NCBI RefSeq assembly: GCF_034661295.1
Contig: NZ_CP141062.1
Coordinates: 1,116,001-1,180,000 of the forward strand
Direction: 5' to 3'
DNA length: 64,000 nucleotides
Source of the DNA: Faecalibacter sp. LW9
GTDB taxonomy: Bacteria > Bacteroidota > Bacteroidia > Flavobacteriales > Weeksellaceae
Shown here piece after piece: positions 1-64,000 of the stretch (its first letter is position 1; the number at the start of each line of letters is the position of its first letter). The position numbers were made by a program, and so were the translations under genes. A model generated the notes under the pieces. The model saw nothing but the letters and a program-made list of their open reading frames with translations. It was not told where the DNA came from and searched no databases.

Positions 1-1
1 T

Positions 2-436
2 TATCCAGAAGGAAAACAAAAAAGTGCCTTGATTCCAATTTTACACGTTGCACAAGAAGAGTTTGGAGGTTGGTTAGATACGCCTCATTTAGATTATGTC
101 GCTCAAGTCTTAAATATTTTACCGGTAGAGGTATATGAGGTAGCGTCGTTTTATACGATGTTCAACTTAAAGCCTGTAGGAAAGTATGTGTTAGAGGTTT
201 GTCAAACAGGACCTTGTATGTTACGTGGTTCAGATAAAATCATCGAACACATCAAGACCAAATTAAATATCAAAGAAGGTGAAACTTCAGCGGATGGGTT
301 ATTTACTTTAAAACCAGCTGAGTGTTTAGGCGCTTGTGGTTATGCACCAATGATGCAATTGGGTAAAACGTATCGTGAGAATTTAACGATAGAGAAGGTC
401 GACGAATTATTAGAAGAATTGAAAAAATTAGCCTAA
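2..436 (+). CDS. nuoE: NADH-quinone oxidoreductase subunit E (5' partial)
   Basis: This is the 24-kDa-type flavoprotein-arm subunit of complex I, which carries the [2Fe-2S] cluster N1a next to NuoF on the cytoplasmic side. The reading frame is open to the left window edge (first codons read YPEGKQKSA), so the N-terminus lies outside; about 145 residues are present and perhaps 25 are missing compared with the usual 160-170. The thioredoxin-like fold carries the cluster ligands in CQTGPC and, further on, CLGAC. A TTG at 29 is internal and should not be taken as the start. The stop codon overlaps the nuoF start by one base (TAATG), which indicates translational coupling. Confidence 0.95.
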   Translation, partial: YPEGKQKSALIPILHVAQEEFGGWLDTPHLDYVAQVLNILPVEVYEVASFYTMFNLKPVGKYVLEVCQTGPCMLRGSDKIIEHIKTKLNIKEGETSADGLFTLKPAECLGACGYAPMMQLGKTYRENLTIEKVDELLEELKKLA

Positions 437-1794
437 TGGGACAAAAGTTATTATTGAAAAATATTGATGTTCCAGGGATTCGATATTTTAAAACTTACTT
501 TGAAAATGGAGGGTATGCCAATGCGGCAAAAGCCTTAAAAATGACACCAGACGAAATCTTAGAAGAGGTAAAAACTTCAGGATTACGTGGTCGTGGTGGT
601 GCAGGTTTCCCAACAGGAATGAAGTGGAGTTTCCTTGCGAAACCAGAAGGTGTTCCAAGACACTTGGTGGTAAATGCCGACGAATCTGAGCCTGGAACGT
701 TTAAAGACCGTTTCTTGATGGAATATATTCCTCATTTATTAATTGAAGGAGTTTTGATTTCATCATATTGTTTAGGTTCAAATACTTCTTACATCTACAT
801 CCGTGGAGAATATGCTTGGGTAGCTGAAATTTTAGAAGAAGCTATCGCTGAAGCAAGAGAAGCGGGTTGGTTAGGGCAAAACATCCAAGGTTCTGGTTTT
901 GATTTAGAAATCTATGTACAACGTGGAGGTGGAGCTTACATCTGTGGTGAAGAAACGGCTTTATTAGAATCTCTTGAAGGTAAACGTGGAAACCCACGTC
1001 TAAAACCACCTTTCCCAGCGGTAAAAGGATTATGGGGAAGACCAACGGTAGTCAATAATGTTGAAACAATTTCTGCAGTTGTGCCAATCATCGAAATTGG
1101 TGGAAAAGCCTATTCAGAAAGAGGAGTTGGACGTTCTACAGGAACAAAATTAATCTCAGCTTGTGGGAATATTAATAAACCAGGCGTTTACGAAATTGAT
1201 TTTGATTTATCGGTAGAAGAATTCATTTATTCAGAAGAATATTGTGGTGGAATTGCCAATGGAAAACGTCTGAAAGCGTGTATTCCTGGAGGTAGTTCAG
1301 TTCCAATTGTTCCAGCGAATTTATTGTTAACAACATCAGACGGATCACCTCGTTTAATGAACTACGAAAGTTTATCAGAAGGTGGATTTCAAACCGGAAC
1401 AATGTTAGGTTCGGGAGGATTTATCGTCTTAGATGAAGATCAAGATATCGTTTATCATACCTACACATTAGCACGTTTTTATCGTCACGAATCGTGTGGT
1501 CAATGTTCACCTTGTCGTGAAGGAACAGGTTGGATGGAGAAAATCCTAAAACGTATTCACGAAGGGAAAGGAAAAATGTCGGACATCGAATTGTTATGGG
1601 ATGTCCAACGTAAAATCGAAGGAAATACGATTTGTCCATTAGGGGATGCAGCGGCTTGGCCAGTTGCAGCTGCTATTCGTCACTTCCGTGATGAATTCGA
1701 ATGGCACATCAACAATCCAGAAGAATGTTTAGTTCGTAATTATGGTTTAGCAGATTATGCCAAACCTAGAGAAATAATTCAAACCACAAATTAA
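436..1794 (+). CDS. nuoF: NADH-quinone oxidoreductase subunit F (NADH/FMN-binding)
   Basis: NuoF (452 aa) oxidises NADH: it binds NADH and FMN and carries the [4Fe-4S] cluster N3. The glycine-rich nucleotide/FMN-binding segment GRGGAGFPTGMKW lies at about residues 52-64. The N3 ligands are in SCGQCSPCREGTGW near residue 352 and in TICPLGD near 400. The length is slightly above the usual 420-445. The start overlaps the nuoE stop, and nuoG follows 7 bp after the stop, so the three genes of the N module are transcribed and probably translated as a unit. No anomaly is visible. Confidence 0.97.
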   Translation: MGQKLLLKNIDVPGIRYFKTYFENGGYANAAKALKMTPDEILEEVKTSGLRGRGGAGFPTGMKWSFLAKPEGVPRHLVVNADESEPGTFKDRFLMEYIPHLLIEGVLISSYCLGSNTSYIYIRGEYAWVAEILEEAIAEAREAGWLGQNIQGSGFDLEIYVQRGGGAYICGEETALLESLEGKRGNPRLKPPFPAVKGLWGRPTVVNNVETISAVVPIIEIGGKAYSERGVGRSTGTKLISACGNINKPGVYEIDFDLSVEEFIYSEEYCGGIANGKRLKACIPGGSSVPIVPANLLLTTSDGSPRLMNYESLSEGGFQTGTMLGSGGFIVLDEDQDIVYHTYTLARFYRHESCGQCSPCREGTGWMEKILKRIHEGKGKMSDIELLWDVQRKIEGNTICPLGDAAAWPVAAAIRHFRDEFEWHINNPEECLVRNYGLADYAKPREIIQTTN

Positions 1795-1801
1795 TACGAA
1801 G

Positions 1802-2887
1802 ATGGCAGAAGAAACACCATTATTTAAAGTAACCATTGATAACCAGACGGTAGAAGTACCTGCTGGTACAACGATACTTCAGGCAGCTCGTATGATTGGT
1901 AAAGAAGTTGCGCCACCTGCAATGTGTTACTACGGCAAGTTAGAAAATACAGGTGGAAATTGTAGAACGTGTTTGGTTGAGGTTTCGAAAGGAAGTGATG
2001 CTGATCCACGTCCAATGCCAAAATTAGTTCCGTCTTGTCGTACGACGGTGATGGATGGAATGGTTGTCGGTAACAAAACTTCTGAACGAGTTGTAGAAGC
2101 ACGTAAAGGAATCGTTGAATTATTGTTAATCAATCACCCGCTAGATTGTCCTGTTTGTGACCAAGCTGGTGAGTGTAAATTACAAGATTTAAGTTATGAG
2201 CACGGAGCAGAAGCGACGCGCTACGAATTTGATCGTCGTACCTTCCCGAAAGAAGATTTAGGTCCAAATATTCAGTTGAATATGAACCGTTGTATTCTTT
2301 GTTACCGTTGTGTAAAAACAGCCGATCAAATTACTGGCTGTAGAGAGCATGGGGTAATGAATAGAGGAGATCATGCGGAGATATCAACACATATCCATAA
2401 AGCATTAGATAGTGAGTTTATCGGAAATATTATTGATGTTTGTCCAGTTGGAGCATTAACAGATAAAACGTTCCGTTTCAAAAATCGTGTATGGTTCTTA
2501 AAACCGGTAGATGCACATCGTGATTGTCCAACGTGTTCGGGTAAAGCGCAGATTTGGTTCCGTGGAAATGAAGTTTTCCGTGTAACAGCGCGCAAAAACG
2601 AATGGAACGAAGTGGAAGATTGGATTTGTAATACATGTCGTTTCGAGAAGAAAGACATTAACGATTGGACTTTAGAAAAACCGGCTGATGTTTCGAAAAC
2701 TTCAGTGATTCGACAAGGACATTATACAGCGAATACGGTGAAACCAGAAGAAACTTTCCCAAAAGTTATCAAACGAGATCCAAAAATCTTATTAGATATT
2801 CATCAAGTTTCGGAAGTCAATGAGCCTGATCGTGATATTTCGAAAATTCAAGGTCCAGCAACAAGCTTAGATTATAAAAAAGACTAA
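1802..2887 (+). CDS. nuoG: NADH-quinone oxidoreductase subunit G, short form without molybdopterin domain
   Basis: This iron-sulfur subunit of complex I is only 361 aa, against about 700-900 for E. coli-type NuoG. Seen in order: an N-terminal [2Fe-2S] ferredoxin domain (Cys42, Cys54, Cys57 and a later Cys), the N5-type motif HPLDCPVCDQAGEC near residue 111, the N4-type motif RCILCYRC near 162 with its distant partner DVCPVGAL near 212, and a further Cys set (DCPTC near 242, CNTC near 276). The last set sits where the first part of a molybdopterin-oxidoreductase domain begins, and the rest of that domain is absent. The tail after about residue 290 is polar. The next gene, nuoH, follows normally, so this looks like a lineage-specific short form and not a truncation. 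Confidence 0.9.
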   Translation: MAEETPLFKVTIDNQTVEVPAGTTILQAARMIGKEVAPPAMCYYGKLENTGGNCRTCLVEVSKGSDADPRPMPKLVPSCRTTVMDGMVVGNKTSERVVEARKGIVELLLINHPLDCPVCDQAGECKLQDLSYEHGAEATRYEFDRRTFPKEDLGPNIQLNMNRCILCYRCVKTADQITGCREHGVMNRGDHAEISTHIHKALDSEFIGNIIDVCPVGALTDKTFRFKNRVWFLKPVDAHRDCPTCSGKAQIWFRGNEVFRVTARKNEWNEVEDWICNTCRFEKKDINDWTLEKPADVSKTSVIRQGHYTANTVKPEETFPKVIKRDPKILLDIHQVSEVNEPDRDISKIQGPATSLDYKKD

Positions 2888-2913
2888 ATCATACGTAAAT
2901 TAAATTAACACAA

Positions 2914-3963
2914 ATGACGGAAGAACAAATTGCTTTTGTTTTAGAAAAGTTAGCTTTAGTTGGCGTAATGATTGGATTTTCGCTAGCAGTTGCTGCTTAT
3001 TCTACATGGGCAGAACGTAAAGTTGCTGCTTTCTTACAGGATCGTATTGGTCCGAACCGTGCCGGTATTTTTGGGTTATTGCAACCATTAGCCGACGGAT
3101 TAAAATTATTCTCGAAAGAGGAAATCACACCAAAAGATGCCAATAAATTCTTATTCATCTTAGGGACAGCTTTAGCAATGATTGTGGCTTGTATGACAGG
3201 TGCAGTTATTCCTTGGTCGACAGCTTTTGAGATCGGTGATCGTCTTGTGGTTCCACAAATTGCAGACATCAATATCGGATTCCTATACATCTTAGGTGTA
3301 TTAAGTTTAGGCGTGTATGGAATTATGATTGGTGCATGGGCATCGAACAACAAATACTCGTTAATGGGAGGATTGCGTGCCGCGTCACAAATCATTTCGT
3401 ACGAGTTACCAATGGGATTAACGTTAATCACGATTTTGATGATGACAGGATCATTAAAATTAAGTGATATCGTGGCGCAACAGCAAGACAACTTTTGGTT
3501 TGTGATTTTACAACCATTAGGATTCTTAATTTTCTTGGTTTGTTCATTTGCCGAAACAAATCGTACACCATTCGATTTACCGGAAGCAGAGAACGAATTA
3601 ATCGGAGGTTATCACTCTGAATATTCTTCGATGAAAATGGGATTCTTCTTATTTGCGGAGTACATCAATATGTTCATCAGTTCAACCATTATCGCAACGA
3701 TTTACTTTGGTGGATACGATATTCCTTTTGTAAATGATGTGGCATTAGGCGAAAAAATTGGTGCAAACTGGTTAGCAATTTTACATTTTGCTTCATTATT
3801 TGGAAAAGCTTGTTTCTTTATCTTCTTCTATATGTGGGTAAGATGGACAATTCCTCGTTTCCGTTATGACCAATTAATGGATTTAGGTTGGAAGAAGTTA
3901 TTGCCTTTGGCATTAATCAATATGTTGATTACAGGATTAGTTATTTTATTAATGAACAATTAA
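2914..3963 (+). CDS. nuoH: NADH-quinone oxidoreductase subunit H
   Basis: NuoH (349 aa) is the membrane subunit that joins the hydrophilic arm to the membrane arm and helps form the quinone-binding chamber. Multiple transmembrane helices are visible from residue 10 onward. The conserved loop reading AERKVAAFLQDRIGPNR follows the first helix, and ETNRTPFDLPEAENEL, a family signature with acidic residues, lies in the middle. The length matches the family. It starts 26 bp after nuoG and is followed 19 bp later by nuoI. Confidence 0.96.
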   Translation: MTEEQIAFVLEKLALVGVMIGFSLAVAAYSTWAERKVAAFLQDRIGPNRAGIFGLLQPLADGLKLFSKEEITPKDANKFLFILGTALAMIVACMTGAVIPWSTAFEIGDRLVVPQIADINIGFLYILGVLSLGVYGIMIGAWASNNKYSLMGGLRAASQIISYELPMGLTLITILMMTGSLKLSDIVAQQQDNFWFVILQPLGFLIFLVCSFAETNRTPFDLPEAENELIGGYHSEYSSMKMGFFLFAEYINMFISSTIIATIYFGGYDIPFVNDVALGEKIGANWLAILHFASLFGKACFFIFFYMWVRWTIPRFRYDQLMDLGWKKLLPLALINMLITGLVILLMNN

Positions 3964-3982
3964 TCATCAAAACCTCAAGAAA

Positions 3983-4486
3983 ATGGAAAGAATTACAAAT
4001 AGAGCGAAACAAGTAGAACGTAAACCCATGAATTTTTGGGAAAGCATTTACTTAATCGCAATTTTTAAAGGATTGATGATTACGTTACGCCACTTCTTTA
4101 TGAAAAAGGCGACAATCAACTATCCAGAAGAGAAAAGACCGTTTAGTCCTGTGTTTAGAGGATTACACGTTTTAAATAGAGATGAAGAAGGTCGTGAAAA
4201 CTGTACAGCGTGTGGACTTTGTGCCTTAGCTTGTCCAGCGGAAGCGATTACAATGGAAGCGGCTGAACGTTTACCAGGTGAAGAGAACAAATACCGCGAG
4301 GAAAAGTACGCAGCAAAATACGAAATCAATATGTTGAGATGTATTTTCTGTGGATTCTGCGAAGAAGCTTGTCCGAAAGATGCGGTGTATTTATCACAAA
4401 CGGTAGCGCCTGCAAGTTTTAATCGTAAGAACTTCATCTATACGAAAGAAGATTTATTAATTCCTCATCCAAAAGCATCGAAATAA
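3983..4486 (+). CDS. nuoI: NADH-quinone oxidoreductase subunit I
   Basis: NuoI (167 aa) is the peripheral ferredoxin-like subunit that carries clusters N6a and N6b and passes electrons toward N2. Two [4Fe-4S] motifs are visible: CTACGLCALACP near residue 73 and CIFCGFCEEACP near residue 117. An N-terminal amphipathic segment (about residues 10-35) fits attachment to the membrane arm. The stop overlaps the nuoJ start by one base (TAATG). Confidence 0.96.
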   Translation: MERITNRAKQVERKPMNFWESIYLIAIFKGLMITLRHFFMKKATINYPEEKRPFSPVFRGLHVLNRDEEGRENCTACGLCALACPAEAITMEAAERLPGEENKYREEKYAAKYEINMLRCIFCGFCEEACPKDAVYLSQTVAPASFNRKNFIYTKEDLLIPHPKASK

Positions 4487-5001
4487 TGGAAATAACAGAA
4501 ATTTTATTTTACGTTTTATCGGGCTTAACAGTGTTGAGTGCGTTATTAATGGTGTTCAGTAAAAGTGCTGTACATTCTATTTTATACTTAATCATTACTT
4601 TTTTCTGCATCAGTGGTCATTACATTTTATTGAATGCGCAGTTCCTTGCCATCGTTAATATCATTGTGTATGCCGGTGCGATTATGGTTCTGTTCTTATT
4701 CGTGGTGATGTTAATGAATTTAAATCACGAAAAGAAAACGTTTGGGAAAGCAACCAAATTATTAGCCGCAAGTTTAACGTGTATTTTATTTGTGGCGTTA
4801 ACGGTGGGCATTTTAACAAGTCAGCCAGCTGCTAATCAAGGTGTGCAATTATTCGAAGGAGAAATTGGTCTAATCAATAATCTTGGGCAATTGTTATACT
4901 CGGAGTATGTTTTACCATTCGAATTAAGTAGTATCCTTTTTATTTCAGCGATGATTGGAGCAGTCATCTTGTCGAAAAAAGACGATGAATTAGTGAATTA
5001 A
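4486..5001 (+). CDS. nuoJ: NADH-quinone oxidoreductase subunit J
   Basis: NuoJ (171 aa) is a small membrane subunit with five predicted transmembrane helices. It contains the family segment IVNIIVYAGAIMVLFLFVVM near residues 56-75, which holds the glycine-containing bulged helix typical of this subunit. Its start codon overlaps the nuoI stop, and nuoK follows after 22 bp. The length agrees with the family. Confidence 0.93.
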   Translation: MEITEILFYVLSGLTVLSALLMVFSKSAVHSILYLIITFFCISGHYILLNAQFLAIVNIIVYAGAIMVLFLFVVMLMNLNHEKKTFGKATKLLAASLTCILFVALTVGILTSQPAANQGVQLFEGEIGLINNLGQLLYSEYVLPFELSSILFISAMIGAVILSKKDDELVN

Positions 5002-5023
5002 TAATTAAAAAACGAAGTACAAA

Positions 5024-5350
5024 ATGTTACCAATTAGTTATTATATAATATTATCATTAGTTCTTTTCGCGATAGGAATGACAGGTGTAGCGATTCGTCG
5101 TAACGCGATCATCATTTTTATGTGTATCGAATTAATGTTAAACTCAGTGAACCTATTGTTAGTGGCATTCTCTAAAATGCATTATATGAAAAATCCTGAG
5201 TTACAAAACGGAACAGATGCACAACTTTTAGTATTCTTTATTATGGTTGTTGCTGCTGCTGAGGTTGCCGTTGGATTATCGGTAATTATCTTATTATTCC
5301 GTAAAGTGTATAGTGTAGATATTAATGTTTTAAAACGTTTAAAAGGATAA
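5024..5350 (+). CDS. nuoK: NADH-quinone oxidoreductase subunit K
   Basis: NuoK (108 aa) is the MrpC-like subunit with three transmembrane helices. The conserved glutamates thought to take part in proton transfer are visible in MCIELMLNSVNL (near residue 36) and AAAAEVAVGLSVI (near residue 73). It lies between nuoJ and nuoL, with only 4 bp to nuoL. Confidence 0.95.
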   Translation: MLPISYYIILSLVLFAIGMTGVAIRRNAIIIFMCIELMLNSVNLLLVAFSKMHYMKNPELQNGTDAQLLVFFIMVVAAAEVAVGLSVIILLFRKVYSVDINVLKRLKG

Positions 5351-5354
5351 TAGA

Positions 5355-7247
5355 ATGGAGAGTTATTTATGGTTAATCCCGTTAATTCCATTCATTGGAT
5401 TTTTAATTAACGGTTTAGGACGAAAAGTTTTATCTAACGCTTTAGTTGGATTTATCGGAAGCGCAGCAGTTTTAACAAGTTTTATCTTGTCTGTTGTCGT
5501 TTTTATGAATGTACCTTCTGGCGCGGATGCTGCACCAATTATTGTAAAGTATTTTGATATCATCAATTTACCAACCATCAAAGTGCCATTTGCTTTTCAG
5601 ATTGATGCATTAACAAGTTTATTCTTATTGATTATTACTGGAGTTGGATTTTTAATTCACCTTTACAGTACAGCCTATATGAGTGAAGACAAAGGATTCG
5701 GGAAATTCTTTGCGTACTTAAACTTGTTCATCTTCTTTATGTTGTTATTAGTTATGGGGAACAACTTCTTCATGATGTTTATCGGATGGGAAGGTGTAGG
5801 TTTATGTTCATTCTTATTGATTGGATTCTGGTACACAAATCCAGATTATGTAAAAGCAGCGAAGAAAGCCTTCATTATGAACCGTATTGGTGATGTTGGT
5901 TTCTTATTAGCAATGTTTTGGATTTTTAACCAATTCGGAACGTTAGAATATGAAGTTGTTTTTGCGCAATTAGGGGAAAATTCTCAAGCCATTGCTTCAG
6001 GAACAATCGTAGGAATTACATTATTATTGTTCTTAGCAGCAACAGGAAAATCAGCACAGTTACCATTATTTACATGGTTACCAGATGCGATGGCTGGACC
6101 AACACCAGTTTCTGCGTTAATTCACGCGGCAACGATGGTTACAGCAGGTATCTTTATGATTACACGTTGCAATGAGTTATTTGCTTTAGCTCCATTTACA
6201 TTAGAAATCATTCAGTATGTCGGAATGGCAACAGCCTTAGTCACAGCTTCAATTGCGATGCAACAAAACGATATAAAGAAAGTGTTGGCTTATTCAACAG
6301 TTTCTCAGTTAGGATTAATGTTCGCAGCAATTGGTTCTGGTGCTTATATCGCAGCCGTTTTCCACGTAATGACTCACGCCTTCTTCAAAGCGTTATTATT
6401 CTTAGGTGCAGGTTCTGTGATTCACGGAATGCATCACGAACAAGATATGACGAAGATGGGTGGACTGAAAAAATATATGCCAATCACACACATTACAATG
6501 TTAATTGGATGTTTAGCGATTGCAGGTATTCCAGGTTTATCAGGTTTCTTCTCGAAAGACGAAATGTTATTAGGAATGTTTATTTCTAACCCTGTGATTT
6601 ACGGATTAGGATTTATCGTTTCGGTAATGACAGCATTCTATATGTTCCGTTTATATGCCATGACATTCTTAGGTGAGTTAAGAAACAAAGAAGCTCATCC
6701 ACACGAAAGTCCAGCACCAATGACGATTCCATTAATCATCTTAGCGGTTTTATCTGTATTTGCTGGTTACATTGGAATTCCAGCTTTGTTTATGCAAGAC
6801 GGACATAAATTACAAACCTTCTTAAGTGGAGTTGTAAATGTTGGTGAAGCACATCACGTGGCGCATTCAACAGAGTGGATCATGATGATTGCATTATTTG
6901 TATGTGTTATCGCAGCAATTTTATTCGCTGTGAAAAAATTCAGCAGCAATGTTGAGGAAGGTGAAGCGACAGGTTTGGCGAAATTCTTTGCGAATAAATG
7001 GTATATCGATGAGGTATATGATGGCGCAATTGTAAAGCCAATCATTGAAATCGGTGATGTTTTAAAGAAATATGTAGAGAAGGCAGGATTAGTTGCTTTA
7101 GTGGGTGGAGTTGGAACATTTTCAGCTCGTGCTTCGCAACGTGTTCGTGCGCTACAAAACGGAAATGTAGGTTTCTATATCTTAATGATTATCGTTGGAG
7201 TAACATTAGGTATTGGAATATTTTTCATTGATTATTTTATAAAATAG
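5355..7247 (+). CDS. nuoL: NADH-quinone oxidoreductase subunit L
   Basis: NuoL (630 aa) is the most distal antiporter-like proton-pumping subunit. Visible are the family segment FFMMFIGWEGVGLCSFLLIG near residue 142, TWLPDAMAGPTPVSALIHAA near 240 and a lysine-bearing half-helix region (KKVLAYSTVSQLG) near 312. The C-terminal part has extra helices and the long lateral helix region (residues about 480-630). The length is typical of the family. nuoM follows after 6 bp. Confidence 0.97.
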   Translation: MESYLWLIPLIPFIGFLINGLGRKVLSNALVGFIGSAAVLTSFILSVVVFMNVPSGADAAPIIVKYFDIINLPTIKVPFAFQIDALTSLFLLIITGVGFLIHLYSTAYMSEDKGFGKFFAYLNLFIFFMLLLVMGNNFFMMFIGWEGVGLCSFLLIGFWYTNPDYVKAAKKAFIMNRIGDVGFLLAMFWIFNQFGTLEYEVVFAQLGENSQAIASGTIVGITLLLFLAATGKSAQLPLFTWLPDAMAGPTPVSALIHAATMVTAGIFMITRCNELFALAPFTLEIIQYVGMATALVTASIAMQQNDIKKVLAYSTVSQLGLMFAAIGSGAYIAAVFHVMTHAFFKALLFLGAGSVIHGMHHEQDMTKMGGLKKYMPITHITMLIGCLAIAGIPGLSGFFSKDEMLLGMFISNPVIYGLGFIVSVMTAFYMFRLYAMTFLGELRNKEAHPHESPAPMTIPLIILAVLSVFAGYIGIPALFMQDGHKLQTFLSGVVNVGEAHHVAHSTEWIMMIALFVCVIAAILFAVKKFSSNVEEGEATGLAKFFANKWYIDEVYDGAIVKPIIEIGDVLKKYVEKAGLVALVGGVGTFSARASQRVRALQNGNVGFYILMIIVGVTLGIGIFFIDYFIK

Positions 7248-7253
7248 ACAGAA

Positions 7254-8666
7254 ATGCTTTTACCTTTATTTATCATATTCCCATTCATCGTAGGTGTTTT
7301 TATGCTCCTTATGAATGGACAAAAACCACAAAAGTGGTTAGGAGCATTAGTGAGTGGTGCATTGGTAGCTTTATTCTTTTACTTGTCTTGCAACGGAAAA
7401 GAAATGGCGTACCAAGCGGATTGGTTTTCGTTTAATAATGTAAAAACATACATCGCCTTAGAAGGAACAGGTTTAGGTGGATTGATGCTATTATTATCGA
7501 ATCTGGTTTATGCTGCTTTATTCATTTACATTGGTTCATCAGATCAAAAATATTCTAACAGTTTTTACGGTTTATTATTAATCGCATTAGCTGGATTGAA
7601 TGGTGTATTCTTAGCAAACGATTTAATTTTATTCTATTTCTTCTGGGAAATCGTCTTGATTCCAATCTATTTCTTAATCGGAATTTGGGGGATAGGTGCA
7701 GATAAGATTAAAGCCAATATGACATTTTTCCTTTACACGGTTTTAGGTTCGATGTTTATGTTAGCGGGAATCATCTATATCGGATTTAACTTGAAACCAG
7801 TTTCATTCCTAATTACAGATGTACAACAAGTGACAACGCCGTATTTCTCAACGAATACATTTTTAGCGTTATTATTCTTGATTGCTTTTGTGATTAAAAT
7901 TCCAATTTTCCCATTCCACACGTGGCAACCAACAGCGTACAAAACTTCGCCAACTCCGGTGACAGTTGTATTAAGTGCGTTAATGGCAAAAATGGGATTA
8001 TTCGCAGTGGTGCATTGGTTCTTAGGATTATTTCCTTCGATTTCTGAGTTGTTTAACTACTTCTTATATGTAGCAATTTTCGGATTAGTGTATGCGTCTT
8101 TAATCGCTTTAAGTTCAAAAAACATCAAGAAGATTATTGCGTACAGTTCGATTGCGCACTTAGCGTTGATTTTTGTGGCTTTATTTACACAAAATGAAAT
8201 CGGAACACAAGGTGCTTACTTCCAAATGTTCTCTCACGGTTTAGTGGTTTTAGGACTTTGGTTAATTGTAGATGTGTTAGAGCGTCAGTACAATGTAAAA
8301 GATATCAATTCGATCAAAGGTTTAGCAACAGCGAATCCAACATTAGCAATTTTGTTAATGATTTTTGGTTTAGCGAATGTGGCTTTACCGTTAACAAGTT
8401 CGTTTATTGGTGAGTTTATGATGTTGAATGCTTTATTTAGTTACAATAAAATCTTAGCGGTTTTCGCGTGTTTAGGAGTTATCCTTTCAGCGGTTTATAC
8501 ATTAAGATTAGCTGGAGCAATATTATTCGGTGAAGTAAAGAATATCGATTTGAACGACCGTACAAAGGATACATCTGGAGTAATTTTGGTTTTAGCTGTT
8601 GTAGCAATCATCGTGATTTTCTTAGGAGTTTATCCAACGCCAATCTTTGAAATCATCGCACGTTAA
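7254..8666 (+). CDS. nuoM: NADH-quinone oxidoreductase subunit M
   Basis: NuoM (470 aa) is the second antiporter-like membrane subunit. Conserved features include FYFFWEIVLIPIYFLIGIWG near residue 125, whose glutamate is essential for pumping in homologues, FPFHTWQPTAYKTSPTPV near 220 and the SSKNIKKIIAYSSIAHL segment near 285. About 14 transmembrane helices are evident. It is spaced 6 bp from nuoL and 20 bp from nuoN. Confidence 0.97.
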   Translation: MLLPLFIIFPFIVGVFMLLMNGQKPQKWLGALVSGALVALFFYLSCNGKEMAYQADWFSFNNVKTYIALEGTGLGGLMLLLSNLVYAALFIYIGSSDQKYSNSFYGLLLIALAGLNGVFLANDLILFYFFWEIVLIPIYFLIGIWGIGADKIKANMTFFLYTVLGSMFMLAGIIYIGFNLKPVSFLITDVQQVTTPYFSTNTFLALLFLIAFVIKIPIFPFHTWQPTAYKTSPTPVTVVLSALMAKMGLFAVVHWFLGLFPSISELFNYFLYVAIFGLVYASLIALSSKNIKKIIAYSSIAHLALIFVALFTQNEIGTQGAYFQMFSHGLVVLGLWLIVDVLERQYNVKDINSIKGLATANPTLAILLMIFGLANVALPLTSSFIGEFMMLNALFSYNKILAVFACLGVILSAVYTLRLAGAILFGEVKNIDLNDRTKDTSGVILVLAVVAIIVIFLGVYPTPIFEIIAR

Positions 8667-8686
8667 ACATTTTTGAATTAAACAGT

Positions 8687-10075
8687 ATGAATACGATTAT
8701 AATCTCAGCACTTTCAGGAATCATTTTAATGTTTAGTGGTTTCTACATCAAAAACAGTCGTGCGTTAACTTTTATTTCAGCTTTAATGTTTATCGCAATC
8801 ATTATTGGTGGAGTATTCGAATTGAATGGATGCAAGATGTTGGATGGTAGATTCCCAAATATGATTGGAGAGTCGCTTTACGGAGTATCATTTATCATAG
8901 GATTAGCTGCGTTGGCAGTATTCTATTTATTAATCAATAAAGACCAATTTGGGAAAGTTGGAAATCACGTCGGTGAATATTTCGCACTGATTTTCTTCTC
9001 TTTCACAGGAGTTGCTGTTTTAGGGCAATTCAATAATTTGGTTCTAATGTTCTTAGGGATTGAATTAATGTCGATTCCGATGTACATCATTGCCGGAACA
9101 AACAAAGAAAGTTTAAAAAGTACAGAAGCTTCTGTAAAATATTTCTTGATGGGAGCATTTTCAACAGGAATCTTATTATTGGGAATCACATTTTTATACG
9201 GAGCAACAGGAACGTTCTTAGTAGATAACATCGATAAGTTTGATCAAAACTTTGAAATGATTTATTACTTAGGATGGATTTTCATCATCTTCTCGTTCTG
9301 CTTTAAAGTTGGTGCTGCACCTTTCCATATGTGGACACCAGATGTCTATGCAGGTACACCAACAGTTTTTACATCATATATGTCGACAATCGTGAAAGGA
9401 GGATCATTCTTAGGATTTATCTTAGTGATGCAACATTTTCCAGCGAATGCCGAATACAGTGGATACTTAAGAGTTTTATTAGGGGCCATTATCGTCTTGA
9501 CGTTAGTATTAGGGAATTTTGGAGCAGTAACGCAAAAATCAGTAAAGAAAATGATGGCATATTCGTCAATCGCTCAAGCTGGTTTTATGTTGTTCGTTTT
9601 ATTCCAAGTCAATTCAGTTTCTAAAGAAGCGTTATTCTTTTACACAATTGTTTATTCGGTAGCGAATTTCATTATTTTCTATACGATTCAGCAAACAAAA
9701 GCAGAGAAATACGAAGACTTAATTGGATTAGGAAAAGCCAATCCTTTCTTAGCTGCAGCAACTTCTGTAGCCCTAATTTCATTAGCCGGAATCCCTTTAA
9801 CGGGAGGTTTTATTGCGAAGTTTATGGCATTAAGTATTGGTGGAGCAAATGCAGAAAACTTAGTGATTATTGTAATTGCTTTAGTAATGGCGGTATTATC
9901 GATGTACTACTATTTTAAAGTGATTATCCATATGTACTTTAAAGAAGGTCATTCTAACATTAAAACGCAAGATGGTTTAACAACAGCTTTATTGGTTGTC
10001 GGTGTCATTGTTTTAATTCTAATGGGAATTTTCCCAGGAATCTTACCTTCATTTTTAGCAACACCAATGTGGTAA
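8687..10075 (+). CDS. nuoN: NADH-quinone oxidoreductase subunit N
   Basis: NuoN (462 aa) is the third antiporter-like subunit and the last gene of the operon. The typical segments LVLMFLGIELMSIPMYIIAG near residue 115, AAPFHMWTPDVYAGTPT near 207 and TQKSVKKMMAYSSIAQAG near 280 are present. A strong intrinsic terminator begins about 35 bp after the stop, so the complex I transcript is expected to end there. Confidence 0.97.
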   Translation: MNTIIISALSGIILMFSGFYIKNSRALTFISALMFIAIIIGGVFELNGCKMLDGRFPNMIGESLYGVSFIIGLAALAVFYLLINKDQFGKVGNHVGEYFALIFFSFTGVAVLGQFNNLVLMFLGIELMSIPMYIIAGTNKESLKSTEASVKYFLMGAFSTGILLLGITFLYGATGTFLVDNIDKFDQNFEMIYYLGWIFIIFSFCFKVGAAPFHMWTPDVYAGTPTVFTSYMSTIVKGGSFLGFILVMQHFPANAEYSGYLRVLLGAIIVLTLVLGNFGAVTQKSVKKMMAYSSIAQAGFMLFVLFQVNSVSKEALFFYTIVYSVANFIIFYTIQQTKAEKYEDLIGLGKANPFLAAATSVALISLAGIPLTGGFIAKFMALSIGGANAENLVIIVIALVMAVLSMYYYFKVIIHMYFKEGHSNIKTQDGLTTALLVVGVIVLILMGIFPGILPSFLATPMW

Positions 10076-10108
10076 ATATAGAAAACAACTAAATTCTCAC
10101 CCATAAAG

Positions 10109-10154
10109 TGAAAAAGCTCGGTTGAATCGAAAGAGGATACCGAGCTTTTTTTGT
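10109..10154 (+). terminator. Intrinsic terminator after nuoN; copy 1 of a 46-bp direct repeat
   Basis: An 11-bp perfect stem (10111-10121 with 10140-10150) and an 18-nt loop are followed by a T-run. The whole 46-bp block, loop included, occurs again without a mismatch at 11125-11170, on the other side of the next gene. Confidence 0.9.
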
Positions 10155-10201
10155 TTATCATAATCAATGTTGTTATATTGAAATTCAATAATTTATTAAT
10201 T

Positions 10202-11107
10202 ATGCCAACTAACTTATCTATTAAAAGAGTATTATTATTTCTGTTTTATTCTTTTTGCCTTGCAATTTTATTAAGAATTACTGTATTCGGGAACACAAAT
10301 TACAATATGTATACTTGTTTTATCGGATTAAGCATTACAGTGATAAGTACTTATTGGATACAGAAAGAAGAAATGTTTTCTTTATCAATTTTAGATAAAA
10401 TACTTTTAATAGTAGGACCAATTTTTTTCTTTTTAAATACGTGGTTAGATGAGGATATGATGTATAATTTTCTTCAACCTTATTCGATAGGAACTATTTT
10501 AATTCTTTTAAATGTTTTCGTGTTTAAAGATTTAAAAAAGTTTAGGAATGCGATCGTTTTATTCTTGATTATCTTAAGTTATAGTAAGTTAAAATATGAG
10601 AATTGGCAATACTATCGATTTGAAGATTGGAGAGATAAAGCTGTATTGCTTCATATCAATAAAGAGAATGATACCATTAATACAGATATCGATTTAGCTC
10701 AATTTAATTTTATTGACACAAAATTAGATACGATTAAATTATCCAAACAAAAACCTTATACATTTATTATTACGTGGGATGAATATTGCAGATTTTGTAA
10801 AACAGCTTTTAAGGATTTAAATCCTGTATTAGAAAAATATCCAAATGTTGAAAAATACTACGTCTATAATTTTAAGAAATATCAGCCAAAATCTTTTATC
10901 GATAGTTACAAAAATCAATCAATATTAGCAGACAAAAATGTAGTCGCAGATTATAATTATTCTTTTACAAAACATATTGGAATATTTGGAAATCCAACTT
11001 TTATTGTAATCAATAATCAAACGAATAAGATGGTTTATTTAGGAGGAGGATATAGTGATTATACTAAAAAAACTTTGATTGAAACTTTAGACCAATCAAA
11101 TAAATAG
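10202..11107 (+). CDS. Membrane protein with C-terminal thioredoxin-like domain (CRFC)
   Basis: I do not recognise a named family. With the ATG at 10202 the product is 301 aa; an upstream in-frame TTG at 10151 lies inside the terminator repeat and is unlikely to be used. About four transmembrane helices occupy residues 10-140, then a C-terminal domain resembles a thiol-oxidoreductase fold: TFIITWDEYCRFCKTAF has a CxxC motif in the expected place after a beta strand, and NPTFIVIN supplies the cis-Pro-like segment. The likely role is membrane-anchored thiol redox chemistry in the periplasm, which is inference. The gene is more AT-rich than its neighbours and lies between identical 46-bp terminators, suggesting it was added between nuoN and the M1 peptidase gene. 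Confidence 0.75.
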   Translation: MPTNLSIKRVLLFLFYSFCLAILLRITVFGNTNYNMYTCFIGLSITVISTYWIQKEEMFSLSILDKILLIVGPIFFFLNTWLDEDMMYNFLQPYSIGTILILLNVFVFKDLKKFRNAIVLFLIILSYSKLKYENWQYYRFEDWRDKAVLLHINKENDTINTDIDLAQFNFIDTKLDTIKLSKQKPYTFIITWDEYCRFCKTAFKDLNPVLEKYPNVEKYYVYNFKKYQPKSFIDSYKNQSILADKNVVADYNYSFTKHIGIFGNPTFIVINNQTNKMVYLGGGYSDYTKKTLIETLDQSNK

Positions 11108-11124
11108 AAAAATAGCATTGAAAA

Positions 11125-11170
11125 TGAAAAAGCTCGGTTGAATCGAAAGAGGATACCGAGCTTTTTTTGT
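11125..11170 (+). terminator. Intrinsic terminator; copy 2 of the 46-bp direct repeat
   Basis: The 46 bases are identical to 10109-10154: the same 11-bp stem, 18-nt loop and T-run. It lies 17 bp after the thioredoxin-fold gene and insulates the following peptidase gene. Confidence 0.9.
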
Positions 11171-11205
11171 AAGTTTGAAATACTAAAGTTTATAGAAAAG
11201 TTAAC

Positions 11206-13062
11206 ATGAGAAAATTTACACTAATTCTGTGCTTATTCTTGGTGCAATTTGTATTTGCACAACGCAAAGGATATTGGCAACAAAAGGTGGATTACAAAAT
11301 GACGATTGATGTAAAAGACGATTTATATCAATACGATGGAAAAATGAAGTTGAAGTACACAAACAATTCAGGTCAAAGCTTGAATAAAGTGTATTTTCAT
11401 TTATACTTTAACGCGTTTCAACCAGGTTCGATGATGGATTACCGTTTAGCAAACATCGCTGATCCAGATAAGCGTATGGTTTCTAACATTGGAACAAAAG
11501 AAAATCCTAAAATGCAATCGCGTATCGCGACTTTAGGGACAGATAATATGGGTTACCAAAAGATTAAATCGTTAACACAAAACGGGAAGGCAACTTCTTA
11601 CAAAGTGGACGGAACAATCTTAGAAGTAACATTAGCAACACCAATCAAACCAGGAAAATCAACAACGTTTGATATGGTTTGGGAAGCGCAAGTACCAGAA
11701 CAAATTCGTCGTTCAGGACGTAACTCAAAAGAAGGAGTGGCATATTCAATGACACAATGGTATCCAAAAATGGCTCAATTTGATGAGTTCGGATGGCATT
11801 TAGACGAATATGTAGGACGTGAGTTTATCGCTCCATTCGGAAACTTCGATGTAACAATTAACATCGGAAAAGATTATGTAATTGGTTCATCAGGTGTTTT
11901 ACAAAATCCAAAAGAAGTCAAAGGATACGATGCAAATGCAAAAATTGTTGAAAAAAACGGAAAAGCATCTTGGAACTTTAAAGCTACAAACATTCACGAT
12001 TTTGCGTGGGCTGCAGATAAAGACTTTGTCGTAGATCAAGGAACTTCAAAAGGTGGAGTAAAAGTATACTTAGTGTACAAACCAGGAGAGAAAACTACAA
12101 AAGTGTGGAAAGAAGCAATGCCTTATGCCACAGAATTCTTTGACTATTCAGCAAAGAAATTTGGAGCTTATCCATGGCCAACATACACAGTTGTACAAGG
12201 TGGCGACGGTGGTATGGAGTACGGAACGGCTACTTTAGTAACAGGTGAAAGAAACTTAGAGTCATTAGTAGGTGTAATATTCCACGAAGCGGCACACTCT
12301 TGGTACCAACATTTATTCGGAATCAATGAGACAGTTGATGAATGGTTCGATGAAGGTTTTACATCATATGTGGAGAACTTAGCATCATTACAAGTTTTAG
12401 AAAAACAGCAAACTATTCCATCGAATCCTAATTTAGGAGCTTACAAAGGATATGTAGCGTTAGCATTATCAGGTAAAGAAGAACCTGCAAGTTTATTAGC
12501 AGATTATTATAATACAAACTATGCGTATTCGTTAGAAGCTTACTACAAAGGTCAAGTTTTAGCGATACAATTGGGATACATCATTGGACAAGAAAACTTA
12601 GATAAAACATTCTTAGAATTCTATAACCAATGGAAATTTAAACACCCAACAGCAAACGACTTCAAGCGTGTAGCAGAAGAAGTTTCTGGAATTAACTTAA
12701 AATGGTATTTCAACTTATTCATCAATACAACACGTAAAATTGATTATGCAATTGAAAATGTACAAGGAAACACATTCCAAGTCGTAAACAAATCAGATTT
12801 TGCAATGCCTTTAGATGTATTAGTGGAATATACAGACGGAACAAAAGAGTTATTTTACATTCCATTACGTGAAATGCGCGGAGAAAAACCAGCAGAAAAT
12901 TTAGTGGAATACCAAGGTGTTAAACGTACCGTTCTAACAGATGCTTTCTGGACAAATCCTGTTTACGAAGTAAAAGCATCGAAAGCAATAAAAACAATTG
13001 TTATTGATCCTACACAGCGTTTAGCAGATGTAGATTATACAAACAACGTATATAAAAACTAA
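11206..13062 (+). CDS. M1 family metallopeptidase (secreted aminopeptidase)
   Basis: This 618-aa zinc aminopeptidase-like protein begins with a signal peptide (about residues 1-18, ending at FAQ). The gluzincin zinc site is complete: HEAAH near residue 360 followed exactly 18 residues later by the third ligand Glu (in DEWFDEGF). The substrate-binding loop equivalent to the GxMEN motif reads GGMEYG about 25 residues before the zinc motif. It probably removes N-terminal residues from peptides in the periplasm or at the outer membrane. Its stop overlaps the coaX start (TAATG), so the two are cotranscribed, although their functions look unrelated. Confidence 0.92.
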   Translation: MRKFTLILCLFLVQFVFAQRKGYWQQKVDYKMTIDVKDDLYQYDGKMKLKYTNNSGQSLNKVYFHLYFNAFQPGSMMDYRLANIADPDKRMVSNIGTKENPKMQSRIATLGTDNMGYQKIKSLTQNGKATSYKVDGTILEVTLATPIKPGKSTTFDMVWEAQVPEQIRRSGRNSKEGVAYSMTQWYPKMAQFDEFGWHLDEYVGREFIAPFGNFDVTINIGKDYVIGSSGVLQNPKEVKGYDANAKIVEKNGKASWNFKATNIHDFAWAADKDFVVDQGTSKGGVKVYLVYKPGEKTTKVWKEAMPYATEFFDYSAKKFGAYPWPTYTVVQGGDGGMEYGTATLVTGERNLESLVGVIFHEAAHSWYQHLFGINETVDEWFDEGFTSYVENLASLQVLEKQQTIPSNPNLGAYKGYVALALSGKEEPASLLADYYNTNYAYSLEAYYKGQVLAIQLGYIIGQENLDKTFLEFYNQWKFKHPTANDFKRVAEEVSGINLKWYFNLFINTTRKIDYAIENVQGNTFQVVNKSDFAMPLDVLVEYTDGTKELFYIPLREMRGEKPAENLVEYQGVKRTVLTDAFWTNPVYEVKASKAIKTIVIDPTQRLADVDYTNNVYKN

Positions 13063-13835
13063 TGTTATTAGCAGTTAATATCGGCAATTCGAATATTCGT
13101 TTTGCCGTTTTTAAAAACGATTCAGAAGTCATTACTTGGACGATAAATTCAAAACCGGCGCGTACAGAATATGAGTTTTTTGCAAAATTCAGTAATATGT
13201 ACGAACCGTTCGGAATCAACAAGGAGGATATTACAGACATTGTGATTGGTTCGGTTGTGCCACCTTTAACCATGAATGTAAAAATTGCGTTGAGAAAGAT
13301 TCACGGTTTTAAACCGATGATAGTCGATCGTGATACACCTGGTGGAATTGTTCAGTATTCGAAACAAATGGGAACAGATTTATATGCGAATGCAGTCGCT
13401 GCTCATCATTTGGGATATGAAGGAAAGAAAATCGTGATTGATTTCGGAACAGCGTTAACGTTTTTAGCCATTGATGAGGTCGGAGAGGTGACAGGAGTAA
13501 TTATAGCACCTGGAATTAATACGGCTTTAAATTCGTTAGTAGGAGAAACAGCTCAGTTACCAGAAATCGAATTGAAAGCGCCAGCCACTGTTTTAGGTCG
13601 TGATACCGTTACATGTATGCAATCGGGAATGGTGTTCGGGTACCTTTCAATGGTTGAAGGTATGATTGATCGAATCAATAAAGAATTAAATGCAAATTGT
13701 ACGGTAATTTCTACAGGAGGTTTGGGAGGAATTTATAAACCACTTTCAGATAAAATCCAGTTTGACGATCGCTTACATACGATAAAAGGATTGAAATTAT
13801 TGTATGATTTGAATAAAGAGAATTTCAAGAAATAA
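13062..13835 (+). CDS. coaX: Type III pantothenate kinase
   Basis: This 257-aa enzyme would phosphorylate pantothenate, the first step of coenzyme A synthesis. It has the ASKHA-fold motifs: an N-terminal phosphate-binding segment NIGNSNIRFAVF, the pantothenate-side segment GTDLYANAVAAHH near residue 105, and VIDFGTALTFLAID near 125, whose Asp is catalytic in the family. The length is typical of CoaX. The ATG overlaps the peptidase stop codon, and the acyltransferase gene starts 2 bp after the coaX stop. Confidence 0.94.
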   Translation: MLLAVNIGNSNIRFAVFKNDSEVITWTINSKPARTEYEFFAKFSNMYEPFGINKEDITDIVIGSVVPPLTMNVKIALRKIHGFKPMIVDRDTPGGIVQYSKQMGTDLYANAVAAHHLGYEGKKIVIDFGTALTFLAIDEVGEVTGVIIAPGINTALNSLVGETAQLPEIELKAPATVLGRDTVTCMQSGMVFGYLSMVEGMIDRINKELNANCTVISTGGLGGIYKPLSDKIQFDDRLHTIKGLKLLYDLNKENFKK

Positions 13836-13837
13836 AA

Positions 13838-14875
13838 ATGTTACCCAATTTAACATCTTTACGATTTTTTCTAGCATTATTTGTGGTATTATTTCATTTA
13901 TCTGAATTTGCATTAAATAGAGGTTTTCCATATTATAATAATCACCCTATTTTTTTTAAGGGAAATGAAGCGGTTTATGTATTTTTCACATTAAGCGGTT
14001 TTTTAATCATTAGAAATTTGATTAGAGAGAAATTTACTTTTGGAAAAATAAATCTTATTCAATTTTATAAGAAAAGAGCATTAAGGATATTTCCATTATA
14101 TTATTTAGTTTTATTTATAGGATTGGTATATTATAACTTGATTCTTCAATTTTTTGGATTTGAATTTGAAAGGAAATACAATCTTGTAGAAGGAATATTT
14201 CAAGGGATATTTTTTCTACCGAATATTTTAGCAAATGATCAACCAGGTGGAATTTTAGAAGTATTATGGTCAATAGGTATTGAAGAACAATTTTATCTGA
14301 TTATTGCTCCAATATTTTTCTTAATCAATAGAAAATATATTTTACTTTTTTTAATTGGATTTACATTTATTTATGCTTTAATTTTTCATTTAAAAGTATT
14401 ACCATTCTTAATCCAATATAGAATGTATTTTTATTTTTTCTCTATGGGTGGAATATTAAGTTTTATTGAATTTAAGAATTTCAATAAATTAGATTATAAA
14501 ATTCTTGAAATTCTAAATTATACGATATTTATAATCATATTTTTTACGAATATCTTTCAAGAGAACTTAAGTGATTTGGGGTTACATTTATTGTATTCCT
14601 TAAATTTTTCTGCTACAATTTATTATCTTTCAAAGAAATCTATTCCTATTTTAGATTCAAAGGTGTTGAATTATTTAGGCTCTATTTCATATGGGATTTA
14701 TATGTATCATGCAATTATATTTCAGGTTGTTGGTTTTATTTTTTTAAATATAAAGATTAACAATGATTCATTACACATCGTTTTATTTTATAGTTTAGTG
14801 ATTAGTATGACAATATTAATATCGTCTCTTTCTTATAAATATTTTGAAAGTTACTTTCTCAAATTAAATGACTAG
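13838..14875 (+). CDS. Acyltransferase 3 family membrane protein, last codons supplied by an IS element
   Basis: This 345-aa integral membrane protein has about ten hydrophobic segments and the family signature of OafA-like acyltransferases: an early His in VVLFHLSEF, RRI-like KKRALRIFPLYYLVL, and LWSIGIEEQFYLI in the middle. Members transfer acetyl or other acyl groups to sugars of cell-surface polysaccharide or lipid; the substrate here is unknown. Its base composition is distinctly more AT-rich than coaX, which suggests acquisition. The final residues N-D-stop are encoded by the left end of the insertion element at 14869; rejoining the flanks would give K-stop instead, so the protein is essentially intact. 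Confidence 0.85.
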   Translation: MLPNLTSLRFFLALFVVLFHLSEFALNRGFPYYNNHPIFFKGNEAVYVFFTLSGFLIIRNLIREKFTFGKINLIQFYKKRALRIFPLYYLVLFIGLVYYNLILQFFGFEFERKYNLVEGIFQGIFFLPNILANDQPGGILEVLWSIGIEEQFYLIIAPIFFLINRKYILLFLIGFTFIYALIFHLKVLPFLIQYRMYFYFFSMGGILSFIEFKNFNKLDYKILEILNYTIFIIIFFTNIFQENLSDLGLHLLYSLNFSATIYYLSKKSIPILDSKVLNYLGSISYGIYMYHAIIFQVVGFIFLNIKINNDSLHIVLFYSLVISMTILISSLSYKYFESYFLKLND

Positions 14876-14894
14876 TCCTAAAATAGATTGACAG
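14869..14894. repeat. Left terminal inverted repeat of the IS element
   Basis: This end reads TGACTAGTCCTAAAATA and continues to TTGACAG. It includes the TAG that now ends the acyltransferase gene. It pairs with 16149-16174 at 19 of 26 positions. Confidence 0.8.
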
Positions 14895-14908
14895 TTATTA
14901 AACAATAT

Positions 14909-15724
14909 TTATATCTGAAGAGATTTTATTTCTTCGGATTTTTTGTGTCTCATTTCAGGGGTCTGCATATTGAGACTCAAATGAGGTCGTGTGTTATTAT
15001 AAAGATACACACTTTGTTCTACCATTTTGGTTAATTCAGTAATATCTTTTGTTTTTTCGATTAAAAACTCTTGTTTCAATATCCCATTAATTCTTTCCGC
15101 TAAAGCATTTTGATAACAATCATAGCCGTCTGTCATCGATGGTATGATCTGATTTTGTTTTAAAATTGTCTGATAATATTCCGAGCAATACTGTAAGCCT
15201 CTATCCGAATGATGGATTAATTTCTCATTATTTATTCTATTTTTAATAGCCATTTTTAGCGCTATAGATACATTTTCCGCATTCATATTTTCACTTACAG
15301 AATAACCCATTATTTTTCGACTATAAGCATCTGTCACTAAAGAAAGATAACAAACGGCTTGCTTGGTTTTTACATACGTTATATCACTTACAAAGACCTG
15401 TTCTGGTTTATTAATCTCTATTTCTTTGTATAAATTAGGATGTTTCCTTAACCAATGTTTAGAGAATGTGGTTCTTGTGTATTGTTTTTTAGGTGTTATA
15501 AGTAAATTTTCTCTTCTCAGATAATCAAACAAAGCATCTCGACCCATCTTTATGTTTAGCTCTTTTAGCTGTTCATTCAGAATATAATAAAGCTTTCGAG
15601 TTCCTATTCTTGGTAATTTTATTCGAACTTCTAGAACTAATTTTTTAACCTGTAAAAGCTCTGATTCTCGAATAGAATGACGTTTTAGTGCAGCATAGAA
15701 ACTTTGGCGACTTAACCCAAGCAA
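14909..15724 (-). CDS. IS3-family transposase OrfB (DDE integrase domain)
   Basis: OrfB is the catalytic part of the transposase. A helix-turn-helix-like start (LGLSRQSFYAALKR) precedes the RNase H-like integrase core, with the DDE residues visible in FVSDITYVKT, IHHSDRGLQYCS and NALAERINGILKQEF. The listed start at 15724 is only the first start-like codon (TTG). The frame is open upstream to the frameshift site at 15787-15793, so the functional product is probably the OrfAB fusion of about 390 aa (about 115 from OrfA and 293 in the OrfB frame). The conserved residues and uninterrupted frame suggest an active enzyme. Confidence 0.92.
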   Translation of the reverse strand: MLGLSRQSFYAALKRHSIRESELLQVKKLVLEVRIKLPRIGTRKLYYILNEQLKELNIKMGRDALFDYLRRENLLITPKKQYTRTTFSKHWLRKHPNLYKEIEINKPEQVFVSDITYVKTKQAVCYLSLVTDAYSRKIMGYSVSENMNAENVSIALKMAIKNRINNEKLIHHSDRGLQYCSEYYQTILKQNQIIPSMTDGYDCYQNALAERINGILKQEFLIEKTKDITELTKMVEQSVYLYNNTRPHLSLNMQTPEMRHKKSEEIKSLQI

Positions 15725-15744
15725 TCGACATGAGCAAGAAACAG

Positions 15745-16134
15745 TTATTTCTTGTTTTTGGAGTTTGAGGATTGTTGGGTATTGTACTTTTTTCTGATTT
15801 GAGTACCAAGCTGTTCATCGGCTATATCAATCATTGTATTAAGTATTTTGACTCTTAGCTTTTCATCAGCCAATTCTTGTTCTAACCGTTTAATTTTTTG
15901 CGCTGGAGTTTCTTCTGATTTTGACATAGTATGAATAACTGGTTTGCTCCAATCTAAGTTACCATATTTTCTGAGCCAAACCAAAACTGTACTTCTTCCT
16001 TGTATTCCATAGCATTTTTGAGCTTGTTTGTAAGTAAAGTCGCCTTTTTCTATTTGGGATACAACGGCTAATTTAAAGCCTAAGGTGTAATCGCGTTGTG
16101 TTCTCTTTTTTCTTTCTGAATCTGATGAGTTCAT
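15745..16134 (-). CDS. IS3-family transposase OrfA (helix-turn-helix protein)
   Basis: OrfA (129 aa from the ATG at 16134; a TTG at 16155 would add seven residues) carries an N-terminal helix-turn-helix for binding the element's ends (YTLGFKLAVVSQIEKGDF, then the segment with GIQGRSTVLVWLRKYG) and a C-terminal leucine-zipper-like coiled coil (IKRLEQELADEKLRVKIL). The reading frame ends at 15745, past the slippery heptamer, so OrfA alone is made when ribosomes do not shift. Confidence 0.88.
   Translation of the reverse strand: MNSSDSERKKRTQRDYTLGFKLAVVSQIEKGDFTYKQAQKCYGIQGRSTVLVWLRKYGNLDWSKPVIHTMSKSEETPAQKIKRLEQELADEKLRVKILNTMIDIADEQLGTQIRKKYNTQQSSNSKNKK
15787..15793 (-). other. Programmed -1 frameshift site (A_AAA_AAG) joining orfA and orfB
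   Basis: On the minus strand the heptamer A AAA AAG lies in the OrfA phase (AGA AAA AAG). A -1 slip puts ribosomes into the OrfB frame, which reads VQYPTILKLQKQE and on into the OrfB helix-turn-helix with no stop. This is the standard arrangement for making the OrfAB transposase in the IS3 family. Confidence 0.85.
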
Positions 16135-16148
16135 AATAAGTTGATTTA

Positions 16149-16174
16149 GTGTCAACTTATTTCAGGACGGGACA
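16149..16174. repeat. Right terminal inverted repeat of the IS element
   Basis: On the minus strand this end reads TGTCCCGTCCTGAAATA and continues to TTGACAC. It lies just upstream of orfA and probably overlaps the transposase promoter. Confidence 0.8.
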
Positions 16175-16183
16175 AAAATAAAT

Positions 16184-16215
16184 AAAAAAGCCACTCATAT
16201 CGAGTGGCTTTTTTT
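16184..16215 (+). terminator. Intrinsic terminator, originally of the acyltransferase gene
   Basis: The stem gccactc/gagtggc (16190-16196 with 16202-16208), extended by A-T pairs, is followed by a T-run. It would have lain just after the acyltransferase stop before the IS element separated them by 1.3 kb. Confidence 0.85.
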
Positions 16216-16297
16216 ATTTTTAATAATATTTTAAATTTTAGTGTAACCTTTTCCAAAACTTACAGTCTATACTATAAATCACTATAAATTAACCCAC

Positions 16298-16867
16298 GTG
16301 AAACTATTTATTAATTCTAAAAAATCAGCAGAAGAGCTTTTGGTCGAACGGCTAAAAAAATCTGATCAAAAAGCACAACGCGAATTGTACGATCAATGTG
16401 CCAAGAAAATGTTAGCCGTTTGTCGCAGTTATATTGCCGATGCACATTACGCAGAAGATTGCATGATTAATGGTTTTTGTAAAGTGTTTAATCACGTAGT
16501 GAAATTTGAAAATAAAGGAAGTTTTGAAGGATGGGTTCGACGAATTATGGTCAACGAATGCTTAACGTTTTTACGATCGAACAAAACATTGATTTATGTG
16601 GATGATGCACGGATATCTTCATACGATGATATTGATGATGAATTGGACAAATTAGAATTCACATTTAATGTCGAAGAAGTGCTACAAGAGTTGCCAGAAA
16701 CGTATCGCTTGGTTTTTAATCTTCATATCCTAGAAGATTATTCGCATCAGGAAATTGCAGAGGCATTAAACATTTCGGTCTCGTCGAGTAAGACACAATT
16801 GTTTCGTGCAAAAGCCAAATTAAAAGAAATCATCCTAACCAAAAAAAGAGTTCAACATGAAATTTAA
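16298..16867 (+). CDS. ECF-type RNA polymerase sigma-70 factor
   Basis: This 189-aa protein has only sigma regions 2 and 4. Region 2 covers about residues 20-95, with the core-binding segment near ADAHYAEDCMINGFCKVF and GSFEGWVRRIMVNECL. Region 4, about 125-180, has the helix-turn-helix DYSHQEIAEALNISVSSSKT for the -35 element. The start is GTG at 16298, which I chose because the frame has no earlier start near a plausible leader. Its 3' end overlaps the next gene, a probable anti-sigma factor, by 11 bp, which points to a regulated sigma/anti-sigma pair controlling an envelope response. Confidence 0.92.
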   Translation: MKLFINSKKSAEELLVERLKKSDQKAQRELYDQCAKKMLAVCRSYIADAHYAEDCMINGFCKVFNHVVKFENKGSFEGWVRRIMVNECLTFLRSNKTLIYVDDARISSYDDIDDELDKLEFTFNVEEVLQELPETYRLVFNLHILEDYSHQEIAEALNISVSSSKTQLFRAKAKLKEIILTKKRVQHEI

Positions 16868-17510
16868 ACATTACATACAATCAGAAATTAATCAAAAAGA
16901 AGTCGAACCATCGCACGATGCCTGGGATCGCATTCAAGCGCGTATGGAGAATCAAGCGCCAGTTGTCGTGATTGAAAAATCTTCTAAAAAATGGTGGGCA
17001 ATTGCAGCTGCTGTTATTGGGTTAGCGGTTTGTACGACGGTTTATTTTTCAATGAATAACGAAACGAATGTTCCGCAAATTGTGAATGAAAGTGCCGTTC
17101 CAGAAATCAAAAATTCATCTGAAACTTCGCCTCAAGAACATTCAGCAACGGAAATCTTAAATCAGATCGAGGAGATTGATAATAGAGAAATGGTCGAATC
17201 AAAATCGAACCCTACTTCATCACCTCAACCGATGAAAGAAGAGAAAGAACAAATGGTTTCGAATCAAAATTCAGACCCCAATATTACAGAAGAACTTCAG
17301 CAACAATCGATACAAAAACCAGCTTTGGCAACGGGATTAAAGCCAGTTCCACAACAAATGGTAACTAATTTGGATACAGTAAAAGTGAAAAAGAAAAAAG
17401 GAAATTACGTAGATCCTAATATGTTGCTTTATTCGATTGAAAACAAAGAAGCGTTAAAAGAAACACAGAAAGAAAAGACACGCGTCGCTGTTATCGACTT
17501 AAACAAATAA
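16857..17510 (+). CDS. Probable anti-sigma factor, single-pass membrane protein
   Basis: The 217-aa product has a short N-terminal cytoplasmic part (about residues 1-40, with the motif HDAWDRIQARM that recurs in Bacteroidota anti-sigma-like proteins), one transmembrane helix at about 42-62 (KWWAIAAAVIGLAVCTTVYF), and a low-complexity, Glu/Gln/Ser-rich periplasmic region. It overlaps the sigma gene by 11 bp and precedes an outer-membrane protein gene. The role, holding the sigma factor until a periplasmic or outer-membrane signal arrives, is inferred from this arrangement; no named anti-sigma domain is obvious. Confidence 0.7.
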   Translation: MKFKHYIQSEINQKEVEPSHDAWDRIQARMENQAPVVVIEKSSKKWWAIAAAVIGLAVCTTVYFSMNNETNVPQIVNESAVPEIKNSSETSPQEHSATEILNQIEEIDNREMVESKSNPTSSPQPMKEEKEQMVSNQNSDPNITEELQQQSIQKPALATGLKPVPQQMVTNLDTVKVKKKKGNYVDPNMLLYSIENKEALKETQKEKTRVAVIDLNK

Positions 17511-17537
17511 TCAAACCGTACATAAAAAATACTATAT

Positions 17538-18578
17538 ATGATAAAGAGAATTATCGTAGCAGGAATGCTGTGCCTTTTCGCTACACCGTCTTTCGCTCAA
17601 AATATTGCCATCGATTTTAATAAAGGTGGAAATCAAGATAAAGTTAGTCCTAAAGTTCGTGAAAAAATGGACGAATTTCAACTTCAAATTCGTGAAATTG
17701 TAAATGAAGAAAAAGCAAAATTAGATGCCGAAATCCAAAAAGTAGAAAAGGATTTAGCAGAAGGTAAACTTTCGAAAACAGAAGCGGACGAAAAGAAAGA
17801 GGCATTAGCTATTCAATCTTCAGATTTAATCAACGAAAGAATTCAAGCAGTAAACTTTGATTTAGATGAATTGATTAAAAAACAAGTAGCTTTTGCCATT
17901 TTGAATGGAAATGATGCTGATGCAGTTCCAACAAAATCGGAATTAGAAAAAAAGCATCGTGCAACGCATAATATCACAGGTTATATTGGATACGGTTTTA
18001 TGGGATTTTCTGAAAAACAAAATAAGGAATTAGATAACCGTTTAGGGTTTTCGAATAACTTTGAGTTAGGTCTTTCTTATACAAAGCAATTTAACCGCGA
18101 AAGTCCTTGGTCGTTGAAATCTGGAATGGTCTTCTCTTGGCGTACGATACGTTTGGACGACGATTACAAATTTGTGAGAGATACTGATGGAAATACAGGA
18201 TTAATGCATAATGAGACACAATTGGATAAAAGTAAATTGAGAGGTTCATATTTAATTGTTCCATTGGGTTTACAGTATACATTTGGAAAAACAGTTACAA
18301 TTGACGATTTTAAGTATTACAAAGAAAAAGATATTGCAATAACTGCTAATGTTTATGGAGGTGTAAAATTGGCAAATAATAATATTGTAAAAGGAGACAA
18401 CGTAAGTTTTAGAGATAAGAAAGATTATAACTTGAATCCGTTTATTTATGGTGCGCAATTAACATTTAAGATTAATTCAGTGAACATCTATGCGCGTAAA
18501 GAGTTCTCGAACTACTTTGATAAAAATACATTCGATGATCGTAAAATGTTCCAAGTAGGAATTAACTTCGGATTCTAA
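17538..18578 (+). CDS. Outer-membrane beta-barrel-like protein with periplasmic coiled coil
   Basis: The 346-aa protein has a signal peptide (about residues 1-20, ending at SFAQ), then a Lys/Glu-rich coiled-coil stretch (about 35-130), then a C-terminal region of alternating beta strands (about 145-346) ending in GINFGF, the aromatic end usual for outer-membrane barrels. It is the third gene of the sigma/anti-sigma operon, 27 bp downstream of the anti-sigma gene. The coiled coil may reach through the periplasm toward the anti-sigma protein, which would make it a sensor or a target of the sigma factor; this is inference. Confidence 0.65.
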   Translation: MIKRIIVAGMLCLFATPSFAQNIAIDFNKGGNQDKVSPKVREKMDEFQLQIREIVNEEKAKLDAEIQKVEKDLAEGKLSKTEADEKKEALAIQSSDLINERIQAVNFDLDELIKKQVAFAILNGNDADAVPTKSELEKKHRATHNITGYIGYGFMGFSEKQNKELDNRLGFSNNFELGLSYTKQFNRESPWSLKSGMVFSWRTIRLDDDYKFVRDTDGNTGLMHNETQLDKSKLRGSYLIVPLGLQYTFGKTVTIDDFKYYKEKDIAITANVYGGVKLANNNIVKGDNVSFRDKKDYNLNPFIYGAQLTFKINSVNIYARKEFSNYFDKNTFDDRKMFQVGINFGF

Positions 18579-18602
18579 ACAAGGTCATTTTTAGTGCAAA
18601 TA

Positions 18603-18630
18603 AAAAGGCGATGGATTATCATCGCCTTTT
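18603..18630. terminator. Bidirectional terminator between convergent genes
   Basis: Arms aaaaggcgatg (18603-18613) and catcgcctttt (18620-18630) form an 11-bp stem with A- and T-runs on both sides. It serves the outer-membrane protein gene on + and the SIMPL gene on -. Confidence 0.85.
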
Positions 18631-18635
18631 CTATT

Positions 18636-19331
18636 TTATTCTAATGCATATTTCACTTGAACATTGGCTTCATACTGAAGTTTTTTAAATTCAATATCCA
18701 TTGGTTTGTATTCTTGACTTTCTTTTATCTTAGCCATTCCTCGTATTCTAAGACCTTGAACATTACCAGATAAATTCATCACGGAATTTTCTCCAATATG
18801 AATAGCTTTCCCAACTTTCTGATCAATTGCTTTCGCCATATTATCCGCATTAATTTTACTTTGTTTCATCGCTTTCGCTTTTAAAAAGTTTATTAGATCA
18901 GCCTCTTTAGAATATTCAGTTTTTAATAAATTAACATTTGAAATTCCGTTTAATTCTAATTCATATAACACTTTTCCAGCAGTTGGTGCATCATAAAGTA
19001 ATAGCGAAAATTGTTTTACTTTAATGATATTCTGACCTTTTAAAAAGTAATTTTTAAAATTACTTCCAGCATCATCCATAAACAATTGTTTTTCGATATT
19101 GATGTTTAGCTTTCGTAATGTTTGTTCTAATTTTTTTTCTTGTTCTTCTAAACTGATTTTGTTTTTAGAATCGGCTTCGTTTAATGTTATGGTCAGATAA
19201 ATACGATCCGGTGCAATTAATGTATCTGCTTTGGCAGTTGTTTCGATGTAAGGTTGATCGATAAAATTCTTTTGTGCAAAGCTGTAAATACTAGCTGTAA
19301 GTAGGAATAGAAATGTGAAAATAGATTTCAT
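18636..19331 (-). CDS. SIMPL (DUF541) domain periplasmic protein
   Basis: The 231-aa protein has a signal peptide (about residues 1-20, SFAQ) and a SIMPL/DUF541 domain: the early strand YIETTAKADTLIAPDRIYLT, helices rich in Lys/Glu, and the segment KAKAMKQSKINADNMAKAID typical of the family's long helix. Members are periplasmic or surface-associated proteins, often implicated in stress tolerance, with no defined enzyme activity. The start codon overlaps the stop of the upstream PH-domain gene (ATGA), so the two are translationally coupled. Confidence 0.82.
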   Translation of the reverse strand: MKSIFTFLFLLTASIYSFAQKNFIDQPYIETTAKADTLIAPDRIYLTITLNEADSKNKISLEEQEKKLEQTLRKLNINIEKQLFMDDAGSNFKNYFLKGQNIIKVKQFSLLLYDAPTAGKVLYELELNGISNVNLLKTEYSKEADLINFLKAKAMKQSKINADNMAKAIDQKVGKAIHIGENSVMNLSGNVQGLRIRGMAKIKESQEYKPMDIEFKKLQYEANVQVKYALE

Positions 19332-19741
19332 ATGTATGTTTTTATATTTGGGTTAATTTGTTGCAATTGTTGGATAAAATTTTCTTTGTTTTTCGGGGAG
19401 ATTAAAATGGAATCATATTTATTGTAAAATATTTCAATACGATCAACAGAAAGAGCAGGACTACTAATCCAACTTCTTGATTTATTAATTGCTTTGATAT
19501 GTTCAATATCAATCTTTTTATGAAATATAAAACCAGATTGAATCACTAATTTTTTCGAATTGGAGTCAATGGTATATATGGTGGAAAATAGTAAGTAAGT
19601 TATGAAAAAGAATAATACACCAATAACGATTGTTCCGACGAGATTAAATTCTTTATAGACAAAATAAAATAAAGAGATAAATGGTAAATAGGCGAGAATA
19701 ATTAATTCTAATCCAATTTTTGATTTATATTTTGAATCCAT
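19328..19741 (-). CDS. Bacterial PH-domain-like membrane protein
   Basis: The 137-aa protein has two N-terminal transmembrane helices (about residues 10-55) followed by a small beta-rich domain with the pattern YTIDSNSKKLVIQSGF and IDIEHIKAINKSRSW. This resembles the bacterial PH-like families found behind paired helices (bPH_4/DUF1200 type), by pattern recognition only. It is the first gene of a two-gene unit and overlaps the SIMPL gene by 4 bp. Confidence 0.65.
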   Translation of the reverse strand: MDSKYKSKIGLELIILAYLPFISLFYFVYKEFNLVGTIVIGVLFFFITYLLFSTIYTIDSNSKKLVIQSGFIFHKKIDIEHIKAINKSRSWISSPALSVDRIEIFYNKYDSILISPKNKENFIQQLQQINPNIKTYI

Positions 19742-19763
19742 AAAATTTATATTTCCTTAAAAA

Positions 19764-19794
19764 TAAAAAAAGCTATCGAATTTCGATAGCTTTT
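19764..19794 (-). terminator. Intrinsic terminator of the HMG-CoA reductase operon
   Basis: A stem (agctatcga with tcgatagct, 19771-19791 core) is followed on the minus strand by a T-run. It lies just after the 95-aa gene that ends at 19800. Confidence 0.85.
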
Positions 19795-19799
19795 AGAAT

Positions 19800-20087
19800 T
19801 TATAATTTGCCTTGCTTTAAGGTTAAAAGTAAATGCTGAATAATAACAACGAATCCAACAGAAACCAAGAATAACATTCCAGCTTCAAAAGCGAGTTTCG
19901 GATTAGCGCCTTCAATTTTTAAGAAAATCAAATATGCTAATAATGTTGTTGTCATTTGTATCATTCCGCTTCGTAAACCAACTTTATTGATGGCTGCACG
20001 ATCCTTGGCTTTAAAACCCCATATCAATTGATGGATGGTTGGGATAAAAAGGCCTATAAACGCGATAATTGTGTATGTTAAAACCAT
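19800..20087 (-). CDS. Small hydrophobic membrane protein, unknown function
   Basis: The 95-aa protein has about three transmembrane helices (residues 3-22, 42-60, 66-88) joined by a basic loop (GFKAKDRAAINKVGLR). I do not recognise a family. Its start overlaps the stop of the upstream cysteine-cluster gene by one base (TAATG), so it is the last gene of a three-gene operon headed by HMG-CoA reductase. Confidence 0.7.
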   Translation of the reverse strand: MVLTYTIIAFIGLFIPTIHQLIWGFKAKDRAAINKVGLRSGMIQMTTTLLAYLIFLKIEGANPKLAFEAGMLFLVSVGFVVIIQHLLLTLKQGKL

Positions 20088-20575
20088 TACAATTTAATTT
20101 GTTTTTGCATTTGTTCCACCACTTCATAAGTCGCAGGACAAATTAGCGTATTTTTAATCGTTAAATGATTGATTTGATAAAACTTTTTACGATCCGTGTG
20201 TGGATATTCACGACATGCTTTTGGTCGATCTTCGTACACCAAACAATAATTATCCGAATCCAAGAATGGACAAGGTGTTTGTTGTAAGACATAATCGTTA
20301 TCTTCATCAATGCGTAGATATTTCTCGATAAATTGGCTTGGTTTCAAACGAAACACATGTGCCAAACGTTCAATATCTTTATTGGTAAATAGAGGTCCAG
20401 TTGTTTTGCAACAGTTGGCACACGAAAGGCAATCGATACGATCGAAGACTTCTTCGTGGATATCCTCCATTTGTTGGTCTAAATTTTTAGGTGGTTTTTT
20501 CTTCAGCTTAGCTAAAAACGCTTTGTGTTCTTTTTGTTTTTCGCGGGCTTTTTTGAAATATTCTTCTAAATTCAA
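20087..20575 (-). CDS. YkgJ-type cysteine cluster protein
   Basis: The 162-aa protein carries the cysteine pattern of the CxxCxxCC family (UPF0153/YkgJ): DCLSCANCCKTTGP near residue 54, CPFLDSDNYCLVYEDRPKAC near 101 and a last Cys in LICPATYEVV. The cysteines probably bind zinc or an iron-sulfur cluster; the function of the family is not established. It starts 1 bp after the HMG-CoA reductase stop and is coupled to the next gene. Confidence 0.85.
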   Translation of the reverse strand: MNLEEYFKKAREKQKEHKAFLAKLKKKPPKNLDQQMEDIHEEVFDRIDCLSCANCCKTTGPLFTNKDIERLAHVFRLKPSQFIEKYLRIDEDNDYVLQQTPCPFLDSDNYCLVYEDRPKACREYPHTDRKKFYQINHLTIKNTLICPATYEVVEQMQKQIKL

Positions 20576-20576
20576 C

Positions 20577-21929
20577 CTAATCCTTTTTAATTTCTTGTTC
20601 TGCTTTGATGCCTCTTAATTTTCCGAACTCTTCAATCACGGTATGATGAGTAACCGTTTTATCTTTAAAGAAGTTCACAAAGTATTGTTTTTCTTCGTCT
20701 GTTGCTTCCAATTGGTTTAAGATGTTCATCAAGTGCATTTTCATGTGTCCTTTTTGGATTCCAGTTGTCACTAACGAACGTAAAGCCGCAAAGTTTTGCG
20801 CTAAACCAGCAACTGCTACAATTCCCATTAATTCAGAAGCTGAAGGTTTTCCTAAAATTCCTAACGCTAATTTTACGATTGGATGTAAAGATGTTAATCC
20901 ACCAATTGTTCCTAAAGCGGTTGGTAAATCAATCCAAAAACGGAAAATTCCATCTTTTACTTCACAATGTGTTAAGGAAGAATACTGACCATCTTTTGCT
21001 GCATACGTATGCGCACAAGCTTCTACCGCACGGAAATCATTTCCTGTTGCGATAACCACTGCATCAATTCCGTTCATGATTCCTTTGTTATGCGTTGTCG
21101 CACGGTAAGGTTCAATTTCTGCAATGCGAACGGCACGAGAGAATTTCTCAACGAATTCTTCAGCCGAAACATTTCCTTCCGCTAATTGTTCAACAGGACA
21201 AGAAACTTCAGCTCGTACAATACAATCTGGTGTGTAGTTCGATAAAATACACATGACGATTTGCACTGACTCTTTTTCTTCAGGTGTAAAAGTATCATCA
21301 GCATCGATTTCATTTTTCAATGTTTTGGCAAATTGCTCTAAACATGAATTAATGAAATTCGCTCCCATCGAATCCACCGTTTCAAACGATCCTTTAATTT
21401 GGAAGTAGTTTTCTAAATCTGCAGTTTTATCAATTAATTCAAGGTTTAAGATTCCACCATTACGCGCACGCATATTTTTGGTAATATCATTCGTTTCCTC
21501 GATTAATTTTGCTTTAATATTGTTTTCAAACGCTGTTCTTAATTTTTCAACATCACCTTCGTACATAAAATGAACGTGACCTAATTTTGTTGTTGAAAGA
21601 ACTGTTGTTTTAAATCCACCTCGGTCTAACCAAAATTTAGCAGCTTTAGAAGCAGCTGCAACTACCGAAGATTCTTCGACCGCCATTGGGATCGTGTATA
21701 ATTCATCGTTGATTAAAAAGTTTGGTGCTAAACCAAAAGGCATATAAAAGTTAGAGATTGTATTTTCAGAGAATTCGTCGTGCAGTTTCTGTAAGTCTGC
21801 ATCGTCGTTCCAATATTGTTTCAAAGTTTGGATGGCTTTTTCGTCACCATTAAGGTATTCGTTGACTAACCATTCAATTTTTCCTTCTTTCGATAATTTC
21901 GAAAATCCTTCTACGGGTTGATGTTTCAT
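20577..21929 (-). CDS. Hydroxymethylglutaryl-CoA reductase, class II type
   Basis: This 450-aa enzyme reduces HMG-CoA to mevalonate (or, in degradative species, the reverse). The catalytic residues of the family can be placed: Glu in PMAVEESSVVAAA near residue 85, Lys in HNKGIMNGIDAV, Asp in GNDFRAVEACAH, and the C-terminal His in KGHMKMHL. The length and sequence style fit the soluble class II form. Flavobacteriia are known to make isoprenoids by the mevalonate route, so a biosynthetic role is likely despite the degradative label this class often gets. It heads an operon with a cysteine-cluster and a membrane protein gene. Confidence 0.93.
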   Translation of the reverse strand: MKHQPVEGFSKLSKEGKIEWLVNEYLNGDEKAIQTLKQYWNDDADLQKLHDEFSENTISNFYMPFGLAPNFLINDELYTIPMAVEESSVVAAASKAAKFWLDRGGFKTTVLSTTKLGHVHFMYEGDVEKLRTAFENNIKAKLIEETNDITKNMRARNGGILNLELIDKTADLENYFQIKGSFETVDSMGANFINSCLEQFAKTLKNEIDADDTFTPEEKESVQIVMCILSNYTPDCIVRAEVSCPVEQLAEGNVSAEEFVEKFSRAVRIAEIEPYRATTHNKGIMNGIDAVVIATGNDFRAVEACAHTYAAKDGQYSSLTHCEVKDGIFRFWIDLPTALGTIGGLTSLHPIVKLALGILGKPSASELMGIVAVAGLAQNFAALRSLVTTGIQKGHMKMHLMNILNQLEATDEEKQYFVNFFKDKTVTHHTVIEEFGKLRGIKAEQEIKKD

Positions 21930-22109
21930 ATTGGATGATAAATTTTAATTGTTGCAAAATTAAGAACCTTTGTTTTATAAAGTTGAATAAATCTTATGGA
22001 ATTGCCTAATTATTTAACATTGTTTGTAACAAAAGCATAGTTATACGGACTGATAGAATAACTATTTTGTTATATTTGATTGTTTATACACATGTTTTAG
22101 GATAAGATT

Positions 22110-24272
22110 ATGAAAAAGACTTTACTAAGTTTTCTGGTTTGTACGGTAAGTATGTATACTTATGCACAGAAAATTACGTTGGAAAATATTTATGGAGGGA
22201 AATACAGCGAACGTGGTTTGCGTGGCGTAAACTCGATGAATGATGGTGAAAACTATACCATTTTAAATGAAAAAGGTTTAGTGAAGAAAACCTATCAATC
22301 GACATTGAATAAATCTATTGATAAGGAAGTGGTATTAGTATCAGGAAAATTCCAAGGATATGAATTTTCAGGTGATGAGCGTTATGTATTACTACAAAAC
22401 AATGCAGAAAGTATTTTCCGTCATTCGTTTACAGCAACGTATGAAGTGTTTGATACGCAAACGAAATCTAAAGTAAAAGTCTTTGATGGTAAAGCTATTC
22501 AAGAGCCATTATTTTCACCAGATGCTTCTAAAGTTGCATTTGCTTACGAGAACAATTTATATGTTCAAGATTTAAAATCGAACCAAATCACTCAAATCAC
22601 AAAAGATGGAAAGAAAAATGAAATCATCAATGGGATTTGTGATTGGGTATACGAAGAAGAGTTTGGATTTGTTCGTCATTTCGATTGGAATGCCGATGGA
22701 ACCGCTTTAGCTTTTGTTCGTTTTGATGAATCAAAAGTAAAAGAAATCAATATTCCGATTTATTACCAAAATTTATATCCTCAAGAATTAAAATTCAAAT
22801 ACCCAAAAGCGGGAGAAGATAATTCAGAGGTTTCATTACATGTTTACAATATAAAATCGAATACGACAGATAAAGTAGATTTAAGTGGAGTACAGAACTA
22901 TTACATTCCTCAAATCAAATTTTCAAAAAAATCGAATTTATTAACGGTGATTACTTCAAACCGTCACCACAACAATGTTGATGTTTCATTTTACGATATT
23001 AATACTAAAAAAGTCAACAAGTTATTTACTGAAACGAATAAAGCGTGGATTGAAACGGATCATTTTACTTTAGAGTTCTTAAATGATAATTCATTTTTAT
23101 GGGCTTCGGAGCGCGATGGAAACAACCACATGTATCATTATGCCGATAATGGAAAATTAATTCGTCAGATCACGAAAGGTGATTGGGAAGTGACGCGTTA
23201 CTATGGATACAATCCTGCGAACAAAACAATCTATTACCAATCGACTGCAAATAATGGAAAGCGAGTTTCTACAGAACGTCAGATTTTTGCAGTTTCACTA
23301 GATGGAAAGAAAACAACGCAGTTAACAAAATTAGCGGGAACTAATAATGCCGCGTTCTCAAAGAATTTTACTTATTTCATCAATACATTCTCTAACATCG
23401 ATACACCTCGTACGGTAAGTTTAGTGGAAACGAAAACAGGAAAAGATTTAGGAATTATCATGAACAATGATCACGTAAAACAGCGTGTTCAAGCAGATAA
23501 TATTGGATCGAAAGAATTATTCACTTTAACAACAGCTGCAGGTCACGAATTGAATGCTTATGTGATTAAACCGAAAGATTTTGACCCAACTAAAAAGTAT
23601 CCAGTTTTAATGTATCAATATTCTGGACCTGGTTCTCAAAACGTCAATAACACATGGCAATCGACAAACGACTATTGGCACCAAATGTTAGCACAAGAAG
23701 GTTACTTGGTTTTCTGTGTGGATGGTCGTGGAACCGGTTACAAAGGTGAAGCATTTAAGAAAGTCACGTATATGCAATTGGGTAAATATGAAGTGGAAGA
23801 TCAAATTGCTGCTGCTGTAGAAATCGGAAAATTACCTTACGTAGATGCATCTCGTATTGGAATTTGGGGATGGTCGTTTGGTGGATATATGTCGTCGAAT
23901 GCTTTATTCAAAGGAAACGACGTGTTCAAAGCAGCGATTGCAGTTGCCCCAGTAACAAACTGGCGTTTTTACGACACAGTTTACACGGAACGATTCATGC
24001 GAACACCACAAGAAAATGCGGCTGGATATGATGACAATTCACCAATTAATCATGTCGATAAATTTAACAAAGGAAGTTTCCTATTGGTTCATGGAACAGC
24101 AGACGATAATGTACATCCACAAAATGCATTTGAGTTATCAGAAGCCTTAATTCAAGCCAATAAAGATTTCCAAATGTTATATTACACAGATAAAGACCAC
24201 GGAATTTACGGTGGAAACACACGCGTACATTTGTATCGTCAGATGACAAATTTCTTGAAGAACAACTTATAA
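22110..24272 (+). CDS. Secreted S9 family prolyl oligopeptidase, dipeptidyl peptidase IV type
   Basis: The 720-aa protein starts with a signal peptide (about residues 1-19, TYAQ). An N-terminal beta-propeller follows, containing WVYEEEFGF near residue 180; the paired glutamates match those that bind the substrate N-terminus in DPP IV enzymes. The alpha/beta-hydrolase domain carries the catalytic triad: Ser in WGWSFGGYMS near 588, Asp in GTADDNVHPQ near 662, and His in DKDHGIYGG near 696. It should release X-Pro or X-Ala dipeptides in the periplasm. Three dipeptide/oligopeptide transporter genes follow, the first after 13 bp, so cleavage and uptake look coupled. Confidence 0.94.
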   Translation: MKKTLLSFLVCTVSMYTYAQKITLENIYGGKYSERGLRGVNSMNDGENYTILNEKGLVKKTYQSTLNKSIDKEVVLVSGKFQGYEFSGDERYVLLQNNAESIFRHSFTATYEVFDTQTKSKVKVFDGKAIQEPLFSPDASKVAFAYENNLYVQDLKSNQITQITKDGKKNEIINGICDWVYEEEFGFVRHFDWNADGTALAFVRFDESKVKEINIPIYYQNLYPQELKFKYPKAGEDNSEVSLHVYNIKSNTTDKVDLSGVQNYYIPQIKFSKKSNLLTVITSNRHHNNVDVSFYDINTKKVNKLFTETNKAWIETDHFTLEFLNDNSFLWASERDGNNHMYHYADNGKLIRQITKGDWEVTRYYGYNPANKTIYYQSTANNGKRVSTERQIFAVSLDGKKTTQLTKLAGTNNAAFSKNFTYFINTFSNIDTPRTVSLVETKTGKDLGIIMNNDHVKQRVQADNIGSKELFTLTTAAGHELNAYVIKPKDFDPTKKYPVLMYQYSGPGSQNVNNTWQSTNDYWHQMLAQEGYLVFCVDGRGTGYKGEAFKKVTYMQLGKYEVEDQIAAAVEIGKLPYVDASRIGIWGWSFGGYMSSNALFKGNDVFKAAIAVAPVTNWRFYDTVYTERFMRTPQENAAGYDDNSPINHVDKFNKGSFLLVHGTADDNVHPQNAFELSEALIQANKDFQMLYYTDKDHGIYGGNTRVHLYRQMTNFLKNNL

Positions 24273-24285
24273 AACACATAAAAAA

Positions 24286-25869
24286 ATGAGCCAAGACAAA
24301 AGTTTAGTCAGTCATCTTCATGGTTTGGGGATGGATGACAAAATGGTAAATGGACATCCGGCAGGATTATTCGTCCTGTTCTTTACAGAAATGTGGGAAC
24401 GATTCAGTTACTATGGAATGCGTGCATTATTAACTCTTTTCTTAATCAGTACAATTGCTGATGGAGGATGGGGATGGACCAATTCCGAAGCCATGAAATT
24501 ATACGGAACCTATACAGGATTAGTTTATTTAACTCCATTATTAGGTGGTATTATCGCAGATAAAATTACAGGGTATAAAAAAGCGATTTTAATCGGTGCG
24601 TTAATCATGACCTTAGGGCATTTATCGATGGCCTTTGAAGGAATTGCACCATGGTTTTTCTATTTAGGATTAGGTTTAATGATTCTTGGAAACGGAATGT
24701 TTAAACCAAATATTTCATCGATGGTTGGAAATTTATATCCTGATACAAGTTCGAAAAAAGATGCAGGTTATACGATCTTCTATATGGGAATTAATGCAGG
24801 AGCATTTTTAGGAATGTTATTGTGTGGTTACATTGGAGAGAAAGTAGGTTGGCATTATGGATTTGGATTAGCTGGAGTTTTCATGTTCTTCGGAATGTTA
24901 CAATTTTACTTTGCGGAAAAAATCTTCGGGATCATTGGTGAATCACCAAAAGAAGTACAAGCTTTTCATGATAAAAAAGTAGCCAATCACGAAGAAGAGG
25001 AAGAAGAAATTCCTGCCAATGTGATTAGAGATCGATTAATTGTAATTGCAGTTTTAATGTTAGCGAGTATCGTCTTCTTCTTGGCTTTTGAACAAGCTGG
25101 GGGTTCGATGTCGATTTTTGCAAAAGATTATACACAGCGAGTGCTAGAAGGTGGTGCAGCTACGACATTTAAATGGATTGATACAATTTTAACCATCGTA
25201 CCAATCGCAATTGTTACAATTGTATTATTTGCTTTAGCAAAACAGATTTATAAGAAATTCCCTCTTACAATTATTTTTACCGCGATTTCTTTTGTCATTA
25301 TTTGGGGATTAGGATTATGGAAAATTTTCAGAGAATTTAATTCAGTAGAAACAGAAGTAGCTGCTTCTTGGTTCCAAATCTTAAATTCATTCTTCATTAT
25401 CGCATTAGCATCATCATTCAGTAAATTCTGGGAAAAAATTTGGAATCCATCAGGACCAGTAAAATTTGCGTTAGGATTAATTTTAGTTGGTTTAGGATTT
25501 GCAGCATTAGCCTATGGTGCGATGGAAATTCCACAAGGTGCAAAAACAGCTTCAGTGAGCATGATTTGGTTAATTGTGGCGTACTTCTTTCACACAACAG
25601 GAGAATTATGTTTATCTCCAGTTGGGTTATCGTATGTATCGAAATTATCACCAAAGAAATTCATCGGATTATTATTTGGGTTTTGGTTTTGTGCCTCTGC
25701 AATTGCCAATTTTATTGGAGGATTTTTAGGATCTTACATCGATCAAATTGTAGAAACACATTCGATGGCTTATTTCTTTATGATTTTTGCAATTATCCCT
25801 GCGATTACAGCATTAGTCTTAATTGGATTAAACCCGATTTTAAAACGAATGATGCACGGAATTAATTAA
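24286..25869 (+). CDS. POT family proton-dependent peptide transporter (copy 1)
   Basis: This 527-aa MFS transporter imports di- and tripeptides with protons. The POT signature is clear: TEMWERFSYYGMRALL near residue 28 (the ExxERFxYY motif on helix 1) and FYMGINAGAFLGMLLCGYIG near 165 (PTR2 signature). About 14 transmembrane helices are expected, with an acidic cytoplasmic loop (EEEEEIP) near 240. It lies 13 bp after the DPP IV-type peptidase gene and is followed by a terminator, so these two genes probably form one transcript. Confidence 0.95.
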   Translation: MSQDKSLVSHLHGLGMDDKMVNGHPAGLFVLFFTEMWERFSYYGMRALLTLFLISTIADGGWGWTNSEAMKLYGTYTGLVYLTPLLGGIIADKITGYKKAILIGALIMTLGHLSMAFEGIAPWFFYLGLGLMILGNGMFKPNISSMVGNLYPDTSSKKDAGYTIFYMGINAGAFLGMLLCGYIGEKVGWHYGFGLAGVFMFFGMLQFYFAEKIFGIIGESPKEVQAFHDKKVANHEEEEEEIPANVIRDRLIVIAVLMLASIVFFLAFEQAGGSMSIFAKDYTQRVLEGGAATTFKWIDTILTIVPIAIVTIVLFALAKQIYKKFPLTIIFTAISFVIIWGLGLWKIFREFNSVETEVAASWFQILNSFFIIALASSFSKFWEKIWNPSGPVKFALGLILVGLGFAALAYGAMEIPQGAKTASVSMIWLIVAYFFHTTGELCLSPVGLSYVSKLSPKKFIGLLFGFWFCASAIANFIGGFLGSYIDQIVETHSMAYFFMIFAIIPAITALVLIGLNPILKRMMHGIN

Positions 25870-25896
25870 CGATCATTCAAAAAAAAAGGATTATAT

Positions 25897-25932
25897 AAAA
25901 AAAACCTCTGCTTTGTCAGAGGTTTTTTTTAT
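25897..25932 (+). terminator. Intrinsic terminator between POT copies 1 and 2
   Basis: Arms aaaaaacctctg and cagaggtttttt enclose a ctttgt loop, with a long T-run after. It separates the peptidase/POT1 unit from the POT2 unit. Confidence 0.88.
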
Positions 25933-25984
25933 TTTCGTTGATTGCTAACAAAATCTTAAAAATTTGTTAGCTAATTTTATCAAA

Positions 25985-27511
25985 ATGAGTCAACAATTAA
26001 CTTTAGAAGAAATTCAGAATTTTAAAGGAAAATATCCAAGACAAATTTGGAGTCTTTTCTTTTCTGAAATGTGGGAGAGATTCTGTTTTTACGGAATGCG
26101 AGGAATGTTGGTTTTCTTCATGATCGATCAGCTGAAATTAGCCGAAGGTCAATCCCAATTACAATATGCAGCAATACAAGCTTTTGTTTATGCATTTACT
26201 TTCGTTGGTGGATTATTCGCAGATAAAATATTAGGTTTTAGAAAATCTTTATTTTGGGGAGGTTCGCTAATGATTTTAGGAAGTATTTTACTTTCTGCCG
26301 ATCCTCATTCGTTATTTTTCTTAGGAATTGCATTTACAGTTGTTGGAACTGGTTTCTTTAAACCAAATATTTCGACAATGGTAGGAGAGTTGTACAAGAA
26401 AGGAGATGAGCGTACAGATGCAGGTTTTTCATTGTTTTATGCGGGTATTAATATTGGTGCTTTTATCGGTGGATATTTATGTATCGCCATAGGTAAAGGT
26501 CATATTTTCAGTGATATAATTGATGTTGCACATCGTTGGAATGTTGCTTTTGGATTAGCAGCTTTTGTCATGTTAATCAGTTTAATCAACTTTCACTTTA
26601 CCAAAAAAAGTTTAGGTCCGATTGGTTTACAACCAGAAGAAACAAATCAAAACGGAGAGAAAGTAAAAATGCCATTATGGAAAGAATTAGCCGTTTATGG
26701 AGGTTCAATCCTTTCTATTCCATTAATTATGGCAATGGTTAAAAACACTGATTATACTGATTATTTCATGTATACAATTGGACCATTAACATTACTTTAC
26801 TTGTTTTACGAGATGACAAAAGTAACGAATGCTGAACGCAAGAAATTGGTTGCAGCATTGGTGTTTATTTTCTTCTCTATATTGTTCTGGGGAATTTATG
26901 AACAGGCAGGAGGTTCATTAACAATATTTGCAGCAAATAATTTAGATTCTAGTTTATTAGGTGTTAATTTAGATCCAAATGGAGTTAATAATTCAGGTGG
27001 AGCCTTATTTATAATTTTCTTAGCGCCTGTTTTTGGAGCACTTTGGATTTGGTTATCAAAACGTAAATTAAACCCAAATACAGTAATCAAATTTGGTTTA
27101 GGATTTATCTTCTTAGGATTAGGCTACTATGTATTGTTTGCAACACGTTTTTTTGCAGATGCAGCAGGTATTACATCATTAGATTTCTTTACATTAGCTT
27201 TATTGGTAATTACTTTTGGAGAACTTTGTTTATCACCCATTGGATTATCAATCATGACGAAATTATCGACTGATAATTTACAAGGTGTAATGATGGGAAT
27301 GTGGTTCTTAGCATCAGCATATGGGCAATATGTTGCTGGAATTATTGGAGCTAATATGTCTAATTCTGTTGTCGAAGGCGGAAATAATTTAGACAAATTA
27401 ATGTCTTACACAGATGGATATAAAGAAATTGCACTATACGCAATAATTGCTGGTGTTGTTTTAATTGTAATTTCTCCATTGATTCGTAAATTAATGCAAG
27501 AAGTAAAATAG
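25985..27511 (+). CDS. POT family proton-dependent peptide transporter (copy 2)
   Basis: This 508-aa transporter has the POT motifs SEMWERFCFYGMRGML near residue 23 and the PTR2 signature FYAGINIGAFIGGYLCIAIG near 155. I chose the ATG at 25985 and not the in-frame TTG at 25964, because the ATG product aligns with the starts of the other two copies. It is the most diverged of the three: the signature phenylalanine replaces tyrosine in the ERFxYY motif and the central loop is shorter than in copy 3. It has no terminator before copy 3, which starts 32 bp downstream. Confidence 0.93.
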   Translation: MSQQLTLEEIQNFKGKYPRQIWSLFFSEMWERFCFYGMRGMLVFFMIDQLKLAEGQSQLQYAAIQAFVYAFTFVGGLFADKILGFRKSLFWGGSLMILGSILLSADPHSLFFLGIAFTVVGTGFFKPNISTMVGELYKKGDERTDAGFSLFYAGINIGAFIGGYLCIAIGKGHIFSDIIDVAHRWNVAFGLAAFVMLISLINFHFTKKSLGPIGLQPEETNQNGEKVKMPLWKELAVYGGSILSIPLIMAMVKNTDYTDYFMYTIGPLTLLYLFYEMTKVTNAERKKLVAALVFIFFSILFWGIYEQAGGSLTIFAANNLDSSLLGVNLDPNGVNNSGGALFIIFLAPVFGALWIWLSKRKLNPNTVIKFGLGFIFLGLGYYVLFATRFFADAAGITSLDFFTLALLVITFGELCLSPIGLSIMTKLSTDNLQGVMMGMWFLASAYGQYVAGIIGANMSNSVVEGGNNLDKLMSYTDGYKEIALYAIIAGVVLIVISPLIRKLMQEVK

Positions 27512-27543
27512 TAAAAACGAAAAATAAATATAAAACAATCAAA

Positions 27544-29313
27544 ATGAGCGCGGTTAAAGAACAAGACTTTTTCGACTCGAAAGTATTAGGGCATCCATCA
27601 GGATTATTTGTCCTTTTCTTTACAGAGATGTGGGAGCGTTTCTCTTTTTATGGGATGCGTGTATTATTAATTAACTTTTTAACATCAGCTATTATCAATG
27701 GTAGTCCATTTTCTGGTTGGGGATGGGATGCAGAGCAAGCAGGTGCATTATACGGTACGTATGCGATGTTATTATACATCACACCAATCTTCGGTGGAAT
27801 CTTAGCAGATAAATTTTTAGGATATCGCTGGGCAGTTGTAATTGGTGCAATTATTATGACCATAGGTCACGCTTCGATGGCGTTAGACGCACCTATTTTT
27901 ATGTACATTGGTTTAGCTTGTTTAGTGATTGGTACCGGTTTCTTTAAACCAAATATGACATCCATTTTATCCGAAATGTATAAACATTATCCAGAGAAAA
28001 AGGATGGAGCTTATACGATTTTCTACATGGGAGTTAACGCAGGAGCATTCTTCGGAATGATGTTATGTGGTTACTTAGCAGAAAAAGTTGGATGGCACTG
28101 GGGATTCGGATTAGCGGGTATCTTCATGTTATTAGGAACATTACAGTTCTGGTTTGCTAAGCCTATTTTCGGAAAAATTGGGGATCCTCCAACAGCAGAA
28201 CAAAAAGCTTTAGCAGCTAAATTAGCAGCAGAATCTTCTGATCCAGATGATAAACCAAATCCATTTACTTTAGTAGATAAAATATTAATCGTTGTAATGA
28301 CCGTGTTAGGTTTAGGATACGCATTTAATGACCCTTTGTCAAAAATTAAAGAGATTAATATTAACTTATTCAACTTTAAAGTTGGTGCATTAGCAGGACA
28401 AGATTTTGCTATTTTATTAGCTTTAATCTTGTTTTTAGGAGTAGTAATTTCTCGTTTAACTCGATATACAAAAGTGGTACGTGATCGAATGATTGCGGTA
28501 ATTATTTTCGCTTTCTTCGTAATTTTCTTCTGGATGTCTTTCGAACAAGGAGCATCTTCATTAGTAATCTTTGCACGTGATAATGTTGACCGTACATTGG
28601 AAGGAACTTCTTTAACAATTTTTAATATTGTAAATGCTGCTTTAACAATTATTCCATTGTTAATAATTACTTACGTAGTAGGGAAATTAACACAACAAAC
28701 TTTTGGTAAAGCACCGTTATCTAACGTCGTACAAATCGTATGTTTCGTTGGGATTTGGGGAATTGCAATCTGGATGTTATACCGTGAGTTTACTGCAGAA
28801 TCTTCAGAAATTACAGTTTCTTGGTTTTCGATCTTAAACTCATTCTTTATCATTGCTTTTGCATCATCAGTATCTAAAATTTGGGATTCAAAATTAAACC
28901 CACCAGCAGCTGTAAAATACGGTTTAGGATTAATCATTATGGCGATTGGTTTCGGTTTATTAGCATTCGGATCTCACGGAATCCAAGAAGGTGTTAAAGT
29001 ATCAATGATCTGGTTAGTATTAGCATACTTATTCCACACATTAGGAGAGTTATTCTTATCACCAGTTGGTTTATCGTATGTATCTAAATTAGTCCCAGCA
29101 CGAATGATTGCATTCATGTTTGGTATGTGGTACTTAGCGATTGCTATCGGAAACAAATTAGCAGCAATTATTGGTGGTCAAATCGAAAACATTACAAACC
29201 AATATTCATTATCAACATTCTTCTTAATTTTTACAATCGTTCCGATTGTAGCCGGTATAATCGTGATTGGATTAAACCCAGTAATGAAGAAGTTAATGCA
29301 CGGTGTAAAATAA
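27544..29313 (+). CDS. POT family proton-dependent peptide transporter (copy 3)
   Basis: The 589-aa product carries TEMWERFSFYGMRVLL near residue 29 and FYMGVNAGAFFGMMLCGYLA near 160. It is more similar to copy 1 than to copy 2 (for example in the GYLAEKVGWHWGFGLAGIFM region). It is about 60 residues longer than copy 1, mainly through an insertion after helix 6 (near residues 215-300: a polar Ala/Lys/Asp stretch, then extra hydrophobic segments). The secreted thioredoxin-fold gene follows after 14 bp. Confidence 0.94.
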   Translation: MSAVKEQDFFDSKVLGHPSGLFVLFFTEMWERFSFYGMRVLLINFLTSAIINGSPFSGWGWDAEQAGALYGTYAMLLYITPIFGGILADKFLGYRWAVVIGAIIMTIGHASMALDAPIFMYIGLACLVIGTGFFKPNMTSILSEMYKHYPEKKDGAYTIFYMGVNAGAFFGMMLCGYLAEKVGWHWGFGLAGIFMLLGTLQFWFAKPIFGKIGDPPTAEQKALAAKLAAESSDPDDKPNPFTLVDKILIVVMTVLGLGYAFNDPLSKIKEININLFNFKVGALAGQDFAILLALILFLGVVISRLTRYTKVVRDRMIAVIIFAFFVIFFWMSFEQGASSLVIFARDNVDRTLEGTSLTIFNIVNAALTIIPLLIITYVVGKLTQQTFGKAPLSNVVQIVCFVGIWGIAIWMLYREFTAESSEITVSWFSILNSFFIIAFASSVSKIWDSKLNPPAAVKYGLGLIIMAIGFGLLAFGSHGIQEGVKVSMIWLVLAYLFHTLGELFLSPVGLSYVSKLVPARMIAFMFGMWYLAIAIGNKLAAIIGGQIENITNQYSLSTFFLIFTIVPIVAGIIVIGLNPVMKKLMHGVK

Positions 29314-29327
29314 TAAAAACAACCACA

Positions 29328-29771
29328 ATGAGAACTTTTATAACTGTATGTACAATTGTATTATCTTCAATTGCTTCTGGACAAAATATCAATTGGCTAA
29401 CTTTAGAACAAGCTAATCGCGAAGTGAAAGCCAATCCTAAAAAGCCAATCTTATTTACAATTTATACCGATTGGTGTGGATACTGTAAAAGATTAGACAA
29501 AGAAACATTTCTAGATCCAGCTGTGGTGAAGTATGTAAACGATCATTATATCGCTGTAAAATTTAATGCAGAAACAAAAGATATGGTGAACTTCTTAGGA
29601 ATTAATTACACATATATAAGTGGAGCTCGTGCGAATTATTTAGCGTATTATCTAACGCAAGGTCGATTAAGTTATCCTGCCACTGTGATTTTAGATAGCA
29701 AGGGCAATACAGAAAAAATAGTTCTAGGGTATCGTTCAGCTAAAGATTTTAGTTCGGACATTAAAATTTAA
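29328..29771 (+). CDS. Secreted thioredoxin-fold protein (WCGYC)
   Basis: With the ATG at 29328 the product is 147 aa: a signal peptide (about residues 1-18, ending SGQ), then a thioredoxin-like domain with the redox motif TDWCGYCKRLDKETF near residue 46 and the cis-Pro segment YPATVILDSKG near 118. The longer upstream frame overlaps POT copy 3 and is not credible. It most likely acts as a periplasmic thiol-disulfide reductase (DUF255/thioredoxin_7-like). It follows POT3 closely and its last 11 bp overlap the 3' end of the convergent comEC gene. Confidence 0.85.
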   Translation: MRTFITVCTIVLSSIASGQNINWLTLEQANREVKANPKKPILFTIYTDWCGYCKRLDKETFLDPAVVKYVNDHYIAVKFNAETKDMVNFLGINYTYISGARANYLAYYLTQGRLSYPATVILDSKGNTEKIVLGYRSAKDFSSDIKI

Positions 29772-31764
29772 TACGGTAAAAGCCTTGTTCAGAGGTATTC
29801 CATAAAAGAGAATCGGATTGATTTCGAATGATTGAATCCAATTCTGAGACATAACGAGGGTAGTTGCTTCCATCAGCAATTACCCTTTTTATTTGGGATA
29901 AATGGACCTCCTTTTTAGGTTGAAAACTCGAATTTCGGATTAAGAGATAATCCATGTTTTTTGGAAATTCACTTAGATTTTCACCGATAAATACATTAAA
30001 TTTTGATGTGAAAATAGCATTTTTCGACTTATAAAATCCATAGGATTTTAGGGAAGTATCGAAAGTATAATAATTGATATTTTTGATTCGTTGACGGATG
30101 GTATAAGGTCGGATAATGTAAGTATCAGCAGTAGAATTTTCGTAATTCTCATCATGAAATACAGTTAAATTCTGACCTTCTCTAACCCCCACAATACTCC
30201 CTTTATATTGATGAAAAATGATTATTTCATTGCTATTTCTGATGCGTGTTATATCCAAATAGCGATTCAATTGTATCCCTAGAAAACAGCCTAAAATAAC
30301 AATTATAAAGTTCTTTCTCCGACCTTCGATCAATGGTCGTAATGCTATTAGAATAATCACGATCAGTAATGCAGTAAATGGTGAAATATAAACTTGTTTT
30401 AATACCCACGAATCGTGTGTTGCTAACCATTTGATATAGGAATTACAGCCTTCAATAAACAGATTATAAGCATGAACAAATGGCGAGAATGACACCTTAG
30501 CACCTTGCATAAAAAGGGCTATCATTGCTCCAATAATCATAAATAGGGATGCTGGTACAAGAATAATATTTCCGAAAAGGAATAGCCATGAAAATTGATT
30601 AAAATATAAAGCACTAAATGGAAGTGTCCCGAATTGAGCACTGATACTGGTGCGGGATAAATCAAAAAGATAAATGGACCATCGTTTCGTTGGTCGATAA
30701 ATTATGGTATAAATAGGGTGTAACCACACAATAAAAAATACTGCTGAAAAGCTCAATTGAAATCCAACATCAAATAGATAATTGGGTTGATATAATAAAA
30801 TAATTAAAGCACTTAAAGCTAATGTATGATAGATATTTTTCGGGCGTTTCAATAGTTCAGATGTATAATAGATTGTTAGCATTAATGAAGCTCTAAAAAC
30901 TGGAGGTCGCATTTCTACATATAAAGCAAATCCCCATATTATTAATAACGCAACAACTATTTGAATTTGTTTTCCATGTTTTATCCATTGGAGAGGTTGT
31001 AATAGGAATCGGATAATCATAAAGATCATTACAACATGTAATCCTGAGATGGATAATATATGGATCACACCTGTTGCAATATAACTTTCATTTAGTTCAT
31101 CTGATAATTCTGTTCGATCACCCAAAAGCATAGAAGATATAATTGATCGTGCTTCGAGATGATACCCAGAATTTTCTAATTGATTCCGAATGTTCTCTTT
31201 TGATTGGATTACAATTTTTGCCCAATGTTGATGTTTGGATGTATGATATAGTACACTATCCGCATATAGCTGATGGGTAATTTTCTTTCTTTGAAGATAT
31301 AGTGAATAATTAAATTGATACGGATTTTTTGAATTTTCTAACGGATAAGAAGATCCGTAGACGATGAGTGTGTCTTTTGGATAAATGGAGTTTTTCTGGA
31401 GCGGAATATGTAAAAGTGAAATTTTATCGAATGTTAAATTTTGAACCTTATAGCGTAAATATTTTTTGCTCGATTTCTCATTTTCTAGTACGAGTAAAGT
31501 ATGAATTTTTGAAGGATAAATTTCTTCAAGTCCTTTATATTCAGAAGGTTTTTGGTTTTGATGTAAGATAATACCTAAACAGATGAATTGCAGACCAAAG
31601 GCAATATTGGCAATGTTAACATTTTTGATTAATTGGCTGATAAACAAGCAAAAAAGAAGAAGAAGGAAATAAATTCGTAAATTTGTTGCATCAATGAGAT
31701 ACTCAGAAATGAGAATCCCAATGATCACGCAAATTACTAGGAATGAAAATAATTGATTCTTCAT
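29761..31764 (-). CDS. ComEC/Rec2-type DNA-uptake channel protein
   Basis: The 667-aa polytopic membrane protein has the order expected for ComEC: N-terminal helices (residues 1-60), a DUF4131-like soluble domain (about 60-210), then the Competence core of many helices with the signature HILSISGLHVVMIFMIIRFL near residue 235 and PPVFRASLMLTIYY near 310. A C-terminal soluble part (about 510-667) follows. I see no HxHxDH metallo-beta-lactamase motif there, so the nuclease-like domain is degenerate or absent. The likely role is transport of single-stranded DNA across the inner membrane. It stands alone and its 3' end overlaps the thioredoxin-fold gene by 11 bp. Confidence 0.88.
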   Translation of the reverse strand: MKNQLFSFLVICVIIGILISEYLIDATNLRIYFLLLLFCLFISQLIKNVNIANIAFGLQFICLGIILHQNQKPSEYKGLEEIYPSKIHTLLVLENEKSSKKYLRYKVQNLTFDKISLLHIPLQKNSIYPKDTLIVYGSSYPLENSKNPYQFNYSLYLQRKKITHQLYADSVLYHTSKHQHWAKIVIQSKENIRNQLENSGYHLEARSIISSMLLGDRTELSDELNESYIATGVIHILSISGLHVVMIFMIIRFLLQPLQWIKHGKQIQIVVALLIIWGFALYVEMRPPVFRASLMLTIYYTSELLKRPKNIYHTLALSALIILLYQPNYLFDVGFQLSFSAVFFIVWLHPIYTIIYRPTKRWSIYLFDLSRTSISAQFGTLPFSALYFNQFSWLFLFGNIILVPASLFMIIGAMIALFMQGAKVSFSPFVHAYNLFIEGCNSYIKWLATHDSWVLKQVYISPFTALLIVIILIALRPLIEGRRKNFIIVILGCFLGIQLNRYLDITRIRNSNEIIIFHQYKGSIVGVREGQNLTVFHDENYENSTADTYIIRPYTIRQRIKNINYYTFDTSLKSYGFYKSKNAIFTSKFNVFIGENLSEFPKNMDYLLIRNSSFQPKKEVHLSQIKRVIADGSNYPRYVSELDSIIRNQSDSLLWNTSEQGFYRIKF

Positions 31765-31839
31765 CCTAATAATTTACGAAATGATTTGTAATTATTTGAT
31801 TTTAAATATTTGTAAATCAGTTATTTTAAGTTTTAATTT

Positions 31840-32277
31840 ATGAAACACATTTTAACGATTTTAGTTCTTTTTGTTTCTCAGTTTATTTTTGCTCAAATGG
31901 ATGTAAAGATTACTGTGAAAAATTTGAGAAAGGTAGAAGGAAATCTATCCATCGAATTTTATAGAAACGTAGAGAATTATACCAAAGGTCAGAATGCATT
32001 TAAGAAATTGTATGTTCCAATTAAAGATCTAGATCAGTTTGAGACAACGTTTAAAAATGTAGAGGAATCATATTACGCTGTAAAAGTGTTTGTAGATACA
32101 AACAACAATAAGGTTTTAGACCGAAGTTTTTTAGGTGTAAGAAAGGAACCCTATGGCTATTCCACAAACGCTGATCCTTTTTTAAGGGAACCTACTTTCG
32201 AAGAAGCTAAAGTTATGGCGACCAAACAAAATAATAATATTATTATTGAATTGAATAACAACAAAGGCGAAGATTGA
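31840..32277 (+). CDS. DUF2141 family secreted protein
   Basis: The 145-aa protein has a signal peptide (about residues 1-18, ending IFAQ) and a beta-rich domain of the DUF2141 type: VKITVKNLRKVEGNLSIEFY at the start, the segment YYAVKVFVDTNNNKVLDRSFLGVRKEPYGYS, shown here in part by VDTNNNKVLD (an EF-loop-like acidic turn), and the late FEEAKV. The function of this family is unknown. The stop codon lies inside a terminator hairpin shared with the convergent gene. Confidence 0.85.
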   Translation: MKHILTILVLFVSQFIFAQMDVKITVKNLRKVEGNLSIEFYRNVENYTKGQNAFKKLYVPIKDLDQFETTFKNVEESYYAVKVFVDTNNNKVLDRSFLGVRKEPYGYSTNADPFLREPTFEEAKVMATKQNNNIIIELNNNKGED

Positions 32278-32290
32278 TCTTCGCCTTTTA
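32263..32290. terminator. Bidirectional terminator overlapping the DUF2141 stop codon
   Basis: Arms aaaggcgaaga and tcttcgccttt (32263-32273 with 32278-32288) enclose a loop containing the TGA stop. T-runs flank both strands, so it serves both convergent genes. Confidence 0.85.
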
Positions 32291-33652
32291 TTATTTAAAA
32301 ATTTTATAGGAGATTCCAACATTAAAATCAAACAAAGATGTCGATCGTTGGTTAATATTTTCAAACGTATTCCACATGACTCTATAATTGGGTTGCAGAT
32401 GAATACCCAGCTCCTTTGTAAGTTCATAATTTAATCGGACTCCCGTTTTGGTACTCAATGAACTTTCGTTAATGTTGGTCGCTGTTCCAATCAATTCATG
32501 ACGATAACTTGAAGAAGATAAAGAAATTTCGTTTTTAGATAATAAAAACATGCTCGCTCCAAGAAGGGCATCTACAGACCATCTCTTTTGACGTAAAATG
32601 GTATAGGATACATCCAAGGGAATTTCTACAAATTCTATTCGATGTTCAATTCGACCACTCTCCTTTTTAACATTGATCTCAGATAATGTGGAAATTTCAT
32701 TCTGTAATCGGATATTTTTGCTGTATCGGATATTAGAAGAAACTAACGATGTTTCTTGTTGAGAGGATGTCGTCAAAGGCAATATATTGGTTTGTGTGGC
32801 TACAACGTCCGTAGTTTGTTGATTCATATTCATTTTAGCAATCCCTGTACTGATGCGTAAGCGATCTGTAACGGCATACGATAATTTAGCGCCAAAATTT
32901 ACCGCCAATTGGTTTTCGATATGTTCAGGAAGATAGGTATCTGTTAATACCGATCGATGATTTAGAATAAGCGATGGAGAATAATGAGAAGCTAACATCA
33001 GTTGTGCGCGAGGTTCTTTAATTGCTTTTATCTTCTCAACTTCGGACTTCTTCTTTAAAATTTCTTCTAGCGACTCTTCTTCACGCTTTTCTTTAGTATT
33101 TGGCGGATGGGGAGTATCTGAAATAGTTATATTGGAGTGTTGAGCGATGGCAGGATTTGATTCCAGAGGTGTTTTCATTATCGCCAAATCATCCCAAAGA
33201 TCATAAAGTGCTTTATTCTTGTTCGTGGAATCAGGTGTATCATACTCATTATGTCGAATGAAACTCGATTTCATTTTGTTTTCCGCTAAACCTTCATCCA
33301 ATGCAGACCAATCATTTGAATGATTTGAAATATAGTGCTCAGTGTCATCTGCAGTATTTTTCGAACCGATACCCAAGTTTGAATTTTCAGTCGGAGAAAT
33401 ATTTTTATTTGACTTTTGTTGAACCATGGGTACAGTTTTATGCCCGGGAATTAGATTTTTATCCATATCCTGATTATAAAACAAGGCGAAAATACCAAGG
33501 CAAGCCGCTGCTCCTGCGATCCAATAATAGAAAGGAATAATTTTTCGATTTCTTTTAGGTTCGATGTGTTGCTCAATTGTTTTCCAAGCTTCCAAAGGAG
33601 GGGCTTGTGGAGCAGATAATTTATCTTTAATTTGTTGATCAAACTTATTCAT
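32291..33652 (-). CDS. Fused anti-sigma-like and outer-membrane barrel-like protein
   Basis: The 453-aa product begins with a short cytoplasmic segment (motif PPLEAWKTIEQHI near residue 18, like HDAWDRIQ in the anti-sigma protein at 16857), then a transmembrane helix at about 42-60, then a long polar linker with a Lys/Glu-rich stretch near 190-215. From about 240 to the end the pattern is that of a small outer-membrane beta-barrel (for example LAVNFGAKLSYAVTDRLRIS, and the last strand LFDFNVGISYKIF). It overlaps the upstream ECF sigma gene by 8 bp. The probable role is sigma-factor control with the sensor part in the same chain; how such a chain is placed in two membranes, or whether the C-terminal part stays periplasmic, is unclear. 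Confidence 0.65.
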   Translation of the reverse strand: MNKFDQQIKDKLSAPQAPPLEAWKTIEQHIEPKRNRKIIPFYYWIAGAAACLGIFALFYNQDMDKNLIPGHKTVPMVQQKSNKNISPTENSNLGIGSKNTADDTEHYISNHSNDWSALDEGLAENKMKSSFIRHNEYDTPDSTNKNKALYDLWDDLAIMKTPLESNPAIAQHSNITISDTPHPPNTKEKREEESLEEILKKKSEVEKIKAIKEPRAQLMLASHYSPSLILNHRSVLTDTYLPEHIENQLAVNFGAKLSYAVTDRLRISTGIAKMNMNQQTTDVVATQTNILPLTTSSQQETSLVSSNIRYSKNIRLQNEISTLSEINVKKESGRIEHRIEFVEIPLDVSYTILRQKRWSVDALLGASMFLLSKNEISLSSSSYRHELIGTATNINESSLSTKTGVRLNYELTKELGIHLQPNYRVMWNTFENINQRSTSLFDFNVGISYKIFK

Positions 33653-34196
33653 GAATTACCGGTTTTTTCAGAAGATTTAATTTTTCTTTTAAAAGGCTTC
33701 TCGCACGGGATAGATTAGACTTGGAGGTATTGACAGAGATGTTTAAAAGCTCTGCGATTTCGAGGTGCTTATATTCTTCAAACACATAAAGATTAAACAC
33801 TTGCCGATATTGCGGAGGAAGTTCTTGTACAATCTTTAGAAGATCATCATAGTCAAAATCATTCAGTTGATTTTCTTCTTCTTCATGGATAGCTTCGGGA
33901 ATCTTTCCAGCATCGATTTCATAGGTCAGCTGCCTTTTTCGAAATTTAGATAAGGCTTGATTGACCATTATCCGTTTCATCCAACCTTCGAATGAACCTT
34001 CAAATTTGTATTGATCAATTTTATTAAAGATGGTGACAAATCCTTCTTGAAAAATATCTTGTGCATCTTCGTAATTTTCAGCATAACGAAGGCATATGGA
34101 AAAAAGAATAGGAGAGTACATAGAATACAATGATTCCTGTGCTTTCCTATCTTTATCCTTGCATAGCAGTACAAGATCTTTTAAGGATTTCTCCAA
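33645..34196 (-). CDS. ECF-type RNA polymerase sigma-70 factor
   Basis: This 183-aa protein has sigma region 2 (about residues 20-95, with YEDAQDIFQEGFVTIFNKID and FEGWMKRIMVNQAL) and region 4 (about 120-175, helix-turn-helix EYKHLEIAELLNISVNTSKS). It shares the layout of the sigma factor at 16298 and looks like its paralogue. The upstream gene is a lipoprotein 30 bp away and the downstream one is the fused anti-sigma/barrel gene (8-bp overlap), so the three probably form one operon. Confidence 0.93.
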   Translation of the reverse strand: MEKSLKDLVLLCKDKDRKAQESLYSMYSPILFSICLRYAENYEDAQDIFQEGFVTIFNKIDQYKFEGSFEGWMKRIMVNQALSKFRKRQLTYEIDAGKIPEAIHEEEENQLNDFDYDDLLKIVQELPPQYRQVFNLYVFEEYKHLEIAELLNISVNTSKSNLSRARSLLKEKLNLLKKPVIHE

Positions 34197-34226
34197 AACT
34201 TATATAAAACTTTATTTTTATATGAT

Positions 34227-34670
34227 TTATTCCGCTGGAACATTGAATGTTTGAGAAATGAAGATATCTTCTCCTAACTCATTTTTACCTGCCCATACAC
34301 GTACAGTATTTTCACCAGCTTCACGAGGAGTTACTGTAAATGTTTTTGTTTCGATTCTTAAATCATTTGTACATTGTGCATTGTTCTTTTGCGAAGCGAA
34401 TACACCTACATCCGTACGAAGTGTTGTACTTGAATTTAATTTTCGGAATTCTATAAATTCTTGACAGTTTCCAGTTAAAGTATATTTAACCTCAAATTTT
34501 GTTGGTTTATTTACCGGTTGTACCGAATCTAGATTGTACGAAATTTCTGTACCTGGAACATAACCATACGTTAAAAATTCTTGATTGGTGTCGTCGTCTA
34601 AACAACTAACGGTTGCTAATCCTACAAAAGCAATAATTAAGAAGTAGCTGAATAATTTTGCGATTTTCAT
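34227..34670 (-). CDS. Putative lipoprotein, unknown function
   Basis: The 147-aa protein has a lipoprotein signal peptide with a lipobox-like GLATVSC at about residues 17-23, followed by Asp-rich residues (LDDD). The mature part is predicted beta-rich, with one internal cysteine pair (NCQEF and AQCTN), and resembles an immunoglobulin-like or DUF-type lipoprotein fold; I do not recognise the family. It lies 30 bp upstream of the ECF sigma gene with no terminator between, so it may be part of the same envelope-stress unit. Confidence 0.75.
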   Translation of the reverse strand: MKIAKLFSYFLIIAFVGLATVSCLDDDTNQEFLTYGYVPGTEISYNLDSVQPVNKPTKFEVKYTLTGNCQEFIEFRKLNSSTTLRTDVGVFASQKNNAQCTNDLRIETKTFTVTPREAGENTVRVWAGKNELGEDIFISQTFNVPAE

Positions 34671-34749
34671 AATGTAATTTTTATTTAAAGTTATTGATTA
34701 TTAGATGCAAAAAAATCAAACGGTTGCGTAGAATTGAAAATTTTAACAA

Positions 34750-34778
34750 AAAAAATCCTCTTGAAGTCATTCAAGAGG
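34750..34778 (-). terminator. Intrinsic terminator of lpxB
   Basis: The stem cctcttgaa/ttcaagagg (34757-34765 with 34770-34778) has a 4-nt loop and, on the minus strand, a T-run. It lies 7 bp after the lpxB stop. Confidence 0.88.
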
Positions 34779-34784
34779 AAAGAA

Positions 34785-35897
34785 TTATGCTACTAAGTCA
34801 TTTACAATTAAAGTTGCCGTCCGTTTGGATGCACCTACACCACCTAGTTTATGATATAAGGCATCATAGTCGTTTAACATCTGATCACGTTTCGGAGTGT
34901 TTAAAATTAAATGCAATTCATGTTTGATATTTTCATACGTTAAATCATATTGAATCAATTCTTTGACCACTTCACGATCCATAATAAGATTGACTAATGA
35001 AATAAACTGAATGTTTTTTACCACACGTTTACCAATTTCATACGATAAAGCATTTCCTTTATAACAAACGACTTCCGGTATTTTTAATAAAGCTGTTTCT
35101 AGAGTAGCTGTTCCAGATGTTACTAAAGCCGCATGAGAAATACGTAATAAATCGTAAGTTTGGTTCTCAACAATTTTTAAATTTTCTCCTGCAATAGCTT
35201 TATAATTTGCAATGGGTTGAGAAGGAGCTCCTGCAACTACAAATTGATAATCTGGGAAATCTTTTTCTACCGATAGCATTAAAGGTAATTTTACTTTAAT
35301 TTCTTGGGTACGGCTTCCAGGTAATACCGCAATGATTGGTCGATCATCTAAACCATATTTTTGTCTGATCTCATTCACGTTAACTTTTGGTAAATTGTCC
35401 AAAGAATCTAATAATGGATTTCCAACAAAGTCCACTTTATAATCATAACGCTGATAAAATTCTTCTTCGAAAGGAAGAATCACAAACATTTTATCCACTA
35501 ATTTTTTAATTTTATGCACACGCCCAGTTTTCCATGCCCAGATTTGCGGTGAAATATAATAGTAGATTTTGATGCCTAGAGATTTAATAAAAGGGGCTAC
35601 TTGTAAATTAAATCCAGGATAATCCACCATAATAACACAATCGGGTTGATAGGCTGCGATATCTTTTTTGCAGAATGAAAGATTGGTCATAATCGTTCGA
35701 AGATTCATAATCACTTCCGCAAATCCCATAAATGCTAAATCACGATAGTGTTTAACAATGGTTGCGCCTTGTGCTTGCATTAAATCTCCACCCCAACAAC
35801 GAAATTCGGCATTCGGATCTTTGATTTTGATTTCTTTCATTAAGTTCGATGCGTGTAAGTCGCCCGAAGCTTCTCCTGCAATGATATAATACTTCAA
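34785..35897 (-). CDS. lpxB: Lipid-A-disaccharide synthase
   Basis: This 370-aa inverting glycosyltransferase joins UDP-2,3-diacylglucosamine and lipid X to give the lipid A disaccharide at the inner face of the cytoplasmic membrane. Signature segments are the N-terminal YYIIAGEASGDLHAS, MVDYPGFNLQVAPF near residue 91, PQIWAWKTGRVHKIKK near 117, VLPGSRTQEIK near 190 and the late SGTATLETALL near 263. The length is typical. It stands apart from other lpx genes, as is usual in Bacteroidota. Confidence 0.96.
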   Translation of the reverse strand: MKYYIIAGEASGDLHASNLMKEIKIKDPNAEFRCWGGDLMQAQGATIVKHYRDLAFMGFAEVIMNLRTIMTNLSFCKKDIAAYQPDCVIMVDYPGFNLQVAPFIKSLGIKIYYYISPQIWAWKTGRVHKIKKLVDKMFVILPFEEEFYQRYDYKVDFVGNPLLDSLDNLPKVNVNEIRQKYGLDDRPIIAVLPGSRTQEIKVKLPLMLSVEKDFPDYQFVVAGAPSQPIANYKAIAGENLKIVENQTYDLLRISHAALVTSGTATLETALLKIPEVVCYKGNALSYEIGKRVVKNIQFISLVNLIMDREVVKELIQYDLTYENIKHELHLILNTPKRDQMLNDYDALYHKLGGVGASKRTATLIVNDLVA

Positions 35898-36001
35898 TGG
35901 ATATTGATTTTTCGTATCACAAAGATACTACTTTCTATCATCAAGAGGTTCGAGGTGTTGATTAATATTTGTAATTTTACCTGACTAAAAAGTAAGATGC
36001 A

Positions 36002-36514
36002 ATGGCAGACGAAATTATTAATAAAGTTGCGAATAGTAGCTTGATCACTATAGATTTAGAAGATTTTTATCCGGATGGACCACGTATTATTTTCGATTTA
36101 AAAGATTGGTTGTATGAAGAAATCATTTTAAAAGAAAAAGATTTCAGACAAAACTTAAAAGAGCATGATTGGACACAATATGAAGGGAAGTATGTCGCGA
36201 TGACATGTACTGCAGATGCAATTGTACCTTCATGGGCCTATCTATTGGTCGCTACTTATCTACAACCTGTAGCAAAAAGAGTAGTGCACGGAACATTAGC
36301 AGAATTGGATCAGATGTTATATACTGAAATTATTAAAGATTTACCAATTGAAGAGTATCAAGATAGAAAAATCATTGTAAAAGGATGTTCTAAAAAACCT
36401 GTTCCAGATTCCGCTTATATCCAATTAATTGAAAAATTACAGCCTATAGCCAATTCCTTAATGTTTGGTGAAGCCTGTAGTACAGTTCCTTTGTATAAAA
36501 TGAAAAAAGCATAA
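36002..36514 (+). CDS. DUF2480 family protein
   Basis: The 170-aa cytoplasmic protein matches the DUF2480 pattern known from Bacteroidota: ITIDLEDFYPDGPR at the start, FDLKDWLYEEIILKEKDFR, CTADAIVPSWAYLLVATYLQ in the centre and a late IVKGCSKKPVPDSAY. No catalytic motif is evident and the function is unknown. It is a single-gene unit, divergent from lpxB and ended by a strong hairpin shared with the convergent TonB-plug barrel gene. Confidence 0.85.
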   Translation: MADEIINKVANSSLITIDLEDFYPDGPRIIFDLKDWLYEEIILKEKDFRQNLKEHDWTQYEGKYVAMTCTADAIVPSWAYLLVATYLQPVAKRVVHGTLAELDQMLYTEIIKDLPIEEYQDRKIIVKGCSKKPVPDSAYIQLIEKLQPIANSLMFGEACSTVPLYKMKKA

Positions 36515-36545
36515 AAAAAAGCACTTCGAAAGAAGTGCTTTTTTT
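36513..36545. terminator. Bidirectional terminator with GAAA tetraloop
   Basis: The stem gcacttc/gaagtgc (36521-36527 with 36532-36538), extended by A-T pairs on both sides, has a stable GAAA loop. It lies between two convergent genes. Confidence 0.9.
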
Positions 36546-36558
36546 ATGACATATGATT

Positions 36559-39303
36559 TTAGAATCCTCCCATTCTACTTCCTCGGTTTCCACCTCTTGG
36601 ACGATCAAATTCATTTGAAGAAGCAGTTGATTTCCCACCAAATTGGTTTAAGTTAAACGTTAGTGAGAACATAATAAATCGTGTAAGGATTGTATTGCGT
36701 TGATCACTGATGAACTCGTCTGAAATTGTTCTTGTATAACTGTTGTTTTGGTTTAAGATATCATATATTTTAAATCCAGCTTCGATCTTGTTATCAAAGA
36801 AAGAATACATCATTTGCATGTTCCATAAGAAGAAATCTCTACGGAATCCAGCAGCCATTCTTGAATTGTTATTGTACGATAACTCATTTGTCCAAGTTAA
36901 ATTCTTCGGCCTAGTTGTAATCGTTCTTAAATTGAAACTATGTGTTGTATTCGATTGTTGATCGATCGAATAGTTTTCATATTTCGAATTCGTAAATCTG
37001 AAATTATAAGATGGTGAAATTGTCACATAATCTATCCAGTTCCATGTAAATCGAATATTTGGTGAAATTGTTGAATTATATGCCGTATACAATCTCGAGT
37101 TACGATAACCTTGTTGACGAGCATAGCTTGAATTTAAACCTACATTTAAATTTAATTTATTTCCAGATTTACTTAATTGTTTGCTGTAAAATAAATTTCC
37201 ATTTAAACGATAATTTCCTTCTACATTCGTGTAAGATGAAATTGTCATTAAGTTTTCGTCAACTTCCGAATAGTTTACAATACTTGAAGTATTGTAGTTA
37301 TAGGTAAGATTTGCATTTAAACCTTGACGCGTTTTACGGTCAAAATTCGAGAAGTTTAACGATAATTGGTGTGACTTATTTGGATTCAAATCAGGATTAC
37401 CCACATAAGTTACTAATGGATTAGATAAATTCTCAATGGCTAATAATTGATTTGTACTAGCAATGCTTGTATTGTATTGGTAGTTGAATGCTAAACTATT
37501 ATTCCCCGCTTGATAACGAATCGTAGATTGTAACGATGGTAAAACTTCTTTTACATTTAAGAAGTAATTTTCGTTGTTGTAAAAACCAAAGTTATCTTGA
37601 TTATAAATGTTCGTTCCCGCTTTAATATTCCCAGAGAATTTCTTTTTGTTTAACTGAATTTCAGCATAAGGCGAGAATGTATTTAAAGTGGTTTCAATAT
37701 AACGAGATAATAAATCATTTCGTCCAATAAACTGATCAGTTAATTCGTCATAATCCCATGTAATATCATCATTCTCTTTGTAACTATAAGCATAACGAGA
37801 ACCTAAAGCAATTTTTAAAGAGTCTGTTACAGGAATATTATAATTGAAATCAAATCCTACCGAATTTGTTTTGTTGTTGGTATTATTTAACTGATTACGA
37901 ATATCATCAGGTTTATTCGCAAAGAATGTACTTTGTTGAATACGGTTTTCTGAATCTGTTGTTCCAATCGATACATCCGCATTCGCATTGATGTAAGACT
38001 TGTTTTTAAAGCCTTGGTACCATGAGATTTGAGAATCAAATGTATTAGTATCCGATTCACGTTTCGTTTCACCATAACTTTCATTTCGTAATACACCATC
38101 CGCATCCCATGATTGGCTATCGCTTTTATTAGAAGACGATGAACGGTTCAGTTTAAAACTTGGAGTGAAGTAGATTTTCGTTAAGTTTTTATTCCATTCT
38201 AAAGTCGCTCCTAAATTATGTCCGAACGTTTCCGTTTTAGATAAAGTATTGGATTCTTCTGTATATGTATTTTCAGGTAATAAGTTTTCACGACGAGTAT
38301 AATTATCATTCTTATTGTATGAATGATTAAAATTATAGTTCGCTCCAACACTTAATTGATCGTTAATTTTGTCTGTATAGTTCAAACCAATAGAAGAACT
38401 ATTTGTAATTCCATTTCCTCTACGACGTCCAATACCACCACGACCAAATGAACCTGCACCATTCGATAAACCTGTACTGGCAATGTCGTTCGAAGAACCA
38501 ATTAAACTGATTTTTCGGCTTCCTTTAAAATAGTTAGCCATGATGTTCGATTCGTAGCGATTATCAGTACCATATCCCACAGTACCTTTCACCATGTACC
38601 CCTGTTTTTTATCTTCTTTTAAAGTGACGTTAATTGAAGATTTATCTGAACGTGAGCGTTCTCCAGAGAATTTTTCGTTACGGGTTTTATAATCAGATAC
38701 TTGAATTTTTTTGATGATGTCTGCTGGAATATTTTCCAACGCAATTTTTCCATCTGTTCCGAAGAAAGGCTCTCCATCAATTAAAATTTCATTGACTTCT
38801 TTTCCATTGACAGTAAGTTTTCCATCATCATCGATATCTACACCAGGCAATTCTCGTAGTAAAGCTTCCAAATTGGCATTTGGCTTTACTTTATACGAAC
38901 TTGCATTAAATTCGATGGTATCACTTTTAATGACTACTGGATCAGTTGTCGTGATTAATACTTCTTTTAATTGAAGAATTTCAGGACTAATTGTAATAAC
39001 TCCTAAGTCCATATCAGAAGTAAGTTTTGTAAACTCACGAGTGGTAACCCCTTCCATTGGATCATCAAAGATGATATAAAAAGGTGTATCCCTTTTGGGA
39101 ATTTCGAAGATAAAATTTCCTTCTTCGTCTGTACTCGAAGTTGCAATTCGAATAGAATCTGATTTGTTTCCAACGATGATGGAGACATCAGTTAAAGGGA
39201 GTTCAATTTGATCTTGAATCTTACCTTTAATTTTGAACTGTTCTTGTGCAAAAGTAACTAGTGCACTGAAAAACAATAGGAATGAAATTATTCTTTTAAA
39301 CAT
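36559..39303 (-). CDS. TonB-plug outer-membrane beta-barrel protein (OMP_b-brl_3 type)
   Basis: The 914-aa protein has a signal peptide (about residues 1-19, TFAQ), a carboxypeptidase-regulatory-like beta-sandwich (about 22-110, starting FKIKGKIQDQIELPL), a TonB plug (about 120-215, with LEALLRELPGVDIDDDGK and VNEILIDGEPFFGTDG) and a large C-terminal barrel of many strands. The plug/barrel order and sequence style fit the outer-membrane beta-barrel family 3, related to TonB-dependent receptors; the substrate is unknown. The end is glycine/arginine-rich (FDRPRGGNRGSRMGGF). A glycine-rich loop occurs near residue 285 (GRGGIGRRRGNG). It has no SusD partner nearby. Confidence 0.88.
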   Translation of the reverse strand: MFKRIISFLLFFSALVTFAQEQFKIKGKIQDQIELPLTDVSIIVGNKSDSIRIATSSTDEEGNFIFEIPKRDTPFYIIFDDPMEGVTTREFTKLTSDMDLGVITISPEILQLKEVLITTTDPVVIKSDTIEFNASSYKVKPNANLEALLRELPGVDIDDDGKLTVNGKEVNEILIDGEPFFGTDGKIALENIPADIIKKIQVSDYKTRNEKFSGERSRSDKSSINVTLKEDKKQGYMVKGTVGYGTDNRYESNIMANYFKGSRKISLIGSSNDIASTGLSNGAGSFGRGGIGRRRGNGITNSSSIGLNYTDKINDQLSVGANYNFNHSYNKNDNYTRRENLLPENTYTEESNTLSKTETFGHNLGATLEWNKNLTKIYFTPSFKLNRSSSSNKSDSQSWDADGVLRNESYGETKRESDTNTFDSQISWYQGFKNKSYINANADVSIGTTDSENRIQQSTFFANKPDDIRNQLNNTNNKTNSVGFDFNYNIPVTDSLKIALGSRYAYSYKENDDITWDYDELTDQFIGRNDLLSRYIETTLNTFSPYAEIQLNKKKFSGNIKAGTNIYNQDNFGFYNNENYFLNVKEVLPSLQSTIRYQAGNNSLAFNYQYNTSIASTNQLLAIENLSNPLVTYVGNPDLNPNKSHQLSLNFSNFDRKTRQGLNANLTYNYNTSSIVNYSEVDENLMTISSYTNVEGNYRLNGNLFYSKQLSKSGNKLNLNVGLNSSYARQQGYRNSRLYTAYNSTISPNIRFTWNWIDYVTISPSYNFRFTNSKYENYSIDQQSNTTHSFNLRTITTRPKNLTWTNELSYNNNSRMAAGFRRDFFLWNMQMMYSFFDNKIEAGFKIYDILNQNNSYTRTISDEFISDQRNTILTRFIMFSLTFNLNQFGGKSTASSNEFDRPRGGNRGSRMGGF

Positions 39304-39355
39304 TAGTAATTAAATGATACATATAGGACCAAAAAATCGACCAAAAGTTTAATTT

Positions 39356-39871
39356 CTATCTAATTTTTTTCCAATTTTGATTTTTAATTGTCGCGGTATC
39401 GATTTCAGATATCGTATTAAAAAGAGGTGTAATACTCATTACCCGATAAGTTTTTTCTTGTCTTAAATCCATTTCGGGACAAAAAGTTTCAATCAATTTT
39501 ATTTTTTCTGAAGAGGATGTTACCGATTCATATAAAATAGCTTTTTCTTTTTTATAGACCTCCCAACTTTGACAATTCGCTACAGAAGAATAATATTTAA
39601 ATAAGAAGAATGGAAGAATTCCGATCAGTATTCCTAAAATAAATTTTAAAATATTTACCCATCGCCAACCCTCACTTTTTTTTATGGCTAACATAAATAA
39701 GAAGTAGATGCTGGTCCCTGCCGAAAACGTTAAAATTTTAGGAAAGATTTGGGCAAATTGGTAATCTGCAAATTCCAAACTAATGTATTCACCAAACACA
39801 AAATAACTTATGAACCAAATAATAATTAGGATAAAAGCTGTTTTAAGAAATAATTTCAAAGGTATATTCAT
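39356..39871 (-). CDS. Membrane protein of unknown function
   Basis: The 171-aa protein has three or four N-terminal hydrophobic segments (about residues 8-28, 44-64, 72-92) and a soluble C-terminal part containing two cysteines (ANCQSWEVY and FCPEMDLRQEK). I do not recognise a family. It lies between the TonB-plug barrel gene and the methylmalonyl-CoA mutase gene on the same strand, separated by 52 and 80 bp. Confidence 0.6.
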   Translation of the reverse strand: MNIPLKLFLKTAFILIIIWFISYFVFGEYISLEFADYQFAQIFPKILTFSAGTSIYFLFMLAIKKSEGWRWVNILKFILGILIGILPFFLFKYYSSVANCQSWEVYKKEKAILYESVTSSSEKIKLIETFCPEMDLRQEKTYRVMSITPLFNTISEIDTATIKNQNWKKIR

Positions 39872-39951
39872 GTGAATGGTTTAGCTAATGTAAAATTAAA
39901 GATTAATTCCTGCACACCAAAGGATTTTGCAGGAATCAATCTCAAGGTATT

Positions 39952-42084
39952 TTATTTGTATTCTTTGATTAAGTTTTCAAGAACTTCAGTTGCCGATTCT
40001 GCTAAATTAGTTCCTGGTCCAAAAATCGAATGTGCTCCATTTTGATACAAGAAGTCGTAATCTTGTCTTGGAATCACTCCTCCAACCACGATATATACAT
40101 CTTCTCGACCTAAAGCTTTTAACTCTTTGACCACTTCAGGAACTAAAGTTTTATGCCCAGCGGCCAATGAAGAAATTCCTAAGATGTGAACATCATTTTC
40201 GATGGCTTGTTTAGCCACCTCAGCTGGGGTTTGAAATAAAGGAGCAATATCTACATCAAATCCCATATCGGCATATGATGTCGCAACAACTTTAGCACCA
40301 CGATCATGCCCATCTTGTCCCATTTTAGCAACCATAATACGTGGGCGACGACCTTCTAATTCTGCAAATTCGCCGGCCAACTGACGGGCTTTTTCAAAAC
40401 TTTCCATTTTTCCTGCGTCCATAGCATAAACTCCTTGTATTCCTCTTGTAATGGCTTTATGTCTTCCATAAACAGCTTCCAATGCATCAGAAATTTCACC
40501 TAATGTTACACGGCGACGAGCAGCTTCGATGGATAATTCCAATAAATTTCCATTTCCAGTTCGTGCAGCGTCTGTCATTTGAGTTAATATTTCGTCTACT
40601 TTGGCTTGGTCACGTGTTTCACGAATATGATTTAAACGATCAATTTGTTTTTGACGAACTGCCGTATTATCAATATCTAAAATATCAAATGCTTCTTGTT
40701 CTAGTTTTGATTGAAAAGCATTTACACCAATAATGGCATCTTCGCCCGAATCAATTTTTGCTTGTTTTTTTGCAGCTGCTTCTTCGATGCGCATTTTTGG
40801 AATACCAGCCTCAATGGCTTTCGTCATTCCACCCAATTCGCGTACTTCTTGGATGTATTCCCATGCTTGATTAGCCATTTCATTTGTTAATGCTTCAATC
40901 ATAAAGCTTCCACCCATAGGGTCAGCAGTTCTACAAATTTGAGTTTCTTCTTGCAGAATGATTTGTGTATTACGCGCAATACGTGCAGAGAAATCAGTAG
41001 GTAGTGCAATGGCTTCGTCTAACGCATTGGTATGTAAGGATTGTGTTCCTCCCAATGCTGCAGCTAAGGCTTCAATTGCTGTGCGACCAATATTATTGTA
41101 TGGTTCTTGTTCTGTTAAACTCCATCCCGAAGTTTGACAATGCGTACGTAACATCAATGATTTAGGATTTTGGGGTTCAAAATCCTGCATTAATTTTGCC
41201 CATAACATACGGGCAGCACGTAATTTGGCAATTTCTTGCGTAAAATTCATTCCTATAGCCCAGAAGAATGATAGACGTGGAGCAAAATCATCCACTTTCA
41301 GACCTGCTTCTAATCCAGTTTTAACATATTCATAGCCATCTGCCAAAGTATAAGCCATTTCTAAAACAGGTGTTGCGCCTGCCTCTTGCATATGATATCC
41401 TGAAATCGAAATCGAATTGAAGCGAGGAATATTTTGAGAAGTGTATTCAAAGATATCCGCAATAATTTTCATGGATGGTGTAGGAGGATAGATGTACGTA
41501 TTTCGTACCATGAACTCCTTTAGAATATCATTTTGAATGGTACCCGATAATTGTGCTTGCGATACCCCTTGTTCTTCAGCAGCGACAATGTAAAAAGCTA
41601 AAATAGGTAATACAGCCCCATTCATTGTCATCGAAACAGAAATTTTATCCAATGGAATTTCATCAAATAAAATTTTCATATCTTCTACCGAATCGATAGC
41701 AACTCCAGCCTTCCCGACATCACCTACCACACGCTCATGATCAGAGTCATATCCTCGGTGCGTGGCTAAATCGAAAGCCACTGACAACCCTTTTTGGCCA
41801 GCAGCAAGGTTTCTTTTATAAAACGCATTGGATTCTTCTGCAGTAGAAAAACCCGCATATTGACGAATTGTCCAGGGTTGACGAACATACATCGTACTAT
41901 ATGGTCCACGTAAAAATGGGACTACTCCTGGAAGAAAATCTGTTTGTTTCAGATTTTTTACATCTTCATAAGTATAGCTGTTTTTTACTTGTAAGCTATC
42001 TAATTCAAAATTTTCAAGTTCTGGTTGAACAGAATTGAGCTTGCGTTCAAATTTTAGATTTGAAAAATCTGTTTTGTGATTCAT
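39952..42084 (-). CDS. Methylmalonyl-CoA mutase, catalytic large subunit
   Basis: The 710-aa B12-dependent enzyme interconverts methylmalonyl-CoA and succinyl-CoA. The N-terminal TIM barrel shows the substrate-site segment [20 protein letters not shown] near residue 60 and [13 protein letters not shown] near 104. The C-terminal cobalamin domain has the DxHxxG motif in [13 protein letters not shown] near 585 and [14 protein letters not shown]. The length equals homodimeric mutases such as E. coli Sbm. No small subunit (mutA) and no MeaB chaperone gene adjoins it; either the enzyme is homodimeric or mutA lies elsewhere. Confidence 0.94.
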
Positions 42085-42209
42085 AACGCTAATATAAAAA
42101 ATATAATAGAGATAAAATTCGAGAATTTTAGGTCAATAATTATTTTACATCTATATGATATTGAGTTGTTTGGTAGGATTATTGAAGCTAAGCTACAAAA
42201 CCACAACTC

Positions 42210-43235
42210 ATGATTTTAGAATTTAGTAAATTAAGTATTGAAGAAGTAATTAATTCAATAGACGAGAATAAAGCAACGGAATGGCAGTTAGATATTCGAA
42301 ATTTTTTAAAAACTTATGCCGATCAAGAAGCGTTAGTCACACTTTCTGAACTCCAGGGTGAAGTCATTTTTTATGTTGATTTAAAAATTAAGAATATTAA
42401 ACATACGGCTATTGCTTTAAACGAATTTTTAGCTTTAAAACAAGGAGATATAACGATTTTAACGGAATCCGTACGACGTAAAGTTGGGGTAATTATTCTG
42501 GCTCAAGCCATTGAAGGAAAAATGGATATTCATTGCAATGAATTAACAGATGAAATTAAAATTCCTTACACAGGACAAGACCAAAATTCTATTCATTATA
42601 ATTATGTTTATTTGAATGAAAATCAAGTGGATAATTTCCAATCTGTATTGCATCGTATTGAAAAAGTTGCGATTGCTTCTTATGGAATGAAAGATGAGAC
42701 AAAAACTGGAATTTCAAAAAATGATGATCAGTCCATTTTTGAAGTTTTTAGTGTGAAATCTTATCCCGTAGCAGTACGAAAACTTGGGGAAAGTGAATTT
42801 ACAGTTATTGGTGATGTGGAAATTTCACGTTCCATAAATGGACATTTACTTCTTAATTCGCCTTTATTCAGTAAAGAAATTGATACGCAGAAGGTCGTAC
42901 TCCTTGAAAATGATAAATCTTTTCGTTGGTTATTAAAACATGAATATTTGGATGATGAATCAAATCAATTTATCGATTTTGATCATATCGAAGAAGTGTT
43001 AGCGCCACATATTCCTTCGCGATTTGTAGTTTTAAATTTTCCAGACGCGGAAACAGGTAAAGATGTGGTAACTCTAGTCGTAAAACGTCTTTATATTGAT
43101 GATTTTAATTTCCCTACAGAAGGATTGAAAGATTATGAAATTCCAAGACAAAATTATTCAATTGGAGATTTTCCTGAAACAGATGATCGTGCAATCATTC
43201 GTGATGAAGTAAAAAGATTATTAGCTCAACATTAA
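42210..43235 (+). CDS. Nucleoid-associated protein, NdpA/YejK family
   Basis: The 341-aa protein matches the PF04245 nucleoid-associated family in length and pattern: an N-terminal alpha-helical part, the internal segment HYNYVYLNENQVDNFQSVLH near residue 130, SKEIDTQKVVLLENDKSF and a C-terminal basic segment (VKRLYIDDFNF). The E. coli relative is a DNA-associated protein found in nucleoid preparations. It is divergent from the mutase gene and ends at a shared hairpin with a small gene on -. Confidence 0.75.
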   Translation: MILEFSKLSIEEVINSIDENKATEWQLDIRNFLKTYADQEALVTLSELQGEVIFYVDLKIKNIKHTAIALNEFLALKQGDITILTESVRRKVGVIILAQAIEGKMDIHCNELTDEIKIPYTGQDQNSIHYNYVYLNENQVDNFQSVLHRIEKVAIASYGMKDETKTGISKNDDQSIFEVFSVKSYPVAVRKLGESEFTVIGDVEISRSINGHLLLNSPLFSKEIDTQKVVLLENDKSFRWLLKHEYLDDESNQFIDFDHIEEVLAPHIPSRFVVLNFPDAETGKDVVTLVVKRLYIDDFNFPTEGLKDYEIPRQNYSIGDFPETDDRAIIRDEVKRLLAQH

Positions 43236-43240
43236 TAAAA

Positions 43241-43270
43241 AAAATCAGACCCTGAAAGGAGTCTGATTTT
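43241..43270. terminator. Bidirectional terminator between convergent genes
   Basis: Perfect 10-bp arms aaaatcagac (43241-43250) and gtctgatttt (43261-43270) are separated by a 10-nt loop, with A/T-runs outside. Confidence 0.88.
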
Positions 43271-43291
43271 TCTTTTGAATGAATTAAAATA

Positions 43292-43561
43292 TTAATACTG
43301 AATATCGATTAACGACTTTAATGGAATAGAAACTCCATTTTTAATCTGTAAGTACTTTTCAGTTACACTCCATACGGTTGTCTCAATTTTTTTTGGACCT
43401 TGATCCGTTTGGAAAGTGATATATGCTTTTGATTTGAATTCGTTTCCTAGTCTTACGGCATTTAATAGTTTGTCTTTCTGTACATGAACGTCTTCTTTTG
43501 GAGCTTCTAAAAATTTGAAGTTTACTACTTCTTCTTTTTCAATTAATTCTACATCCATCAT
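43292..43561 (-). CDS. Small conserved-looking protein, unknown function
   Basis: The 89-aa acidic N-terminal, beta-strand-rich protein (DVELIEKEEVVNFKFLEAP, then KAYITFQTDQGPKKIETTVW) shows no signal peptide or membrane helix. The start at 43561 has a purine-rich leader (AGAGAGAAAGATG on the minus strand). Codon use and the isolated transcription unit with its own terminator make it a credible gene. I do not recognise a family. Confidence 0.7.
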   Translation of the reverse strand: MMDVELIEKEEVVNFKFLEAPKEDVHVQKDKLLNAVRLGNEFKSKAYITFQTDQGPKKIETTVWSVTEKYLQIKNGVSIPLKSLIDIQY

Positions 43562-43754
43562 CTTTCTCTCTTTTTTATGGTTTTATTTTTTCTGTTACAC
43601 CTACCTAAATTACAAATGAAATCGAATATAAACTAATATTTGTCATGATTTTTTAAATGCGTTTTAAGCGGAATGTTTTTACCAATAATTCAAAAACTCG
43701 ACCATAATCACGTTATTCTAAAATTATTCCCTCAAAAATTATTAATTTTGCACT

Positions 43755-44642
43755 ATGTCAGACGAAAAGATATTTAAATCCGGATTTGTGAACATCATAG
43801 GTAATCCTAATGTGGGAAAATCTACATTGATGAACCTATTAATGAAAGAGCGTTTAGTAATTGCTACACATAAAGCACAAACCACGCGTCATCGTATCAA
43901 AGGAATCTTAACAGGAGAGGATTATCAAATTGTATTTTCAGATACTCCTGGTGTGTTAGATCCGGCTTATGAGTTACAAGCCAAAATGATGGAAGCGGTA
44001 TCGGAATCACTTGTTGATGCTGATGTAATTTTATATGTAGTAGAAATCGGAGAAAAACGTTTGAAGAATGAAGAAATCTTTGCTCGCATTCAAAAAACAT
44101 CTACTCCAATTATTTTATTACTAAATAAAATTGATACAGCAAATCCTGAGCGATTAAATGAGGCTGTAGAGTACTGGCATGAACTTTTACCTAACGCAGA
44201 AATTCTACCAATTTCGGCAAAGGAAAATGTAAATGTTGATTTATTAATCAACAAGATCAAAGCAATTATACCGGAGGGTCCACAATATTATCCAGAAGAT
44301 CAATTAACGGACAAATCTGAACGATTTATTGTGAATGAAGTAATCCGTGAAAAAATCTTATTAAATTATACTAAGGAAATTCCTTATTCTGTAGAAGTCG
44401 TGACAGAGCGATTTAAAGAAGAAATTAATTTGATTTCTATTGAAACAGATATTTATGTTGAGCGTGATTCTCAAAAAGGAATTATCATTGGACATAAAGG
44501 GGAATCATTATCAAAAGTAGGGAAGGAAGCCCGTGAAGAATTAGAAAAATTCTTTGATAAAAAAGTCTTTTTGAAACTATTTGTTAAAGTTAAAAAAGAT
44601 TGGCGTAAAAAAGAAAATGATTTACGCCGTTTTGGTTATTAA
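43755..44642 (+). CDS. era: GTPase Era
   Basis: The 295-aa ribosome-assembly GTPase binds the 3' end of 16S rRNA. The G domain shows G1 GNPNVGKSTLM near residue 17, G3 SDTPGVLD near 58 and G4 LNKIDT near 124; the KH domain near 230-280 has GIIIGHKGESLSKVG. The length is typical. A TAATTTTG box (43743-43750) only 4 bp before the ATG resembles the Bacteroidota -7 element, which would give an almost leaderless mRNA; no good -33 box is seen, so this is tentative. Confidence 0.96.
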   Translation: MSDEKIFKSGFVNIIGNPNVGKSTLMNLLMKERLVIATHKAQTTRHRIKGILTGEDYQIVFSDTPGVLDPAYELQAKMMEAVSESLVDADVILYVVEIGEKRLKNEEIFARIQKTSTPIILLLNKIDTANPERLNEAVEYWHELLPNAEILPISAKENVNVDLLINKIKAIIPEGPQYYPEDQLTDKSERFIVNEVIREKILLNYTKEIPYSVEVVTERFKEEINLISIETDIYVERDSQKGIIIGHKGESLSKVGKEAREELEKFFDKKVFLKLFVKVKKDWRKKENDLRRFGY

Positions 44643-44664
44643 ATATTCATTTTAAATAAACATC

Positions 44665-44690
44665 AAGTGTTGAGATATCAACGCTTTTTT
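44665..44690 (+). terminator. Intrinsic terminator of era
   Basis: Arms aagtgttga (44665-44673) and tcaacgctt (44678-44686) pair with one G-T wobble, followed by a T-run. Confidence 0.75.
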
Positions 44691-44760
44691 TGTGCTTAAA
44701 ATTTTGATTGTTAGTATATTTAAGAAAATAATTAATTAATCAATCATAAACAAAAAATCA

Positions 44761-45546
44761 ATGGCAACAATATTATTTCCAACCGATTTCTCTCCAACAG
44801 CAAATAACGCTTTTCAATATGCATTAAACTTAGCACGAGTAATTGGTGCTGACCTGCGAATTGTAACAGTAAAAACTCATTTAAAAGAATATTTAAATCT
44901 TCAACAAAATGAATTTGATCAAAAAATAAAGGAATTACAAGATATCGCTTTAGGTAACAATTTAACAGAGGTTAAAATGACCAGTTCGTTAGAAGTAGGA
45001 GATCTAATTTTAACAATTTTGGATATCATTCAAAAAGAGCAGATTGATTATGTGGTAATGGGTACAAATGGAGAGAATAGTTTTGGGAAAAAGTTTTTTG
45101 GATCACAAACTATTGCTTTAATTAATAATTCACCTGTGCCTGTTTTAGCAGTTCCTCATGGAGTCGATTTTGTTGAAAGTAGAAAGTTTGCTTATGCCAC
45201 AATGTGGAACACAAATGAGGAATCAGCTATTAGACAAATGCTTTCATTTTCTGAAAGACATCATTCGAAATTGGATATTATTCATGTCGAAAAAAAGACT
45301 TTATCTATTGATGAAATCATGAAGAAACGAGAATGGGAAGTTGAATTTCCAGAGGCAAATTTTGAGTTGATTAAAAATGATGATGTCGATAGTGCTTTAA
45401 TTGATTATTGTGAAAATCATCAAATTGATGTGTTAGGACTAATGTACCGTGAACTAAATCCGTTTCAACGATTGTTTAGTGAAAGTCATAGCAAGCGATT
45501 ATTAACTGAAGCTCAATTTGCGATTTTAGTTTTAAAATCTAAGTAA
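44761..45546 (+). CDS. Universal stress protein, two USP domains
   Basis: The 261-aa cytoplasmic protein has a first USP domain (about 1-140: ATILFPTDFSPTANNAFQYA at the start, then the nucleotide-binding-like loop MGTNGENSFGKKFFGSQT near 100) and a second, weaker domain (about 145-261, ending with FAILVLKSK). The G-x2-G-x9-G-S/T ATP loop is recognisable only in the first half. Proteins of this kind respond to starvation and stress. It is a single-gene unit with its own terminator. Confidence 0.9.
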   Translation: MATILFPTDFSPTANNAFQYALNLARVIGADLRIVTVKTHLKEYLNLQQNEFDQKIKELQDIALGNNLTEVKMTSSLEVGDLILTILDIIQKEQIDYVVMGTNGENSFGKKFFGSQTIALINNSPVPVLAVPHGVDFVESRKFAYATMWNTNEESAIRQMLSFSERHHSKLDIIHVEKKTLSIDEIMKKREWEVEFPEANFELIKNDDVDSALIDYCENHQIDVLGLMYRELNPFQRLFSESHSKRLLTEAQFAILVLKSK

Positions 45547-45560
45547 ATTATAACGTGATA

Positions 45561-45590
45561 AAAACGATGGTGTAAATCATCGTTTTTTTA
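45561..45590 (+). terminator. Intrinsic terminator of the universal stress gene
   Basis: Arms aaaacgatg (45561-45569) and catcgtttt (45578-45586) form a 9-bp stem followed by a T-run. Confidence 0.82.
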
Positions 45591-45632
45591 TTGGCTGAAT
45601 TTTTGCGAAATTTAGATTAGATTCGAATTTAA

Positions 45633-46877
45633 ATGACAGAACTAGAAAAGAAACAGAACCTTAAAAAGCATAAAATGATTGCTACGGGACTATTTGTCTT
45701 GATGGCAATCTTGTATGCTGCGATGGTTTATTTGAGTCAAACTTCAGAAGCCTCATGGATTGGCTACGTAGAATCCTTCGCAGAAGCAGCAATGGTAGGT
45801 GCCTTAGCCGATTGGTTTGCGGTGACAGCATTATTTCGTTATCCGTTAGGATTAAAAATTCCTCATACCAATTTAATTGAAAGAAGTAAAAATGCCATTG
45901 GAGAAAATTTGGGAAGCTTTGTAACTAATAACTTTTTAACTCCATCCAATATCCGACCTTATATCATGAAATTAGATGTTGTAAAATTTGTTTCAGATTG
46001 GATGAATAAAGCGGACAACCAAACCGTTTTACAAGAGGAAATAAGTGCTTTGGTAAAAAAAATCATTAAAGATTTAGAAGACAAAGAAGTCGTTGATTTT
46101 TTAACCTTAAAAGGAGAAGATATTCTGAAGCAATTTAACTTGCAAGAATTGGTTTCAACATCCATTAGCTACATCATCGAAAAAGATAAGCACAGTGAAA
46201 TTTTAGACGCAATTTTACCTAAAGCGAAAGCATACATCAAAGAAAGTGATGTGTTGATTGAAGGAAAAATAAATGAGAAACATCCTGTGATTTCTTTTTT
46301 TGCCGGCAAGAAAATTTCTAAAGGAGTAGTGGAAGGGGTTGTAAGTTTTATTGAAGAAATCGAAGATAATCCCGACCATCCGATTCGACATAATATTCAA
46401 GAATCCCTTTTGAAAACAGCGGATAAAATAAAATCTGATCCAAATTGGAAAGAGAAATTAAATGCAATGCGTGACGAGTTTGTAACTGCAGATCGCTTAG
46501 AAGAGTATGCTTCAGATTTATGGTTGAATCTAAAACAAAATGTATCAGAAAGTTTAGATCAAAAAGATTCTGCAATTCAACGTTATGTTCGTAAAAATAT
46601 TCAAAAATTAGCGGAAAATTTAACGGATAATGATGAGATGATTATAAAAATCAATGGATGGATTCGTCATTTCTTATACCGTATGATTTTACGTAATGTA
46701 AAGGAAGTAGAAATGTTGATTAGTCGGACAGTAGGTGATTGGGAAGGAAAAGAATTAAGTGATAAATTAGAATTAGAAATTGGAAAAGATTTACAATTCA
46801 TTCGTGTCAATGGAACGTTAGTCGGAGGAATTGTAGGTTTAATAATTTATAGTTTAACCCAATTATTTTTTCATTAA
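45633..46877 (+). CDS. DUF445 family membrane protein
   Basis: The 414-aa protein has a pair of N-terminal helices (about residues 16-34 and 45-70, the latter within FAEAAMVGALADWFAVTALF, the DUF445 signature), a long mainly helical soluble region, and a C-terminal transmembrane helix (VGGIVGLIIYSLTQLFF). The family (YjiN/YheB-like) has no established function. It stands alone and converges on the ecotin gene. Confidence 0.88.
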   Translation: MTELEKKQNLKKHKMIATGLFVLMAILYAAMVYLSQTSEASWIGYVESFAEAAMVGALADWFAVTALFRYPLGLKIPHTNLIERSKNAIGENLGSFVTNNFLTPSNIRPYIMKLDVVKFVSDWMNKADNQTVLQEEISALVKKIIKDLEDKEVVDFLTLKGEDILKQFNLQELVSTSISYIIEKDKHSEILDAILPKAKAYIKESDVLIEGKINEKHPVISFFAGKKISKGVVEGVVSFIEEIEDNPDHPIRHNIQESLLKTADKIKSDPNWKEKLNAMRDEFVTADRLEEYASDLWLNLKQNVSESLDQKDSAIQRYVRKNIQKLAENLTDNDEMIIKINGWIRHFLYRMILRNVKEVEMLISRTVGDWEGKELSDKLELEIGKDLQFIRVNGTLVGGIVGLIIYSLTQLFFH

Positions 46878-46882
46878 AATAG

Positions 46883-46911
46883 AAAAAGCTCAACTGATGG
46901 TTGAGCTTTTT
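46883..46911. terminator. Bidirectional terminator between DUF445 and ecotin genes
   Basis: A perfect 12-bp stem (aaaaagctcaac 46883-46894 with gttgagcttttt 46900-46911) has a 5-nt loop and T-runs on both strands. Confidence 0.9.
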
Positions 46912-46926
46912 TATTTCTGAAGATTT

Positions 46927-47388
46927 TTATTCTGCGGTAAATACTTTTTCGGATGCCGACCAAATTCTGTAATTCACTTCGTATCCTTTCGGTGCATAAA
47001 TCACTAAAGGTAAACGACTATTATATCTTACTTTTTCGGAAGGTGCGTAAACTACTTTTTCTACTGCTTGTGTATTGATACATCCCATCATCGTTGAACC
47101 AACATCACCTTTCGTTTCAAATTGATAATAATTGTATCCCCAACCGTCTAAATTTCTTTCTTGCAATTTCCCCATTAAGAAATAGTTATTACATCCATCG
47201 GTCATGGTTTTTTTACCAATCATGATTTCGACCATATAATCGTTTTCATTTTCTTTTGGTTCTAAACGAATAACTTTTTGGTTTTGTTCTTTTTTTGCTT
47301 TAGGAAACATTTTAATATCTTCTTTCATTTGTGCAAAGGTTTGAATGGAAATCATCGAAAATATACCAACAAATAATAACTTTTTCAT
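46927..47388 (-). CDS. Ecotin, secreted serine protease inhibitor
   Basis: The 153-aa protein has a signal peptide (about residues 1-19, TFAQ) and the ecotin fold: FPKAKKEQNQKVIRLEP near 28, YMVEIMIGKKTMTDGCN near 51, GWGYNYYQFETKG and the reactive-loop segment GSTMMGC near 97, in which the two methionines match the P1 region of E. coli ecotin and the cysteines match its disulfide. The C-terminal dimerisation arm (VNYRIWSASE) is present. It would inhibit trypsin-, chymotrypsin- or elastase-like proteases in the periplasm, such as those of hosts or competitors. Confidence 0.92.
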   Translation of the reverse strand: MKKLLFVGIFSMISIQTFAQMKEDIKMFPKAKKEQNQKVIRLEPKENENDYMVEIMIGKKTMTDGCNNYFLMGKLQERNLDGWGYNYYQFETKGDVGSTMMGCINTQAVEKVVYAPSEKVRYNSRLPLVIYAPKGYEVNYRIWSASEKVFTAE

Positions 47389-47468
47389 TTTTAAATTGTT
47401 TTAAATCTAATCCTAAGATGAAATTGTAGTACCAAAAGTTGGGTGAAGGATGTTAAATAAAAGCCAAA

Positions 47469-47500
47469 AAAAAGACATTCAAAATTTGAATGTCTTTTTT
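47469..47500 (-). terminator. Intrinsic terminator of tRNA-Asn
   Basis: Arms aaagacattcaaa and tttgaatgtcttt (47471-47497) form a long AT-rich stem directly after the tRNA on the minus strand; the T-run continues to 47465. Confidence 0.82.
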
Positions 47501-47501
47501 G

Positions 47502-47575
47502 CTCCTCCTCTTGGGCTCGAACCAAGGACCCTCTGATTAACAGTCAGATGCTCTAACCAACTGAGCTAAGGAGGA
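47502..47575 (-). tRNA. tRNA-Asn (GTT)
   Basis: The 74-nt gene folds as a complete cloverleaf: acceptor TCCTCCT with AGGAGGA, D-stem starting TAGCTCAG, anticodon arm CTGACTGTTAATCAG with anticodon GTT, T-arm CTTGG TTCGAGC CCAAG, and discriminator G. CCA is not encoded. A strong promoter lies 25 bp upstream and a terminator directly follows, so it is transcribed alone. Confidence 0.97.
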
Positions 47576-47599
47576 GTATCGTTGTCGATATTGTTGATG

Positions 47600-47630
47600 C
47601 AAATATAGAGCGAAAATTTATATCTCCAAA
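47600..47630 (-). promoter_or_regulatory. Promoter of tRNA-Asn, Bacteroidota type
   Basis: On the minus strand TTTG (47630-47627) and TATATTTG (47607-47600) are separated by 19 bp, an exact fit to the -33/-7 consensus TTTG-N(17-23)-TAnnTTTG of Bacteroidota housekeeping sigma. The -7 box ends 24 bp before the mature tRNA. Confidence 0.78.
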
Positions 47631-47718
47631 TCTTTTTTAAACTTTTTTTCGTCTGAAAGTCGCTTAAATAGGACAACTTATTGAAAATGAATAAGAAAAA
47701 TTTTTATTTTTTTTTCAA

Positions 47719-48390
47719 TTAATAATGATAAAAGATCCCTTGTTGTGCCGCTGTCCATAATGGAGCGGTTTGATTGGCTTCTTTTAAAGCATCTGACGCC
47801 CAAGTATTACATGTAAAAAAGATGTTATAGGTACCTTTGGCCTAATAAAACGCATCATTATTTCCATAAACCATATCAGTTGGAATCAATTGCACTTTTC
47901 CATCAGCATCATACTCAAAGGAATTTTTAATGTAATTGACCATTTTTTGATATTCTTCTTTGCTCATGTAAAACTTTTTGCAATCTTCACTTTCGAAAAG
48001 ATTATTGTAAAATGTTGTATGCATGGCAGAATCACCTAACCAAAATGCAGCTTTAAAAGCTGTAGAAAATTTTAAATCTCTCCATTCTGGTGTATCCAAA
48101 TAAAATCCTTTATCTCCCCAACCAAACGCAATGTATTTCATCGGTTGTTTAGATTTTGTATCCGTAAAAGGTATCATTTCCGACCAATTGATCACATCGG
48201 TTTCTACCGGAACGATAATATCTGTGTGCATTCCATTCGTTAAAATATAACCTACGACATAATCACTTTCTTTATGTTCTACTTTATTTACTGGAATTAA
48301 CGGAAGGATTACAGCAGCTAAGATATATATCAATAGTAAGCCTAAGATTACGCCAATGGTTTTTAAAAGTAATTTAAAAAGTTTCTTCAT
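47719..48390 (-). pseudogene. TIGR02117-like membrane-anchored protein interrupted by in-frame TAG
   Basis: The frame from the ATG at 48390 gives 182 aa with one N-terminal membrane helix (about residues 8-32) and the family pattern LTNGMHTDIIVPV, AFGWGDKGFYLDTPEW and LGDSAMHTTFY, then stops at a TAG (47844-47842) after NDAFY. The same frame goes on for 40 more residues to a TAA at 47719, and these read like the missing family C-terminus: NIFFTCNTWASDALKEA and APLWTAAQQGIFYHY. A single change from GAG to TAG explains this. Family members are about 220 aa; their function is unknown. It may be a recent pseudogene, a sequencing error, or a readthrough product; the loss of the conserved TCNTW segment argues against function without readthrough. 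Confidence 0.8.
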
Positions 48391-48413
48391 AGATAAAGGT
48401 TTAATTTAAAGAT

Positions 48414-48443
48414 AGAAAAAATCCCGTCAAAATTGACGGGATT
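48414..48443 (-). terminator. Intrinsic terminator of clpB
   Basis: Arms aatcccgtcaa (48420-48430) and ttgacgggatt (48433-48443) are followed on the minus strand by a T-run. It separates clpB from the TIGR02117-like gene, which starts 24 bp further on. Confidence 0.88.
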
Positions 48444-48492
48444 CCTTTTCACTAAAAATATTTAAATATGAATCGACTTCATAAATGTTTTT

Positions 48493-51108
48493 TTATTTGC
48501 CGTTAGTTAAAAACACTAACTTATTATTTCCTGGTTTTTCTTCGAAGTAATCGATTAAAACCGCATCATTATCATTGATGTTTCCTTTCAGAATTTCTTT
48601 TGATAACTCATTCAAGACATCTTGCTGAATTACTCGTTTCAATGGACGTGCACCAAATTGAGGGTCATAACCTTTTTTGGCTAAGTAAGCAGACGCTTCT
48701 GGTGTGATGTCTAAGGTAATATCACGTTGACCTAATTTTTTTGCTACACCATTTAAGTAAATTCCAACAATTCCATTGATTTGGTTTTGACTCAATGGAC
48801 GGAACAAGATAATTTCATCGATACGGTTCAAGAACTCTGGACGGAAATTTAATTTTAATTCCTCAAAGACTTCTGATTTCGTGTCATCATAAACTTGGGC
48901 TACATTATTCTCATCGATATTAGCAAATTTTTCTAAAATTGTATGCGAACCAAAATTCGATGTCATAATGATAATCGTATTCTTAAAGTTCACCACTCGA
49001 CCTTTGTTATCCGTTAAACGTCCATCATCCAACACTTGTAATAAAATATTGAACACATCTGGATGCGCTTTTTCAATTTCATCCAAAAGAATAACCGAAT
49101 ACGGACGACGACGTACGGCTTCTGTTAATTGCCCACCTTCGTCGTAACCTACGTAGCCCGGAGGTGCCCCAACCAAACGAGAAACGGCATGGCGTTCTTG
49201 ATATTCCGACATATCGATACGCGTCATTGCGTTTTCATCATCGAATAAGAATTCCGCTAAGGCTTTCGCTAATTCGGTTTTACCAACCCCAGTCGATCCT
49301 AAAAATAAGAACGATCCAATTGGTTTTCCTTCGTCACTTAAACCAGCTCTCGAACGACGAATGGCATCTGCAACCGCTGTAATTGCTTCTTCTTGACCTA
49401 AAACACGTTTGTGTAATTCGTCTTCTAAGTGTAATAATTTCTCACGTTCAGATTGCATCATTTTTTGTGCAGGAACTCCTGTCCATTTCGATACAACTTC
49501 GGCGATATCATCGGCATCAACAAATTCTTTTACCAATTTGTTGTGTTTGTTTTCTTCTAATTTTTGTTCCGCAACTTCTAATGCTTTTTTCGCATTCACT
49601 AAGTCCTCAAATTCTAATTTAGAAGCTTTCGCATAATCATATTCACGTTTAGCACGTTCAATTTCAAATTTGATGTTCTCGATTTCTTTTCTCAAATCTT
49701 GAACTTCATCGGCTTTATTTTTCTCATCTTGCCATTTCGCACTGAATTGGTTGCGCTCGTCTTGAAGGTTCGATAACTCTTCGCGTAATAGGTTCAATTT
49801 CTTTTCATCATCTTCACGTTTAATCGCTTCAATTTCGATTTCTAATTGAACAATACGACGATCTAATTTATCCAACTCCTCTGGTTTCGAATTCATCTCC
49901 ATACGTAATTTCGATGCAGCTTCGTCCATTAAGTCGATGGCTTTATCTGGTAAGAAACGATCTGAAATATAACGTGTTGATAATTTTACAGCAGCAATAA
50001 TTGCTTCATCTTTGATTCCGATTTTGTGGTGCTGTTCGTATTTATCTTTAATCCCACGTAAGATAGAAATTGCCGATTCTTCATCTGGTTCTTCCACCAT
50101 TACTTTTTGGAAACGACGCTCTAAGGCTTTATCTTTTTCAAAGTATTTCTGATACTCATTTAAGGTTGTCGCACCAATCGAACGTAATTCACCACGTGCT
50201 AAAGCTGGTTTTAAGATGTTAGCGGCATCCATAGCGCCTTCACCGCCACCTCCGGCACCAACTAACGTATGAATCTCGTCGATGAATAAGATAATTTCTC
50301 CGTTTGCAGAAGTAACTTCTTTCACCACTGCTTTTAAACGTTCTTCGAATTCACCTTTATATTTTGCACCCGCAACCAAAGCTCCCATATCTAAGGAGTA
50401 GATTTGTTTGTTCAATAGGTTTTCCGGTACATCGCCATCAATGATACGATGCGCTAATCCTTCGGCGATAGCTGTTTTACCTACTCCTGGTTCACCAATT
50501 AAAATCGGGTTATTTTTTGTTCTTCTGGATAAGATTTGCAATACTCGACGGATTTCTACATCACGTCCGATGACAGGATCTAGTTTTCCTTCTTTCGCTA
50601 ATTCTGTTAAGTTTTTAGCATACTTATTTAAGGAATTGTAAGTTCCTTCTGCATTTTCTGATGTTACGCGTTCTCCTTTTCTCAATTCTGTAATTAATTT
50701 TTTGGTGTTATCGAATGTGACACCTTGATCTTTCAGAATTTGACTAGTCGGTGAGACATTCTTAATGATTCCTAATAAAATATGTTCCAACGTAATGAAA
50801 TCATCTTGCATCTCTTTGGCAAATTGTTGTGCCGATTGTAATACAGCATTGGCGCTGTTGGATAAATGATTTCCTTGTTGTCCTTGTACTTTTGGATACT
50901 TTTTAATTTCAGCATCCAATTCATTTTTAATATGCGTAAGGTTTGCACCTTGTTGTTCTAAGATTAATGAAATCACGTTTTCATCCACATCGAACATTCC
51001 ACTCAAAATGTGGCTTGGTTCGATGGCCTGATTTTGATTCCCTGCTGCAATTTGTTGTGCCGATTGAATCGCCTCACGGCTTTTTATAGTAAACTGATTA
51101 AAATCCAT
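48493..51108 (-). CDS. clpB: ATP-dependent disaggregase chaperone ClpB
   Basis: The 871-aa Hsp100 protein rescues aggregated proteins together with DnaK. Domains in order: Clp N-domain (about 1-145, [16 protein letters not shown]), NBD1 with Walker [14 protein letters not shown] near 203 and Walker [16 protein letters not shown], the long coiled-coil middle domain (about 400-530) that distinguishes ClpB from ClpA, NBD2 with Walker [14 protein letters not shown] near 605, and the C-terminal domain with [14 protein letters not shown]. The length is typical. It is transcribed alone. Confidence 0.97.
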
Positions 51109-51220
51109 TTTTAAAACTTGTATTTAGGTTCTTGTTTGTTTTGATGGTTGGTATAAATCAAAAGGGATTCCAAACTGAAAATGAATCAGTTATACTGACT
51201 TTTTGTCGTTTTAATACTAA

Positions 51221-51250
51221 AAAAGGAGACATTTTGACAAATATCTCCTT
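51221..51250 (-). terminator. Intrinsic terminator of the cysE-cysK operon
   Basis: Arms aaggaga (51223-51229) and tctcctt (51244-51250) form a stem with a T-run on the minus strand, 24 bp after the cysK stop. Confidence 0.8.
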
Positions 51251-51274
51251 TCTGTATTGTATATGTATAATTTT

Positions 51275-52183
51275 TTAAAATAATCCTTCTACGGATAAAT
51301 AACGTTCTCCCGTATCATAGTTTACAGTTAATACTTTTGCATCAGCTGGTAAAGATTCTAATTTTTTAGCCACTGCTGCTAATGAAGCTCCTGTTGAAAT
51401 CCCAACGAATAAACCTTCTTCTTTGGCTGCTTTACGCGCAAATTCATATGCTTCTTCTTTTGAAATTTGAATGGCTTCATCTACTACATTAGTGTCTAAA
51501 TTTGTTGGAATAAATCCTGCTCCAATTCCTTGGATCGCGTGAGGTCCAGATTGCCCTCCAGAAATAACCGGTGAATCAGCTGGTTCTACGGCAAAAACTT
51601 TCGTAGCAGCATTTACTTCTTTTAATGCTTTTCCAATTCCAGTTAAATGTCCACCAGTACCAACACCTGTAATTAAATAATCTACACCTTTAGGAAAATC
51701 AGTTAAAATTTCTTTTGCTGTTGTACGGTAATGTATCGAAGGATTAGAAGAATTCTCAAATTGTTGAGGAACCCAAGCACCTTCAATCGTTTCTGCTAAT
51801 TCTTGTGCTTTTGCGATGGCACCTTTCATTCCTAATTCTTTTGGTGTCAAAACAAATTCAGCACCATAGGCTTCCATAATTTTACGACGCTCGATCGACA
51901 TCGATTCGGGCATTGTAATGATCATTTTATACCCTTTAACAGCTGCTACAAATGACAACCCAATTCCTGTGTTTCCTGAAGTTGGCTCAATAACCGTTCC
52001 GCCAGGTTTTAAAATTCCAGCTTTTTCAGCATCTTCAATCATTGCTAAAGCAATACGATCTTTGATAGATCCTCCTGGATTTTGTTTTTCTAATTTGATA
52101 TAGACACTGTGATTAGGAAATAAACGTGAAAGTTTAATAATTGGAGTATTTCCAATAGCTTCTAAAATATTATTTAAAATCAT
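51275..52183 (-). CDS. cysK: Cysteine synthase A (O-acetylserine sulfhydrylase)
   Basis: The 302-aa PLP enzyme makes cysteine from O-acetylserine and sulfide. The PLP lysine lies in [15 protein letters not shown] near residue 43, the substrate loop is TSGNTGIGL near 69, and the phosphate-binding loop is [12 protein letters not shown] near 174. It lies 15 bp after the serine acetyltransferase gene, which supplies its substrate; the two enzymes also form the cysteine synthase complex in many bacteria. Confidence 0.95.
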
Positions 52184-52198
52184 ATCATTTATATTTAA

Positions 52199-52972
52199 TT
52201 AGATGACATAATCATCTACTTGATTATTATTTTTTTGTTTGATGGTTGGTTGAAATTCTTGGTATACAATAGAATTTGGATCAATGCTTTTAGTAATCCA
52301 AACATTTCCACCAATAACTGAATTCTCACCAATGACAGTTGTTCCTCCTAAAATAGTTGCTCCTGCGTAAATAGTTACATTATCTTCAATTGTAGGATGG
52401 CGTTTTTGATCAGCTAAATCTTTAGATACATAAAATGCGCCAAGAGTTACGCCTTGATAAATTTTTACGTTGTCGCCAATTGTTGTGGTTTCTCCAATGA
52501 CAATCCCAGTACCGTGATCGATATAAAAATTTTTTCCAATTGTCGCCCCTGGATGAATGTCAATCCCAGTTTGTTTATGGGCATATTCAGAAAAGAAACG
52601 TGGTAATATTGGAGTATCCAATTGATACAATATATGAGCTAATCGATGAACAGCAATCGCAAAAAATCCTGGGTAAGATAGGATGATTTCGATTTCAGAT
52701 TTAGAAGCAGGATCATTATTAAAGAAAATAAAAATTAATTTTTCTAACTCGACTTTGATATCTTCAAGTTGATTAAAAAAAGTTGAAGTGATTGTTTCTG
52801 CTTTGTTTTCTGGTACGATACGAGTTAAGATTTCATAAAAACAATGGTTTACTTCCTCATAAGTATATCTTTTTTTGGGTTGGCTAAAGATTAAATCGTA
52901 AAGAATGGATTCAATGATTTTTTCGACTTCTTTTTTATTAAAAGGTAAACTGTATCGACTAAATGGACTCAT
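52199..52972 (-). CDS. cysE: Serine O-acetyltransferase
   Basis: The 257-aa enzyme acetylates serine with acetyl-CoA, the committed step of cysteine synthesis. An N-terminal helical domain (about 1-130) is followed by the left-handed beta-helix of hexapeptide repeats (about 135-235), with the active-site segments IDIHPGATIGKNFYIDHGTG and VYGATILGG-like YAGATILGGTTVIGENS. The C-terminal tail ends in DDYVI; an Ile at the C-terminus is what CysK binds in cysteine synthase complexes. The subtype resembles the plasmid/EpsC branch of short acyltransferases. Confidence 0.92.
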   Translation of the reverse strand: MSPFSRYSLPFNKKEVEKIIESILYDLIFSQPKKRYTYEEVNHCFYEILTRIVPENKAETITSTFFNQLEDIKVELEKLIFIFFNNDPASKSEIEIILSYPGFFAIAVHRLAHILYQLDTPILPRFFSEYAHKQTGIDIHPGATIGKNFYIDHGTGIVIGETTTIGDNVKIYQGVTLGAFYVSKDLADQKRHPTIEDNVTIYAGATILGGTTVIGENSVIGGNVWITKSIDPNSIVYQEFQPTIKQKNNNQVDDYVI

Positions 52973-53273
52973 TTAAATATTAATCTATAATCTCTATAAA
53001 ATTAGTAGATATAATTCTAATGACCTTACAAATTCGCCAAAAAATGCGATTTTTTGTATGATTTAGAATTTCAAGATAGAATGTAATTTACACTATTGTA
53101 ATCTGTATTAAATAATACTAGATAATATTTATTAAATACAGGATATTTTATATTGTTGATTAATAATGTTTTAAATATTTTGTGTTAAATTATTGAATAA
53201 TTTTAAAATTATTCAATAATGGTGTTTTTTTTACACTAAAAAGTTATATTTTAGTAAAACAAAATCACTATTT
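52973..53273. promoter_or_regulatory. 301-bp AT-rich divergent promoter region between cysE and the DUF2147 gene
   Basis: No gene is visible. The region holds a perfect 32-bp palindrome (53189-53220), a weaker inverted repeat with arms CTGTATT (53103-53109) and AATACAG (53135-53141), and a possible -7 element TATATTTT (53245-53252) for the rightward gene. It is the longest gene-free stretch of the window and must contain promoters for both directions. Confidence 0.6.
53189..53220. repeat. Perfect 32-bp palindrome (16-bp half-sites)
   Basis: The half-site attattgaataatttt is followed at once by its exact reverse complement. The palindrome ends 24 bp before a possible -7 box and 54 bp before the DUF2147 ATG. 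It has no T-run, so it looks more like a dimer-binding operator or a cruciform than a terminator. Confidence 0.8.
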
Positions 53274-53699
53274 ATGAAAAACTATTTTTTATTCTCATTT
53301 TTCATGTTAATTGGATCATTAGTTTTTGGACAATCTCCAGTTGGAACTTGGAAAACAATTGATGACGAAACAGGTAAAGAGAAATCTTACGTTGAGATTT
53401 ATGAGAAAGATGGTAAACTTTACGGAAAAGTTGCTAAGATTTTGACGAAAGGTAAAGAAGATGCAAAATGTGATAAATGTTCAGGTGCATTAAAAAATAA
53501 ACCTATTCAAGGTATGGTTATTCTTTATGATTTAAAGAAAAGCGGTAATGAATGGACAGGAGGAAAAATATTAGATCCTAATTCAGGAAAAGAATATAAA
53601 GCCACAGTTAAGTTAAACGGTAAAGATAAATTAGACGTAAGAGGATACGTTGGAATTTCTTTAGTAGGTAGAACTCAGACTTGGGTAAAAGTAAAATAA
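53274..53699 (+). CDS. DUF2147 family secreted protein
   Basis: The 141-aa protein has a signal peptide (about residues 1-19, VFGQ) and a DUF2147 lipocalin-like domain: SPVGTWKTIDDETGKEKSYV at its start, a CDKCSGA pair of cysteines near 62, and a late RGYVGISLVGRTQTWVKVK, shown here in part by GRTQTWVKV. The function of the family is unknown; members bind small hydrophobic molecules at most by structural analogy. It is preceded by the palindrome-bearing regulatory region. Confidence 0.9.
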   Translation: MKNYFLFSFFMLIGSLVFGQSPVGTWKTIDDETGKEKSYVEIYEKDGKLYGKVAKILTKGKEDAKCDKCSGALKNKPIQGMVILYDLKKSGNEWTGGKILDPNSGKEYKATVKLNGKDKLDVRGYVGISLVGRTQTWVKVK

Positions 53700-53842
53700 A
53701 AAGGTTACTGAAGTAATCAAACCACAAAAACTCAAAACAAAACTCTTAATGATGGCTATTTTCGATTTAGAAGATAGTCATTATTTTTTGCCTAAATTTG
53801 TACCTTCAATTGGGCTTTGTCCAGTATAAAATATTCATTTCA

Positions 53843-55675
53843 ATGAGTTTCAATAAAAGAGCATTACAATACATTAAACCTTATAAGACGTCGTTTGGTA
53901 CAGCGATTTTCTTTAATGTACTCTATGCCATTTTCAACGTTGTAGCGTTAGCTTTTATGATGCCAATTTTAAGCATCTTATTTGGAGAAGAAAAAAATAA
54001 AATATTTACAAAACCTGTTTATTCAGGAAAAATATCAGAGTTAAAAGATTATTTTTCAGATTACTCAGGCTATTTAATGAGTGATATTACACAAACTGAA
54101 GGGCCTATATTTGTATTAGCTATTTCGTGCATATTATTTATTGTCGCTTTTTTCTTTCGAAATATCTTTAGTTTTTTATCGGAAACATGTTTAGTGGATA
54201 TGCGTTCGGGGGTAACGCGAGACTTACGAATTGATTTGCACAATAAAATCTTAGAATTACCAGTATCTTACTTTACTGAAAAACGAAAAGGAGATATGAT
54301 TACGCGCATCTCTAATGATGTGAATGAAGTGGAAGGTAATATTTTAAATTCCATTGTAGAGATTATTCGTGGACCAATTATGATTCTTGTGTTTGTAACG
54401 GTATTATTCGTTACGAGTATGGAATTGACATTGTTTGCAATATTGGTTTTCCCAATTATGGGGACAATTATTTCGTTGATTGGTAAAAGTTTAAAACGTG
54501 CCGCAAGCAATGCACAAAATGAATTATCCAATATCATTACATATGTAGATGAAACCCTATCCGCTTTGAAGATTATCAAAATTTTTAATGCCGATGAACA
54601 AGTCAAAGGACGATTTGACCAATCGATCAATCGCTATCGAAAATATTTACAAAAAGTAATGAAAAAGCGTGCCTTAGCTTCACCAACCAGTGAATTTTTA
54701 GGGGCGATTACAATTGGTTTAATTGTATTTTTTGGAGGGAAATTGTCGTTAGAAGGAAATGGATTATCGGGATCTGAATTTATCTTTTACATTGGAACAT
54801 TTTATACTTTACTTGATCCAATTAAGAAATTTTCAAAAGCTTTATCAGATATTCAAAAAGGAGAAGTTTCAGCTCAACGTTTATTTGAAGTATTAGATGC
54901 GGATGTTTCGATTAAAGATCATGTTGGAGCAAAATCAATCGAAGCGTTTGAAGATAAAATTGAATTCAAGAATGTGACATTTGGATACGGAGATGAAACA
55001 ATCATCGAAAACTTCAACTTAACGATAAACAAAGGAGAAACCGTTGCTTTAGTGGGACAATCTGGTTCGGGTAAATCAACATTAGCCAATTTATTGACAC
55101 GTTTTTGGGATGTGAAATCAGGCGAAATTTTGATTGATGGAGTAAATATTAAAGAAATTCAATTGAAAAAATACCGTGATTTATTCGGTTTAGTTACTCA
55201 GGATTCTATTTTGTTCAACGATACGATCGCAAATAACATTTCACTTGGGGATTTCCATCCAAATCAAGAAGGAATAAAAAAAGCAGCTCAAATTGCAAAT
55301 GCAGAAGAATTCATTGTTAAGCAAGAAAATCAATACAATGAAGGAGTTGGGGAAGGAGGAAGTAAACTTTCTGGTGGTCAAAAACAGCGTTTATCCATTG
55401 CACGTGCAGTATATAAAAATCCACCCATTATGGTTTTGGATGAAGCGACATCTGCATTAGATACGAAATCAGAGAAGTTGGTTCAAAAAGCATTAAATAA
55501 TATGATGCAAAATCGAACTTCGTTAGTAATTGCACACCGTTTATCAACAATTCAAAATGCAGATAAAATTGTAGTGATGGAAGCTGGAAAAATCATTGAA
55601 CAAGGGAGTCATGAACAATTGATAGAACAAAAAGGTGCCTATGCCAATTTAGTAAGTATGCAAAATTTTGGTTAA
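53843..55675 (+). CDS. ABC exporter, fused permease and ATPase (MsbA-like)
   Basis: The 610-aa half-transporter has an ABC type-1 membrane domain of six helices (about 1-330) and a nucleotide-binding domain (about 350-605) with Walker A VGQSGSGKST near 408, signature LSGGQKQR near 516, Walker B MVLDEATSALD and H-loop VIAHRLSTI. I chose the ATG at 53843 over the TTG at 53798, which would add an unlikely hydrophobic leader. It would work as a homodimer exporting lipid or drug substrates; its resemblance to MsbA is general, not proof of lipid A transport. Confidence 0.93.
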   Translation: MSFNKRALQYIKPYKTSFGTAIFFNVLYAIFNVVALAFMMPILSILFGEEKNKIFTKPVYSGKISELKDYFSDYSGYLMSDITQTEGPIFVLAISCILFIVAFFFRNIFSFLSETCLVDMRSGVTRDLRIDLHNKILELPVSYFTEKRKGDMITRISNDVNEVEGNILNSIVEIIRGPIMILVFVTVLFVTSMELTLFAILVFPIMGTIISLIGKSLKRAASNAQNELSNIITYVDETLSALKIIKIFNADEQVKGRFDQSINRYRKYLQKVMKKRALASPTSEFLGAITIGLIVFFGGKLSLEGNGLSGSEFIFYIGTFYTLLDPIKKFSKALSDIQKGEVSAQRLFEVLDADVSIKDHVGAKSIEAFEDKIEFKNVTFGYGDETIIENFNLTINKGETVALVGQSGSGKSTLANLLTRFWDVKSGEILIDGVNIKEIQLKKYRDLFGLVTQDSILFNDTIANNISLGDFHPNQEGIKKAAQIANAEEFIVKQENQYNEGVGEGGSKLSGGQKQRLSIARAVYKNPPIMVLDEATSALDTKSEKLVQKALNNMMQNRTSLVIAHRLSTIQNADKIVVMEAGKIIEQGSHEQLIEQKGAYANLVSMQNFG

Positions 55676-55691
55676 CCATTTCAATCACAAT

Positions 55692-55722
55692 AAAAAAAGC
55701 ATCGAGTATTCGATGCTTTTTT
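55692..55722. terminator. Bidirectional terminator between ABC exporter and aroA
   Basis: The stem gcatcga/tcgatgc (55699-55705 with 55710-55716), extended by A-T pairs, has a gtat loop and T-runs on both strands. Confidence 0.9.
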
Positions 55723-55725
55723 AGT

Positions 55726-56955
55726 TTATAAAGATTGTAGATCAAATCCAAGTGTTTTCCAATCTTCCCAAAAGGTAGGATAAGATTTTTCTACCACCAT
55801 TTCATTCTCAATCTGAATTGGAAATTTAATCGCTAAAGGCGCCATACACATGGTCATTCGATGATCATTATAAGTTTTCAATACAGGTGTATTTTCAAAC
55901 ACATTATAACGTTTAATGCTTAAAGAGTCGTCTGTAATTTCGACCACAGCTCCCATTTTTGTTAATTCATTTTGTAGAGCTTGTAATCGATCCGTTTCTT
56001 TAATTTTTAAAGTTTCTAACCCTGTTAAATGACATTTTAAACCTAACCCTACACAAATGGCAGCGATAGTTTGTGCAATATCTGGCGTATTGTTTAAATC
56101 TAACGTTATTACATCTGAATACGTAAAATTCGAATTATTTTTTAAAGTTAATTTTCCGTTATTGAATATTGATTCAACACCAAAATTATCTTTATAAATG
56201 GTTTGTAAAGCTGAATCGCCTTGTAAAGAATCCTCGTAATACGTTGCAATTGTTACTTCGCTATTTGGACTTAAAGCAACTAAAGAATAATAGTACGAAG
56301 CCGAGCTCCAATCGGATTCCACTTGTATCGTTTGTGAAGCAATAGTTGGCGTATAATCGACCTTAATTTGTTGGTTTTCCATCTTTGCATTCACACCAAT
56401 TCGATTCAATAATTGAATAGACATTTGAATATATGGAATAGAAATAATTTTTCCTTCAAGAGTAATCGTTAACCCCTTTTCCAATTGAGTTCCGATAAGC
56501 ATCAAAGCCGTAATGTATTGGCTGCTGACATTTGCCGGTATCGTAATCTCAGAAGCTGTAATTTTTTTACCATTGATTTTTAAAGGAGGATAACCTTCAT
56601 TTTCAATATGAGTAATATCTGCTCCTAATGCACGAAGTGCTTCCACTAATACCCCAATAGGACGCTGTTTCATACGATCAGAGCCAGTTAACGTTACGGT
56701 ACGACCTTCTTGGATAGAAAAATAAGCCGTTAGGAAACGCATGACTGTCCCCGCATGATGAATATCGATAACATCAGAAGTATTCGCTAATGCATTTTGC
56801 ATCAATTGAGAATCTTCGGAATTGGATACATTTTCTAATGTAAGGGCATTTTGAAACAATTGATTTAAAAGGAGAAGTCGATTACTCTCACTTTTTGAGC
56901 CTGTAATTTGCAACTCTCCCGTTAAATGTAGGTTTGATCGTGAAATTAAAATCAT
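55726..56955 (-). CDS. aroA: 3-phosphoshikimate 1-carboxyvinyltransferase (EPSP synthase)
   Basis: The 409-aa enzyme adds the enolpyruvyl group of PEP to shikimate-3-phosphate in aromatic amino acid synthesis. Signature segments are ITGSKSESNRLLLLNQLF near 18, the motif HHAGTVMRFLTAYFS (usually NSGTxxR; here with AGT in place of SGT) near 86, DRMKQRPIGVLVEALRALGA near 112, and the late ETDRLQALQNELTKMGA and NDHRMTMCMAPLA. The length is slightly below the usual 425-430. It lies 2 bp after the mazG-like gene and is probably cotranscribed with it. Confidence 0.94.
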   Translation of the reverse strand: MILISRSNLHLTGELQITGSKSESNRLLLLNQLFQNALTLENVSNSEDSQLMQNALANTSDVIDIHHAGTVMRFLTAYFSIQEGRTVTLTGSDRMKQRPIGVLVEALRALGADITHIENEGYPPLKINGKKITASEITIPANVSSQYITALMLIGTQLEKGLTITLEGKIISIPYIQMSIQLLNRIGVNAKMENQQIKVDYTPTIASQTIQVESDWSSASYYYSLVALSPNSEVTIATYYEDSLQGDSALQTIYKDNFGVESIFNNGKLTLKNNSNFTYSDVITLDLNNTPDIAQTIAAICVGLGLKCHLTGLETLKIKETDRLQALQNELTKMGAVVEITDDSLSIKRYNVFENTPVLKTYNDHRMTMCMAPLAIKFPIQIENEMVVEKSYPTFWEDWKTLGFDLQSL

Positions 56956-56957
56956 AT

Positions 56958-57284
56958 TTATTTTAATTTCTCGTTATTCTGGTGGCGATCGTGATCACGT
57001 TGGGTTTTAAGATCTAATTTCTTGTAGAATGCAGATTCTAAATCAACACCTGTTTGATTTGCTAAGCAAAGGGCTACGAAAATAACATCGGCTAATTCCT
57101 CTCCTAAATCTTTGTTTTTATCTGATTCTTTCTCGGATTGTTCACCGTAACGACGAGCGATAATACGCGCAACTTCTCCAACTTCCTCTGTTAATTGAGC
57201 CATATTCGTTAACTCGTTGAAATAACGAACACCGTGGTTTTGAATCCAATTATCTACGTCTTGTTGTGCTTGTTTTAAACTCAT
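56958..57284 (-). CDS. MazG-like nucleotide pyrophosphohydrolase
   Basis: The 108-aa single-domain protein shows the MazG metal-binding pattern: TEEVGEVARIIARRYGE near residue 31 (ExxE) and DLGEELADVIFVALCLANQ near 60 (ExxD). It resembles short MazG-like dNTP pyrophosphatases that clean the nucleotide pool. It lies directly upstream of aroA with a 2-bp gap; the pairing has no obvious metabolic reason. Confidence 0.88.
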   Translation of the reverse strand: MSLKQAQQDVDNWIQNHGVRYFNELTNMAQLTEEVGEVARIIARRYGEQSEKESDKNKDLGEELADVIFVALCLANQTGVDLESAFYKKLDLKTQRDHDRHQNNEKLK

Positions 57285-57323
57285 TTCGTCTGTTTTATTA
57301 ATTAATAAAGTAAATGTACAAAA

Positions 57324-57354
57324 TAAAAAAAGCCAATGGACATTCCCATTGGCT
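57324..57354 (-). terminator. Intrinsic terminator of the dtd-DUF3857 operon
   Basis: Arms agccaatgg (57331-57339) and ccattggct (57346-57354) form a 9-bp stem followed on the minus strand by a T-run. Confidence 0.87.
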
Positions 57355-57376
57355 AATATTGAATTTGAATATATTT

Positions 57377-59395
57377 TTAGCTTTTTACCAATACAATTTG
57401 CTGTGTTTCGGCTTCTACAACTTTTGTCATAAAGGCTTTAAATGGTTGATAATAATTATTTGGTAAGACGCTGTAAGGTAGAACACGTACTGAAGTAACT
57501 TGAATAAATCCATCTTTTTCTTCGTATTGATAAACATAGGCGGCAGCATCATTAATAACTTTTTCTTGATAGGCTTTCGGCAAGCTTTCGACTTTATATC
57601 CCTCAGGAATTTTGATTTTAAACGACTTGTGAATGTTCATCGGAGTTCCAAACTCGATATTATAATTTCGCGTTTCATAATTTAAATGATGATTTTCTAA
57701 AGCATCAAATAATAAAGGATTGAAAATAATTTTATCTCCAGCTACATCTGCTTGTACCCCATCAAATTTAAAGGAATGGCGTATCAATTTATTTCCATTA
57801 TCTAAGGATTTGAAATTTTCGATATCAAAATTATATTGCGCAATAAATTCTTTTTCGAAAGCTTTTGGATCATCTTGAATTTCGGATTTATCATTGATGT
57901 AAAAATAATTATCATGATAATTGTTGTATGTTCCACTGATTTTACCATCGGGTGATAGGGTCGCAATAACTTGTGTTTTATCTGTAGACATCACCGTATT
58001 GACTAAATCAATTTCCCGCACACCATCTTTAGAAATTAAAATTCCCCGATGATTTAAAACACGCATGGGTAATACATTTACATCTGCAAAAGGATGCGTA
58101 GCATCCATTAAAATATCATTCCCATTGATTTGAACGGATGCAATAACATAATTTAATTTCGCTTTTGAAGGAAAAATATAGTTTAACATTCCATTTTGAA
58201 CTGTGCTTAAGACAACTGGGTTAGCTTTGAATCCTGCTTTTTCTAACATTGAAACAAGCATCAAATTGATATCTGCAACATTTCCAATTTTATCGTTAAA
58301 AGTTTTACGGATTCCTTTGTCAGTATAAATACTGTTATATTCATCCCATTTATAATTATCCTTTACAAAATTATAAATAGCCTTAATTTTTTCGGATTCA
58401 TTGGATGCATTCGCAATAATTTCTTTGACTTTATCATCTAAAAAATTATTACCATTTAATTGGCGACCAAAAGATTCGCTATCCAGTAAATCTTTACCAA
58501 TTCTTTCCCAAGTCGTAGAAAAATGTTGTGGCGTGCCATTCTTTGGATTATAAGAACCTAGTTCAAAACGAACAGATGATAATAAATTACGAGGGTTTAA
58601 AACATAAGCTTCTCTCTCGTATCCTGGAAGATTTTCAGTATCATATGTTTTTATGTTAATGGTATATTCAAATGAACCCACAGAAGAAGCTTCGAAAGCT
58701 GAAGAAACATTGTCTATGCCTCGACTTCCTTGTATTTTGTAAGATCCACGTGCTTTTTTCGTTGAAGTTTTTGGTTTTAAAGTAAATTGTCCTCTAAAAT
58801 CATCCAAATAAGATAAAACTTCATTCGTTTCTAACGTTAATACGCTTTTTACAACAGGTATCGTTTCTTGAAAATACCAAGTGTCTGTATTGTAATAAAA
58901 TGGAGATGAGACTTCATACGTATACTCTAAGATAGAACCATTTTTTACATTTGGGAAAGTTAGTGTCTGTAAGTTTAAATAGTTATGAACATTTTTTGTG
59001 AAAATATCTTTACGTTCTACTTTATATTCTTTCATCGTATTCCCTTCAGGATTAAAGGTAGAAGCCTTCAATGAAATCACTTTTTCTGTATTTGTTTTCG
59101 AATTTCCTGTTCGAATAGGAATCTCTAATGATAAAATATGATCAGGGGTTTTGTCTTTATCATATACCTTGATGCGATAAACGATTTGAGTTTTTTTGAC
59201 AAGATCGCCAGAAGATTGATCCCAATCAACCGTATGTTTTGCACTCGAATATAATACTTCTGCAGCGGCATTAGGATTTATTTTACTTTGAGTCTTCTCA
59301 ATTTCTTCATTTGTGAATTTCCCGAATTTAATTTCTTGAGCTTGAGTCGTAACAGCTGCAAGTGCTGTAATTCCGATGGTAAATAAAAGATTCAT
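57377..59395 (-). CDS. Secreted DUF3857/transglutaminase-like protein without catalytic cysteine
   Basis: The 672-aa protein has a signal peptide (about residues 1-19, TQAQ), a DUF3857 beta domain (about 50-230, with EYTYEVSSPFYYNTDTWYF), a transglutaminase-like core (about 300-400) and a C-terminal DUF3858-like beta region. In the core, the position of the catalytic cysteine reads KIGNVADINLMLVSML: Val stands where the neighbouring paralogue has Cys (GDCKALSNY). The protein is therefore probably a binding or scaffold form and not an active thiol enzyme. It lies 5 bp after its paralogue. Confidence 0.83.
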   Translation of the reverse strand: MNLLFTIGITALAAVTTQAQEIKFGKFTNEEIEKTQSKINPNAAAEVLYSSAKHTVDWDQSSGDLVKKTQIVYRIKVYDKDKTPDHILSLEIPIRTGNSKTNTEKVISLKASTFNPEGNTMKEYKVERKDIFTKNVHNYLNLQTLTFPNVKNGSILEYTYEVSSPFYYNTDTWYFQETIPVVKSVLTLETNEVLSYLDDFRGQFTLKPKTSTKKARGSYKIQGSRGIDNVSSAFEASSVGSFEYTINIKTYDTENLPGYEREAYVLNPRNLLSSVRFELGSYNPKNGTPQHFSTTWERIGKDLLDSESFGRQLNGNNFLDDKVKEIIANASNESEKIKAIYNFVKDNYKWDEYNSIYTDKGIRKTFNDKIGNVADINLMLVSMLEKAGFKANPVVLSTVQNGMLNYIFPSKAKLNYVIASVQINGNDILMDATHPFADVNVLPMRVLNHRGILISKDGVREIDLVNTVMSTDKTQVIATLSPDGKISGTYNNYHDNYFYINDKSEIQDDPKAFEKEFIAQYNFDIENFKSLDNGNKLIRHSFKFDGVQADVAGDKIIFNPLLFDALENHHLNYETRNYNIEFGTPMNIHKSFKIKIPEGYKVESLPKAYQEKVINDAAAYVYQYEEKDGFIQVTSVRVLPYSVLPNNYYQPFKAFMTKVVEAETQQIVLVKS

Positions 59396-59400
59396 TTGTC

Positions 59401-61296
59401 TTAGAATTCTAATAGTGTTTTTATGTTATCGTTGGCTGCAACTTGTCGTCTAAATTCTACGTAATCATTGAATTTAGTGGAATTATAATTGCCTTTTATT
59501 TGTTGATAAGTTCTTGTTAAAAGATAGGTGTTTTCGGTTTTTTGTTCAATTTTCAAATCATAGAAACCAAATTCTGTGACAATATGAATAGGTTCAAATT
59601 GAATTTTACCTTTAATGGTTGACGGAACAATTATTTCAAAGCTTATCTTATCGGTATACCCTCTTGAAATATGGAAATCGTGAACTCGAGTTTTAGCTTT
59701 TTTTAAAGTCGTTGTTTCGTTGTTCCCAGGAATTAAATTAAAAATCAGATGATTCCCCTGTTTTTTAGCAAAGTTATCGGAAGTAACTTCTAGAATGGTT
59801 TCAAATGATGATTTATCCCAATGGTCCTTAAACTCGATTTGATCAATCCTTGGCTGAGCCAATACAGGGAATTTTCTTCTGAAATATTCCATCTGATCTT
59901 TTTTGACATACGATTTAACAGCAGAATTATCGGCATAAAATAATCCATCAGAAATTTCATGCAATGTAATTTTTGCTTTCCCATCTGATGTAATTTCGAT
60001 TCGCCCTTTGGTTGTTAATATATTATTGGTATGATTTAAAGTTTGAGAAGGAATGATTTTGCCGCCATTTTCATCAAAAATATACACTTTACGATTACTG
60101 CTCATGTCTCCCAGTAGATTAAAAGATAAACTCTGGCTTGTCGCTTCTACCCAAATGTCTTCCTCTTTTAATGGAACATATACAATCATATGGTTCCCTT
60201 GTTGATACATCATTTCTTCATCGATATCAATGGGTGCATTATCAGCAAATAAAATGGTATGGTAGGCTTTGATTCTTACAGCATCTAACATCCCAATCAT
60301 ATAATTGGATAAAGCTTTACAGTCGCCATAGCTTCGGGTTTCGACATATGAATTTGGAAAAGGAGATAAGCCCCCAATCCCAAGTTGTACACCAATATAG
60401 CGTACTTTATTTTGTAAATGTTTATAAAGAATGCTTACTTTTTCTTTCTCTGATTGAGCGTCTTTGACTAAATTTTGAAAGTAAGCTTTTTGAACTGGTG
60501 TAAAATCTAATTTTCCTTGGATTAAATTTTGATACGACCATTTTCCGTAGTCATTCCAATTATCGAAACTTCCTTGTGTACCATCAATATTTATTTGGTT
60601 GGTCGCAAATATAACTTGTGGTACAATATTTCGCCAATTCACCATCATCTCTTCGGATTGCATTGGTTTAAGATTTTTCAAGGCATAACGATATTCATTT
60701 CCTTTGATTTCTTTGGAAATGGGATATGTAGAAACATTTTTTTCTAAATGTCTTATTGTTGAAGTACTGTTATTGGTAAATGTATATTGAGCCGATTCGA
60801 TAGACAAATTAGTACTATAGATAGGAGACCATCTGGGGATAAAAATAGTATTTTTATTAACAGTTGAAACTTTGTATCGAATTGTATAGGGATAAAAAGT
60901 CGGGGTAAAAGCTAAATATTTAACACGGTCATCAGTGTACAATTGGTCTCCCGAAACCGCACTGACATCGCTGAAATTCTTTGATTTAAATTTCTCAATC
61001 AATTTTCCTTGGGCATCGTATAATTCAGCTTCAAATGCCTCAATTTTCGTATTTGGATCATAAAACTGATGGGCATTAACGAATGGATCTCCCGATTTAT
61101 CAAATACAGTAATTACAACTTCTTCCGAATATTTAAATTGATTAACCGTATTGAGTTGAATATGGGTATTTGCTGAACGGACAACGGCATAAGCATCTTG
61201 AATTAATGCTGTTGGAATTTCGTGTACAGGATAAAACTGCGCAAATAACGTAAAGGGTAAAAAAGTTAGTAGTGTAGGAGGTAAAATGTGTTTCAT
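59401..61296 (-). CDS. Secreted DUF3857/transglutaminase-like protein with cysteine present
   Basis: With the ATG at 61296 the product is 631 aa and begins with a clear signal peptide (MKHILPPTLLTFLPFTLFAQ, about residues 1-20); the longer frame to 61347 runs into dtd and is not needed. A DUF3857 domain (about 45-225) is followed by the transglutaminase-like core, with ETRSYGDCKALSNYMIGML carrying the candidate catalytic Cys near 320 and a following His-containing strand (YHTILFAD) . The function in vivo is unknown; such proteins are envelope-associated in Bacteroidota. It starts 4 bp after dtd and precedes the cysteine-less paralogue. Confidence 0.83.
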   Translation of the reverse strand: MKHILPPTLLTFLPFTLFAQFYPVHEIPTALIQDAYAVVRSANTHIQLNTVNQFKYSEEVVITVFDKSGDPFVNAHQFYDPNTKIEAFEAELYDAQGKLIEKFKSKNFSDVSAVSGDQLYTDDRVKYLAFTPTFYPYTIRYKVSTVNKNTIFIPRWSPIYSTNLSIESAQYTFTNNSTSTIRHLEKNVSTYPISKEIKGNEYRYALKNLKPMQSEEMMVNWRNIVPQVIFATNQINIDGTQGSFDNWNDYGKWSYQNLIQGKLDFTPVQKAYFQNLVKDAQSEKEKVSILYKHLQNKVRYIGVQLGIGGLSPFPNSYVETRSYGDCKALSNYMIGMLDAVRIKAYHTILFADNAPIDIDEEMMYQQGNHMIVYVPLKEEDIWVEATSQSLSFNLLGDMSSNRKVYIFDENGGKIIPSQTLNHTNNILTTKGRIEITSDGKAKITLHEISDGLFYADNSAVKSYVKKDQMEYFRRKFPVLAQPRIDQIEFKDHWDKSSFETILEVTSDNFAKKQGNHLIFNLIPGNNETTTLKKAKTRVHDFHISRGYTDKISFEIIVPSTIKGKIQFEPIHIVTEFGFYDLKIEQKTENTYLLTRTYQQIKGNYNSTKFNDYVEFRRQVAANDNIKTLLEF

Positions 61297-61300
61297 TAGG

Positions 61301-61750
61301 TTATTCCTTGTTTCGAGAATCCATATAAATTGTAACTGGACCATCATTTAAAAGTTCTACTTTCATATCTGCTCCAAATATGCCTTTTTGAACAGGTTTA
61401 AATGTTGATTCTAAAATGTTTAAAAAATTATTATATTGTTCAATGGCTAAATCGGGCTTAGAAGCTTTGATGTATGAAGGTCGATTTCCCTTTTTAGTTG
61501 AAGCATGTAATGTAAATTGAGAAACGACAAGTAAATCCCCATCCACTTGATTGATATCTAAATTCATTACGCCATTTTCGTCCCCAAAGATTCGTAATTG
61601 AGTGACTTTTTTTGCAATCCATTCGAAGTCTTCTTGATGATCATCAGGTTCAAATCCTACAAGCAGTAATAATCCATGATTGATTTGGCCTGTAATTTCA
61701 CCATTTACTTTTACAGAAGCGTGTTGTACGCGCTGAATAATTATTCTCAT
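61301..61750 (-). CDS. dtd: D-aminoacyl-tRNA deacylase
   Basis: The 149-aa enzyme removes D-amino acids (and glycine from mischarged tRNA-Ala) from tRNA. The start ATG at 61750 gives the canonical N-terminus MRIIIQRVQHASVKVNGE; the in-frame start 15 bp upstream adds five residues and is less likely. The active-site segments LLVVSQFTLHASTKKGNRPS (SQFTL motif, near residue 80) and the late NDGPVTIYMDS (GPVT motif) are both present. It heads the operon with two DUF3857 genes. Confidence 0.95.
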   Translation of the reverse strand: MRIIIQRVQHASVKVNGEITGQINHGLLLLVGFEPDDHQEDFEWIAKKVTQLRIFGDENGVMNLDINQVDGDLLVVSQFTLHASTKKGNRPSYIKASKPDLAIEQYNNFLNILESTFKPVQKGIFGADMKVELLNDGPVTIYMDSRNKE

Positions 61751-61770
61751 GGGATAAAAATACAAAAAAG

Positions 61771-61800
61771 AAAAAAGTCCAACTGGGTTAAGGTTGGACT
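61771..61800 (-). terminator. Intrinsic terminator after the 90-aa gene
   Basis: Arms agtccaac (61776-61783) and gttggact (61793-61800) form an 8-bp stem followed by a T-run on the minus strand. Confidence 0.82.
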
Positions 61801-61847
61801 CGATTTTAATAGTTTAGTAGGTTGGATTATGATTAGTTAGGAATGTT

Positions 61848-62120
61848 TTAATTAATGGAACCAAAAAATAATGATTCATTAGAAATTAAAGCATAATCCA
61901 CCGCTTTAATTTTAGAGATTTTAGATGCAATTTCTAGATCATGTTTGATAATATCGAATCTTTTTTGAGTACCTATTTCTTTCTTAAAACCGATTTTCCA
62001 GTTTCTTTCAGAATTAAGGTTGATCCAATGTTCACTTGTCAAATAGTCTAAAAAAATTTCTTTTTCTTTGATTAGAGTGTCATCAAAATCAAAAGTAACT
62101 TCAATATAGTAGTTGTCCAT
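61848..62120 (-). CDS. Small protein of unknown function
   Basis: The 90-aa protein has no signal peptide or membrane helix. It starts with a beta strand YYIEVTFDFDDTLIKEKEIF, which resembles HAD motif I (DxDxT) by letter, but the remaining length and the absence of other HAD motifs argue against a phosphatase. A TACATTTG -7-like box (62144-62137) lies 17 bp upstream, without a clear -33 box. It has its own terminator. I do not recognise a family. Confidence 0.65.
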   Translation of the reverse strand: MDNYYIEVTFDFDDTLIKEKEIFLDYLTSEHWINLNSERNWKIGFKKEIGTQKRFDIIKHDLEIASKISKIKAVDYALISNESLFFGSIN

Positions 62121-62207
62121 TGGTGTTAAATTTTAACAAATGTACTTCTACTCGCATCGTATTGATTACGGAAATCCGTAAACAATAGATTTTTTTTGGA
62201 AAATAAT

Positions 62208-62876
62208 TTAGATGAGAGACATATCTTTGGCAATGGCAATCATTTGGATATTATTTTTCGCTTTTAAAATGTTTTTTAGGCGATTAATTTTTTTCTCAAT
62301 CGCACTAATAGAGGTAGGAGTAATATTGTTTTTCTTTAATGAAAAAGAAATTTCTTCTTGCGACAGACCTTGCGCTAAGTGTTCTAATAAGATAATATCA
62401 TAAGGTTCAATTGTTGCTGTCGAATCATTTTTGATTAACTGTAAAACTTCTTGAGTAAAATAGTTTTCACCACGATCGATATGCGTGATGGCTTTTACCA
62501 ATTCATTTAAACTCAATGAACCTTTCAATACAATTCCATTTACTTCAGAAACTTCCTTTAATCGTTTGATTAATGAAGGTTTATCTTCAATGGTATATAT
62601 AATTGATTTAATCTCAGGTTGAATGGTTTTAATCATATTAACTAATTCTTCACCATCTTTTAACTTAGGCGTTAGCATTCCGTCCGATTTGAAGGATAAA
62701 TCAGAGATAATTAAATCAAATGGGTTGTTCTCTTGAATCGCTTTTTTAATTTTTAAAAATGCATTATCGCACGAACTGGCATGTTGAATATTAAACGAGA
62801 ATTTTTCTTTTAAAATGCTTAAAATGCCCTTGTTTATACTATCAATGTCTTCTGCTATTAATATATTTTTAATCAT
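62208..62876 (-). CDS. NarL-like two-component response regulator
   Basis: The 222-aa protein has a receiver domain (about 1-130): acidic pair in ILIAEDIDSI, phospho-acceptor Asp in DLIISDLSF near 59, and the Lys in VLKGSLSLNEL near 113. The C-terminal helix-turn-helix (about 150-215) resembles LuxR-type DNA-binding domains in plan (EHLAQGLSQEEISFSLKKN) but is divergent, with an inserted segment before the recognition helix (NITPTSISAIEKKINRLKNI). It lies 5 bp after the histidine kinase gene. Confidence 0.85.
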   Translation of the reverse strand: MIKNILIAEDIDSINKGILSILKEKFSFNIQHASSCDNAFLKIKKAIQENNPFDLIISDLSFKSDGMLTPKLKDGEELVNMIKTIQPEIKSIIYTIEDKPSLIKRLKEVSEVNGIVLKGSLSLNELVKAITHIDRGENYFTQEVLQLIKNDSTATIEPYDIILLEHLAQGLSQEEISFSLKKNNITPTSISAIEKKINRLKNILKAKNNIQMIAIAKDMSLI

Positions 62877-62881
62877 TTACG

Positions 62882-64000
62882 TTAATTTGGAATATTGATA
62901 AAGGCCCTAAAACCTTTAGAAATCTTAAAATTAATAGTTCCATCAATACCACGAATGCGGTTTTCCATATTTCGGATTCCATTTTTTGATAAAATGTCTT
63001 GATCAATGGAAATTGAACCATTATCAACATATTTAATTTCTAAATTTTTACCTTCCTGCAAGAAACTAATAACCACTAAAGAACAATCACTGTGTTTTTT
63101 CATATTGGTCATTAATTCCATTAATACGCGATAAATCACAATTTTGATATGATTTTCCATCGTGTCCCAATTCACTAAATCAATTCCTTTGGTTAAGATG
63201 TTCACATCTTCAGATTTATAAGATGCTAGCATACTGTCCAATTCTTTTTTAAAATTGGCTGTATCTACTGTATTTGTTTGGCGTGAAATGCTACGGGTTT
63301 GCGCATAAATATGATCTAAATTATCGGATAATTTTTTCTTTAAAAATTGATTTTCAAATTGAATGGATTCTAATAAGGTAATGGCATTGAATAAATCATT
63401 AGCCAACTCATCATGCAACTTTTGCGAAAGTGATACTTCCGTATCGTAAATGGTTTTCAGACGATCATTCTTACGTTTTTGTTTCTGTTGATATATTCTT
63501 ACATAAAAAATGATAATTGCAATTATAAGTATTGCAATGGCAATGATGGTTGAAATTTTAGCACGTTCTAATTCTAATAAATGTTCCGCTCTTTCCAGGG
63601 ATAATGCTTGTATTTCATCGCGATTCTTATCCGCATCATACTTCAGTTTAGCAAATTGATATTTGGTTTTGCTTCGTGATAATTGGAGGCTATCATTTAA
63701 TTCAATAAATTCTTTGATAACGCTAGGATTAGAACCCGAATTGATTTCTATAAGTTTCTTTAATGCAGATAGACGTGCTTCAATATTTTCAGTTACAAAG
63801 GATAAATCATACATCTGTTTTGCATAATCCGCTGCACGCTGAGGATCTTTTGCTTCATAATATTCAGAAAGATGCTGAAGATTAACACTTTGTCCATGGG
63901 CATAATCGATCTTTTTTCTAATATCTAAAGCTTTTAGTAATTCGCTTTCTATATTCAAAGATGGATTCTTTAACCATTTAGCATAGGCTAAGTTGTCAAT
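62882..64000 (-). CDS. Two-component histidine kinase with TPR-like sensor region (5' partial)
   Basis: The frame is open to the right window edge; 372 residues are visible. The N-terminal visible part has tetratricopeptide-like helices (about 15-95, KDPQRAADYAKQMYDLSF), then one membrane helix (about 147-165), then a HisKA_3-type dimerisation domain with the phospho-acceptor His in QKLHDELANDLFNAI, and a HATPase_c domain with MELMTNMKKHSDCS (N box) and NGIRNMENRIRG (G box). It pairs with the NarL-type regulator. Listing the TTG at 63958 as the start would be wrong because sequence continues upstream. Confidence 0.88.
   Translation of the reverse strand: MDNLAYAKWLKNPSLNIESELLKALDIRKKIDYAHGQSVNLQHLSEYYEAKDPQRAADYAKQMYDLSFVTENIEARLSALKKLIEINSGSNPSVIKEFIELNDSLQLSRSKTKYQFAKLKYDADKNRDEIQALSLERAEHLLELERAKISTIIAIAILIIAIIIFYVRIYQQKQKRKNDRLKTIYDTEVSLSQKLHDELANDLFNAITLLESIQFENQFLKKKLSDNLDHIYAQTRSISRQTNTVDTANFKKELDSMLASYKSEDVNILTKGIDLVNWDTMENHIKIVIYRVLMELMTNMKKHSDCSLVVISFLQEGKNLEIKYVDNGSISIDQDILSKNGIRNMENRIRGIDGTINFKISKGFRAFINIPN

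Follow-up and report, generated by a model that had tools for sequence, protein, structure and literature searches.

A single-gene insert between two copies of a terminator-like element at the nuoN-M1 peptidase border of Faecalibacter sp. LW9

The border between the nuo operon and an M1 family peptidase gene in Faecalibacter sp. LW9 carries two copies of a hairpin element, identical over 46 bp, with one gene between them, and in three related genomes the same border holds a single copy and no gene. We consider it likely that a single, probably foreign gene was inserted at this border with duplication of the border element, most likely by ordinary recombination of a short incoming fragment. The window analysed is a stretch of 64,000 nucleotides (contig NZ_CP141062.1, positions 1,116,001 to 1,180,000), and positions of up to five digits refer to it. 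The genus set consisted of 14 genomes including the window's own (G000), of which G000, G001, G006 and G007 constitute the close group; the other ten show 74-75% identity in the nuoN protein.

A duplicated terminator-like hairpin

Copy 1 of the element (10105..10154, + strand) follows nuoN (8687..10075, + strand; 462 aa; named after the earlier note and its Pfam family, Proton_antipo_M, E 4.5e-61), the last gene of the upstream operon, and is taken to end that operon. Copy 2 (11121..11170, + strand) lies 3' of the inserted gene, and its T-run directly precedes the candidate -7 box of the downstream M1 family peptidase gene (11206..13062, + strand; 618 aa; Pfam Peptidase_M1, E 5.1e-16). The earlier note on this DNA had described identical 46-bp terminators around one gene, and this was confirmed: positions 10109-10154 and 11125-11170 agree at 46 of 46 bp with a start-to-start distance of 1016 bp, and on extension to 50 bp (10105-10154 versus 11121-11170) 49 of 50 bases match. 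The pair is the longest among the three listed exact repeats of at least 20 bases in the window. With up to 3 mismatches allowed, the loop 18-mer occurs twice in the window (mean 0.17, and never 2, in 100 shuffles), and the complete genome (3,172,297 bp) contains two matches to the 21-bp core (reversed-pattern control, 0).

Each copy folds at -19.8 kcal/mol (z = -5.58). Among the four close species, the hairpin energies range from -17.9 to -20.9 kcal/mol on the + strand, compared with -6.2 to -16.2 on the other strand, and the substitutions found in the relatives preserve the hairpin pairing as + strand RNA. With a stable stem followed by a T-run, and with differences between species that keep the pairing on this strand, the element resembles an intrinsic terminator of + strand transcription.

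The loop had been thought to lack any structural reason for conservation, a view that did not hold. It is predicted to fold into a 2-bp stem with a GAAA cap within a symmetric internal loop, where sheared G-A pairs would presumably form, and its 14-nt core GAATCGAAAGAGGA is the same in all four close species; the U-U mismatch flanking this core is replaced by A-U in G007 and by U-A in G006. Extreme conservation of the element was considered but would be too strong a description, as the ranks are above average and not exceptional: among the 49 hairpins aligned with G006, the copies take places 12 and 13 (92%, where the median is 83%), and among the 108 aligned with G001, places 4 and 5. A search of Rfam gave four matches, all at no more than half of the gathering score.

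The inserted gene

The unique insert comprises 966 bp (10155..11120, + strand), has no terminal inverted repeat, and is not found at this place in G001, G006 and G007. Only one open reading frame of at least 80 aa lies within it, the cargo gene (10202..11107, + strand), which encodes a protein of 301 aa. Its N-terminal half is helical and probably spans the membrane, and its C-terminal half is thioredoxin-like. The latter contains a CxxC motif at residues 196-199, both cysteines of which are invariant in two relatives, and matches Pfam Thioredoxin_2 with an E value of 2.2e-5 and 25.2 bits, slightly below the 27-bit cut-off. The only NCBIfam match, PedC_BrcD, reached 15.3 of 120 bits and is far under its cut-off, and neither PADLOC nor a PDB sequence search gave a match to the protein. 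The N-terminal half appears as helices in a low-confidence model (AlphaFold2 from the single sequence, pLDDT 42), and its membrane-spanning look was judged by eye. From these features, a membrane-anchored disulfide exchange protein would be the natural guess. The G+C content of the cargo gene is 24.8%, compared with 34.8% for nuoN and 35.6% for the M1 gene, which bears out the earlier remark that it is more AT-rich than its neighbours at about 35%.

The cargo gene was not found in the 13 other genomes of the genus (E <= 0.001). In the family, homologues were found in 2 of the 295 other genomes at 32-34% identity (E <= 1e-6), both in other genera and in unrelated neighbourhoods. Among 72,556 plasmid records there was one match, on a Persicobacter plasmid, with 27% identity, and none was found in 50,697 phage records or, by peptide patterns, in genome_contigs and viral_contigs. 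A search with a three-sequence alignment in 395 genomes of the order and 395 of the phylum returned only the window's own gene at E <= 1e-10, where distant members may be missed, as no more than 5 candidates were scored for almost every genome shown. Of the features of an acquired single-gene insertion, an empty site, absence from relatives and deviant composition are thus all present; a donor in the form of a close homologue was not found in these searches, the nearest relatives of the protein being 27-34% identical. The gene is probably of foreign origin.

Empty sites in related genomes and the direction of change

In G001, G006 and G007, the nuoN stop codon and the M1 gene are 112-114 bp apart, with a single hairpin copy and no gene in between. 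When the cargo is removed, the flanks of the window, to the left of copy 1 and to the right of copy 2, align with these empty sites across the whole border with few substitutions and single-base gaps. An insertion of a unit of about 1 kb with an extra terminator between nuoN and the M1 gene had been proposed, together with a comparison of synteny in relatives as a check. The outcome of this comparison, one terminator and no gene in 3 of the 13 other genomes, is what an insertion predicts, and the absence of the cargo from all 13 agrees with it.

The element itself is equally restricted. Its 30-mer, with up to 3 mismatches, is present in 4 of 296 family genomes, at the nuoN-M1 locus each time, and was found neither in the 10 other genomes of the genus nor in the other 282 of the 296. 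A looser search of the genus with a 21-mer also gave G011 and G013 at 3 mismatches, both at places without such a hairpin. A pattern search returned, among named genomes, Faecalibacter rhinopitheci and Faecalibacter macacae at the nuoN-M1 locus and two unrelated places, as well as one unrelated viral contig; neither the viral match nor the two unrelated places correspond to a matching hairpin. The alternative of a mobile terminator family, which the earlier note had raised, was therefore rejected: the genome contains two copies, the family sample has the element at one and the same locus, and no scattered copies were detected.

As the window genome alone has the gene, a single gain is simpler than two or three losses whichever flank is used for the relationships. 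On the nuoN side (2.9 kb), G006 is the outgroup of the four genomes (82.6-83.1% versus 94.1-94.8% identity), and the fact that this outgroup is empty favours gain. The position of G006 holds for the nuoN side only and is not borne out by the distances on the M1 side, where the identities are 87.2% for G000-G007, 85.1% for G001-G006 and 82.2% for G000-G001. At one stem position both window copies have A while all three relatives have G, and the shared A fits a single element copied after that change. The identity of the two copies fits a recent event, which it cannot date or prove, since even between the window and G007 the element shows just 2 changes in 46 bases. The most likely direction of change is a gain in this lineage, accompanied by duplication of the terminator.

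The terminator and the putative border of the M1 promoter

Both nuoN and the M1 peptidase gene are present in 14 of 14 genomes of the genus. The sequence TAAGTTTG (11170..11177, + strand), which overlaps the end of copy 2 by its first T, is a candidate -7 box for the M1 gene and the sole match to TAnnTTTG on the + strand in 10076-11206; TAnnTTTG is given as the -7 box of the main sigma factor of a flavobacterium in PMC9723704. A TAnnTTTG box is located one or two bases past the T-run before the M1 gene in all 14 genomes, including G003, G004, G008 and G009, in which, by eye, no matching hairpin is left. No TTG is present 17-23 nt upstream of TAAGTTTG. Judged from the sequence, this box would belong to the M1 promoter. 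In the four close species, one element thus seems to serve both as the nuo terminator and as part of the border of the M1 promoter, and the two would be fused because the box begins at the last base of copy 2. With a fused border, a tolerated insertion would have had to duplicate the element, which would explain the duplication.

The earlier note had speculated that the TTTG at the end of each copy could act as a -33 box. The TTTG of copy 2 was excluded as a -33 box of the M1 gene because it touches the M1 -7 box. For the cargo gene, TATATTGA (10174..10181, + strand) is a weak and speculative candidate -7 box, located 20 nt past the TTTG of copy 1 and 20 nt upstream of the start codon, with a poor match to the consensus.

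The M1 proteins of G002, G008, G010 and G011 are 89-92% identical to that of the window, compared with only 74-75% for the nuoN proteins. The M1 gene thus has a history different from that of nuoN, and the border may also be a recombination breakpoint.

The slot between nuoN and the M1 gene in the other branch

In G002, G005, G010, G011, G012 and G013, a hairpin follows nuoN and a different one precedes the M1 gene (by eye), and the contents of the slot vary. It encodes a 199-aa protein in G005, an esterase-like protein at the contig end in G008, a DUF6266 protein in G004, and a WG-repeat protein with IS-like genes in G009, while G010 and G011 have a remnant resembling the end of the G005 gene. 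The slot of G012 (G012:C24) extends over about 19 kb, with a shortened copy of the G005-type gene followed by genes resembling phage tail genes. Those of G002 (285 bp) and G013 (190 bp) are free of genes, and in G003 nuoN and the M1 gene are separated by about 27 kb of genes, most of them ordinary in appearance, which may be a rearrangement. The nuoN-M1 border looks like a site that tolerates insertions. In the genomes of this branch with cargo in the slot, no duplicated terminator was seen. Two repeats were examined by eye and rejected as such: a 43-bp repeat in G009 is located next to a transposase fragment, at an apparent IS end, and the 1.6-kb stretch with the DUF6266 protein in G004 is bounded by a 25-bp repeat.

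Possible routes to the duplication

In the course of events that we favour, an AT-rich gene would have entered the border of about 113 bp between the nuo operon and the M1 gene, and the border element of 46-50 bp would have been doubled. Copy 1 would still end the nuo operon, and copy 2 would end the new gene and still abut the M1 promoter. An insertion that splits the element would harm either nuo termination or the M1 promoter, while one that duplicates it would spare both, and selection may have kept the two copies. The most likely route would be ordinary recombination with a short piece of incoming DNA on which the gene lay next to a copy of the element, for example after circularization and with one crossover at the element. 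Such a route is what remains because the insert has no second open reading frame of at least 80 aa, no terminal inverted repeat and no attC pair, and the element has no likeness to the CRISPR repeat. For short linear DNA, PMC3240628 describes circularization with single-crossover integration, or integration with homology at one end and none at the other, and the duplications by transformation in PMC3784515 are far longer than the present one. A template switch at the hairpin during replication is a possibility as an alternative route. No second duplicated terminator around a cargo gene was seen in the 464 kb that were scanned (see below), so the route rests on one event. No description of this arrangement was found among the titles of a literature search, and it may exist elsewhere.

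The opposite direction is unlikely. Here the gene, flanked by two copies, would already have been present in the common ancestor, and recombination of the copies would have removed it from G001, G006 and G007, leaving one copy. Recombination of 46-bp direct repeats would yield the observed empty site, in the other branch several genomes show a variable slot with a hairpin on either side, the two being different, and G010 and G011 retain, by eye, the apparent remnant of a gene that is whole in G005. Nevertheless, loss would require two or three separate events whichever flank is used, the copies would have had to stay identical throughout, a search of the other branch found the cargo in none of its 10 genomes, and its composition is much more AT-rich than that of its neighbours. 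We give even less credence to a minimal mobile cassette, in which the terminator is an attachment site and the gene moves as a circle by means of a recombinase acting in trans. The layout of site, gene and site together with the empty site would suit it, and the genome has 10 matches to tyrosine recombinases (PF00589), one of them in a 6.3-kb insertion at tRNA-Leu with a 20-bp repeat; however, all 10 are located outside the insert, which has no recombinase, the element occurs at no other place in the genome or the family sample, the RYYYAAC box of the attC type is absent, and the relatives of the cargo gene in G074 and G088 have no flanking direct repeats of at least 16 bp in the stretches examined. 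A related version, in which the fused terminator-promoter is the recombination site and the gene, as an excisable circle with one terminator and no recombinase of its own, toggles in and out of this locus within the population, is slightly less probable again.

It is very improbable that the cargo brought its own terminator and that gene conversion between partly similar hairpins later made the two identical. The hairpins after nuoN in the genus often share the start AAAAAGCTCG and the end CGAGCTTTTTT of the stem, so that an incoming gene could bring a similar one, but the identity spans the loop and stops at both hairpin edges, and the loop core is the lineage's own, being present also in the three empty-site species. 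The 10-12 bp that the stems share is also a short length for gene conversion. Transposition with an unusually long target-site duplication, or a repeat duplication of the Cas1 type, has an almost negligible probability. A direct repeat of 46-50 bp does bound the 966-bp insert, and the genome contains cas1 and a CRISPR array. Against this, the insert lacks a second open reading frame of at least 80 aa and a terminal inverted repeat (292 of 300 shuffled sequences perform equally well), two IS-like insertions of 1305 bp in the same genome show overlaps of just 2-9 bp (genome position 1130868) and 3 bp (1199070), and the CRISPR repeat of the genome is unrelated to the element. Insertion of one gene with duplication of the border element is accordingly the reading that we retain.

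Relation to known systems

At genomic islands located at the 3' ends of tRNA genes, the element restores the end of the gene and leaves direct repeats. The present case is similar in that the target has a functional end element whose duplication leaves the neighbours working, the insert is flanked by direct repeats, and relatives have an empty site; it differs in that a terminator/promoter border is duplicated, the insert consists of one gene and there is no integrase. An example of such an island in the same genome is the 6.3-kb insertion at the tRNA-Leu end (G000:C1:1217170-1223494), with a 20-bp repeat and a tyrosine-recombinase match at 1222100-1222549. In integron cassettes, the core boxes of attC are RYYYAAC and GTTRRRY, which pair. 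Such cassettes resemble our case in having a single gene beside a hairpin-forming site, whereas here GTTRRRY occurs once, RYYYAAC is absent, and there is no second site in the genome. The integration of circularized fragments by a single crossover and homology-facilitated illegitimate recombination (PMC3240628) are also comparable: one crossover of a small circle at a short homology would yield the order repeat, insert, repeat. Here the outcome alone is seen, with no donor, and the homology would be 46-50 bp.

For the most part this is ordinary gene acquisition, and the interest lies in the duplicated, fused terminator-promoter border. It offers a clean example of how a compact operon border can accept a gene and stay intact: a fused terminator and promoter are duplicated as one element, whereas in the other branch, with the two apart, the cargo lies in the gap. 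If this is a general pattern, recent single-gene acquisitions without transposase or integrase could be found by a simple signature, direct repeats of terminator-promoter borders.

Scan of the surrounding genome

A 464-kb part of the genome (936001-1400000) was aligned to stretches of G001, G006 and G007, giving chains of about 338, 183 and 150 kb, and indels with more than 300 extra bases on one side and fewer than 150 on the other were listed (31, 15 and 10 rows, respectively). Against each of the three, the nuoN site appears as 966 extra bp with a 50-bp overlap, and in the other 53 of the 56 rows the overlap is at most 20 bp, the 20-bp one being that of the 6.3-kb insertion at the tRNA-Leu end. 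The longest exact repeat near the junctions of other insertions of 300-2500 bases is 21 bases. The duplicated terminator is a single event in the scanned sample.

Terminator-like hairpins in the same 464 kb number 130 on one strand and 116 on the other, 246 in total. Among the best 25 matching pairs, the first two are the nuoN-M1 pair and one is a hairpin matched with its own reverse strand; the remainder seem, by eye, to belong to a multi-copy element or to the end of a 5S rRNA gene (13 places were viewed in context). A 111-bp query over one such place gave 13 genomic matches at 98-100%. Exact direct repeats of at least 20 bases within 15 kb amounted to 54 rows, mostly tandem arrays and tRNA genes, among which the nuoN pair is the only recognised terminator outside multi-copy elements.

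Several other features were observed in passing. The 1305-bp insertion at window positions 14868-16174, present relative to G006 and G007, has an internal terminator-like hairpin, and it looks like a multi-copy IS element because the 111-bp stretch has those 13 matches. Relative to G001, a 1542-bp insertion at 25983-27526 of the window has the 11-bp direct repeat ATCAAAATGAG at its two ends. Elsewhere in the genome there is a 61-bp direct repeat at 1260874/1263738, and in G000:C1:1344449-1349633 direct repeats of 20-55 bases are clustered, with distances of about 2.7 and 5.1 kb between them. The CRISPR array (G000:C1:2796697-2799585) has 35 copies of the repeat core, with nine of the first ten spacings being 77 bp, and is adjoined by the cas1 match at 2800167-2800931.
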